Shown in pieces: positions 1-64,000 of a stretch of DNA of 64,000 nt. Positions within the stretch are counted from its first letter, which is position 1. Each line of letters starts with the position of its first letter. Both the position numbers and the translations under genes were made by a program. Where the stretch lies: contig MKWG01000011.1 of NCBI GenBank assembly GCA_001899685.1, positions 1 to 64,000 of the forward strand, in the 5' to 3' direction. The notes under the pieces are model-generated. The model did no database searches. It had not been told where the DNA came from and worked only from the letters and a program-made list of their open reading frames with translations. The stretch is from Sphingobacteriales bacterium 44-15. Its GTDB lineage: Bacteria > Bacteroidota > Bacteroidia > Chitinophagales > Chitinophagaceae.

Positions 1-20
1 TTGCCTCAGTTTGGGTTCCA

Positions 21-374
21 ATGCCTAAATTAGCAGTGCTAAAATGGCTGAGGTATGAGGGAACTACCGCTAAGACGAGTAGTCGAGCATTTTTCTCCGG
101 TGCAGGTACAGAAGTAAGAGCAATTTCAGAGGGGTTTGAAACACTTGGGCAGACAAGAGCTGGAAGAAACTTGCAAAATTTAATAGATAGTAGAAATATC
201 CCTTGGTCAGAAGCAGAGCCTATGTGGCAGCGATTGTCAGCTACTTGGGCAAAAGGCATTCCTAATGGAAGTACGGTTAATGTATTTTTAAATAATCCAA
301 GAGCAGGTGCTATTTGGTTCAAAACGGAGCTACCAATATTACAACAAAAAGGAATCAATCTCATTTACAGATAA
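21..374 (+). CDS. C-terminal part of a probable polymorphic/Rhs-type toxin (5' part outside or out of frame)
   Basis: Ends directly before a small acidic downstream ORF, and Rhs-type YD-repeat remnants lie at 1.7-2.06 kb; no N-terminus in window. Confidence 0.4.
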   Translation: MPKLAVLKWLRYEGTTAKTSSRAFFSGAGTEVRAISEGFETLGQTRAGRNLQNLIDSRNIPWSEAEPMWQRLSATWAKGIPNGSTVNVFLNNPRAGAIWFKTELPILQQKGINLIYR

Positions 375-381
375 TTTGAGA

Positions 382-903
382 ATGGATATAGAAAAAATAG
401 TTGCGGAAATTATTCCTCCTAGTGATTATCAGCATAGGAATGGGTTCAATAATGTTCCTTTAATAGATAAGCTATCTGATGATGAAAAAAGGGGAGTGCA
501 AGATGCTCTCATTTATAAGCTATTGTTTGAATCTGAGAAGGAGATAGACACTTTAGTAATCGAAACATTAGCCTATTTAAAATCACAAAAGTCCCTTCCA
601 GTTTTGTATAAGTTATTAGAAAAGTGTTCTAATGGCATGATTAAGCTTGTAATCTCAGCTTCGATATTTGAAATTAATAAGGACTCAAACATGATTGATA
701 TCGCTATTGGTATCATTAAAACGATTGATGATAAAAGCGATGCGTATTACGTTTACAAATTGACTTCTGCCTTTTATTATTTGGCAAAATTTCATGAACG
801 AAAGACAACAAAACTTTTAGAAGAATATTCTAAGCATCCAGAGTATCTGATTTCATATAATGCTAAACAAGCTTTAGAAAAGCTATCAATGTTTTTGGAG
901 TAA
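382..903 (+). CDS. Putative immunity protein paired with the upstream toxin tip (HEAT-like helical)
   Basis: ATG at 382 starts 8 nt after the toxin stop; helical, acidic/lysine-rich protein; ORF track start at 307 overlaps the toxin and is less likely. Confidence 0.45.
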   Translation: MDIEKIVAEIIPPSDYQHRNGFNNVPLIDKLSDDEKRGVQDALIYKLLFESEKEIDTLVIETLAYLKSQKSLPVLYKLLEKCSNGMIKLVISASIFEINKDSNMIDIAIGIIKTIDDKSDAYYVYKLTSAFYYLAKFHERKTTKLLEEYSKHPEYLISYNAKQALEKLSMFLE

Positions 904-1194
904 TATCAAATAATTGGTTTGAAAGAATATTAACGATTCTTGTAAACTTCTTTATTCTCGGTACTGGGCCAGATCTAGCGATGCATCGTGTGACAGCCGA
1001 CCTACTGCCTAAGTATTACTTGTTATACAATAATGACAGGTATAAGGTTGTAGCTGTATTGTTTATACGTAGATTGTTTAATAAATTAAGATGAGTATTG
1101 GAAGTTGGGATAGAATATACGATGTGCAGCATAATCATAAGGCTATTAGCCGTTATAGCCGGAAAAAACTATTATATTAACCAACATCAAACTA

Positions 1195-1343
1195 TGAAAT
1201 CATTCCTGACCTTAAGCTGTTTTATCCTCCTGATGCAATCCTATGGCCAAAATCAAAGCCCAGCAAAAGAGAAGCTGAAATTTGGTGTAAGTGCGGGGTA
1301 TCCCATTGAGCAACCCCATATGTCCAGAGAGGGAACTCGCTAA
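1195..1343 (+). pseudogene. Truncated secreted/outer-membrane protein start (signal peptide MKSFLTLSCFILLMQSYGQ)
   Basis: Signal peptide followed by a short stretch, then interrupted at the IS66-like fragment. Confidence 0.4.
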
Positions 1344-1355
1344 GACCTTTGCCGG

Positions 1356-1616
1356 ATGAAAAAATACGATCAGGCAAAGGCCGAACAGATGCACCAGCAT
1401 ATAGAAGCATGCAATAAAAGCGGGTTAACAGTTAGCGCTTACTGTGTCCAAAACAGCATAGTTAAATCTAATTATTACTATTGGTTAAAGAAACTGAACG
1501 GAGAAAACAAAACATCAGGCTTTGTTGCCTTGAGTGTTGGTAAAAGCTCCCCCCAATCAGGCGCAAGGTTGCAAATACTCATGAACCAGGTGCAAGCGTC
1601 CCGCTTGTACCGATAA
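1356..1616 (+). mobile_element. IS66-family TnpA-like accessory protein fragment
   Basis: HTH-like N-terminus (SGLTVSAYCVQNSIVKSNYYYWLKKL) typical of IS66 TnpA; no TnpB/TnpC downstream. Confidence 0.5.
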
Positions 1617-1713
1617 AGCTTCATGAGCTGTTGAATAGCATTGCTGAAGCAGAAGTGTGTGACACAATCAAAGCTTGATAGTGGCACTGTATCCGGCAAC
1701 AAAATAAAAAGAT

Positions 1714-2059
1714 AGCTTATTGCGAAAGCTACCAGCTACTCAGCGAGCCCTACGCCCCGCTACCAGGCGCAAGCGTCTCGCCGGTAACCTATGCCAGCTA
1801 TACCTATGATGCGCTTGGTCAGTTAACGATAGAGGATACCCAGGATCCTGCACAGAAAAAATACATCCGCTATGATGTCACAGGCAAGGTAACCGCGGTA
1901 GCGCGTGACGCTGCCTTCACGGAGATGGTAGTAGAATATGTATATGACGAGATGGGGCAGCGGATCATGAAGAAAACCTACAACAGCAGCCATCACCTTA
2001 TCCAGAATATACAACTAACTCCAATTTCTTCCAGTTTGATATATGGAACGGGAGAATAG
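1714..2059 (+). pseudogene. Rhs/YD-repeat protein fragment
   Basis: Frame reads ...YTYDALGQLTIEDTQDPAQKKYIRYDVTGKVTAVARDAAFTEMVVEYVYDEMGQRIMKKTYN..., with no start and an early stop. Confidence 0.6.
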
Positions 2060-2295
2060 CCACTACCGACAACTGGTGTGTTTTCTACAATTCTTCAAAA
2101 GATCGACCTGATGATCTTCCCAAAAACGAACATTGGGAATGGGATAACCTGCCGCCGCCGGATGAGGGGAATCCGGAGTAAAAGCATATTGGCGAGTGGA
2201 TGAAGAATTTGGAGTAGTTGTTACTATTATGTTACTTGACCAAAACAAAAACGCCGCAAACAATTGATATAAAATTGTTTGCGGCGATGAATGTG

Positions 2296-2379
2296 TGCCC
2301 GAGACTGGATTTGAACCAGCACGCCCTTTCAGGCGCTACCACCTCAAAGTAGTGCGTCTACCAATTTCGCCACCCGGGC
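2296..2379 (-). tRNA. tRNA-Leu (anticodon GAG)
   Basis: 7-bp acceptor stem GCCCGGG/CTCGGGC, loop TTGAGGT, long variable arm, TTCAAATC T-loop, discriminator A. Confidence 0.93.
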
Positions 2380-2465
2380 ATTTTGTGGAAGAACAGATCC
2401 TTTCTGCTCCAAAAATTTTGAGGTCGGCAAAAGTAAGGATTTTCCGGATATATGGTGAAGTAATT

Positions 2466-2580
2466 TGTGGTGAATAGTGAATAAGAGGGAAGGGGTTGCA
2501 GGTTGTGCCTATAACCGGAAGCTTAAACCTGTAACAATTCATAGCCTGAAGCCTGCAACTTGTAACCTGGAACCTGTCTC
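2466..2580 (-). repeat. Heptad-periodic array 3' of FKBP gene
   Basis: Minus strand after TAG: AGGTTCC AGGTTAC AAGTTGC AGGCTTC AGGCTAT; opposite end GTGAATA GTGAATA on plus. Confidence 0.75.
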
Positions 2581-2581
2581 T

Positions 2582-3322
2582 CTACTGCCCGATCCCCAGC
2601 AGCTCCACGTCAAATATCAGCATTGACCCGCCGGGGATAGCGCCGCCGGATCCCTGCTCTCCGTATCCTAATGTATAAGGAATATAGAACCTGAACCTTG
2701 ATCCTGCAGGCATCAGTTGCAGCCCTTCGGTCCAGCCTTTGATCACCTGGCTGAGGGAGATGGATATAGGCTCGCCTCTTTTTCGTGAGCTGTCGAAGGG
2801 AACGTCACTGTTAAGCAAAAATCCTTCATAGTGCACTTTCACCGTGCTGGTGTCGGAGGGTTTGGGACCATCGCCCATTTTCAGCACTTCGTATTGTAAT
2901 CCGCTGGGAGTGACTTTTACCCCTTCGCGTTTTTTATTTTCTTCAAGAAATTTTTCTCCCTGTGCAATGGTAGCCTCTGATTTTTTGCGCATGAAGGCCT
3001 GCAATTGTTCTCTTACTGTCATATCTGCCTGTTGAGTGTTTAATAATGTGGTTTTCCCTCTCAGCACATCTTCAAATCCTTTGTTCATCATGGCGTAGTT
3101 GATCTGCTCCACGCCCTGCCCTTTAAAAAAGGTAGCATCCAGCATCCCCAGGGCATAGCTCAGGCTGTCGAGCGCTGACTTTAAGACCGGAGCGCCTGCT
3201 GCATTTTGCTGCGGCGCAGGTTTTTGCTTTACCGCAGGTTTAGGTTTAGCGGCAGGCTTTGTTTGCGCCTGTATCATTAGCGACAAACCACAACATACTA
3301 TTACCAACACATTTTTTTTCAT
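2582..3322 (-). CDS. FKBP-type peptidyl-prolyl cis-trans isomerase with signal peptide
   Basis: VKVHYEGFLLNSDVPFDSS...FYIPYTLGYGEQGSGGAIPGGSMLIFDVELL. Confidence 0.92.
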   Translation of the reverse strand: MKKNVLVIVCCGLSLMIQAQTKPAAKPKPAVKQKPAPQQNAAGAPVLKSALDSLSYALGMLDATFFKGQGVEQINYAMMNKGFEDVLRGKTTLLNTQQADMTVREQLQAFMRKKSEATIAQGEKFLEENKKREGVKVTPSGLQYEVLKMGDGPKPSDTSTVKVHYEGFLLNSDVPFDSSRKRGEPISISLSQVIKGWTEGLQLMPAGSRFRFYIPYTLGYGEQGSGGAIPGGSMLIFDVELLGIGQ

Positions 3323-3348
3323 TGCTCAGATATTTGTTTTATAAGATT

Positions 3349-4113
3349 TTATTCGCTGCGCAGCGCATGCCCGGTGAGATGGATAAATACATCTTCAAGA
3401 TTGGCCTGCTTTACTTCTTTGGGTCTTTCAAAGCCGGTGGCTACAAGGTCGTCAATGAGCTGGTCGGGCGAGTTGAGCGCTATGATCTTACCCTGATCCA
3501 TTATGGCGACCCTGTCGCAGAGTATTTCCGCCTCGTCCATATAGTGCGTAGTGATAATGACAGTAGTGCCTTTTGACCTGATATCCCTGATCAGATCCCA
3601 CAGGTTGCGCCGGGCCTGCGGGTCTAGCCCGGTAGTAGGTTCATCAAGGAAAATGATCTTTGGTTTATTAATGAGCGTGGTTGCAATGGAAAAACGTTGC
3701 TTCTGACCCCCGCTGAGCTCTTTGAACTTGTTCTTTGCTTTTTCTTCGAGGTTGACAAGTTGCAGCAGTTCTCTCTGGTTGACAGGCTGATTGTATAAGC
3801 CGGCAAATAATTGTATGAGCTCCGAAAGGTTAAGCCCCGGGTAGAAGCCGGAAGTCTGCAATTGTACGCCGATGATACGTTTTATGGCATTGATGTCTTT
3901 ATCTATATTATAGCCGGCCACAATGATCTCCCCTTCAGTTTTTTCACGCAGCGTTTCAATGATCTCAAGGGTGGTGGATTTACCGGCGCCATTGGGACCC
4001 AGCAACCCGAAAATTTCCCCTTCATACACCTCAAAACTTATACCTTTGACAGCCTGGAAACTACCATAGTTTTTGGTAAGGTTTTTCACTGAGATCACTG
4101 TATTGTTATTCAT
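3349..4113 (-). CDS. ABC transporter ATP-binding protein
   Basis: Walker A GLLGPNGAGKST, signature ELSGGQKQR, Walker B IIFLDEPTTGLD; start MNNNTVIS preferred. Confidence 0.93.
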   Translation of the reverse strand: MNNNTVISVKNLTKNYGSFQAVKGISFEVYEGEIFGLLGPNGAGKSTTLEIIETLREKTEGEIIVAGYNIDKDINAIKRIIGVQLQTSGFYPGLNLSELIQLFAGLYNQPVNQRELLQLVNLEEKAKNKFKELSGGQKQRFSIATTLINKPKIIFLDEPTTGLDPQARRNLWDLIRDIRSKGTTVIITTHYMDEAEILCDRVAIMDQGKIIALNSPDQLIDDLVATGFERPKEVKQANLEDVFIHLTGHALRSE

Positions 4114-4207
4114 GGAGTGGCAAGTTAATGCAGTTGGGCATTCCGGCAAATTATTTAATATAAAATAAGCATCAGGCAACAGTTACAGGCAGCTAAAAAA
4201 ATGATGA

Positions 4208-5470
4208 ATGAAGATATTTAAGTTTGGAGGCGCAAGTGTAAACAGTGTGGATCGGATTAAACAGATGGCCGATATATTACGGTTGTATAAGGGAGAAAAA
4301 AAGCTGGTAGTGATATCGGCCATGGGTAAGACCACCAATGCGCTGGAGAAAGTGGCAGCCGCATTTTTCAACAATGCAAAAGAGGAAGCGCTGCAGTTGT
4401 TTAACCATATAAAAACACAGCATATCACTACTGCCAAATACCTTCTTATTACGGGCTACAATGCGGCTTATGAACAACTTTCCCAATTGTTCACCGAAAT
4501 AGAATGGGCGCTGCACGATAAACCGGTAAGGGATTATGATTATTACTATGATCAGATCGTTTGCCTGGGAGAATTATTATCTACTACTATCATCAGCGCT
4601 TATCTCAATGAAAAGGGTATTGCCAATGCATGGATAGATGTGCGTGATGTGCTGAGAACGGATGATACTTTTCGCGAAGCCGTCATTGACTGGGCTGCTG
4701 CTGCCGGAAATACAGAACGCCTGATCGCCCCTTTATTTGAAAAGAATGATATTGTGATCACTCAGGGATTCATAGGCGCTACGGATGAAAATGAAAGCAC
4801 TACGCTGGGGCGGGAGGGCAGTGATTATACGGCGGCTGTTTTTGCCGGTCTTTTAGATGCAGAGAGCGTTACTATATGGAAAGATGTGGAAGGGGTGATG
4901 AATGCCGACCCGAAAATTTTTGCAACAGCGGAGCTGATCCCGGAGCTTAATTATGATGAAGTGATCGAAATGGCGTATTACGGAGCGCAGGTGATACATC
5001 CCAAAACCATCAAGCCGCTGCAAAACAAAAGCATCCCGTTGTATGTTAAATGTTTTCTTGATCCGGCGCTCCCCGGCACAATAATCCATAACAAAGCGCT
5101 GAAGCATTTACCACCGATCATTGTAATAAAGAATGACCAGGTATTACTCCATCTTCATTCTACAGATTTTTCTTTTATAGGTGAACATACCATGTCGCAT
5201 CTTTACCATCTTTTTGCAGAATATACCATACGCCCCGGGCTTATACAGACCGGCGCTGTCAGCCTGATGGTATGCACCGATGAGCAGGAAGGAAAGACTG
5301 ACCGGCTTGCGGCTGAAGCGGCTGCTATATTTGATGTGCAGGTGGAGAAAGGATTGACCCTGCTTACTATCCGGCATTATACTCCTGAAGTGCTTGATGC
5401 GATGACGGCAGGTAAAGTCATTGTGCTGCGGCAGCAATCGAAAGAGACGGCTCAGGTGCTGATGCGGTAA
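4208..5470 (+). CDS. Aspartate kinase
   Basis: N-terminal KFGGASV, GREGSDYTAA, ESVTIWKDVEGVMNADPKI. Confidence 0.93.
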   Translation: MKIFKFGGASVNSVDRIKQMADILRLYKGEKKLVVISAMGKTTNALEKVAAAFFNNAKEEALQLFNHIKTQHITTAKYLLITGYNAAYEQLSQLFTEIEWALHDKPVRDYDYYYDQIVCLGELLSTTIISAYLNEKGIANAWIDVRDVLRTDDTFREAVIDWAAAAGNTERLIAPLFEKNDIVITQGFIGATDENESTTLGREGSDYTAAVFAGLLDAESVTIWKDVEGVMNADPKIFATAELIPELNYDEVIEMAYYGAQVIHPKTIKPLQNKSIPLYVKCFLDPALPGTIIHNKALKHLPPIIVIKNDQVLLHLHSTDFSFIGEHTMSHLYHLFAEYTIRPGLIQTGAVSLMVCTDEQEGKTDRLAAEAAAIFDVQVEKGLTLLTIRHYTPEVLDAMTAGKVIVLRQQSKETAQVLMR

Positions 5471-5893
5471 ACTGCAGCAGCCAAATGCCTCCTGACAAAT
5501 ACTTCAGCAAAACGAATGATAGCATTGAAACTTCAGATAGTGAAAATATTGAATAAGTGCGGAAGGGAAAAATAAAATGCATGAAATATTTAAGTGAAAT
5601 AGTATCATCTGTAATTGCGGCATAGTATCCCTGTTGTAACGGACTGCCATGATGCGGTCAGAGTGTTATGCGTATAGCTGCGCATTAGTCTTCGCCCGGG
5701 AAGCATAAAATAATATTTATTACAATGATATTTTATGAAATGCAGCCGATCCCGGATAAATGATCGGGATTTTAAAGAGAGTGAAATTTTAATTTACCGG
5801 AGGTTGTTTTATTCATACAAAATCAGGATATTAGCACACAGCAAAAGGCAGGATATATTCATTACTTTATTCCTTAATGATAAACCACCCGAA

Positions 5894-5919
5894 AAGCCGG
5901 CGCTGTAAGGCGCCGGCTT
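5894..5919 (-). terminator. Hairpin terminator 3' of the 5935-6180 gene
   Basis: Perfect 10-bp stem AAGCCGGCGC-TGTAAG-GCGCCGGCTT, then TTTT on the minus strand. Confidence 0.75.
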
Positions 5920-5934
5920 ATATATGTCTTATTA

Positions 5935-6180
5935 TTAGTTGTCGCTGGCAGAAAAAATGATTTCATCCGGTAATACTTCGGCATGAAAACCGTGCTGCCT
6001 GAGCAGGTCAATCAGCAGTTCCGGCTCCACTGTCCCGGCGGTGCATTTTACCCGTAGTATATTATCGCAATCCGCCAGATCAAAATTAGCTGTGTAAGCA
6101 GAGAACCTGTTGTGAATTTTCCCCAACAACATATTCGCATGATGGTTGTCTTTGACATTTGTTTTAAAAACCTCAATCAT
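5935..6180 (-). CDS. Small conserved-type hypothetical (HMA-like alpha/beta fold possible)
   Basis: Complete ORF with flanking terminator; size and pattern only. Confidence 0.55.
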   Translation of the reverse strand: MIEVFKTNVKDNHHANMLLGKIHNRFSAYTANFDLADCDNILRVKCTAGTVEPELLIDLLRQHGFHAEVLPDEIIFSASDN

Positions 6181-6287
6181 TTTGAGAAATTTTTATACAT
6201 ACGCAATACAAAGTTTAATGCGCAATCGTTGCATCAGCATCTGTGAAGCACAGCAAAAAGATTACAGGCGCGGTGTTAAGAAATAGT

Positions 6288-6827
6288 TTATCCGGCTTCT
6301 GAAAGCTGCTTAAGCTTTGCCAATCCTTTATTATAGGATTCTCCCATCATTTTATCCATATTGATAAAGAGGAGCATGACATTCATAGGATATTTGTACC
6401 TGGTGTCAAATCCCCATGCTACACTGGTAACATTTCCTTCGCCCGATAGCTTAAGATATGCATCCGCTTCTCCTTCAAAAGGCTCAATAAAATGCAGGTG
6501 GGTATCTATACGATTGGGCGGGTCAATTTTTGAAATGGTCTGTGAGCCGCTCCCCACTTCCTTATTTCCTTTCCACCTGTATATGGCGCCCACAGTACTA
6601 TCCTGCCCTTCAAAAGATATTTGTATATTATGGTCGCCTTCTATAAAAGGATTCCATTTCTCCATTCCATGCAGGGAACCCACATACTGCCATACTTTTT
6701 CTTTCGGGGCGTTGATGGCAATGTTTGTTTCAAAATGGTAGCTTTTGGCTATAAATATGCCTGCGATCAATATGAAGGCAACTAACAGCAGCAGTATGCT
6801 GCCAATGATCTTTAGAGCTTTTTTCAT
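6288..6827 (-). CDS. SRPBCC family (polyketide cyclase-like) protein with N-terminal TM
   Basis: FETNIAINAPKEKVWQYVGSLHGMEKWNPFIEGD. Confidence 0.85.
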   Translation of the reverse strand: MKKALKIIGSILLLLVAFILIAGIFIAKSYHFETNIAINAPKEKVWQYVGSLHGMEKWNPFIEGDHNIQISFEGQDSTVGAIYRWKGNKEVGSGSQTISKIDPPNRIDTHLHFIEPFEGEADAYLKLSGEGNVTSVAWGFDTRYKYPMNVMLLFINMDKMMGESYNKGLAKLKQLSEAG

Positions 6828-6893
6828 GCTAAGCAGGTTTTGATAGTTTAACAGTTAAGATAAAAAATAATTTGCAGGAAATCATTGGTTTTT

Positions 6894-7406
6894 TCAGGAT
6901 ACGGTTTGACATGTACTGACGTATTTGAGGATGTTATTTAACTGGTTGATATGCCGCCGGGTGTGGTAGGTTACAAAATATAATAATTCCAGCCTGGTAA
7001 TATCACCAAAAATGGGATGTTTGACTGCTTCCGAAAGATCAGCCCTGTCTGCTTCATTATATATCCGGGTTATGGAATGTTGCAGATTTTGCAGCAGTAT
7101 TTCTTTCTCATATATCCCCGGCTCCGGCAATATGAAATCAGGAGATTTCAGCCTGGTGGTAAAGTCTAAAAAAATATCACCCAGTTCCTTTACTCTTTCA
7201 TCCGGCGGCCGGTGCGCAGGCTCACCCTGCCACGATAAGACCCCGGCAACGGACAGGTTAGACTTCGTAATATACACCAGCACCTGTGCGGCTGTCCAGC
7301 TTCCCTCGAAGGGTACCTGGTTAAAAGTTTCCCGGCTAAAAGAATCCGCGGCAGCCAGCAGGCTGCCGACTGTTTCTTTATATAAAGAAATGATGTCTCT
7401 TTCCAT
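6894..7406 (-). CDS. DinB family protein
   Basis: GSWTAAQVLVYITKSN...YHTRRHINQLNNIL. Confidence 0.85.
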   Translation of the reverse strand: MERDIISLYKETVGSLLAAADSFSRETFNQVPFEGSWTAAQVLVYITKSNLSVAGVLSWQGEPAHRPPDERVKELGDIFLDFTTRLKSPDFILPEPGIYEKEILLQNLQHSITRIYNEADRADLSEAVKHPIFGDITRLELLYFVTYHTRRHINQLNNILKYVSTCQTVS

Positions 7407-7565
7407 AGCGGTGGTCAGTTAAAATGTGGTCGCAAATAAACCCGGCAGATCTTTATGCCCTGATATTTGCACTACAAACTTACCCTGAGCACTGGTAGGA
7501 ATAAGGGTGAGAATACGTCAATATGAGGGGTTGATTACGACAACTGTGATATTGTAATTGTCCGG

Positions 7566-7686
7566 ATTTCACATTTATCGCCTGCCAGTTCACGTTTGAC
7601 ATAACAGTAGTAATAGAGTGCTGTAAACAATTGAAAGACGTGAAATTTTCGCGTTTGACTTCTGCCGTTTCACGATTAACATGGCG
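7566..7686. repeat. Heptad-family element (two inverted copies of TATGTYAAnCGTGAA)
   Basis: Minus strand TTATGTCAAACGTGAACTGGCAG and CCATGTTAATCGTGAAACGGCAGAAG. Confidence 0.7.
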
Positions 7687-7736
7687 GCAGCAGCAAAAAT
7701 ACTCTTACATTTCCTGAGAACTGTATATATACAGAA

Positions 7737-7769
7737 GGGGTTTCCAACCTTCAAAAAGTTGGAAACCCC
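7737..7769. terminator. Strong hairpin, likely terminator for the 7827-8411 gene
   Basis: Perfect 12-bp stem GGGGTTTCCAAC-CTTCAAAAA-GTTGGAAACCCC. Confidence 0.65.
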
Positions 7770-7826
7770 ACGGCTAAAGTATCAGGGATGCATCCTGTGC
7801 TTTGCTGTCAGGCAGCCCATTATTTG

Positions 7827-8411
7827 TTATTGCTCTTTCTTGATAAATTTTCCCAGGGCTTTACCTGCAGTGGCATAGGTTTCTGCAAGCCTGGCGCCGG
7901 TATCAAAATCATTGCCCCAGTAGGAATTGCCCGGAGCCTTTTCTATGGTCAGCTTAGCAAGAACCTTGCTCTTATTTGCTGTTTCCACTATTGATACTTC
8001 TCCATTGATGTAAGCGTTCTTCCGGGTAATACCGATATTGAACCCGGGCTCCATAAACTGGGTATGGAATATGATCGTATATTTTGCATTTTTATTGATA
8101 GAAAGCTCCCCGTATTTGGTAAGCAGCTCATCAAATTTTGGCTGAAACCGCTGCTCACGGTCATCTTTCCACTTTATAGCCCAGCTATCACCACGCCCGG
8201 GCTCTTTTTTATTGTACTCTTCTGTTTTAGCTTTAATATAATCGTCTTCCTTATCATATTTCCCCACGCTGATATTATCGTAGGTGAATTCCGTATTCAC
8301 GTCTGTCATGGCAGGGATCTTTCCTTCTACCAGTTTGATACGTTGTGCCATACTATTCAGCCCGAAAAATACCAGGCAGACAAGCAGGAGTTGTGTTTTT
8401 AAAAGCTTCAT
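7827..8411 (-). CDS. Secreted hypothetical protein
   Basis: Signal peptide MKLLKTQLLLVCLVFFGLNSMAQ; complete ORF. Confidence 0.75.
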   Translation of the reverse strand: MKLLKTQLLLVCLVFFGLNSMAQRIKLVEGKIPAMTDVNTEFTYDNISVGKYDKEDDYIKAKTEEYNKKEPGRGDSWAIKWKDDREQRFQPKFDELLTKYGELSINKNAKYTIIFHTQFMEPGFNIGITRKNAYINGEVSIVETANKSKVLAKLTIEKAPGNSYWGNDFDTGARLAETYATAGKALGKFIKKEQ

Positions 8412-8524
8412 TTTTAATTTTTTTCTGTGATTGAATGAATTGATACCAAATTAAATTGTTTTTTGCTGATAATTGTTACCATCCAAACGTTTCTTAAAAA
8501 AAAGATATTGTTGGATATACTACT

Positions 8525-8727
8525 GCTATGTCAAAAGTGAAATGGGAGAGGTGAAAGCTTGTCTCACGTTTCACCTCTCACGTTTCACGAAAATGAACAG
8601 ACATAATTTGCTTGACTTAACACTACCATTAAGTTAAAACTATTTTGTTGTAAACAATCGTTAGACGAGAAAGGTGAGACGTGAGATTTTTACGCCTGAC
8701 TTCTGACGTTTCACGATTAACATAGCG
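8525..8727. repeat. Heptad-family element, inverted ends
   Basis: CTATGTCAAAAGTGAAATGGGAG ... CTGACTTCTGACGTTTCACGATTAACATAG; TCTCACG TTTCACC TCTCACG TTTCACG inside. Confidence 0.8.
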
Positions 8728-8750
8728 CTATTTTGAAGCTATCCGTAATA

Positions 8751-9785
8751 CTACTGCATCTTCTGCACCAGCATACAGGCATGCTGGGTTGCCTTGTAGC
8801 AATTGTATATCAGGAAGCTGTGAGCGCCAGGTTTTGAAGCGCCGGATTTAAAGAGCCCAACGGGCATTTTCTCCCGGGTGCAGGCTAACCATAATGCCAC
8901 TGCCGATGAAACAGGAAACTCCCCGGTAATATGTTTATACCGGGCAATGCCTGTTTGGTCTGTGAACAGGGATTCCGCTGCACTGTAATATTTTTGCAGC
9001 CTGTTATCCCCGTTCTCGCCGGTTATTAATATATCTATATCAGTTGAAGCCCCTGCATATTTTTTTATAAAGGCATCCAGGAATGCTTTTACTTCCTGCT
9101 CATTATCCGAATGAAGGGTTTGCAGTGCTTTTAATTGGGCCACAGCGTCCGCAGGTTGATCATTTACTAAAAACATCGTCGCGCCTTCCCCGGCTATGCT
9201 TCCTGCTGTATCAGAGTCATAAAGGCCTGAGCCAGGCTGTAGCCTGCTTTTATACCAGCCGTCCAGGTAATCAATATTGTAGTTATAAGCAGATATTTCG
9301 TCCACTGCACCCACTATATAGCTGGCTCCGGGGTGAGCATCCAGCAGTATCATAGCATCCAGCAGCGCGTTTTCAAACGACAGTCCCCTGTGCACATGGG
9401 TAATATTATAACCCTTGTTTGCCGTCATCAGCCCCAACTGGGCAGCTATGGCATTAGGAGTGCTCTGAACGAAATTGCCTGGTGTAAGCATTCCTTCTTC
9501 ATAATCAATGATCTGGTTGAGGAATTTGATGCAATCTTCCATACCGCCGTTGGCAGTTCCTATTATGATGCCGTCAATATCCGGGTACTTTTTCACTATC
9601 GGCAGAGCGGCTCCCACTCCCATACGCACTGCTTTTCCCATACGCCGCAGGATGCCAGGAGGGATGCCTCCGTATACAGGCTCCCTGGCGGTAAGTTTGC
9701 CATCAACAGCATGGTGCCATGTATCCAGGTTGATATTGCCGAAAGTTTCCTGCGCCGATATGCAGGTATGCCCGTGAATGTACAT
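8751..9785 (-). CDS. Beta-ketoacyl synthase-like protein lacking an obvious catalytic Cys
   Basis: IIIGTANGGMEDCIKFLNQ, FVQSTPNAIAAQLGL, thiolase-like fold order; NITHVHRGLSFENALLDA at the usual Cys position. Confidence 0.75.
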   Translation of the reverse strand: MYIHGHTCISAQETFGNINLDTWHHAVDGKLTAREPVYGGIPPGILRRMGKAVRMGVGAALPIVKKYPDIDGIIIGTANGGMEDCIKFLNQIIDYEEGMLTPGNFVQSTPNAIAAQLGLMTANKGYNITHVHRGLSFENALLDAMILLDAHPGASYIVGAVDEISAYNYNIDYLDGWYKSRLQPGSGLYDSDTAGSIAGEGATMFLVNDQPADAVAQLKALQTLHSDNEQEVKAFLDAFIKKYAGASTDIDILITGENGDNRLQKYYSAAESLFTDQTGIARYKHITGEFPVSSAVALWLACTREKMPVGLFKSGASKPGAHSFLIYNCYKATQHACMLVQKMQ

Positions 9786-9793
9786 TGGTGCAA

Positions 9794-9940
9794 ATGTAAG
9801 AGATAAGTGGTAAGTAGTATGTGGTATGTGGTAAGTGGTTGGCTGTGCCTGAAACTTGCGACCTTAACCTGGAATTGAATGCTTCTTTGTCGTCTCACAT
9901 CTCACGTTTCACTATTCTCTGCCCATTCATCTTCTCAATA
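9794..9940. repeat. Heptad-periodic array between NUDIX and KAS-like genes
   Basis: GTAAGAG ATAAGTG GTAAGTA GTATGTG GTATGTG GTAAGTG ... GTCTCAC ATCTCAC GTTTCAC. Confidence 0.8.
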
Positions 9941-10492
9941 TTCAAGCGCTCCCAGCTTATTCATTGCATAAAAAAGACAGGTGGCATGCATAGCCTGCAA
10001 TATCTCATTGTTTTTAAGCATTTGCTTTACTTCGTTTATAGAGAAAAGATAGACCTCGATCTCTTCGTTGTGATCCAGTTCCTGCTCTTTTACCTTTTTC
10101 CCGTTTAGCGCGAGGTACATGTGCATGATATTGCTATTGGTGGAAGGGTTTGCGGATATTTTGCCGAGGTATTCATAGCTTTCACAAACATAACCTGTCT
10201 CTTCCAGCAATTCACGCGCTGCAGCAGCCTGATGGGAGGGGTCTGTATCATCTACACAGCCGCCGGGTATTTCCATCAGGGTCTCGCCCAGTGCATGGCG
10301 ATACTGCCGCACCATGATGATCTTATTGTCTTCCGTCAGCGCTACCACTGTCACCCAGGTAGGAAATTCATATACATAATAAGGATCTACAATTGTATTT
10401 TCAGGAGTAATGCACTTATCCTTTCGTACGGTAAACCAGAGATCTTTGAATAAATATGACGATGACAACACTTTCCACTTTAGATCCTTCAT
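9935..10492 (-). CDS. NUDIX hydrolase
   Basis: Nudix box GGCVDDTDPSHQAAAARELLEETGY. Confidence 0.95.
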   Translation of the reverse strand: MKDLKWKVLSSSYLFKDLWFTVRKDKCITPENTIVDPYYVYEFPTWVTVVALTEDNKIIMVRQYRHALGETLMEIPGGCVDDTDPSHQAAAARELLEETGYVCESYEYLGKISANPSTNSNIMHMYLALNGKKVKEQELDHNEEIEVYLFSINEVKQMLKNNEILQAMHATCLFYAMNKLGALEY

Positions 10493-10514
10493 TTGAAAAA
10501 TAATTTTAAATAAT

Positions 10515-11039
10515 TTACCATTTCATCCTGTTTCTCAATGATGTAATATGGGCAACATGATGTCTGCCATGCCAGGCATAGCTGCCAAGCAGGTACCACA
10601 ATGTCATTTCCCGGTTATGCTCCGGGTGCATAACTGTTCTTTCCCATGCGCTTTCTTCCAGGCTCGAAAGCAGGTCATATAACCTTGCATGGAGCGCATG
10701 GAGCAATGTTATGGAAAGATTTACCGGGAGGTTTGTATCATGCAGTTCCGCCCAGTTTTTTTCATCATAAGGCCTGATGACAGGATTATCTTCCGTAATA
10801 CCCAGTTTAAAGCGGCAATAGGCATTGATATGGCTGTCTGCAACATGATGAACGACTTGTTGTACCGTCCAGCCGCCATCCCGGTAAGGCGTATAAAGCT
10901 GTGCCTCGTCCAGATTGAGCAAAGCGTTTTCAAGCAGCCGGGGTAAATATTTGATATCCGCCAGCCATTGTTTTTTTGTAGCTGCGGAAAAAGGCTGAGG
11001 CTCATACTTGCCTATGGGATATCGCCGGTCATCTGGCAT
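10515..11039 (-). CDS. DinB/YfiT-like putative metal-dependent hydrolase
   Basis: YPIGKYEPQPFSAATKKQWLADIKYLP, WTVQQVVHHVADSHIN, WHGRHHVAHI. Confidence 0.9.
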   Translation of the reverse strand: MPDDRRYPIGKYEPQPFSAATKKQWLADIKYLPRLLENALLNLDEAQLYTPYRDGGWTVQQVVHHVADSHINAYCRFKLGITEDNPVIRPYDEKNWAELHDTNLPVNLSITLLHALHARLYDLLSSLEESAWERTVMHPEHNREMTLWYLLGSYAWHGRHHVAHITSLRNRMKW

Positions 11040-11080
11040 AAACAGGTTTCATATATATATGCGCCAAAGCTAAATCATCC

Positions 11081-11131
11081 GGGACAACTTACCACTTACC
11101 ACTTATCACTCACCTCTTACCTCTTGCACCC
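11081..11131 (-). repeat. Heptad-periodic array 3' of DUF58 gene
   Basis: Minus strand: GTGCAAG AGGTAAG AGGTGAG TGATAAG TGGTAAG TGGTAAG. Confidence 0.85.
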
Positions 11132-12475
11132 CTATATCGCCTGCCTTGCTTTCAGCTCTATATATTTATTGATGGTGTTTACCGTTAAGGCTTCCGGCGG
11201 CGTCAACAGGGACAGGATACCGCAATGCTGGAGCTCTTTTACAATAAGCCTTTTTTCAAAAGCGAATTTATCAGCGATGGTCTGTATATAAATTTCTTCA
11301 AGATCTTCTGCAGGCTTTTTCCTCAATGCCTTCAGCTCGGTATTTTCGAAAAATACGACAAGGAGCAAATGTTGTTTTGCTATCCTCCGCAGGTAAGGGA
11401 GCTGTCGCTGAAACCCCGGAATGGATTCAAAATTGGTAAAAAGGATCATCAGCGACCTGTTCTTTACTTTACTATGAAGGTGAGTATACAGGGCTTCAAA
11501 GTCCGTTTCAGAAAAATGAGTCTGCTGCCGGTAAAGATTTTCAAGGATAAGCTCCATTTGCATGCCTTTACGGTCGGCAGGCAGAAAAGTTTCGGGCTTG
11601 CTGGCGAAGGTAAGCAACCCTGCTTTATCATGTTTCATAAGCGCTACATTGGCCAGTACCAGTGAGGCATTGATGGCATAGTCCAGCAGCGACATCCCGC
11701 CAAAAGGCATCTTCATGTTCCTCCCCTTATCTATGAGGCAGTAAATATGCTGGCTTTTCTCATCCGTAAAAGTATTGACCATGATCTCTCCTTTGCGGGC
11801 AGTGGCGTTCCAGTTAACTTTCCTGTAGTCATCACCTGATACATATTCCTTGATCTGCTCAAATTCTGTGCTGTTGCCAAGCTTTCTCAGCCGGCGTATA
11901 CCGTTTTCATTAAGCTTGCTGGATACTGCCATCAACTGGTACCTTTTCATCTGCTGGAAAGCAGGATAAGCGGGCACTACCTGCGTGGCATCAAATATGA
12001 ACCGTTTTTCTACCAGCCCCAGCGGGCTGGTGATGCATGCATTAATGGACCCAAATGCATATTCACCCCGCTCCACCGGCCGGATGCCGTAAAAAATATC
12101 ATGAGCTTGCGATGCTTTCAAAGTAAGGCTGCCTGTTTCATACGCTTTCCGGAACTGGAATGGCAGCTCGTCAATGATACCTGCTTTTACCGTAAAGGAA
12201 TAATTATTTACCAGCGACAGTTGTATAGTATTTTCGTCGCCGTTGCTTAATCTTTCGGGAGTCGTTCTTACAGCGTTGAAAGCAGTCTTGCGCCCAAACA
12301 GCACAAGCGTATCCAGCACGATAGTAACAGCGAGCAGCAACAGGAAGATCACTGCTACCTGGTAAAGGGCAGGCAAAAAGAACGATATGATAAAGCATAT
12401 TACAATCGCTGCCAGCAGGGAATAGGAGCGCCTGGTAAGTAAAAATGACCTGTATATTTCTTTGAGAAGACGCAA
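11132..12475 (-). CDS. DUF58 domain protein
   Basis: EYVSGDDYRKVNWNATARKGEIMVNTFTDEKSQHIYCLIDKGRNM. Confidence 0.93.
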   Translation of the reverse strand: MRLLKEIYRSFLLTRRSYSLLAAIVICFIISFFLPALYQVAVIFLLLLAVTIVLDTLVLFGRKTAFNAVRTTPERLSNGDENTIQLSLVNNYSFTVKAGIIDELPFQFRKAYETGSLTLKASQAHDIFYGIRPVERGEYAFGSINACITSPLGLVEKRFIFDATQVVPAYPAFQQMKRYQLMAVSSKLNENGIRRLRKLGNSTEFEQIKEYVSGDDYRKVNWNATARKGEIMVNTFTDEKSQHIYCLIDKGRNMKMPFGGMSLLDYAINASLVLANVALMKHDKAGLLTFASKPETFLPADRKGMQMELILENLYRQQTHFSETDFEALYTHLHSKVKNRSLMILFTNFESIPGFQRQLPYLRRIAKQHLLLVVFFENTELKALRKKPAEDLEEIYIQTIADKFAFEKRLIVKELQHCGILSLLTPPEALTVNTINKYIELKARQAI

Positions 12476-12477
12476 TA

Positions 12478-13455
12478 TTATCTGGGTATTTCTAATGACT
12501 GGATAATTTCACGGATCACATCATCTTCCGTTCCTCCTTCCATTTCCTTTTCAGGGGTAAGTATGATGCGATGCCTCAGCACCGGTACGGTCATCTCAAG
12601 AATATCTTCAGGGGTCACAAAATCGCGTCCCTGCATAGCGGCTGTTGCTTTGGCTGAGCTCATAATGGCAAGAGACGCACGGGGGGAAGCGCCGAGGTAA
12701 ATGGATTTGTGCGACCTGGTGGCGGTAACGATCTTTGCTATGAACCGGAGGAGCTTTTCTTCTATCAGTATTGCTCTTACCTGCCTGCGCAATGTACTGA
12801 TATGAGCTGCCGTAAGTATTTCTTTTATCCGGGCTGTTATCTCTTCGCCGGGCAGATGATGAAAGCGGCTCAGTATCTGCACTTCCTCTTCTTCTGTGGG
12901 ATATGGCACTGAGATCTTAAATAAGAACCGGTCTAACTGCGCTTCCGGCAGGCGGTAGGTACCTTCCTGCTCTACCGGGTTTTGCGTAGCCAGTACCATA
13001 AATGGCTTTTCCATGATATGCGAGTAACCGTCAACTGTTATCTGCTTTTCTTCCATCACTTCAAAAAGCGCGGCCTGTGTTTTTGCCGGGGCGCGGTTGA
13101 TCTCATCTACCAGCACTATATTTCCAAAGATCGGCCCCCGCTTGAACTGGAATACGCCTTCCCTGGGATTGAACACAGAAGTGCCCAGCACATCAGAAGG
13201 CATGAGGTCCGGCGTAAACTGGATGCGGGAAAAATGCAGGGCTATACATTTTGCCACCAGCCTCGCCGTCAGGGTTTTTGCTACCCCCGGTACGCCTTCT
13301 ATCAGCACATGGCCATCGGCCAGTAAAGCAGCCATGATAAGCTTTACCATATCTTCCTGCCCCACAATTACTTTTCCTATCTCCATACGCATCTGCATCA
13401 CTGCCTCATGGAGTTCCGAAAGATCGGTGCGCGGTTGAAAAATATCTTCTTCCAT
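12478..13455 (-). CDS. MoxR family AAA+ ATPase
   Basis: HVLIEGVPGVAKTLTARLVAK, LVDEINRAPAKTQAALFEVMEE, ATQNPVEQEGTYRLPEAQLDRF. Confidence 0.96.
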   Translation of the reverse strand: MEEDIFQPRTDLSELHEAVMQMRMEIGKVIVGQEDMVKLIMAALLADGHVLIEGVPGVAKTLTARLVAKCIALHFSRIQFTPDLMPSDVLGTSVFNPREGVFQFKRGPIFGNIVLVDEINRAPAKTQAALFEVMEEKQITVDGYSHIMEKPFMVLATQNPVEQEGTYRLPEAQLDRFLFKISVPYPTEEEEVQILSRFHHLPGEEITARIKEILTAAHISTLRRQVRAILIEEKLLRFIAKIVTATRSHKSIYLGASPRASLAIMSSAKATAAMQGRDFVTPEDILEMTVPVLRHRIILTPEKEMEGGTEDDVIREIIQSLEIPR

Positions 13456-13456
13456 A

Positions 13457-14683
13457 TTAACTGTTTTTATAAAATTTTTCTAATAATGCATATAATTCGG
13501 TTACCTGCTGGTCATGCACTGCCGGCGCTTCATGGCAGAAAGTAATATAATCTGCGATCGCTTTCACCGTTGCTTCATCGGATCCCGATTTCCGTGAAAG
13601 CAGGGTTATAAAATCATTATCCATGTTGCCCGTATTGATGTTATAATGACTGTGCACGTATTCCGTAAAATGAACGATCATTTTACTGCAAAGGTTTTTA
13701 TTGTTTTTCTTTTGAAAGTACAGCCGCCCTATTGTTTTTACAAAATCAAGCGAATCATTTTTTAAAGGCGTCATTACCGGTATCTGGCGCTGTCTCCTTT
13801 TCAGCCCAAGCAACACGAAAATGATCAGCCCCGCCAGTGCAGTAAGCAATGCCATGCGCAGGGAGCGTTGTTCCATAAAGATGCGGAGTGGCGAAGGTTC
13901 CTTATCCGGGGTATAGGCGGGTTTGTGGATATAATATTCATCCCATGCCACAGTGGTTGAACCGGCATCCAGCACAGAAAGCAATTGATTGTAATGTCCT
14001 ATATTTTCTTTGTGCAGCAGAAAATAATTGCTGAAGGCCAGGGGCGCAGTATGGATATAAAAGCTTCCTGCGCCTGCGCGTATGCGCAGGAAAATCACGC
14101 TGCTGTCAACAGTGCGCTCAAGCACATAGCTCATGCTGCTGTCAAAGTAGCGGAAATGGGAGTAATATTTCCTTCCGGGGTATTCATAACGGTTTATTTT
14201 GGGAGAAAACGGGGGATCCATCAGCCACAGGCGCAATGTGTCCAGGGCAGAGATATCTTCATAAACGGGAAAGCCGGCATCGGCATAGCTGAGATCAACA
14301 TGAAAGAAATCCTGTGCATCCCTGCTGAGATCGTAGGAAGAGATCAGCACATCGTTGCCCCTGCTCACAAAATGAAAAAGGTCCTGCAGCTCCTGGTTGC
14401 TGGCATTGAATTCTTTTGTAATGATCAGCAGGCTTTGATGCGACGTATCATACCGAAGCACGTCATTTTCCCAATAGCCGGGCGCTTTTTTGTTGACGGT
14501 GATACCGGCATGAGGGAATAAATACGAAAGGTTGTTGAACGCAATATAGGTTCCATAAGGGATCTTATCTTTTTTACTCAGCGTTACCCTTCTGTCAAAG
14601 CTGTTGCGATTGCCGCCCACCAGCAGGGCGACCAGCAAAAGCAGCAGTAATCCGCCGGTTATATATAGTAGTGCTTTTTTCAA
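13457..14683 (-). CDS. DUF4350-like membrane protein
   Basis: Position in the MoxR/DUF58 cluster, N- and C-proximal TM segments. Confidence 0.75.
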   Translation of the reverse strand: MKKALLYITGGLLLLLLVALLVGGNRNSFDRRVTLSKKDKIPYGTYIAFNNLSYLFPHAGITVNKKAPGYWENDVLRYDTSHQSLLIITKEFNASNQELQDLFHFVSRGNDVLISSYDLSRDAQDFFHVDLSYADAGFPVYEDISALDTLRLWLMDPPFSPKINRYEYPGRKYYSHFRYFDSSMSYVLERTVDSSVIFLRIRAGAGSFYIHTAPLAFSNYFLLHKENIGHYNQLLSVLDAGSTTVAWDEYYIHKPAYTPDKEPSPLRIFMEQRSLRMALLTALAGLIIFVLLGLKRRQRQIPVMTPLKNDSLDFVKTIGRLYFQKKNNKNLCSKMIVHFTEYVHSHYNINTGNMDNDFITLLSRKSGSDEATVKAIADYITFCHEAPAVHDQQVTELYALLEKFYKNS

Positions 14684-15564
14684 GGGTGTACAGATGCTTT
14701 TTGATACAGGTCGTTGAAGGCATGGGTTACAAACTCATATTGCTGCGCGCTGACCGGCATACCGCCATACCACGCATACTCATAATGCCTGGTCACCTTA
14801 AAAAAATCTTTATAGTAAGGACGGTCATATAATTGTTTGAGGTAGTCAATATTAGTGGCATCTTTCCGGTATTGCAGTAGTTCCTGTTGCGAAAATGTTT
14901 TCAGCAGGTGCAGGTACCGGAAACGGACAGCCAGCCGGAAATCTCCTTTTGCAGCAGCGTCGTCAGCAGCTTTCTCCAGGTTGGCAGACAACATATCTTC
15001 TGTTGCTTCCGTTTCCGTTTTGCGGATAACAAGGGGCTTTCTTCCCCGCCCGAAAATATTCATTTGATTTTGTACAAGAAACCATATCACGGCAGCAGCA
15101 AAGCCGCCGATAATGATGATCCATAGTATTTGCCTGAAAACCGGATTCGCAAGGAGTCGGAGAAGCCCTATAAAGATCCTGTCGCCCCGGGAAAGCTTTC
15201 CTGTATCTTCTTTCTTCTCCATATCCTTATCGGCATACCAGAAAGCGCCATCTTTTTTAAGCGATTGCACAACGGAATCAGGCACAGCCCGCCATGCTGT
15301 TACTGATGAATCGAAGAGGGAAGTGGTGTCCTCTTTCCGGAGAAAATAAAGTGGCTCTGCCTGCGCCGGCTCGTATGCTTCATTCAGAGAATCATAGTCA
15401 TCAGCGGCACTGTCTGCTACAGGAGGAGCATTTACGACAGAATCTTCATATTGGTATACGCTGTCTCCTGTTGCCGTTTGTGCATAAGGGGATAAAGGAA
15501 CCGCAACGGTAAGCAATAGTGCTGCAACAATAATAATATATATGGTGTTTCCCGTTTTACGCAC
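14680..15564 (-). CDS. DUF4129-like membrane protein
   Basis: C-terminal RFRYLHLLKTF...YEYAWYGGMPVSAQQYEFV; cluster context. Confidence 0.75.
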   Translation of the reverse strand: MRKTGNTIYIIIVAALLLTVAVPLSPYAQTATGDSVYQYEDSVVNAPPVADSAADDYDSLNEAYEPAQAEPLYFLRKEDTTSLFDSSVTAWRAVPDSVVQSLKKDGAFWYADKDMEKKEDTGKLSRGDRIFIGLLRLLANPVFRQILWIIIIGGFAAAVIWFLVQNQMNIFGRGRKPLVIRKTETEATEDMLSANLEKAADDAAAKGDFRLAVRFRYLHLLKTFSQQELLQYRKDATNIDYLKQLYDRPYYKDFFKVTRHYEYAWYGGMPVSAQQYEFVTHAFNDLYQKASVHP

Positions 15565-16528
15565 TTGCAGAGTTTTCTCTTGTCATTTTCATATTTTTTT
15601 GAACCTGTATGGGATAAATGATATAGTACCAGCCGATATAGGAGACAGAGCACAACAGTATCAATGCGCTGAGCCATTGGGGCATGGTATAATAGCGGGT
15701 AACAAAGCCTTCAAAAAACGCCGCTATCATGAACACCGGTATCAGGCTTACCAGTATGATCACCCCTTCTTTTGCCCCTTCTGTAAAAGCCTTCAGCCTT
15801 TTCTTTGTGCCGGGGAACATCCAGCTTTTCCCCAAAACTATCCCTGCAGCGCCCGATATAACGATCGCCGATATTTCCAGTGTGCCATGAATAAATACCG
15901 TTAATACGGATTGCAATCCCAGCCCTTTGGCAAAAAACATTTCTTCAAAAGCGCCAAGCCTTACCCCTTCATTAAGCAGCGCTATCATAGTGGGAAAGCA
16001 TAAAACTATGCCACGGGCAAAATAGGTAAAGGAAACAAAAAGATTATTGATCATTATACCCAGCCACATCAGCAGCGCGCCGCCTTCCGCATATACCCCA
16101 AAAGGCTGCCCTTTCTCAATATTCTCTTCCGTCATATTTACATATCTGTCAGTGAGCATTTCTCTTACAAAGCTTTCATCATGACGTGAAGAATAAAATC
16201 CGACTGCAAAAAAAACAATGAAGAATAAAGCGCAGAACAATAATACAGCATGATGCTTTCTTACAGTACGGGGCACGGTATATTTCCAGAATTCGGCCAG
16301 GCGGTTGCGGTCTTCCCTGCGGTTCTGGTATATGCCCATATAAGTCTGCGAAGCCCTGGCATTCAGGTAACGCGTTACCCGGCTATGGGGGTAAAAGGTT
16401 TTGGCATAAGACAGATCATCTACCAGCCGGGTAAATTCAACAGCAGTTTCATCAGGATCTTCAGATGGCATCTCCTGGCTTTTCAGCCAGCGGTCCTTAT
16501 TCCTCTTGATAAAAAGCGCTTCCCTCAA
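15557..16528 (-). CDS. Stage II sporulation protein M-like membrane protein
   Basis: Multi-TM, FIHGTLEISAIVISGAAGIVLG; cluster context. Confidence 0.82.
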   Translation of the reverse strand: MREALFIKRNKDRWLKSQEMPSEDPDETAVEFTRLVDDLSYAKTFYPHSRVTRYLNARASQTYMGIYQNRREDRNRLAEFWKYTVPRTVRKHHAVLLFCALFFIVFFAVGFYSSRHDESFVREMLTDRYVNMTEENIEKGQPFGVYAEGGALLMWLGIMINNLFVSFTYFARGIVLCFPTMIALLNEGVRLGAFEEMFFAKGLGLQSVLTVFIHGTLEISAIVISGAAGIVLGKSWMFPGTKKRLKAFTEGAKEGVIILVSLIPVFMIAAFFEGFVTRYYTMPQWLSALILLCSVSYIGWYYIIYPIQVQKNMKMTRENSASA

Positions 16529-16608
16529 GTTTTTTTAATTTTACTCCAAATTAAATAAATACTCAACACGTTAGATAACCGGGCAAAATATTTATTATTG
16601 TATAGTGT

Positions 16609-17418
16609 ATGAGTAAAATTTTAATTCCTACTACTTTTAATATTGATCTTGAATTTGAAAGCGCCGCGTTTCATATCAGGATGTTTGCATGGATACTTGA
16701 TTTTGTGCTGCAGGTATTTTACATCATCCTTTCGTTCTATGCTTTTTACTACATCATGGCACACCGGGATTTATCAGAGAGCGGATCGGGTTATGACCTG
16801 TGGTCAATACAGCTCCTGATAATGCTGCCCGTATTTACTTACCATCTTTTTTGTGAAGTGTTCTGGAACGGGCAAAGCGTGGGCAAGAAGCTGCTGGGGC
16901 TGCGGGTAGTAAATGATAACGGCGGAAAAGCTTCTATCAGCCAGTATATCCTCCGGTGGCTTTTGCGTTCCTCCGATCTTTCTATCCCCGTGATCATCAT
17001 TGCATCATTGTTTGCCAATGCATCGGTTTTAAAAGCGCTTTGGATCACGGTATTGATGTTTATTGCGGATCTTATACTCATTGCCACCAATCAGCAGGGC
17101 AAAAGGCTTGGAGACCTGGCTGCAGGAACTATGGTCATCAGGGCGAAGAACAAAGGCAGCCTGGAGGATACTGTATTCATGGAAGTAGCTGATGATTATG
17201 TGCCGGTATATCCCCAGGTAATGCGCTTAAGCGACAGGGATATCAATACTATAAAAGGCATTGCAGACAATGGCCTTAAGTCCGGCAATATGCTGATGCT
17301 CGAAAATGCCGCTGCACGTGTAAAAAAAGTACTGGCGATAGAAGATGAAATGCCTGCTCATGATTTTCTTAATACCCTTTTAAAAGACTACAACTTCCTT
17401 TCCACAAAAGCATCCTGA
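16609..17418 (+). CDS. RDD family protein
   Basis: NGQSVGKKLLGLRVVNDNGGKASISQYILRWLLR; GKRLGDLAAGTMVI. Confidence 0.92.
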   Translation: MSKILIPTTFNIDLEFESAAFHIRMFAWILDFVLQVFYIILSFYAFYYIMAHRDLSESGSGYDLWSIQLLIMLPVFTYHLFCEVFWNGQSVGKKLLGLRVVNDNGGKASISQYILRWLLRSSDLSIPVIIIASLFANASVLKALWITVLMFIADLILIATNQQGKRLGDLAAGTMVIRAKNKGSLEDTVFMEVADDYVPVYPQVMRLSDRDINTIKGIADNGLKSGNMLMLENAAARVKKVLAIEDEMPAHDFLNTLLKDYNFLSTKAS

Positions 17419-18270
17419 TCACGGTACATTAGCATCTATAAAATTTTTGATTTTTTCAAAAGAGTCTGCCAGGGTAGCTCCACTCCATCCGTGCCCTTCT
17501 CCGGGGTATACCACCAGTTCATGTGCTACCTTATTTTCTTCCAGCCTGCTGTCGAGCTCTACAGATTGTGATGCAGGCACCAGTTCATCCGCACCTCCCT
17601 GCAGTATAATAGTAGGAGGTGAATTTTCTGTAACAAAATTAACGGGGCTAGATTGTATGAACAGCTCACTGTCCTGGTCATAAGTCTTACCTGTAGCATT
17701 GAAAAGTATAAGCGCCTGTATGGTCCCTATATCCGAAAGAGCGGTGAGATCTGTGGGACCAAAAAAGTCAACGATGGCTTTTACATGCTTTTCCGGATCG
17801 TTCTTATAGCCGTGCAATAAAGCGAGATGCCCGCCGGCGCTAAAGCCTGCTAATATAAGATCACGGGATATGTGAAAATTTTCTGCATTCGCGGTAATGG
17901 TTTCAACAGCTTTTTCAACATCTTCTTCCTGGGCAGGGAAAACGTTGGTTACGCCATTTTTTGCAAGCCGGTAATTGATGTTTACAACAGCGTAGCCCGG
18001 AAACAATGCCTGCACGCCTGCAACAGAAGGCGTAAGCTCACTCTTATCTCCGTCAGACCAGCCGCCGCCATGTATCAGCACGATAGCAACAGTATGTTCG
18101 TCCCTGCCTGCCGGTAAATAAATATCCATTTTCCGGAGCGGGTCAGAGCCGTAAGCAGTATCAGTGATAGTGACAGCAGGGAGCGGTATATTATTTTCAG
18201 CTACATCATTGTTCTTTGTACAGGACACCAGGAACAAGAGCAATGCCAGTAAATAACAGCAGTATCTCAT
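17419..18270 (-). CDS. Alpha/beta hydrolase (esterase/lipase-like) lipoprotein
   Basis: VLIHGGGWSDGDK, LAGFSAGGHLALL, GEGHGW; lipobox LFLVSC. Confidence 0.9.
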   Translation of the reverse strand: MRYCCYLLALLLFLVSCTKNNDVAENNIPLPAVTITDTAYGSDPLRKMDIYLPAGRDEHTVAIVLIHGGGWSDGDKSELTPSVAGVQALFPGYAVVNINYRLAKNGVTNVFPAQEEDVEKAVETITANAENFHISRDLILAGFSAGGHLALLHGYKNDPEKHVKAIVDFFGPTDLTALSDIGTIQALILFNATGKTYDQDSELFIQSSPVNFVTENSPPTIILQGGADELVPASQSVELDSRLEENKVAHELVVYPGEGHGWSGATLADSFEKIKNFIDANVP

Positions 18271-18447
18271 ACGTTGCTTTTAAATTCAATTGCGGTGTTT
18301 TATAAAAGTATACTTTCATATTATAAATGCCAAGACATGCAGACCGGCGGCTTTTTTTTCACATTCTTATAACGTGGTGAAGTTATCAGTGCCCCTGTAA
18401 CCTGAAACCTGCAACTTACATTGAAAAAGCATATATTTATCCCAGAT

Positions 18448-18560
18448 AGCGCCAGTGTTATGCCAAACGTGAAATGGCAGAAGATAAATATGAGATCCTC
18501 ACATTTATCTTCTCGCCTCTCGCAAAGAAATACGAAAAATTATTGTTGACATAGCTGGCT
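18448..18560 (+). repeat. Heptad-family element with hairpin and inverted ends
   Basis: AGAAGATAAATATGAG-ATC-CTCACATTTATCTTCT stem; ends AGCGCCAGTGTTATGCCAA and TTGACATAGCTGGCT. Confidence 0.75.
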
Positions 18561-18588
18561 ACAGTTCCCTGGTTTAAACAAATTCTAT

Positions 18589-20595
18589 ATGCCTGCACCA
18601 AACAAAACTGACAATAAAACACCTGCACATGCAGAAGGGAAAGAAAGCAATACTGCAAAACGATATGAGGATATACATTTTGTAGACAGCACAAAACCTG
18701 TGTGGAATTATTCTTTATTCCGCGGGGAAGATATCAGCAATTTTCAGCAGGGGACACATTATCATTTATATGACCTGTTTGGCTCCCGGCCGGAAAGCGT
18801 ACTGGACACCGACGGCTATTATTTCGCCGTATGGGCGCCCAACGCAACGTCTGTTACCGTGAAGGGGAATTTTAATGACTGGAACAATGAATCTCATCCT
18901 TTGTATGTAAGGCTTGATCATTCGGGAATATGGGAGGGCTTTATCCCGGGCATAAAAAAAGGGGAAGTATATAAATACCATATCAGGGGATATAAAGGAA
19001 GCAAACAGGACAAAGGGGATCCTTTTGCCTGGTTTTGGGAAAAACGTCCCAACACGGCATCTATTACCTGGGAGCTTGGTAAGGAATGGAGCGATAAGGA
19101 ATGGATGAGCGTCCGTAAGAAGCATAATGCCCTGGATGCGCCCTGGAGCATATATGAAGTGCACCTGGCGAGCTGGATGCGCCCTGATAAGAATGATGAA
19201 GAAAGCTATAATACCTATGACCAGATCACAGACCGGCTTGTTCCTTATGTAAAGGAAATGGGATTTACACATATAGAGTTTATGCCTGTGATGGAGCATC
19301 CTTTCGACGGATCCTGGGGATACCAGGGCACAGGCTATTTTGCGCCTACTTCACGGTTTGGAGATCCGCAGAGCTTCATGCACATGGTGGAAAGATTGCA
19401 CCAGGAAGGCATAGGGGTAATACTGGACTGGGTGCCTTCTCATTTTCCTTACGATGCGCATGGGTTGTTTATGTTTGACGGGACGCATACATATGAGTAT
19501 GCGGATATGCGCAAAGGGTTCCATCCCGACTGGAACAGTTATATTTTCAACTATAAAAGAGGGGAAGTAAAATCGTTTCTTATCAGCAGCGCAAGATACT
19601 GGCTCGACAAATATCATATAGACGGCATACGTGTGGATGCAGTGAGCTCTATGCTGAAGCTGAACTATTCCCGCACCACCGGCCAGTGGGAGCCCAATGA
19701 ATATGGCGGCGACGGAAATATAGAGGCGATCGCTTTTATTAAAGATCTGAATGAAACCATTTACCGTGATTTTCCCGATGTGCAGACCATTGCAGAAGAA
19801 GCAACAGACTGGCCGGGAGTAAGCAGGCCTACGTTTGAAGGCGGGCTTGGCTTTGGCATGAAGTGGATGATGGGGTGGATGCATGACACGCTGGATTATT
19901 TTAAGCTGGATCCTGTTTACAGGAAATACCACCAGGATAAGTTTTCTTTCAGCATGATGTATTTCTATGATGAAAATTTTATGCTCCCGCTGAGTCATGA
20001 TGAAGTGGTGCACGGTAAAAGCCCTATGATCTATAAAATGCCGGGGGACGACTGGCAGAAATTTGCAAATCTCCGGCTGCTGTATACTTATATGTTTACG
20101 CACCCGGGCGGTAAGCTGTTGTTCATGGGTGATGAGTTCGGGCAAACCAGCGAATGGAATTACAAGTCCGAACTGGACTGGCACCTGCTGGAATATGACA
20201 GTCACAACCTGCTGCGGACATGTGTGCGTGATTTGAATAAGCTCCTGCGCAATGAGCCTGCCCTTTATGAGAACCAGTTCAATATATACGGGTTTGAATG
20301 GGTAGACCTGAATCACAGGGATCAATGTATCGTTGTATACCGCCGGAAAGGGAAGAAACCTGAAGATGATGTTCTTGTGATCCTCAACCTTACGCCTGTG
20401 GTTCATAACGACTGGAAAATTTTTGCGGCGGGTAAAGGAAGCTGGAAAGAAATATTCAACAGTGATGAAAGAAAATACTGGGGAACCGGTGATGTGCTGA
20501 ATCCTGACATTACAACAACGCTTGTTGATAAGCAGAGCCGGATGTTTGAGATCAATGTTCACCTGCCTGCGTTGGGCGCGGTAGTGTTGAAGTGA
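18589..20595 (+). CDS. glgB: 1,4-alpha-glucan branching enzyme
   Basis: DWVPSHFPYDAHGL, DGIRVDAVSSML, SHDEVVHGK, FMGDEFGQTSEWN. Confidence 0.96.
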   Translation: MPAPNKTDNKTPAHAEGKESNTAKRYEDIHFVDSTKPVWNYSLFRGEDISNFQQGTHYHLYDLFGSRPESVLDTDGYYFAVWAPNATSVTVKGNFNDWNNESHPLYVRLDHSGIWEGFIPGIKKGEVYKYHIRGYKGSKQDKGDPFAWFWEKRPNTASITWELGKEWSDKEWMSVRKKHNALDAPWSIYEVHLASWMRPDKNDEESYNTYDQITDRLVPYVKEMGFTHIEFMPVMEHPFDGSWGYQGTGYFAPTSRFGDPQSFMHMVERLHQEGIGVILDWVPSHFPYDAHGLFMFDGTHTYEYADMRKGFHPDWNSYIFNYKRGEVKSFLISSARYWLDKYHIDGIRVDAVSSMLKLNYSRTTGQWEPNEYGGDGNIEAIAFIKDLNETIYRDFPDVQTIAEEATDWPGVSRPTFEGGLGFGMKWMMGWMHDTLDYFKLDPVYRKYHQDKFSFSMMYFYDENFMLPLSHDEVVHGKSPMIYKMPGDDWQKFANLRLLYTYMFTHPGGKLLFMGDEFGQTSEWNYKSELDWHLLEYDSHNLLRTCVRDLNKLLRNEPALYENQFNIYGFEWVDLNHRDQCIVVYRRKGKKPEDDVLVILNLTPVVHNDWKIFAAGKGSWKEIFNSDERKYWGTGDVLNPDITTTLVDKQSRMFEINVHLPALGAVVLK

Positions 20596-20746
20596 ATGGT
20601 GAATAGTGAATGGTGAATAAGAGAAACGTCAGATGAGAGAAGTGAGCGCAAGATATGCCTTACGTTACAGCGTTCGCGTCTCACCTTTCACGTTTCACGT
20701 TTCACCTTTCACGTTTCTTCTCTCACCTCACCGTTCACATCTCTGA
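20592..20746 (+). repeat. Heptad-periodic array starting at the glgB stop codon
   Basis: GTGAATG GTGAATA GTGAATG GTGAATA AGAGAAA CGTCAGA ... GTCTCAC CTTTCAC GTTTCAC GTTTCAC CTTTCAC GTTTCTT CTCTCAC. Confidence 0.92.
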
Positions 20747-20826
20747 AATTTCCCTTCTAAAATGAGTATGCCTCTCCATGATCCTTCTTTTAAGAACAAG
20801 CTTCTATCATTTTGCTTATCGTTAAG

Positions 20827-22011
20827 GTATATTTCATGAAATATTTTAAAATATTGTGGCTTGGCTTGTTCCCGGTTACTATTAGTAGCGGTCTGTTTGC
20901 ACAAGAGACAGTGAAAGATGTTGAGCATGTAAAAGTATATTATGAAGCCGGCATGTATGGCGGATGGCCAGCGAATAATGGTATATGGATATGGGGAAAT
21001 GAAATACTGGTGGGCTTTTCAAAAGGCTATTATAAAGACCTTGGTGCCAAACATAATATTGACAGGGACAAGCCTGAGCTGCACATGCTTGCACGGAGCA
21101 TGGACGGAGGCAATACCTGGAAGGTTGAAGATCCCGGCAAAACAGGCGGGCTGGTGCCACATGGTTATTTTATGGCAAAGCCCAGGACAGATGTTCCACA
21201 ACAGCAGGTTGAGCTGCAGACGGAATCCATTAATTTCCAACACCCCGGTTTTGCCTTAACAGCGCGTTCCAACAGTGATGCCGGTGAGTCGCGCTACTGG
21301 TATTCTTATGACAAAGGACATCACTGGCGCGGGCCGTTTGCCTTACCCGGCTTTGGTACCCCGGGCACTGCCGCCAGGACAGATTATATTACAGACGGCA
21401 AAGACAAGTGTATGCTGTTCATCACTGCTGCCAAATCCAATGGAAAAGAGGGAAGGGTGTTGTGCGTAAAAACCTCGGATGGCGGCAGGCACTGGTCATT
21501 ACAGTCATGGATAGGCGAAGAGCCAGTAGGATATGCGATCATGCCTGCTTCCGTGCTGATATCTGATCATGAAATACTCGTCACTGTTCGTCAAAAAGAG
21601 GGTGACAACAGTTTTATCTCCTCCTGGTCGTCAGTCGACAATGGCAATAGCTGGAAGCAACTGAAAAATGCTGCAGACGATACAGGCATAGGAAATCCGC
21701 CTGCCATGGTCAGGATGAAGGATGGGCGGATCTGCCTGGTATACGGCTACCGGGCTGATGCGGAAAGCATACAACACAAAAGTAAGACCAGCGATATAAG
21801 AGCACGTATCAGCAGCGACAATGGTAAGACCTGGAGTAAAGAATATATTCTGCGCAACGATGGATCCGGGCAGGATATTGGTTATCCGCGGGTAGTACAA
21901 CGCCCCGATGGCAAAATCGTAGCAGTATATTATTTCATGGATGACCAGACTGGTCGTGAGAGGTATATCGGTGCTACTATTTGGAGTCCTCCTCCTTCAG
22001 GCAAAGAATAA
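20827..22011 (+). CDS. Exo-alpha-sialidase/BNR-repeat protein (secreted)
   Basis: BNR/Asp-box pattern SMDGGNTWKVED, TSDGGRHWSLQ, SSDNGKTWSKE; inner ATG at about 20836 also possible. Confidence 0.85.
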   Translation, partial: VYFMKYFKILWLGLFPVTISSGLFAQETVKDVEHVKVYYEAGMYGGWPANNGIWIWGNEILVGFSKGYYKDLGAKHNIDRDKPELHMLARSMDGGNTWKVEDPGKTGGLVPHGYFMAKPRTDVPQQQVELQTESINFQHPGFALTARSNSDAGESRYWYSYDKGHHWRGPFALPGFGTPGTAARTDYITDGKDKCMLFITAAKSNGKEGRVLCVKTSDGGRHWSLQSWIGEEPVGYAIMPASVLISDHEILVTVRQKEGDNSFISSWSSVDNGNSWKQLKNAADDTGIGNPPAMVRMKDGRICLVYGYRADAESIQHKSKTSDIRARISSDNGKTWSKEYILRNDGSGQDIGYPRVVQRPDGKIVAVYYFMDDQTGRERYIGATIWSPPPSGKE

Positions 22012-22089
22012 GCGGCAATTCCTAAAATTCCTTTTTTGTAGCGCATTCCCGTATAAATGCGGTTGCTTACTTTTACGTAAACTTCCGGT

Positions 22090-23331
22090 ATGACTGCGCC
22101 TCTTCCTATTTCTTTTGATAACACCGAAAATGCATTTGAATATAAAGATGATAAGGAGTTACGAAAAGCCAGGCTCCTTTTTTCATCTATGGGATATGCA
22201 TTGCTGGTGCGGCTGGGCACAACACTTACTCCCTGGGCCATTAAATCCGGTTTCCCGGTCAAAGGTATTATCCGTAATACTATATTCGAGCAGTTTGTCG
22301 GCGGTGAAACACTTGAGGAAACGGCTCCTGTTGCAAAGAGACTTGGCGCATACAATGTAAAGGTAATTCTCGATTATGGAGTAGAAGGCGGAGCAGAGGA
22401 TGAGGTTGCTTTTGACCAGGCTATGGAAGAATTTATCAGGGTGATTGATTATGCATCCACGCAACCTAATATCCCCTTTATAAGTATCAAGGTAACCGGT
22501 TTTGCCAGGCTGCAACTGCTGGAAAAGCTTGATTCATCAGTGGCTGACAACAAGGGCTCATTGATGAAACGGTATGCCCATGCGGTGGAAGCCCTTAGTG
22601 AAGCAGAGAAAAAAGAGTGGGAGAGGGTGCAGCAGCGCATGGAAAAGATCTGCGCTGATGCCGCAGAAAAAAATGTGGGTGTGCTGGTAGACGCCGAAGA
22701 GACCTGGATACAGGATCCCATTGATGTGCTTACTATACTGATGATGGAGAAGTTTAATAAGACGAGGCCGGTGGTATATAATACAGTCCAGTTGTACCGG
22801 GCAGACCGTTTGCGCTTCCTGAAAGATTCTCTCGAAGCGGCGGTATTGAGGAATTTTATCCTCGGTGCAAAGCTGGTGCGGGGCGCCTATATGGAAAAGG
22901 AAAGAAAACGGGCGGAAGAGATGATGTATCCATCCCCGATACAGGCTGACAAAGAAAGTACCGACAAAGACTATAATGATGGTATCACATTTTGCATTGA
23001 TCATATCGACAGGATTGCGCTGATCGTTGCATCGCACAATGAATACAGCAACCTGCTGGCTACACAATTATTGCAGCAAAAAGGTCTGCCGCCTGATCAT
23101 CCTCATATTCATTTTTCGCAGCTTTACGGCATGAGCGATAATATTACCTTTAATCTCGCCAAAGCAGGTTGTGCTGTGAGTAAATATCTCCCCTTCGGCC
23201 CCATTAAAGACGTCATTCCTTATCTTATGCGCCGCGCGCAGGAAAACAGTTCTGTTGCGGGGCAAACGGGCAGGGAACTTGCGTTGATCAATAAAGAGCT
23301 GGAGCGGAGGAAGAGGGGAAAGAGTATGTGA
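22090..23331 (+). CDS. Proline dehydrogenase (single-domain)
   Basis: KLVRGAYMEKERKRA, LIVASHNEYSN, LYGMSDNITFNLAKAGC, KYLPFGPIKDVIPYLMRRAQENSS. Confidence 0.95.
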   Translation: MTAPLPISFDNTENAFEYKDDKELRKARLLFSSMGYALLVRLGTTLTPWAIKSGFPVKGIIRNTIFEQFVGGETLEETAPVAKRLGAYNVKVILDYGVEGGAEDEVAFDQAMEEFIRVIDYASTQPNIPFISIKVTGFARLQLLEKLDSSVADNKGSLMKRYAHAVEALSEAEKKEWERVQQRMEKICADAAEKNVGVLVDAEETWIQDPIDVLTILMMEKFNKTRPVVYNTVQLYRADRLRFLKDSLEAAVLRNFILGAKLVRGAYMEKERKRAEEMMYPSPIQADKESTDKDYNDGITFCIDHIDRIALIVASHNEYSNLLATQLLQQKGLPPDHPHIHFSQLYGMSDNITFNLAKAGCAVSKYLPFGPIKDVIPYLMRRAQENSSVAGQTGRELALINKELERRKRGKSM

Positions 23332-23418
23332 TAAGTGGTAAGAGATAAGTGGTAAAGGATAAGTGCCTCGCTGCTTTTGACGTCTCACGTTTCACTATTG
23401 ACCATTCACCATTCACCA
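23327..23418 (+). repeat. Heptad-periodic array starting at the proline dehydrogenase stop codon
   Basis: GTGATAA GTGGTAA GAGATAA GTGGTAA AGGATAA GTG ... TGACGTC TCACGTT TCACTAT TGACCAT TCACCAT TCACCAG. Confidence 0.9.
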
Positions 23419-23531
23419 GATACTTTTAGACCTGCTTAACAGATATCACAGCTTTTGGCACAGTTTTTTTTAATAATATCAGATAACGGGCAGTAATTAT
23501 ACCCCGGCTTAATAATTTAAACAATTTTATT

Positions 23532-24170
23532 ATGAAAAAATTATTATTAAAAGCAGTGGCTATTGTGATCGGACTAACAGTTTTTGCAAGTTATTCCTAC
23601 AGCCAGGTACAGATTGGCTTGCATGGCTCACGTCTGGAGGGTACAGGCAGTTCCCAGTGGGGGTTTGGCGGGAATATAAAATTTCTGGTCGCTGATAAAT
23701 TTGCTATAGGCGTTGCCGCGCGGGGATATCCTAAAAATATGGAATCCGAGACCTTCAATTCTGGCGGTAACACTTATAAGATGCTTCATGGAAATTCAAT
23801 TGTACCTGTGACAGCCTCACTGGATTATTATTTTGGAAAAGCCCCGGTGCGCCCATATCTGGGATTGGATGCCGGTGCTTATTTCAGGCAGCATATTATA
23901 TCCATTACCCAAAATAACGGGAGCAGCTCTTATTATAACACATCCGACAAGAAAACATTTTTTGGTGCAGCTCCCCGTGCAGGATTAAACATAGAATTGG
24001 GACCTGTCGGAATTTTCGGCCAGGCTGGCTATAACTTTTTATTTGGTTCCGGCAGTAAAGATGATATCACTGTGCCGGGCATTACTACGGGTATTGATAC
24101 AAAGCCTACAGATAAATTCTGGACTTTTGATGTTGGGCTCTTCTTTAAAATCGGTGGGAAATCTATGTAA
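23532..24170 (+). CDS. Outer-membrane beta-barrel protein
   Basis: Signal peptide, beta-barrel repeats, C-terminal FDVGLFFKIGGKSM. Confidence 0.8.
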   Translation: MKKLLLKAVAIVIGLTVFASYSYSQVQIGLHGSRLEGTGSSQWGFGGNIKFLVADKFAIGVAARGYPKNMESETFNSGGNTYKMLHGNSIVPVTASLDYYFGKAPVRPYLGLDAGAYFRQHIISITQNNGSSSYYNTSDKKTFFGAAPRAGLNIELGPVGIFGQAGYNFLFGSGSKDDITVPGITTGIDTKPTDKFWTFDVGLFFKIGGKSM

Positions 24171-24530
24171 ATAGTGGCTGCTGAATAACTGGAGACGCCT
24201 CATAGATTTTGGAAAAAGGAGTATATCGCCACTAATGCACGAATATTTAGTGTGAATTCATAAAAAATCTTAAGAGATTTATCTGTTTTGAAGTGTAAGA
24301 TTTGATCTGGCGGTATCATTGCTGCAAGACTTTTGTGAGAATTATTTAAACACTGCTGCAGTTATCAGGCACAGAATACATAACACGGATTTGATACACG
24401 AATACGCCGCAGGCGCATTCATGTATTCGTGGCATAGAAAAAATAGACGTGGCCGTTAAACAGCAAGCCCTAAATATTCTTTACTCATCATATATCCCAG
24501 CTCCTGTGCAATATGCCGGGAGCTTTTTTG

Positions 24531-24607
24531 GTGAATAGTGAATGATGTAGAATGAAGCGTGAGAAGAGGGACAAGAGACGAGTAACAACCTGATGCTTCA
24601 AACCTGA
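24531..24607 (+). repeat. Heptad-periodic array
   Basis: GTGAATA GTGAATG ATGTAGA ATGAAGC GTGAGAA GAGGGAC AAGAGAC GAGTAAC AACCTGA TGCTTCA AACCTGA. Confidence 0.7.
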
Positions 24608-24627
24608 TCGCTGCCTATCTTTGATCC

Positions 24628-25341
24628 ATGCCAAATCCTTATTTCAGGTTCAAGCAATTTACCATATACCACGACCGGTGCGCTATGAAAGTGTGTACAG
24701 ATTCCTGCATATTCGGCGCATGGTTTGCCGGCAGGATAGCCGGTAAGCAAAGCATCCTTGATATAGGCGCCGGATCGGGGCTGCTGACGCTGATGCTGGC
24801 GCAGCAAAATGAAGCGCTGTTCCATGCTATTGAAATTGACCCTTCCGCATTCGGGCAGCTTAAGCAAAATGTTTCAGCCAGCCCGAGGAAAGACAGTATA
24901 ACTGTTGTTGAAGGGGATGCGACTGTCTATCCTTTCCCGCAACAGTATGATTTTATTATAACCAACCCCCCGTTTTATGACGGCGATCTGAAATCGGATA
25001 ATAAACCAATAAATCTTGCCCGCCATGATGCCGGGCTTACATTTGAGCGGTTAATAAACATCATAGATCATAATCTTGCTCCCGGCGGTTCATTTGGAAT
25101 CTTGCTTCCTTTTCACAGGACCGCTGCGTTTGAGCAAATAGCAGTAAGCGCCGGCTTTTCTCTTATAGAAAAAATGTTGCTAAGGCAAACCCCTGCACAC
25201 TCCTTTTTCAGGAGCATCCTTCATTTTTCAAAAAGCGGGACTTTATCTCCACAGGCATACGAACTGACGATAAGAAACAAAGACGGGAAATATACTGAGG
25301 ATTTTGAATTATTAATGAAAGCGTATTACCTGGCGCTGTAG
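24628..25341 (+). CDS. tRNA1(Val) (adenine(37)-N6)-methyltransferase-like
   Basis: FRFKQFTIYHDRCAMKVCTDSCIFGAW, LDIGAGSGLLTLMLAQ, DFIITNPPFY. Confidence 0.9.
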   Translation: MPNPYFRFKQFTIYHDRCAMKVCTDSCIFGAWFAGRIAGKQSILDIGAGSGLLTLMLAQQNEALFHAIEIDPSAFGQLKQNVSASPRKDSITVVEGDATVYPFPQQYDFIITNPPFYDGDLKSDNKPINLARHDAGLTFERLINIIDHNLAPGGSFGILLPFHRTAAFEQIAVSAGFSLIEKMLLRQTPAHSFFRSILHFSKSGTLSPQAYELTIRNKDGKYTEDFELLMKAYYLAL

Positions 25342-25347
25342 GGCTGG

Positions 25348-26547
25348 TTACTGTGCTGCATACGTCTTCAGGTATTCGTAGCGGTTAGTCAGCTTTCCCT
25401 GCCTTACGATGGTTGCATTTTCAATTACAGGCGATCCTCCCTGCAGCAGGTCTTCGAGAATATGCTTGATAAGCTGCTCTCCAAAATAGCGGGATGCGTC
25501 TCTTGGCAATTCATTCGGGAGGTTGCCTACCGACATCAGGTCAATAGAACCGGGAAGATAGGGCGCTGTTTTTTCAAAAGTATTCCTGTCAACACCATAT
25601 ACAGGGTCTTCAATGGTTTGATCGCCTAAGTTTATCGGAACTGATCCCCCGGTATCATCGGTAATATCAGCAATGGTCTGGATGATAAAGGTATCTGCCG
25701 ATATATCCTGCTTTTGAAACAGGCGGGGAATATTTTTATCCCAGTAGATACCATTCAGTAAGATATCCGTTTGGGCAGCGAATGGGAGAAAAACACAATC
25801 ATATTGCTCCGGGTACTTATGAAAATCTTCCCTGCTGTATTTACCGGTTATACTGTGACGGTACAGGTCCGGACCTTTGAGCTGGGTATATACCGGGTAG
25901 GCGAATCGCCTTTTCATATAATCATCCGGTTCTACCTCATGTACACCCATGAGGTTCATGATTTCCAGCGCTCCATGTGCCACTCTGCCTGAGCCGGTAA
26001 CAGCTATTTTCAGATTAGGCAGTCTTAACCCGAAATAGGTATGTATCAGCTCACGGAAATTCCTTTGCCTGTATACCCTTTCCAGTCGGTATAAACCTGT
26101 GCGGTTGCCATAAGCCATCACACCATTGTGGGCGCCCACAATACCCGCAAAAAAACCAAAGCCGATAATACGTTGCCCGTCTTCGTGCTCCATGCATTCG
26201 TAGTCAATGAGCGTTATTTTCCTGGCAATTACTTCCTGCAATAACCGGCGGTTACGGGGCTGTTCCTTGCGGGTATGCGAAAAGAACAGGTAGGTCTTTC
26301 CCTCTATCAGCATATCTACCGGCACCTCCTTTATGCCCAGCAGGATATCGCATGCGCTCATATCTTCCTGTACTTTCACTCCTGCCATAGTATATTCCTT
26401 GTCGCTGAAGCAGCGGGCTGGGGAAGATTGCACAATGATCCTGATATTGCTGTCTTCCCTGTGGATCCATTTGCATTGAGCCGGCGTAAGCGCCACCCGG
26501 TTGTCGGCAGGCGTTTTACCTTCACGTATCAATCCGATAGTTGTCAT
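25348..26547 (-). CDS. Alanine dehydrogenase/saccharopine dehydrogenase-like NAD(P)-binding protein
   Basis: IGLIREGKTPADNRVALTPAQC, VTGSGRVAHGALEIMNLMGV. Confidence 0.85.
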   Translation of the reverse strand: MTTIGLIREGKTPADNRVALTPAQCKWIHREDSNIRIIVQSSPARCFSDKEYTMAGVKVQEDMSACDILLGIKEVPVDMLIEGKTYLFFSHTRKEQPRNRRLLQEVIARKITLIDYECMEHEDGQRIIGFGFFAGIVGAHNGVMAYGNRTGLYRLERVYRQRNFRELIHTYFGLRLPNLKIAVTGSGRVAHGALEIMNLMGVHEVEPDDYMKRRFAYPVYTQLKGPDLYRHSITGKYSREDFHKYPEQYDCVFLPFAAQTDILLNGIYWDKNIPRLFQKQDISADTFIIQTIADITDDTGGSVPINLGDQTIEDPVYGVDRNTFEKTAPYLPGSIDLMSVGNLPNELPRDASRYFGEQLIKHILEDLLQGGSPVIENATIVRQGKLTNRYEYLKTYAAQ

Positions 26548-26563
26548 ATAGTGTTGCTTCAGG

Positions 26564-26684
26564 GGTGAATGGGCAATGGTGAATAGAGAATGGTGAAAGG
26601 TGAGACGTCAGAAGTGAGATGTGAGATGTCTCGCTTCTGACGTCTCACCTTTGACTTTTCACGTTTCTCTTCTCGTTTCACATG
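26564..26684 (+). repeat. Heptad-periodic intergenic array with 22-bp hairpin
   Basis: GGTGAAT GGGCAAT GGTGAAT AGAGAAT GGTGAAA GGTGAGA CGTCAGA AGTGAGA TGTGAGA TG TCTCGCT TCTGACG TCTCACC TTTGACT TTTCACG TTTCTCT TCTCGTT TCACATG. Confidence 0.9.
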
Positions 26685-26767
26685 CCCTTAGTAAGTTAGG
26701 AGAAATACCGGAAAAAAATATTGGGATTCGTTTCATTATATGTAATATTGCAACCCGATTTTAATGC

Positions 26768-26849
26768 CCAGATGGCGGAACTGGTAGACGCGTCAGACTC
26801 AAAATCTGGTTATCGCAAGGTAGTGGGGGTTCGATTCCCCCTCTGGGCA
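26768..26849 (+). tRNA. tRNA-Leu (anticodon CAA); likely integration target of the island
   Basis: Acceptor GCCCAGA/TCTGGGC, anticodon stem TCAGA/TCTGG with loop CTCAAAA, GTTCGATTC T-loop, discriminator A. Confidence 0.95.
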
Positions 26850-26873
26850 CGATGATTTTCAGTAAGTTATAAA

Positions 26874-26903
26874 GGTCGCAGATGATGCGGCCTTTTTATT
26901 TTT
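26874..26903 (+). terminator. Rho-independent terminator after tRNA-Leu
   Basis: GGTCGCA-GATGA-TGCGGCC followed by TTTTTATTTTT. Confidence 0.75.
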
Positions 26904-27030
26904 CAAAATTTGCCAGCAAATTTGCCAGTAAACATGAAGGCAGGAAGTAAAGAACTATTAACGCTATAAAATTACATTTTTATCCGGTAGTAAAAATGTT
27001 TTTATGGGAGCGCATTCCACTGGGACTAAA

Positions 27031-27717
27031 TTATTGTAGACTGATGTAAACTTTAATATAGTAATAGCAAACAAATAACAGGGCAATACCACTGGCTATT
27101 TGTATGCTTCTTCTTAACCATGTAAGTTGAGCGAATTTTGTAACTGCGCCCGCAAAAATACTTACAACAAGAAAGGGCAACCCTCTCCCTATTCCAAAAA
27201 AGAGGGCAAGCAAAAAACCGTAGAATGGGTTAGCCTTCGCGGCAGCTATTGAAAGTAATAATAACAAAGGTGCGGCAGATGTGCCCAGGCTAAAGATCAT
27301 GCCATAAGTAAAAGAACCACCAATACCTGGCCTGCGCAGCGTAGTTAATTTGGTTATCTGCAACTTGGGGCCGCAAAAGGCAGTCACAGCCGCTATGGCA
27401 GATACTAAAGCCATTGACAAAGCCCAATATTGACCGAATGTTTCTGTAAGGAAAATGCCCAGGCGTCCGGCCAGTGTGCCTAAAACACTAAGACATAGCA
27501 CAATGCCACTGAAGAAGGCCAGCGCAACTATAAGTCCCCTGTTTGATTTCGCTTCTGTGTTACTGCTTACCAACCCGGCTATTCCAAGTCCTACAGGCAA
27601 TGTACACGGACAAACACCAGTGGTTATCATTCCGGCAACGGATGCAACCATCAGGCTCCAGAACGAACCCTGTGTTAATGATTGACCGAATTGCGCTATA
27701 AAATGTTCTAAATTCAT
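27031..27717 (-). CDS. CcdA/DsbD-like (cytochrome c biogenesis family) membrane protein
   Basis: Six-TM pattern with TTGVCPCTLPVGLGIAG and FSLGTSAAPLLLLL. Confidence 0.7.
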   Translation of the reverse strand: MNLEHFIAQFGQSLTQGSFWSLMVASVAGMITTGVCPCTLPVGLGIAGLVSSNTEAKSNRGLIVALAFFSGIVLCLSVLGTLAGRLGIFLTETFGQYWALSMALVSAIAAVTAFCGPKLQITKLTTLRRPGIGGSFTYGMIFSLGTSAAPLLLLLSIAAAKANPFYGFLLALFFGIGRGLPFLVVSIFAGAVTKFAQLTWLRRSIQIASGIALLFVCYYYIKVYISLQ

Positions 27718-28076
27718 TGCTTAACTTCTTGTGGCTTACCGGCTGTATATCCTTTATCGTATATAGCCTTTTGTACTTGTTCAACCTTTACTTTTTGAGG
27801 GTCAAAAAGAAATATTGCATACTTCTTTTCAAGACTTACTTCCACATCCGAAACTCCATTAATTGACTTAAGGGTTCTTTTCACATTTGACTGACAGGCG
27901 CTACAAGTCATTCCATCAACAGGAATCTTTACCTTTTTCATCACTACCTGCTTCGCCTGTTCTTTTTGAGATTTTTGTTCAGGTTGCTTTGTTTGATGTG
28001 CGCAGGAAGAGATGCTGAATGCCATAATTAGCACTAATAATGTTGCCCCGGTTTTAACTGCAAGATGCTTTGCCAT
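27714..28076 (-). CDS. HMA-domain lipoprotein (MerP-like)
   Basis: Lipobox FSISSC; HMA motif VDGMTCSACQSNVKRTL. Confidence 0.88.
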   Translation of the reverse strand: MAKHLAVKTGATLLVLIMAFSISSCAHQTKQPEQKSQKEQAKQVVMKKVKIPVDGMTCSACQSNVKRTLKSINGVSDVEVSLEKKYAIFLFDPQKVKVEQVQKAIYDKGYTAGKPQEVKQ

Positions 28077-28095
28077 AACTTTTAAGTATTAGTGT

Positions 28096-29319
28096 TTAAT
28101 GAGATACTGATACGGCTTCTTTACTTAAAGAACTTGTGCGTATTTCAGTATTAAAAAGAGTAATTGCCAGTAATGAAAGCCCTGTCTGGAATACTGAAAA
28201 TATAATGAAGGCTTGCATAAGGCTTAGTTTAAGTGCCAAACCAAATAAATAACTACCTAATCCGAACCCTATAAAAAGCATAAATACGTTTAAGCTCATT
28301 GCTTGCCCGCTTCTTTCTTTACCTACTTGTGTTATTATCCCGGCAAGCAAGGGTTGTGTTAAATCATATCCCAGTGATAAAATTGTAACGGCAAATGCAG
28401 CCAACCCCAATGGAATATTAAATATGAGTATGAAAGCAGAAAGGGCGCTTAATCCTAATCCTAAAGGCAATAATTTCTTTCTTCCAAATTTATCTGCCAG
28501 TTTTCCAATAAAGGGCCCTAACAAAAATCCCGGTATGCCATAACCTAAAATTGCCAGCCCGATTTGAATACCATTCAATCCAAATGTTTTCTCAAAGTAT
28601 AGTCCCAACCAGGTAAAAACACCCGCATGAAAAACAGCATTAAGCAGCACAAAAACATAAGCTGTTTTGCCCCTGCCTGATGACAATAATTGCTTATAGC
28701 CGTTAAATACTATGCTCCATGTAAGAACGGGCTTTGTAACTGTTGACGTTTTTACTCTCAGATAAACCAGGTATAAAATTATCCATATAAAAAAACCTGT
28801 TACTGCTACTCCAATAAACAGCATTTTCCAGCCAATAAATGGCTCAAGCATTACACCCACAGAAGAACCGAAGGCGCCACCTCCGGCCATTGCGCCAAAT
28901 AGCCACCCAAGCGGGCGCCCTCTTTCTTCAAAAGCATACGTTTGACCAATCCAGGCCAGTGCAATAGGTACTACTCCGCTTGCCCCGATGCCGGTAATAA
29001 ATCGCCAAAAGATTAGTTGATTGACAGACGTTGAAAATGCTGTTAATGCTGTCAGGATTGAAAAAGCAAATAGTGATGTTAGTATGATTCTTTTAGGTCC
29101 TATTATATCTGACAGCAATCCATAAAAAAGTGTGGCTATACCGTAGGGTATAAGATAGGCCGGCACTATTAAACCCACTGTTTGTTCAGGCACTTTGAAA
29201 TAAGCAGAAAAGCCCGGTATCAAAGGAGCTACCATATACAACTGAAAGAAAATTGTGAATGTTGCCGCCGATAAAATGCGCAATATATATTCCCGCTTTG
29301 CTGTTTGAAAATTTTCCAT
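28096..29319 (-). CDS. MFS transporter
   Basis: 12-TM pattern, LLSDIIGPKRIIL, GKLADKFGRKKLLPLG. Confidence 0.9.
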   Translation of the reverse strand: MENFQTAKREYILRILSAATFTIFFQLYMVAPLIPGFSAYFKVPEQTVGLIVPAYLIPYGIATLFYGLLSDIIGPKRIILTSLFAFSILTALTAFSTSVNQLIFWRFITGIGASGVVPIALAWIGQTYAFEERGRPLGWLFGAMAGGGAFGSSVGVMLEPFIGWKMLFIGVAVTGFFIWIILYLVYLRVKTSTVTKPVLTWSIVFNGYKQLLSSGRGKTAYVFVLLNAVFHAGVFTWLGLYFEKTFGLNGIQIGLAILGYGIPGFLLGPFIGKLADKFGRKKLLPLGLGLSALSAFILIFNIPLGLAAFAVTILSLGYDLTQPLLAGIITQVGKERSGQAMSLNVFMLFIGFGLGSYLFGLALKLSLMQAFIIFSVFQTGLSLLAITLFNTEIRTSSLSKEAVSVSH

Positions 29320-29331
29320 TGTTATCCGTTC

Positions 29332-31728
29332 TTATAATTCAATAGCATTAAATCCTTCTTTCTCCAAAACGTTTTTCAAATCGTCTCGCTTTATCTGTCC
29401 AGGATAATAATTTACCTGCACTTGTTTCTGCATTATTTTTGGCTTAACCTCTTTGACTCCGGGCAAAGCTATAAGCGCAGTAGTGATTTTTTGGGCGCAG
29501 CCTTCACAAACCATGTTAGAAACTTTAAATCTTGTTTCGGTTAGTGTAGCGAATGTTTCCTGGTTAATGGATTCAAGCCGCAGGGTTCTGATTCGAAGCG
29601 TGTTCACCAGTATAACGAAAATGCTAACGATCATTACCGTAACGGCAAGTATGGGCGTTATGAAGCCAAAGGCAGCAAGCAACATTCCTACAATATTGAA
29701 TAATACAGCAACAAGTACGTTGCCGGTCATCGTTTTATAGCTGGCCTTCCCTAAAATAACAGCATTCAGCACATCAACTAATCTATCACCAATTAAAATA
29801 ACTCCCGCAGCTTCAATAGCAACATCCGTTCCCGCACCAATGGCAATACCTACATCAGATTGCGCTAAAGCGGGTGCATCATTTATTCCATCTCCCACCA
29901 TTGCAACTTTGTAGCCTTTCTTTTGCAATCTCTCTATAACGGCTACCTTTTCACCGGGTAACAATTCAGCATGCACTTCATCAATACCAAGTGTTTTTGC
30001 TATCGGTTCCGCTACCTGTTTGGCATCACCTGTCAGCATAACAGTTCTTATACCTCTTGCTGTGATTTTTGCAATTACCTGGCTACCCGTTGGGCGGGGA
30101 GTATCCTGTAATGCAATAATTCCAATTACATTGGTGTCCTTGCAAATCAATACTGCTGTTTTGCCTTCATCCCCAAAAGCATCTATTTTCCTCTTTATAT
30201 TTTCAGTAATAACAATGCCGTTTTGTTCAATAAAAGAAGGCTTGCCAGCTAATAGTAAACTACCGCTTAAATTTCCGGCCACACCTTTTCCTGGTATGGC
30301 TTTGAAGTTTTCAATCTGCAATCCGGGAACAGCTTCTTTTTGCGCATAAAAAGCAATTGCCTGTCCAATTGGATGCTCTGATTTACTTTCCATTGCTGAA
30401 GCAATGGATAATAATTCCTTGTCATTTCCATTCACTGCATAAACGTCTGTAACAGTAGGTTTGCCATAAGTCAGCGTTCCGGTTTTATCAAAAACAATAG
30501 TATCAACTCTTGATAAGCCGTAAAGCACTTCGCTTGCTTTTACCAACAGGCCAATGGAAATACCTTTTCCACCTGCAATGGCGGCCAGCATAGGGGTAGT
30601 AATTCCTAATGCACAGGGATAGCCCATTATGATGGTAGTGAGTAAAACAAGCGTAGCCTGTACATAATTGCCGGTGGCAAATGCCCATGCTATAAAAGCA
30701 ATGGCCGCCAAAATAAAAACGACAGGCCCGTAATAGTTCATTAGCTTATCTGCCAACAATTCAACAGGAGGTTTCTTTTCAGCAATCCGGCTCATTAAAC
30801 GTACTACCTGGCTTAAAAAACTATCCTGTCCAATTTTGGAAACCTGTATTTGGAGTGCCCCATCCAGATTTAAAGTACCCCCGATCACATCAGCACCTAC
30901 TTCCTTTATAGCAGGTGTACTTTCACCTGTAAAACTGGCTTCATCGACACTGGCATTCCCGGATAAAACAATCCCATCTAAAGGAATACGTTCACCGGGG
31001 CGTACTTCAACCACTTCACCAACCGATACATCTTTGGTTAATACCTCAATTAGTTGTTCCCCCCTTAAAACCCTTGCTTTTGCAGGCTGCAGGTTCATTA
31101 ACTTACGTACAGCTTCAGATGCCTTTTTACGGGTATCTAACTTGAAATACCCAAAGAATAAATGCAGCGACATCAGCCAGGCTGCCACAGGCAAAAAGTT
31201 TTGCCAGGCAGGATTATAAAGAGATAGCGCCCCGATTATAAACGAACCCCATGCCCCGGCAGATAATAATACATTGGCGTTAATTACCCTTTGTCTTACG
31301 GCCATGATTGTTTTCCTTAGTATCGGGTATCCCACCCACAACAAAACAAAGGCGGCCACCACCAGACTAAACCAGGCCCGGTATTGTTGCGGAAGACCGA
31401 ATAAGTTTAAAGGATCCACCAATAAATCTATAATAGCCGTCACCATTCCAATAGTGCCACGCCGTTTTATCAGGTTGAATATATCCTCATCCGTTTTATA
31501 TTGTTGTATTTCTGTTGAAGAAACGCTATAGCCTAATTTTTCCACTGCATTGGCAAGTTCTTCCCTGTTCATTTTAGCAGTATCAGCTTCCACTAATACA
31601 ATGCCGTGTACAAGGTTCACCATTACGCTATTTATTGCCGGATACCTTTTTAAGGCCTTTTCAACGCTCATGGTGCAGAAAGAACACATAAGGCCGGAAA
31701 CCTTCATTTGAATATTTTCTATTGCCAT
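29332..31728 (-). CDS. Heavy-metal P-type ATPase with N- and C-terminal HMA domains and a YPC membrane motif
   Basis: N-HMA LMCSFCTMSVEKAL; IIMGYPCALGITTP; DKTGTLT; GDGINDAPALAQSDVG; C-HMA MVCEGCAQKITTAL. Confidence 0.93.
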   Translation of the reverse strand: MAIENIQMKVSGLMCSFCTMSVEKALKRYPAINSVMVNLVHGIVLVEADTAKMNREELANAVEKLGYSVSSTEIQQYKTDEDIFNLIKRRGTIGMVTAIIDLLVDPLNLFGLPQQYRAWFSLVVAAFVLLWVGYPILRKTIMAVRQRVINANVLLSAGAWGSFIIGALSLYNPAWQNFLPVAAWLMSLHLFFGYFKLDTRKKASEAVRKLMNLQPAKARVLRGEQLIEVLTKDVSVGEVVEVRPGERIPLDGIVLSGNASVDEASFTGESTPAIKEVGADVIGGTLNLDGALQIQVSKIGQDSFLSQVVRLMSRIAEKKPPVELLADKLMNYYGPVVFILAAIAFIAWAFATGNYVQATLVLLTTIIMGYPCALGITTPMLAAIAGGKGISIGLLVKASEVLYGLSRVDTIVFDKTGTLTYGKPTVTDVYAVNGNDKELLSIASAMESKSEHPIGQAIAFYAQKEAVPGLQIENFKAIPGKGVAGNLSGSLLLAGKPSFIEQNGIVITENIKRKIDAFGDEGKTAVLICKDTNVIGIIALQDTPRPTGSQVIAKITARGIRTVMLTGDAKQVAEPIAKTLGIDEVHAELLPGEKVAVIERLQKKGYKVAMVGDGINDAPALAQSDVGIAIGAGTDVAIEAAGVILIGDRLVDVLNAVILGKASYKTMTGNVLVAVLFNIVGMLLAAFGFITPILAVTVMIVSIFVILVNTLRIRTLRLESINQETFATLTETRFKVSNMVCEGCAQKITTALIALPGVKEVKPKIMQKQVQVNYYPGQIKRDDLKNVLEKEGFNAIEL

Positions 31729-31772
31729 AGTTGTATTTTTTGCCTATCAAACAATGCAGGCTTGCTGAAATA

Positions 31773-32051
31773 TTATGCAGCACTGCCAACACCTGCTTTT
31801 ATTAATTCAGCTTCAGATACACCTCTGTTTTGGCAACAGTTCAACAGAACGCCGTTTACAGCAACAGCGGGGAGAGATTTAATGCCATATTGCTGCGCTT
31901 TTTGGATACATTCCTTTGTGTCGCAAGGTTTGGAGAGATCGTACACAATAACTTCGCAGGAGGAACAAGCCATATCCTGCACCATTTCAACGGTAGGCTG
32001 GCAAACACTGCATCCTGCGGTAAATACTTCAATAATCCGTTTGTTTCCCAT
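31773..32051 (-). CDS. Small thioredoxin-fold, cysteine-rich protein
   Basis: EVFTAGCSVCQPT... IKSLPAVAVNGVLL; eight Cys in 92 aa. Confidence 0.8.
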   Translation of the reverse strand: MGNKRIIEVFTAGCSVCQPTVEMVQDMACSSCEVIVYDLSKPCDTKECIQKAQQYGIKSLPAVAVNGVLLNCCQNRGVSEAELIKAGVGSAA

Positions 32052-32105
32052 GATTTTTAATTTTTATAAACCAAAGGTCAAACGGGCAGGGGGGTGTCTT
32101 CCAAA

Positions 32106-32489
32106 TTATTTTTCAGATTTTCCGGGATTTTCTTTGGTGTACCGGGCCAAACGCTCCCCTATTTCATTGATTTCCTTTATTTTATGGGTTAATTCATTAT
32201 CCTGGAGTATGGGGAATTGTTCCTTTAAGATTTCAATTTTTTGTGCATCAGGGCAGTTTCCGGGGCAGGCATTCATTACGCTTACCAGCTTTAGGGCAAG
32301 GCTTTTACGGAAAACTTCATCCAGTAGCAGGAAATGGGCTTTTTGCAGGCCCTGGTCAGCAGCTTTAAACTGGTTAAGGATTTGGTCAGGATCTTTGCCC
32401 TCATCCAGCATTTTAATAATACCTTCTATTTGTCCCTTTATGGTAGAAAGACGTTTGGTCAGATCCCCGGTAAGTTCTTTTGGCAGCAT
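32106..32489 (-). CDS. CsoR/FrmR-family (metal-sensing repressor) homologue with non-canonical cysteines
   Basis: LTKRLSTIKGQIEGIIKMLDEGKDPDQILNQFKAADQGLQKAHFLLLDEVFRKSL; C-terminal NACPGNCPDAQ. Confidence 0.82.
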   Translation of the reverse strand: MLPKELTGDLTKRLSTIKGQIEGIIKMLDEGKDPDQILNQFKAADQGLQKAHFLLLDEVFRKSLALKLVSVMNACPGNCPDAQKIEILKEQFPILQDNELTHKIKEINEIGERLARYTKENPGKSEK

Positions 32490-32566
32490 GCTTTAAATGT
32501 TAAATCAAAACAGTAAAGATCATAACATATAGGGGTGTGCGGGAAGTCCCTGTAAAAGTTTATTAA

Positions 32567-32785
32567 TCAGTTACAGCACGAACTCCCTTGTTGAACCGGC
32601 GGGCACTTTACAGTTCCATAGCTACAATATACACAACAATCACCACTTTTAGGTTTTAATCGCTGGTGGCAGTTTTCGCATTCATAGAAGTATTGACACG
32701 CATCTGTAGGCATTGTTTCAGCTTTTTTATGACCACAGGAAGGACAGGTAATAATTGATTGAAGAATAATATGCTGGTTAGTCAT
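32567..32785 (-). CDS. GDCCVxC-domain protein
   Basis: GDCCVYCSYGTVKCPPVQQGSSCCN plus zinc-ribbon-like CPSCGHK and CENCHQ. Confidence 0.88.
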   Translation of the reverse strand: MTNQHIILQSIITCPSCGHKKAETMPTDACQYFYECENCHQRLKPKSGDCCVYCSYGTVKCPPVQQGSSCCN

Positions 32786-32792
32786 GAGATAT

Positions 32793-33392
32793 TCATTTGT
32801 TCATTACTTTATAACCTGTTTCCTCTTCGATTACATTTGCCAGTTGTTGTAAAGATATTTGCGTACTGTCAAACTTCACGGTAGATATACCTTTGGCATA
32901 AGAGGTATTAACTTGCTGTACAGCTTTCTTTTGCAGGAGGGCATTGTTTATATGCCCTTCGCAGGCTTCACAACTCATACCCTGAATATGAAGTACAGCC
33001 TGTTGTACACTGGCTGAATTATTAATTGCTATCTGTTGTTGTGGCGCTTTGGGTTGAAAATACTTTGCATAGTAGGGGAAAGTAGATAATAAACCGGAAA
33101 CAACGGTGATAATCCAAAGAAAGGTTTTTGATTGTAACACACTTTTCTTTTCTTCACAGCCGCACGCATCTTTTTGCCGGGGTTTATACACCTGGTAGAA
33201 AGCAAACACCAAAACCAGTACCGTTGCGCCTAATAAATAAGGTCGGAGCGGTGCCGCCCGACTAAATGCAGATACCGCGCCGCCTGCACCACCTATTATT
33301 GCCAACAGTGGTACTATGCAGCAAAGAGATGATGTTACCGCAAGTAAAAGCCCTGAACCCAGCAATACTTTATTATTTTTTCCGCTACTCAT
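32793..33392 (-). CDS. merTP: Mercuric transport fusion protein MerTP
   Basis: MerT-like SSLCCIVPLLAIIGG and CGCEEK; C-terminal MerP-like QGMSCEACEGHINNAL. Confidence 0.88.
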   Translation of the reverse strand: MSSGKNNKVLLGSGLLLAVTSSLCCIVPLLAIIGGAGGAVSAFSRAAPLRPYLLGATVLVLVFAFYQVYKPRQKDACGCEEKKSVLQSKTFLWIITVVSGLLSTFPYYAKYFQPKAPQQQIAINNSASVQQAVLHIQGMSCEACEGHINNALLQKKAVQQVNTSYAKGISTVKFDSTQISLQQLANVIEEETGYKVMNK

Positions 33393-33769
33393 GCCGTTTC
33401 CGTTTTTAAATTCATTTGATCGATGATTTTAAAGAACGGGCGCAATAATTTCAGATGCTCCACTTTCAGGGAATAGAAAATAGTTTGACCCGTTTTACGC
33501 GATTCAATAATATTCCCGTCTTTCATCTTGCGTAAATGTTGAGAAATAGCTGGAATGGTCATACCCAAAATATCGCTAAGATCACAGGGGCATAGTTCCT
33601 TTTCTTCTTCCAGCAGGTAAAGAATTTTCAGTCGTACATCATTGCCAGCCAATGATAAAATGCCGGACAATTCCACAAATGCACTTTCATTTGCAGTTAC
33701 CTTTTCACGGCAGTCACTGATCTGTATGGGGTTCGCCTTTTCACGAATGCAAATGCTTTTCCCTTCCAT
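33389..33769 (-). CDS. ArsR-family transcriptional regulator
   Basis: LAGNDVRLKILYLLEEEKELCPCDLSDILGMTIPAISQHLRKMKDGNIIESRKTGQTIFYSL. Confidence 0.93.
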   Translation of the reverse strand: MEGKSICIREKANPIQISDCREKVTANESAFVELSGILSLAGNDVRLKILYLLEEEKELCPCDLSDILGMTIPAISQHLRKMKDGNIIESRKTGQTIFYSLKVEHLKLLRPFFKIIDQMNLKTETA

Positions 33770-33805
33770 AATTAATCTTTACTGCAAAAATAGGGAATAG
33801 TTTAT

Positions 33806-33827
33806 TATTTAAGCAAATACTTAAATA
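33806..33827. promoter_or_regulatory. Candidate ArsR operator
   Basis: Perfect dyad TATTTAAG-CAAATA-CTTAAATA just upstream of the arsR gene. Confidence 0.65.
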
Positions 33828-33903
33828 TAATTATAGTCAAGAAATGAGGAAGCTAACTGCCTGCAGCTTGTTTGCGAATAGCTATTAGATAAACAACGCC
33901 GGT

Positions 33904-35133
33904 TCAGAAATAGGTTGAAAATCCAAACTGAAAGCCTGCCAGTTTTGAAGGCGGATTGCCCAAAATATCCCGCTGCCAGTTATAACGGTAATTGAAGCGG
34001 ATAACAGTTTGTGCTGTTGGTCGCCAACTGATGGCCGGAACAATGGAAAACACATCATCGGCAATGCTGCTGCCAGTAGATTTGAAAGTGCCTTTATTCC
34101 AGTCTACGTATTCCAATCTTACTGCCGCATTCAATACAGCGTTTTCAAAACCAAACATTGGCCTTTTCAAAACAGGCTGTACAAAATCTATAAAGCCCCC
34201 TTGTTGTTTGCGGCCAAACTGTTCAGTATAGGTATCAGGTACATCAACATTCACCCAGGCCCATTCTCCATTGATATAGGTATTGGTTTTTGCGATAGTA
34301 GTATTAAAATCTATTGCATACACATTTACTCGTCTTTTCTTATCCAACGTCAACCCATCTTCCTGGTATTTGTTGTAAATACCTCCCATGTAGGATAAAC
34401 CTAATTCACCGATTTTTCTATTGCGTACTGCTATCTTTCCTGTAAATAAAGGGCTACCGTTAAAACTTTCTTCAAAACGATCTTTATTTTCCTTACTGGC
34501 AGGTAAAAAGGTTTTGTTTTCTGAATTGGCTATGATCTTATCATCAAAACCATTGGTTAAATACACTTCATATGCATATACCCAGTTATCAGTATATTTT
34601 TTTCCATATAATCCGAAGCCCACATTACTCCAGGTGGCTGGAAGCATTTGTGTTGCTGAAATTGGCCTGTCTACAAATTCCCATTTAGGCCCATCATGGT
34701 TTTGATTGAATGCGCCTATGGGATTCATTATTACACCACCGCGTACATTTAACAGCGGCGCCAGTTCAATATCAACGGAAGCAAATTCAATATTGATCTC
34801 CTTAGTACCGTCCTCAAATTCTATTTCAGATAAGAATTTTATCCGCTTATATATAGTGGATGCCACAAATAGGGTCAAACGCCTCATCTGGAACTGATGC
34901 CCCTCACTGATGCCATCCTCACTCAAATACTGATAATTGGCTTCTACATACCCTCCCAATGCTACCGGTAGCTTACCTACCTGTAAAAAGGGACGGTTAT
35001 ACACAGCATCCATATTCATGGTTGGTTTAGTTGTGTCTTTGGGAAACCGGCGTAATAAAGACGGATCAATCTGCGCTATTGCGGCAGAAGTGAGTATAAG
35101 TGCCAGGATAAAGAAGGGTATAATTTTTTTCAT
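33904..35133 (-). CDS. Phosphate-selective porin O/P-like outer-membrane porin
   Basis: Signal peptide; GGYVEANYQYLSEDGISEGHQFQMRRLTLFVASTIYKRIKFLSEIEFE. Confidence 0.8.
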   Translation of the reverse strand: MKKIIPFFILALILTSAAIAQIDPSLLRRFPKDTTKPTMNMDAVYNRPFLQVGKLPVALGGYVEANYQYLSEDGISEGHQFQMRRLTLFVASTIYKRIKFLSEIEFEDGTKEINIEFASVDIELAPLLNVRGGVIMNPIGAFNQNHDGPKWEFVDRPISATQMLPATWSNVGFGLYGKKYTDNWVYAYEVYLTNGFDDKIIANSENKTFLPASKENKDRFEESFNGSPLFTGKIAVRNRKIGELGLSYMGGIYNKYQEDGLTLDKKRRVNVYAIDFNTTIAKTNTYINGEWAWVNVDVPDTYTEQFGRKQQGGFIDFVQPVLKRPMFGFENAVLNAAVRLEYVDWNKGTFKSTGSSIADDVFSIVPAISWRPTAQTVIRFNYRYNWQRDILGNPPSKLAGFQFGFSTYF

Positions 35134-35576
35134 TTTGCTCTCAGGTCAATAAAAAGATGGTTGTTATTAATTGTTACCGGAAAAGCCCGAAGATCTTTAT
35201 CTGCAGGGCCGTTGGTAACCCGGCCATGATTATTAAATTCGCTGCCATGTGCAGGGCATTGCAGATAATTACCAGATGCCTGTAGTTCTGTTCCCTGGTG
35301 TGTGCAGCGCATCCATAATGCGGTATAATTATCTTCTCCAAACCGATATACGCAAATGGGATACTGCAATGCTTCGTTCTGGACTATAATAAATAAACGA
35401 TAAGCTGTTTCGCGTTTTCCCTTTGCTTTGAACTCGTCTTTATTTATAGTCAGGCCATCTTTTTCTAACGTGCCTGTTAAGTAGCGTGTAGGATTGCAGG
35501 AAGAAAAGGAAGCTGAAAGACCGGCCATAGCAAGACAAGCTCCACAAGTATCTGTTAGAAATTTCCTTCGGTTCAT
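35130..35576 (-). CDS. Rieske [2Fe-2S] protein (Tat/lipoprotein-like leader)
   Basis: MRCTHQGTELQ...LQCPAHGSEFNNHGRV. Confidence 0.9.
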   Translation of the reverse strand: MNRRKFLTDTCGACLAMAGLSASFSSCNPTRYLTGTLEKDGLTINKDEFKAKGKRETAYRLFIIVQNEALQYPICVYRFGEDNYTALWMRCTHQGTELQASGNYLQCPAHGSEFNNHGRVTNGPADKDLRAFPVTINNNHLFIDLRAK

Positions 35577-35603
35577 TGGTAAAACGTAGGTGTTTGAAAT
35601 AGT

Positions 35604-36803
35604 TTATAATGATTCAAGAAATCTGATCAACGCATTCTTTTCTTCTGCGGTCAATTGTTGAAAGTAGGTTTTGCTTTGTTGTCCTTCGCCACTATGCAAT
35701 AAAATAGCTTCTTCAATACTTTTGGCTCTGCCATCGTGCAATAGAAAGTATTGTCCTCCCTGCGATTTTTTGGAAAGTCCTAATCCCCAAAGCGCCGGGG
35801 TACGCCATTCCGGCGTTGTTGCCGAACCTTCTGTATAACCATCATCCAGGCCGCTGCCCATATCATGCAGCAATAGATCTGTATATGGATGAAATGTTTT
35901 GTTGGCTAAGGCAGCAATGGAAGATGGCCCTGTTGACAGTGTTGGGGCATGGCATTTGTCACAACCAATATTTGCGAAAAGCTGTTGGCCCTTATTTACG
36001 GTTGCATCACTTTGATTGCGCTGAACAGGCGCTTTGAGCGTCTTTAGATAAAATACTACGTCCAACACTGTTTGGTTTGAAATTTCCGGGTCTATTTCCT
36101 GGCCGGTATAGGTATCATAATGTTCGTAAGTAGAACTGATACCTATATCCTGGCTGTAGGCGTTGGCGGTTTGCTGCATGAGATCATATACGGCGGCTTT
36201 TTTGCCAAACCTGCCAATATATTTGCCGTTTCGCTCTATAGTGCCGGGCCGCAGCGTTGTATAAGCCGGCCTTGCAATCCAGTTTGGGCGACCGGAGATG
36301 CCATCGCCATCAGCGTCTTTTTCATCTGCCAATGAGAGAAGGGTTGCATCCGGTACTGCATCCAGCAATCCCAGACCTGTGTTGGCAGGTGGTGTAAACC
36401 TGGAAAAAGTAGCCCCGGCAGGAATTTGTTCCGGCAGAAAGCCGGGCATAGCTCTTTGCTGCAATTGCGGCCCTCCCAGTTGCAGGAAATGATTACCGGT
36501 ATTATCTGTTTGTCCAAATCTTGTTAATGTGGTGAATGGATGGCCTTTCCCATCCCCGGCGTGGCAGGTGCCACAGGAAGTAGCAACAAACAAAGGACCC
36601 AGACCAGTTGCCGTGGTAAATATTTCATCATTAAAGGCTACGTCTCCCCGCAGGAATAGCTGGTGCTGCTCAGGTGTTAGTCCCTCTATGGGGCCATCCA
36701 GTATTTCATCATCGGCGGGGGCCTTGGGTAGCATCTTTTCACAGGCAATACCTCCTGTGATAAACAGGAGAATACTTCCCAAAACCAGTATTTGGTTGCG
36801 CAT
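35604..36803 (-). CDS. Di-haem c-type oxidoreductase (DUF1111-like)
   Basis: TSCGTCHAGDGKG and GCDKCHAPT; RRD/GRFG context; lipoprotein-like leader. Confidence 0.88.
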   Translation of the reverse strand: MRNQILVLGSILLFITGGIACEKMLPKAPADDEILDGPIEGLTPEQHQLFLRGDVAFNDEIFTTATGLGPLFVATSCGTCHAGDGKGHPFTTLTRFGQTDNTGNHFLQLGGPQLQQRAMPGFLPEQIPAGATFSRFTPPANTGLGLLDAVPDATLLSLADEKDADGDGISGRPNWIARPAYTTLRPGTIERNGKYIGRFGKKAAVYDLMQQTANAYSQDIGISSTYEHYDTYTGQEIDPEISNQTVLDVVFYLKTLKAPVQRNQSDATVNKGQQLFANIGCDKCHAPTLSTGPSSIAALANKTFHPYTDLLLHDMGSGLDDGYTEGSATTPEWRTPALWGLGLSKKSQGGQYFLLHDGRAKSIEEAILLHSGEGQQSKTYFQQLTAEEKNALIRFLESL

Positions 36804-36852
36804 AAATTTTGTTATAGATAAGCAAAAATATAAAATTAGATTAATAAAATAA

Positions 36853-36878
36853 TATTATTTAGACTGACCTAAATAATA
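36853..36878. promoter_or_regulatory. Candidate DtxR/MntR-family operator
   Basis: 10-bp perfect dyad TATTATTTAG-ACTGAC-CTAAATAATA between divergent genes. Confidence 0.65.
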
Positions 36879-36922
36879 AATTATTACCCTTTTATTATCT
36901 TGCATTAAAATCACTTAATGCC

Positions 36923-37579
36923 GTGCATTCATTTACAGAAGAAAATTATCTGAAGGCGATCTATAAACTGCAGGAAGCAAATGGCGAAACGGTTGCTCCT
37001 TCGGAGCTGGCAAAGGCTCTGGCTATTAATGCTGCGTCTGTTACAGATATGATGAAAAAGATGGCGCAAAAGAAGCTCATCCTATACCAGAAGATGAAGG
37101 GGGTGAAACTTTCCGAAAAAGGCAGGCAAGTAGCCATTAGTATTATCCGTAACCACCGGCTATGGGAGGTTTTCCTGGTAGATAAATTAGGTTTCCGGTG
37201 GGATGAAGTACACGATCTGGCTGAACAGTTGGAGCATATTCAAAGTGAAACGCTGATCCACAAACTGGATGCTTACCTGGGTCATCCTAAAACTGACCCG
37301 CATGGCGATCCGATACCGGATGCCAATGGTGTCTTTGTAAAATCAAAATCTGTATTACTTTCTTCTATAAATGCTGGCGGCCACGGTAAATTTACTGGTG
37401 TCACTGATCATTCTCCTGCTTTTCTAAATTATCTCGATAAGGTTGGTCTGGCTTTAGGGGATGCCATAAAGGTGGCACAGGTGGAGGAATTTGATAAAAG
37501 CTACACACTGCTGTTGAAAACAAAGAAGGAAATAACTGTCAGTTTTAAAGTGGCGAATAGTTTACTGGTTTCCGGATAG
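36923..37579 (+). CDS. DtxR/MntR-family metal-dependent regulator
   Basis: FTEENYLKAIYKLQE...VTDMMKKMAQKKLILYQKMKGVKLSEKGRQVA; FeoA-like C-terminus; GTG start. Confidence 0.92.
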   Translation: MHSFTEENYLKAIYKLQEANGETVAPSELAKALAINAASVTDMMKKMAQKKLILYQKMKGVKLSEKGRQVAISIIRNHRLWEVFLVDKLGFRWDEVHDLAEQLEHIQSETLIHKLDAYLGHPKTDPHGDPIPDANGVFVKSKSVLLSSINAGGHGKFTGVTDHSPAFLNYLDKVGLALGDAIKVAQVEEFDKSYTLLLKTKKEITVSFKVANSLLVSG

Positions 37580-37605
37580 GCTATTGTCCGCCTGGATACA
37601 CTAAA

Positions 37606-37645
37606 AATAAACCGGGCAACCTCACATTGCCCGGGCTTTATTTTT
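37606..37645. terminator. Bidirectional terminator between convergent genes
   Basis: CCGGGCAA-CCTCACA-TTGCCCGG with A/T flanks. Confidence 0.75.
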
Positions 37646-37668
37646 AAAGCTAAATGTGTCTTATATTC

Positions 37669-38013
37669 TTATTGTAAGGAATCCTTTCTATCGGTTTTCT
37701 TTTTTCCTTCCACCAGTTTCATTCCGCATTTTGGACATGTACCAGACTTATTACTTTTTACATCTGGGTGCATGGGACAGGTATATATTTTCATGACCTC
37801 CATTTTCATTTGCTCTTTTTTAGAGCGTAAATCCATTCCGCATTTTGGGCATTTGCTAGGTTTGTCGCTTACAACATCCGGGTGCATAGGACAAGTATAT
37901 TTTACCTTTATGGAGGTGTCTGCCTTATTTTGCGTTGACTTATTAGTTCCCTTTTGTGCAAAGGCTGTATATGTACCTATGAGCATTACCAGCATGATGA
38001 TGAGCTTTTTCAT
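37669..38013 (-). CDS. Heavy-metal-binding-domain protein with two CPMHP repeats
   Basis: YTCPMHPDVVSDKPSKCPKCGMDL and YTCPMHPDVKSNKSGTCPKCGMKL. Confidence 0.92.
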   Translation of the reverse strand: MKKLIIMLVMLIGTYTAFAQKGTNKSTQNKADTSIKVKYTCPMHPDVVSDKPSKCPKCGMDLRSKKEQMKMEVMKIYTCPMHPDVKSNKSGTCPKCGMKLVEGKKKTDRKDSLQ

Positions 38014-38112
38014 TGTTATTTGTTTTTATTGGTAAGTAATAATTTTCTTACTTGTTGTTTAATAAAGGTAGCAGATAGCATGGTACTATTGCTTATCTGC
38101 TGCCTGGTTCGT

Positions 38113-38700
38113 TTAGTTTTTGGCGGTTGCAGCAGTGGTCGTTTCCAAAAGGTGATTCACTTTGAATTTTCCGGAAAAGCTATCGTATAATGATAATTCA
38201 GCATCATTTCTGAACTGCGCATCTAGGAAATTATGGAACAAATATTTAGCCGGGAATGAATGCTTCAGGCTGCTAATTGTTAAAGGGAGTATTTCACTAT
38301 TACCTGCCATAGAATAGAAATACATTCTTTCCATCCTTATTCCTTTTCCCTGTGAAACATTTACATCCCTGAAGTATATCCAGATGATACCTTGTTCGCT
38401 AAGCGTATAAGGTGTCCTGTTCCAGGTACGGATTACCTGGCCATTATTACGCCGGTAGGCATATATTTTATCTTTGAATAGCTTTGTTTTTTCGCCATTG
38501 TGATTCACGGAAATAAAATTTTTGCCTGAAAATTCATGAAAACGGATCTTGTTTGTTTCCGTTGCTGCGTTACCAGCATAAGAAAGCCTGTTGTTTTTAA
38601 AATCATTATAGTTAAGGTAAATTCCTCTTTGGTTCTGTTGTGCATCGGCATGCAGCCCGAATAAACCTGTAAATGCCAATGAGATTAATATCTTTGTCAT
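38113..38700 (-). CDS. Secreted hypothetical protein
   Basis: Signal peptide MTKILISLAFTGLFGLHADAQ. Confidence 0.65.
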   Translation of the reverse strand: MTKILISLAFTGLFGLHADAQQNQRGIYLNYNDFKNNRLSYAGNAATETNKIRFHEFSGKNFISVNHNGEKTKLFKDKIYAYRRNNGQVIRTWNRTPYTLSEQGIIWIYFRDVNVSQGKGIRMERMYFYSMAGNSEILPLTISSLKHSFPAKYLFHNFLDAQFRNDAELSLYDSFSGKFKVNHLLETTTAATAKN

Positions 38701-38823
38701 AAATTGAATTTTTAAATAATATCTTTTGTAAATTTGGAGTACCAGGATTATCCATCCCTTTCTGGCACATGAAATGCCCATAGCCCGTTAATGAAATTAT
38801 TACGGGCATCCTGTGGAGTAAAA

Positions 38824-39243
38824 TCAAATGCGGAAAACACAATTGCGAATGAACAGGGTAATTTTTCCTGTTGGGGGAGCATGCGTTGTTGGGTATGCTA
38901 AAGCAGGTGAATAAACAAAAACAATGGAAAATGTAAACGGTGAATGGGTAACGGTAGGTAAGTCCGGTTTTGCCAGTTTAAAACCTTCATCTACTGTTTT
39001 CTGGTCTTTTTCGATTTTAACTTGTTGATATTCATCGTGGCAGCAACCCTTTACCTGCTTATTGCAATGCCCGTTGTTGCCCGTTTGGGCCATATTACAA
39101 TAAGGGCAGGTATTCTGTCCGTCTTTTTCCTGTCCGACACCCCATGCTACAAGCCTGTCCAAGCAGTAATGGCGATAAACAGTAGCACCTACCGATGAGG
39201 AAAGGTAAACCAGCATTAATATGGTGACCAGGAACCTTTTCAT
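38824..39243 (-). CDS. HYC_CC_PP-family protein
   Basis: RHYCLDRL, KGCCHDEY, THAPPTGK. Confidence 0.8.
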   Translation of the reverse strand: MKRFLVTILMLVYLSSSVGATVYRHYCLDRLVAWGVGQEKDGQNTCPYCNMAQTGNNGHCNKQVKGCCHDEYQQVKIEKDQKTVDEGFKLAKPDLPTVTHSPFTFSIVFVYSPALAYPTTHAPPTGKITLFIRNCVFRI

Positions 39244-39378
39244 TGCCTCTTTGTAAACAATACTTTAAATTAAAGTTAGTACAGTTAAACCCAGGAATTG
39301 TTATATAATTTTTAAACAATGTTATAAAATTTGGGCCCGGGTAAGTGGCAATAGGGATGTAAAAATTTTCTACAATAT

Positions 39379-39936
39379 TCAGGTATCTTTCCGTGAAACC
39401 TTTGAAAAGCGCCACATACCATACCATGCTGCAGGTGCAAGTAAGAACACACTGATCATCCCCGGGAAATACCAATCCGACCATTTCACAAATAATGGAA
39501 TAATAAAATGGGCAAGCTCAGTAAATCCCATCGAGGCAAAGAAAGTCCACACCAAATAATAGCCAAAGGCATATCTGCGACTAACCCCAAAAGGGCCAAT
39601 AAGCCATGCCACAACTGACAACACCAAAAGTATAATTATTGGAAAAGAAGCAGCCTTAGGAACGGGAACGCCGGTAATCTCAGAAAGCACAGAGAAAAAA
39701 CCAGCAATCCTTTCTTCAACCCGGTGCAAAAGGAATAACCCAAACGTTATCCAGTATATAACCTTGATAGATGCGAATGACGCTTTTGCTGGCACAGACA
39801 GCCAAAGTATAAACCCGGCCAAATATCCGGTGAGAAAAAGAAGTGTTGGCAGAATACCAAGTGAAACATATCCAATAACTGGCACTGCTATTGTAAAAAG
39901 CAAGGCTAATACAACGATTGATGCTTGCCTTTTCAT
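39379..39936 (-). CDS. HXXEE-like membrane protein
   Basis: LLHRVEERIAGFF and multiple TM segments. Confidence 0.6.
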   Translation of the reverse strand: MKRQASIVVLALLFTIAVPVIGYVSLGILPTLLFLTGYLAGFILWLSVPAKASFASIKVIYWITFGLFLLHRVEERIAGFFSVLSEITGVPVPKAASFPIIILLVLSVVAWLIGPFGVSRRYAFGYYLVWTFFASMGFTELAHFIIPLFVKWSDWYFPGMISVFLLAPAAWYGMWRFSKVSRKDT

Positions 39937-39978
39937 AAATTCTCTATTTAACTATTACTAAAGTGTTTATTTTATTAT

Positions 39979-41979
39979 TTAAAACTTCATTCGCTGAATC
40001 CTTACAGCATTCAAAATTGCGAGCAATGCTACACCCACATCTGCAAATACAGCCTCCCACATAGTAGCTAATCCACCCGCACCAAGAGCCAGTACAACAG
40101 CTTTTACACCAAATGCCAGGCCAATATTTTGCCATACAATGCTGTTGGTGGCTTTGCCGATCTTTACAGCGGTAACAATTTTGGAAGGCTGATCGGTTTG
40201 GATAACCACATCGGCGGTTTCAATTGCAGCATCACTACCTAGAGCACCCATTGCAATGCCTACATCACTTAAAGCCAATACCGGTGCGTCATTAATACCG
40301 TCGCCGGCAAAAGCAACAACGCTGGTTTTATTTTCTTTTTTGATCTGCTCCACCTTTTCAACCTTATGTTCCGGCAGCAAGTCGCCGTAGGCGTTATCAA
40401 TATTCAGTTGTTTTGCAATTTTAGCAACAACCGCCTGCTTATCGCCGGAGAGCATAACAGATTTTATTTCCCGTTTGTGTAATTCCTCAACCGCCTGTTT
40501 GCTATCCTCTTTTATTTCATCAGCAATGGTTACATAACCAGCCAACTTATTATCAACGGCCACGATAACAACAGTATCAGTAACATTTTTAAGATCTTCG
40601 CTTATCCGGATATTGAATTTATCCATCAGCTTTACATTCCCTGCCAGCACGTCTTTACCGTTGGCTTTTCCTTTCAATCCATATCCTCCAATTTCTTCCA
40701 GATCGGTGATGGCAATATTCTTTGCTGTACCACCGGCGTATTCAACAATCGCCTTTGCTACCGGGTGAGTAGATTTGGTTTCAAGAGCTGCTGCTAATGG
40801 CAGCCATTGATCTGTCGGCATATCATACCCCTTTATCTCCTGCACTTTAAAAACTCCCTTTGTTAATGTACCGGTTTTATCCATCACTACAATATTCACT
40901 TTCGTCATCAGGTCAAGATAGTTGGACCCCTTAAACAGGATACCGTTTTTTGAACCGGCTCCTATTCCTCCAAAATACCCTAATGGGATAGATATAACCA
41001 AAGCACAGGGACAGGATATAACCAGGAATATCAGGGCGCGGTACAACCATTGATTGAATACGTAATTTTCTACAAAGAAGTAAGGAATGAATGTAAGTCC
41101 AATGGCGAGGAATACAACGATAGGTGTGTAGATCCTTGCAAACTTCCGGATAAATTGCTCTGTCTTTGCCTTACGGGTTGTAGCCTCCTGTACCATTGTA
41201 AGTATGCGGGCAAGCGAGCTATCGTTAAAGAGTTTGGTAACTTTTAGCTCTATTACCTTTTCCTGGTTGATCATACCAGCTAGTACCGTTTCTCCCTCCC
41301 ATATTGTATCAGGTTTACTTTCACCGGTTAATGCTGCTGTATTAAAACTGCTGCTTTCACTTAACATTTCGCCATCCAAGGGAACCCTTTCGCCCACTTT
41401 TACCTGTATCGTTTCGCCCACTTTTACAGTATTAGGATCAACTGTAATATATCCTCCGTCACGAAGTACATCAGCACTGTTTGGTCGCACGTCAAGCAGG
41501 GCTTTAATGCTTCGTTTAGCACGTTTTACGGCTGCTTCCTGGAATAATTCTCCTACCGCATAGAAAAGCATCACAGCTACACCCTCAGGATACTGCCCTA
41601 TATAGAAAGCGCCAATAGTGGCTACGCTCATTAGGAAGAACTCAGTGAATACATCTCCTTTAATAGCAGTTTTAAGGCCCTTTATTACTACAGGTAATCC
41701 AACCGGGAGATAGGCAATTACATACCAACCTGACCTCATCCACCCTGAAAACCATACTGGGGAATGCTTTATCCAATTATCCATAGCAATGCCTATTGTT
41801 AACAACAGAAAACTGGCAATAGCTGACAACCAAGGCTTTAATAAATTACCTTTCTTCTCATTGTCATTATGCTCACTTTTCTTTTGCATTGAAACGACTA
41901 TTCCGTCAGCCGGTGATTTAGAAGAATCACAGCAGGTGCCCTGCGCTGTTACTTTTGTTTTATCAGGTGTATGGGGCAT
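39979..41979 (-). CDS. Heavy-metal P-type ATPase (Zn/Cd/Pb-like, CPC)
   Basis: SCPCALVISIPLGYFGGIG; DKTGTLT; GDGINDAPVLALSDVG. Confidence 0.94.
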   Translation of the reverse strand: MPHTPDKTKVTAQGTCCDSSKSPADGIVVSMQKKSEHNDNEKKGNLLKPWLSAIASFLLLTIGIAMDNWIKHSPVWFSGWMRSGWYVIAYLPVGLPVVIKGLKTAIKGDVFTEFFLMSVATIGAFYIGQYPEGVAVMLFYAVGELFQEAAVKRAKRSIKALLDVRPNSADVLRDGGYITVDPNTVKVGETIQVKVGERVPLDGEMLSESSSFNTAALTGESKPDTIWEGETVLAGMINQEKVIELKVTKLFNDSSLARILTMVQEATTRKAKTEQFIRKFARIYTPIVVFLAIGLTFIPYFFVENYVFNQWLYRALIFLVISCPCALVISIPLGYFGGIGAGSKNGILFKGSNYLDLMTKVNIVVMDKTGTLTKGVFKVQEIKGYDMPTDQWLPLAAALETKSTHPVAKAIVEYAGGTAKNIAITDLEEIGGYGLKGKANGKDVLAGNVKLMDKFNIRISEDLKNVTDTVVIVAVDNKLAGYVTIADEIKEDSKQAVEELHKREIKSVMLSGDKQAVVAKIAKQLNIDNAYGDLLPEHKVEKVEQIKKENKTSVVAFAGDGINDAPVLALSDVGIAMGALGSDAAIETADVVIQTDQPSKIVTAVKIGKATNSIVWQNIGLAFGVKAVVLALGAGGLATMWEAVFADVGVALLAILNAVRIQRMKF

Positions 41980-41991
41980 AATTATTTTTAT

Positions 41992-42509
41992 TTAGTGTAA
42001 AAAGAATGTAAGAATGCCAACAATTATCAGTACCATTCCTGTAATTCGCTTTTCATTTTCTTCGATAAATTTTGAAAGTATCAATTCAATGCCCTTATAA
42101 GCCAGCATAACGAGTGTGACAATGCCTGTTAAGTATATACTAAAGCAAGCAATAATACATTATCCCAGCCATAAGCGCCAGATGCCAAAAAGAGACCTTC
42201 TACTTCAAGGCAGGGAGATAAAAACATCATTAAGGCGAAAATTAATATCCATTTTCTTTTTGACTTTTGTTTATATTCCTTGATGTCACCGTTCGCAGTA
42301 TAATGATGATGCGGTAAATTGATAGAAAAATAAATCAATCCAAAAAGGATCAACAATATCGGTGCTACCAGCACAAGGTCAGGCTTTCCCCATTTTTCAG
42401 CTTTGGAAATAGCCACCAACGGCAACCAGTGGTTGGGTATCAGAGCATGAAATAATGCTAGTAATGTTGTTGCTATAATGATGGAAACCATAATTTGCGA
42501 ATCAATCAT
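41992..42509 (-). pseudogene. RcnA/HupE-like metal transport protein with a frameshift at about 42129-42140
   Basis: 42129-42509 frame ends LLLALVYT*; neighbouring frame continues LTGIVTLVMLAYKGIELILSKFIEENEKRITGMVLIIVGILTFFLH*. Confidence 0.65.
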
Positions 42510-42969
42510 TTATACCATCACCGACATCTTCCTTCTCTTTCAGTTTAGCCTTCCATTTCATATACCATCTCTGGTGATGCAGGGACAGTAGTAAATATAA
42601 TGCAACCGCTGCCACCAGTGCTATAATATACATGTTCAAGCCAATAGCTACGCCAACCGCCGCGGTACACCAGATTGTCGCTGCAGTAGTGAGGCCATGC
42701 GAAGTGTTGGATTGGTTATTTCTGTAAATAATGCCTGCTCCAAGAAAGCCTATACCTACAACTATATTGGCGACAATTCTTGAAGCTGCCGCTGTGTCAG
42801 ATAGATGAGCAGCGATAGCAGTGAATAATGTAGCGCCAATGCAAACAGCAGCGTACGTCCTTATACCGGCATCCCTGCCATGTTTTTCCCTGTCAAGTCC
42901 TATAAAGGCTCCCAATAGAAATGAGACTAGAAGTTTGCAGACAATGATCAGCTCAACACTCACATCCAT
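42502..42969 (-). CDS. MgtC/SapB family protein
   Basis: LLGAFIGLDREKHGRDAGIRTYAAVCIGATLFT; GIGFLGAGIIYR. Confidence 0.93.
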   Translation of the reverse strand: MDVSVELIIVCKLLVSFLLGAFIGLDREKHGRDAGIRTYAAVCIGATLFTAIAAHLSDTAAASRIVANIVVGIGFLGAGIIYRNNQSNTSHGLTTAATIWCTAAVGVAIGLNMYIIALVAAVALYLLLSLHHQRWYMKWKAKLKEKEDVGDGIND

Positions 42970-42995
42970 GATACAAATTTTAAATAAGCTTTAAT

Positions 42996-45497
42996 TTAGT
43001 TCTTGTTATTATAAACCAGGAGTCGCAGCGCATTAAAGACAACGACTAATGTTGATCCCTCGTGTGCAATGACAGCAGGACCGATAGTGGCTATTCCCAA
43101 AATAGTCAATGGGATAAGCATAGCTACAACGCCCAAGCTGATTATTAAATTTTGTTTAATAATCCTTTTAGCCTTTCTGCTTAGTCCAATTGCAAAAGGA
43201 AGTAACTCCAATTTATCTCCCATTAAAGCTATATCTGCTGTTTCCAACGCTACATCACTGCCCGCCGCGCCCATAGCAATTCCAACAGTGCTTTTTGCCA
43301 TTGCCGGCGCATCATTTACACCATCGCCCACCATAGCGGTTTTATTTTCCTGTTTAGTTAGCTTAACGATAGCATCTACCTTTTGTTCAGGTAATAAACT
43401 GCCCCATGCATCTGTAATTCCTACCTGCTTTGCTACTGCTTCAGCCACCTGCTGATTATCTCCTGTAAGCATGACCATGCGCCGGATGCCTGTATTTTTC
43501 AACCTGAGTAGTGTGTCTTTTGCTTCTGCTCTTGGTGTATCCATGACGGCTATAATACCTATGTATTCATCATTTCTCCTGATCACCATTGTTGTATTAC
43601 CTTCTGCCTCCAATTTTGCAACATTGCTCTTTACTTCCTCAGTGGGTTTGTTATTGTCCAGGTTCTCAAACAAGGCAAGATTACCTACGTATATAGTATT
43701 ATTTTCCAACACCGCTTTTATCCCTTTTCCCAATACAGATTCCATATCACTTGCATGAGGTATATTATCAACTTTCAATTTTTCTTTCCCATCTTTTACA
43801 ATTGCTTTCGCAATAGGATGATCGCTGAGCAATTCCACCGCAACCACGATCTTTAATAATTCATTTTCATTTATCCCGTTAAGCGGTGTTGTTTGGGTCA
43901 ATTTTGGCTTGCCTTCTGTTAACGTACCGGTTTTATCGAATGCCAATGCGGTAAGCACTCCCAAATCTTCCAGGGGCCTGCCTCCTTTAATTAATACACC
44001 CGACCTGGCAGCTCTGGCCACACCGCTTAATACTGCACTGGGTGTTGAAATGGCTAAAGCGCAAGGGCTTGCTGCTACCAGTACAGACATTGCACGGTAA
44101 AAACTTTTGCTGAAAGGCTCGTCAATTACAAGAAAGGCAAAACATAATAATGTTACTAATATCAATACAGCGGGCACAAAATATTTTTCAAACTTATCAG
44201 TAAATCTTTGCGTAGGTGATTTTTGCGTTTGTGCCTCATTAACCATTTTCACCAGCCGTGACAATGTAGAATCTGATGCTTCTTTCATTACTTTCACTTC
44301 CATCGATTCATTTCCGTTGATGGTACCTGCAAACACCTTATACTTTGTTTCTAATTTATCTGCCTGATCAGGATTAATATTTGGATCTTCAATTGCCTCC
44401 TTGTCTACAGGGATACTTTCTCCGGTAATGGGGGCCTGGTTAACGCTTCCTCCGCCATTAACAACTATACCGTCTGCTGAGATTTTTGTATTGGGTTTCA
44501 CTACAATAATATCGCCCTTTTTAAGCTCCTCAATCTTTACTTCCTTTGTTTGGCCATTTTGCTTCAGGAGGGCTGTTTTGGGCGCAAGTTCAGTCAACGC
44601 TGCTATTGATTTTCTGGCTTTTTCCATCGCAAAATGTTCCAATGCATGCCCCATACTGAATAAAAAAAGTAACAATGCCCCTTCCGCCCAATTACCTAAT
44701 ATAGCAGCGCCGGCAGCAGCTACAAGCATTAAAAAATCAATTTCAAAACCGCCTTTCAAAATGGTCTGCACCGCTTCCTTTGCTGTAAAGAAACCGCCAA
44801 AAAAATAGGCGCTGATATATAGTATCAGCGGAACAATAGATGGTATACCGCCGATACGGGAAAGTCCAAAACCAATTCCCAATAATCCTCCACAAATTAT
44901 ACTGAAGATAAGCTCCGTATTTTTTCCAAAAATACCGCCATGTGAATGTTCATGTTCTTCTCCTTCTTCATGCTTGTGTCCAGGCCTCTCTTTATGATCG
45001 TGATCATGGGTAGCCTGTGACTTATTCACTCCGGACTTTCCATTCGCCTTTCCATTAATAACCTTCAATCCCGCCTTTTTGATAAAGCTATACACCTGTT
45101 GTTCACTGGTTACCGAACTATCAAATTCGATCAATACCGTACCACCTGCTGAAGCAGCCACGGACAATATACCCTGTTTATTTTTTAATTCGGCTTCCAC
45201 CAGCCGCGTTTGTCTTTGGTGACGGATGCCTTCTACCTCCAGCAAGAGGTGGCGATATCTTTGGGTGATTTTTGCCCCGGCCTGTTCTGCCAATTTCTGA
45301 ACGTGTTCAACAGTTATTCTATCTGGATTATAATGAAAGCAAAGTTGTGCTTTTTTATCTGCTGTTTCTGGCACTATATGTACATCGTCAATACCAGGTC
45401 TGCCTTTTATTTCAGTAATGATCCGTTGTACACATGCATCTTTTTCATCCGGGACGTCAGGTAAAATTATATCCAGGTTTATTTTGACTTTTTCCAT
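42996..45497 (-). CDS. Heavy-metal P-type ATPase, SPC type, with degenerate N-terminal HMA-like repeats and His-rich linker
   Basis: ASPCALAISTPSAVLSG; HDHDHKERPGHKHEEGEEHEHSHGG; DKTGTLT; GDGVNDAPAMAKSTVG. Confidence 0.93.
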   Translation of the reverse strand: MEKVKINLDIILPDVPDEKDACVQRIITEIKGRPGIDDVHIVPETADKKAQLCFHYNPDRITVEHVQKLAEQAGAKITQRYRHLLLEVEGIRHQRQTRLVEAELKNKQGILSVAASAGGTVLIEFDSSVTSEQQVYSFIKKAGLKVINGKANGKSGVNKSQATHDHDHKERPGHKHEEGEEHEHSHGGIFGKNTELIFSIICGGLLGIGFGLSRIGGIPSIVPLILYISAYFFGGFFTAKEAVQTILKGGFEIDFLMLVAAAGAAILGNWAEGALLLFLFSMGHALEHFAMEKARKSIAALTELAPKTALLKQNGQTKEVKIEELKKGDIIVVKPNTKISADGIVVNGGGSVNQAPITGESIPVDKEAIEDPNINPDQADKLETKYKVFAGTINGNESMEVKVMKEASDSTLSRLVKMVNEAQTQKSPTQRFTDKFEKYFVPAVLILVTLLCFAFLVIDEPFSKSFYRAMSVLVAASPCALAISTPSAVLSGVARAARSGVLIKGGRPLEDLGVLTALAFDKTGTLTEGKPKLTQTTPLNGINENELLKIVVAVELLSDHPIAKAIVKDGKEKLKVDNIPHASDMESVLGKGIKAVLENNTIYVGNLALFENLDNNKPTEEVKSNVAKLEAEGNTTMVIRRNDEYIGIIAVMDTPRAEAKDTLLRLKNTGIRRMVMLTGDNQQVAEAVAKQVGITDAWGSLLPEQKVDAIVKLTKQENKTAMVGDGVNDAPAMAKSTVGIAMGAAGSDVALETADIALMGDKLELLPFAIGLSRKAKRIIKQNLIISLGVVAMLIPLTILGIATIGPAVIAHEGSTLVVVFNALRLLVYNNKN

Positions 45498-45551
45498 AGT
45501 ATTGTTTTGAGATTAATAAATTGATCTTTGCGAAAACAGGCATTGATACTA

Positions 45552-46046
45552 TTACATGAGCAAATATTTTATGACGACCGATATAATTAGTGATAAAGCA
45601 AATGTGATTAAGGTACCTTTTAAAAAAGCGATAAAATGAAAAAGGTAGTTCTTGTAGCCTTTATTACCTTCAGTGCCCGGCACTATCAGGAATTTTGGCG
45701 TAATAACACAAACTACCAGCCAATCTATTACGATCATATCCCACACGTTAAAAAACATCATTAGTCCCCATACAAAAAGCATAATATCCTGAAACTTTAG
45801 TTGATATTGTATAGCGTAATATAACCCTAAAAGGAGAGGGTAGAATATGAATGTAAGCAGGAATGGCAAACCGTAGGTAAATGTACCTAATTTCTCCTTT
45901 TTTGTTTTGGGTGGCACTAATCGCTGTATTTCTTTTGGATAATCCTGTAGCATTAACCTCGGACTGACAAGTATCATCAGAAAGAGGCTTACACTTAGCA
46001 AAAGGGAATAAATAAGGCCCTGTTTTAGTATAAGAGATATATCCAT
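45552..46046 (-). CDS. Multi-TM hypothetical membrane protein
   Basis: Start MDISLILKQG preferred; overlaps in operon with the ZIP gene. Confidence 0.6.
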   Translation of the reverse strand: MDISLILKQGLIYSLLLSVSLFLMILVSPRLMLQDYPKEIQRLVPPKTKKEKLGTFTYGLPFLLTFIFYPLLLGLYYAIQYQLKFQDIMLFVWGLMMFFNVWDMIVIDWLVVCVITPKFLIVPGTEGNKGYKNYLFHFIAFLKGTLITFALSLIISVVIKYLLM

Positions 46047-46096
46047 GACTGTTAAATTAAGTCGTTGTATACCGCTACCCAATTGCTGCCCGCTTC

Positions 46097-46819
46097 TCAC
46101 ATAACCATTCCTAAAATCAGAAACAACAAGAACCCGGCAAAGAATACTGACGTATGCCAGATCGTTTCCTTTTCTTCATGAGCTTCCAACAGTAATTCTT
46201 CTGTTACCAAAAACAATAATGCTGATAATCCAAATGACAATACAATTTCCATTGCACTATCAGAAAGGTTGTGCAGTAAGGTGGCACCAAGAATTGCACT
46301 TATAAAGAATAAAGCTGCCAGTATGTTAACTAAAGTAAAAGTTCTTTCTTTTTCAACATTCATATTCCTCAGCTCTGTCGCAGTTGCCATGCCTAATGAC
46401 AATAGCTCAATCGATAAGGCTATTGCCAGGAGCATACCTTCTTTATTACCTGCCGCAAAACCTATACCTAGCAGGATGCCATCTATAAAAATATCGATAC
46501 CTATTCCAACTAATAAGCCTACAGGCAACCCGGCCTTCTTAGTGTTCTCTGTTTCCCTGGACTCGCTATATCTTCTGATAGCTATCATTAAAATAAAACC
46601 CAGACAGAATCCAATAATTACCTGGAAAGGTTTATGTTCTTTTATTACATCAGGCAATAACTCAACTGCTACTACTGAAAAAACCACTCCAGCGGCGAAA
46701 TGCAAGATAAAGCTCCGGAGATTTCCATCTGGTTTTTTGATAATTGCAATAAAGCTACCGGCAATCATAGTAAAAACAGGTAGCAGAGAAAACAGTAATA
46801 CTTTTTGAAATAATGACAT
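46097..46819 (-). CDS. ZIP-family metal transporter
   Basis: LHFAAGVVFSVVAVELLPD; GIGIDIFIDGILLGIGF; IALSIELLSLGMA. Confidence 0.87.
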   Translation of the reverse strand: MSLFQKVLLFSLLPVFTMIAGSFIAIIKKPDGNLRSFILHFAAGVVFSVVAVELLPDVIKEHKPFQVIIGFCLGFILMIAIRRYSESRETENTKKAGLPVGLLVGIGIDIFIDGILLGIGFAAGNKEGMLLAIALSIELLSLGMATATELRNMNVEKERTFTLVNILAALFFISAILGATLLHNLSDSAMEIVLSFGLSALLFLVTEELLLEAHEEKETIWHTSVFFAGFLLFLILGMVM

Positions 46820-46837
46820 TATTAAAAACCGTCTATT

Positions 46838-46903
46838 GGCGGGTTCGGAAGCCCTGCTCCCATGAATGGTGCTATTGTAAATAGCTCAGCAGGGCTCCGA
46901 CCC
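46838..46903 (-). terminator. Imperfect inverted repeat between adaptor and ZIP genes
   Basis: GGGTTCGGAAGCCCTGCT ... AGCAGGGCTCCGACCC. Confidence 0.5.
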
Positions 46904-46914
46904 ATATTTGTTTA

Positions 46915-64000: not shown

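Follow-up and report, generated by a model that had tools for sequence, protein, structure and literature searches.

RESULTS AND DISCUSSION

Heptad arrays at the end of glgB and elsewhere in the window

The window analyzed here, a stretch of 64 kb at the beginning of contig C11 in a genome of 6.0 Mb, carries a glgB-type gene whose product contains the Pfam domains CBM_48, Alpha-amylase, and Alpha-amylase_C. The gene runs directly into an array of 7-nt units (Table 1). The parse proposed in an earlier sequence-only reading was recovered unit by unit, with GTGAATG at 20592, GTGAATA at 20599, GTGAATG at 20606, GTGAATA at 20613, AGAGAAA at 20620, and CGTCAGA at 20627, followed in the second arm by GTCTCAC at 20678, CTTTCAC at 20685, GTTTCAC at 20692 and 20699, CTTTCAC at 20706, and GTTTCTT at 20713. 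Letters 2 to 4 of the first GTGAATG are the stop codon of glgB, as that reading had noticed, and further stops at 20600, 20604, and 20614 close every frame by 20616, in line with its description of stops in all three frames.

Tandem Repeats Finder gave a period of 7 or 14 for both arms, and an inverted repeat of 74% joins 20623-20649 to 20670-20696. The two arms are out of one continuous phase, the 86 nt from 20592 to 20678 being 12 heptads plus 2 nt. An Rfam search of the 64-kb window returned two tRNAs and nothing else.

The C-terminus of glgB ends in the same final residue in all 13 genus members compared; thus, the stop codon is native. Of the genomes compared, only that of the window has an array after glgB. 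In three relatives (G126, G151, and G155), glgB is closely trailed by a different gene, TPR-like by eye, which is absent from the window genome, where the BNR-repeat gene lies beyond the array instead. Elsewhere in the window, two 70-nt direct repeats with 77% identity lie 114 nt apart at 37720-37903; they probably correspond to repeated domains of the protein encoded by a minus-strand gene.

Table 1. Coordinates of heptad elements and adjoining genes in the window
Feature	Position	Strand	Basis and remarks
glgB-type gene (1,4-alpha-glucan branching enzyme)	18589-20595	+	ORF and Pfam; 668 aa; TGA stop 20593-20595 common to first heptad
G-rich arm 1, four GTGAATR heptads fused to glgB stop	20592-20619	+	Sequence, Tandem Repeats Finder
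Degenerate GTGARAC-type heptads AGAGAAA CGTCAGA TGAGAGA AGTGAGC, left arm of palindrome	20620-20648	+	Inverted repeat
Nonperiodic 25-nt spacer between facing arms	20649-20673	+	Sequence
C-rich facing arm, GTTTCAC/CTTTCAC/GTCTCAC heptads (GTGARAC family on the other strand)	20674-20738	+	Tandem Repeats Finder, inverted repeat
BNR-repeat protein gene, next after glgB	20836-22011	+	ORF, domain search; start about 100 nt past array end
GGTAAGT heptads fused to TGA stop of proline dehydrogenase gene, then C-rich CATTCAC-type arm	23325-23418	+	Tandem Repeats Finder, lag-7 scan, Pfam
Facing palindrome of GTGAATR/GTGARAC heptads	26568-26679	+	Inverted-repeat and lag-7 scan; 39-nt arms, 82%
GGTAAGT/GGTATGT array just upstream of start of minus-strand gene 8751-9785	9797-9839	+	Tandem Repeats Finder, lag-7 scan
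ACTTACC array (GGTAAGT on minus strand), downstream of stop of minus-strand gene 11132-12376	11084-11125	+	Tandem Repeats Finder, lag-7 scan
Two adjoining MITE-like elements, TA-ended inverted termini, GTGARAC heptads inside	8521-8730 (8521-8625, 8624-8730)	+	Inverted-repeat analysis

A 7-nt step between genes throughout the genome

Genes were called with a small custom codon-usage script, for which individual starts are approximate and stops depend less on the script. In the intergenic DNA of C11:1-400000, the fraction of matching bases was 0.310 at lag 7, 0.301 at lag 14, and 0.289 at lag 21, against about 0.26 to 0.28 at nearly all other lags; the coding DNA of the same interval had no peak at lags 7, 14, or 21. 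Over 1.6 Mb (four contigs), 178 intergenic arrays were detected at lag 7 versus 2 to 4 at lags 4 to 6 and 8 to 13. A genus mate, G151, gave 73 lag-7 arrays in 1.2 Mb versus 1 to 12 at other lags. The 7-nt step is exclusive in both genomes, being confined to lag 7 and its multiples, and tandem 7-nt units are over-represented between genes while other unit sizes are not, as in intergenic heptameric simple sequence repeats. The genome-wide excess on which the sequence-only reading had staked its case is therefore present.

The total was 231 arrays in 1.6 Mb of the window genome, or by extrapolation roughly 870 per genome. The glgB element is thus one of several hundred intergenic heptamer arrays. 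An N run within a heptad/MITE region at C11:195199-195408 suggests that such arrays break assemblies.

Word families, facing arms, and gene ends

Eight hand-defined families (GTGARAC, GTGAATG, GCTATSA, GGTAAGT, GTTWCAG, ATTTGAR, GTATAAG, and GTTTATG) accommodated 314 of 323 arms; thus, words are common to different loci. Successive arms faced each other in 94 cases, ran in the same direction in 9, and pointed away in 2, the G-rich arm coming first and the C-rich arm second. These counts rest on a split similar to the one made in long arrays at the peak of G/C skew, which builds in the G-then-C order, and polarity was recounted on unsplit arrays, where G-rich then C-rich occurred 26 times and the reverse never. 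Both arms belonged to a common family in 57 of the 94 facing pairs, compared with 20 expected by shuffling.

Arrays occupied 40 of 144 convergent gaps and 137 of 631 codirectional gaps (82/382 on the minus strand and 55/249 on the plus strand) versus 11 of 172 divergent gaps. Inward-facing pairs, proximity to the 5' gene, and rarity between divergent genes are all found here, as in heptamers of the Rehm/Mrazek kind.

Word choice depends on the gene end. ATTTGAR heptads adjoined start codons in 13 of 36 classified arrays and stops in 7 of 124; examples beside starts are C11:202333, C11:205305, C11:206890, C37:73673, and C37:178076 in the window genome. GGTAAGT heptads have the opposite preference, lying beside stops and seldom beside starts.

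Array edges coincide with stop codons

When array starts were detected without use of the coding sequence, their density in successive distance bins from the stop fell from 29 per nt through 10.7, 11, 5.1, 2.1, 1.6, and 0.66 to 0.09; that is, 29 arrays began at the first base past the stop, about 11 per nt at 1 to 7 nt, and fewer than 1 per nt beyond 57 nt. At or before the third nucleotide past the stop, 72 arrays started versus 28 expected under random placement, and the same placement test revealed no pile-up at start codons. The pile-up at stops was replicated in G151, where TAG was over-used too. Array starts are thus placed nonrandomly with respect to stop codons; random placement would have refuted the sequence-only reading.

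The periodicity also enters the stop codon itself. The lag-7 match was 0.70 at its third base, 0.51 at the second, and 0.44 at the first (P = 7e-12, 1e-4, and 0.02, respectively), and it was near background upstream of the stop, within the gene. Stop usage beside arrays shifted away from TAA toward TAG and TGA (P = 1e-9). Where the G151 orthologue ends in TAA, the window genome has TAG in 9 of 17 array genes versus 26 of 145 others (P = 0.003). Neighboring repeats can therefore shape both stop codons and the preference among them. Judged by eye, the C-terminus ended in register in about 20 of 30 orthologue comparisons, and the stop is native there; in a few genes, the last residues and the stop were encoded by the array. 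Annotators should accordingly be aware that array-encoded C-terminal tails occur.

The sequence-only reading had suggested that such an array could act as an all-frame translation stop behind its gene. Stops in three frames within 30 nt were indeed found in 56% of stop-abutting arrays; the corresponding share was 4% at array-free ends and 14% in shuffled arrays. However, the untranslated outward strand of arrays beside starts is just as rich in three-frame stops (0.53, n = 30) as arrays beside stops (0.45, n = 106), so that the property belongs to the words and gives no sign of selection. The GTTWCAG family, whose outward reading is mostly free of stops, abuts stops as well, and the native, in-register stops in about 20 of the 30 comparisons made by eye need no backup. 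The proposed function is contradicted by these counts, and we regard it as hardly credible.

Facing arms as possible RNA hairpins

Selection on the transcript is another way to read the facing arms: they would be 3'-end hairpins, acting as terminators or mRNA stabilizers, whose sequence drifts while the structure is kept. Consistent with this, arrays are located after genes and avoided between divergent genes, gaps with arrays have stronger inverted repeats than do equally long gaps lacking them, and array presence is kept at orthologous gaps despite word turnover (see below). Canonical terminators are also depleted where arrays occur, being found in 4 of 40 convergent gaps with arrays versus 27 of 74 without (P = 0.002) and in 7 of 134 codirectional gaps with arrays versus 70 of 406 without (P = 0.0003). 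A G+C-rich stem with a T-tract, the form of an intrinsic terminator, was present at 2 of 128 ends with an array near the stop and at 98 of 568 array-free ends. Arrays could replace terminators; however, wrong-strand terminators are depleted at arrays too, which makes crowding as good an explanation as replacement. Arrays also adjoin classical terminator-like hairpins, as at C43:301447 (kept in G151) and C3:200273.

A hairpin selected as RNA should tolerate G.U pairs, yet mismatches between arms comprised 251 A.C and 238 G.U (P = 0.59), or 329 and 316 in another count, with no excess of G.U. T-tract terminators, the positive control, leaned only weakly toward G.U (98 versus 72 A.C), so the test is moderate evidence against a selected hairpin. 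In addition, the two arms come from different word families in 37 of the 94 facing pairs, which hence pair poorly. Arrays folded only slightly more stably than 3' ends lacking them (median z, -1.35 versus -0.95), values too close together for RNA folding to serve as proof of function. Thus, of the foldable 3' untranslated region that the sequence-only reading envisaged, the inverted arms are real, but the gain in stability is slight and the G.U excess is missing, by a test whose control is weakly positive. A selected RNA hairpin is not supported, and we consider this explanation unlikely.

One facing palindrome of GTTTATG type, at C37:78637-78700, is nearly identical in the window genome and G151, whose orthologous proteins have a median identity of about 77%; it is a candidate for a conserved, functional copy.

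Origin and turnover of arrays

Within arrays, the similarity between heptads was 0.726, 0.675, 0.629, 0.544, and 0.471 at lags 7, 14, 21, 28, and 35, respectively. Such a fall with distance is predicted by local 7-nt duplication and not by independent selection on each unit. It bears as well on the idea that arrays are protein platforms, bound by a factor that recognizes DNA every 7 bp, in the way the plasmid repressor omega2 reads its heptads. A reader of this kind would account for the strict phase across mixed arrays and for the consistent facing orientation; on the other hand, one genome holds at least eight different word families, similarity decays along arrays rather than holding to one consensus, and omega2-type pairs of heptads are scarce, at 11 per 1.6 Mb. 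We judge a protein platform to be very improbable.

Among 104 orthologous gaps with conserved neighbors in the window genome and G151, arrays were present in both genomes at 13; with length and orientation matched, 4.6 would be expected (P = 2e-4). At about half of these 13 gaps, the two genomes use different word families; at the orthologous gap C37:81510, for example, one species has GTTACAG words and the other has GTTTATG. Since arrays are kept while their words are swapped, position is more durable than sequence. The retention could also reflect selection for presence. As for rearrangement scars, adjacency relative to G151 was kept at 47 of 92 array gaps and at 150 of 283 array-free gaps, and this origin was discarded; the difference in the gene downstream of glgB from three relatives is an exception and not a general rule for array gaps.

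The words common to different loci can also be read as the mark of non-autonomous mobile elements, either MITEs or REP/BIME moved by RAYT transposases. A MITE-like family with GTGARAC heptads inside does exist: it is about 100 to 150 bp long, has TA ends and the termini TAGTGTTATGTCAA...TTGACATAACACTA, occurs at C11:94330-94510 and other sites besides the two window copies, and gave about 48 intergenic matches per 1.6 Mb versus 7 for scrambled ends. However, these TA-ended elements hold just 19 of the 231 arrays, and the glgB array lies outside them; most arrays lack TA-ended termini and vary in length and word mix. Nor is insertion expected to pile up at stops or to carry periodicity into stop codons.

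REP are intergenic palindromes that lie after genes and are avoided between divergent promoters. The arrays of the window genome resemble REP/BIME in being palindromic, placed after genes, and avoided between divergent genes; unlike REP/BIME with RAYT, they have no fixed hairpin unit and no link to the number of Y1 transposases. The window genome has 3 Y1 transposases and many arrays, G151 has 9 and fewer arrays, and G009 has 284 matches of one word pair and no Y1_Tnp, so a RAYT/REP origin was rejected. Mobility as a general account of the arrays is quite improbable.

The reading that we favor, with a probability of roughly 0.58, is that these are heptamer arrays grown by slippage and copied inversely by template switching, expanding until coding DNA blocks them. 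Repeated local tandem duplication of 7 nt through replication slippage would lengthen an array, and template switching or inverted copying would supply the facing arm. Words would be seeded between loci by ectopic copying, in part by a MITE. Growth would run through tolerant DNA and halt at coding DNA, so that the array ends up bordering the gene within its stop codon, and the bases free to vary there may be rewritten in the process (TAA to TAG or TGA). Three-frame stops would simply follow from the words, and termination or RNA stability would be influenced, if at all, as a side effect. Pure local slippage alone yields neither a vocabulary common to loci nor facing polarity, and the position-specific words (ATTTGAR at starts and GGTAAGT at stops) are not accounted for by the slippage model.

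Distribution in relatives

Among named relatives identified by their glgB, lag-7 arrays were found in Pinibacter soli, Terrimonas ferruginea, Flavihumibacter, Longitalea, and Niastella, with additional words that include TTGAAAG and ATTGCCA. These glgB matches suggest that the window genome is itself a member of Chitinophagaceae. When the phylum was sampled with a single word pattern, four consecutive GTGAN3 units, 31 of 110 genomes matched; some of these hits consist of one long perfect array each, and the reversed control pattern was matched equally often in one genome. By the GTGA pattern, most genus members appeared array-free. This view was abandoned, as G151 is nearly blank for the GTGA word and has 73 arrays; they use other words, so single-word searches undercount.

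A single bacterial genome can contain period-7 arrays by the hundred, with many words and one layout; what stays constant is the 7-nt step and the way the arms face, not the sequence. The question thus moves from the role of a given heptamer to machinery with a 7-nt step; Pinibacter, Terrimonas, and Flavihumibacter are examples of culturable relatives in which to test it. A bolder version, which we hold to be improbable, attributes the facing arrays at gene ends throughout Bacteroidota to a dedicated process of DNA synthesis or repair that has a built-in 7-nt step and would write them and later rewrite them; the same would happen independently in cyanobacteria, Xanthomonas, and Beggiatoaceae, with the word exchanged while position and layout persist.

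Comparison with known heptamer repeats

Heptamers are over-represented among bacterial simple repeats (PMC4692102), and a proposal cited in that paper traces the length of 7 nt to the stretch of DNA that the active site of the polymerase holds. Xanthomonas and Nostoc contain dispersed, intergenic heptameric repeats of GGGAATC or GGGGA(C/T)T (Rehm et al. 2015, PMC4692102). In Xanthomonas, there are 70 to 75 inward-facing pairs per genome, located on average 28 nt from the 5' neighboring gene and far from the downstream gene (PMC4692102). The arrays described here share with both groups the heterogeneous 7-nt units, the inward-facing pairs, the proximity to the 5' gene, and the rarity between divergent genes, and with Xanthomonas the occurrence at the same gene pairs in two species with changed array length and sequence (PMC4692102). 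In contrast to the single, G-quadruplex-capable G-tract word of Xanthomonas and Nostoc, the window genome uses at least eight words without G-tracts. In its 1.6 Mb, GGGNATC or GGGANTN tandem pairs were absent and one G4 motif was found, unlike G-quadruplex heptamers. Further differences are that the periodicity enters the stop codon and that words are swapped at orthologous gaps.

TAACTGA direct repeats have been described in Beggiatoaceae, cyanobacteria, and five Bacteroidetes, and their three-frame stops and overlap with ORF ends were already noted (MacGregor 2015, PMC4679880). Both systems consist of intergenic heptamer arrays with all-frame stops, some overlap with ORF ends, and other heptamers mixed in (PMC4679880). 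The TAACTGA repeats, however, use a single word and lie mostly just upstream of starts, whereas the arrays of the window genome lie mostly after stops; no TAACTGA tandem pair occurred in 1.6 Mb, and arrays were not enriched at starts.

The likeness to cyanobacterial heptanucleotide repeats drawn in the sequence-only reading holds, in that the STRR of Calothrix, as cited in PMC4692102, likewise comprise several tandem 7-nt words per genome. Its remark that no Bacteroidetes counterpart had been described is partly true, given the TAACTGA heptamers in five Bacteroidetes (PMC4679880) and the similar layout in Xanthomonas (PMC4692102). As far as the literature searched shows, three traits are undescribed: the use of many words in Chitinophagaceae, arrays fused with stop codons, and the turnover of words at orthologous gaps. 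The kind itself is already known from the heptamer repeats of Xanthomonas and cyanobacteria, and the arrays reported here are best read as a Bacteroidota variant of it.
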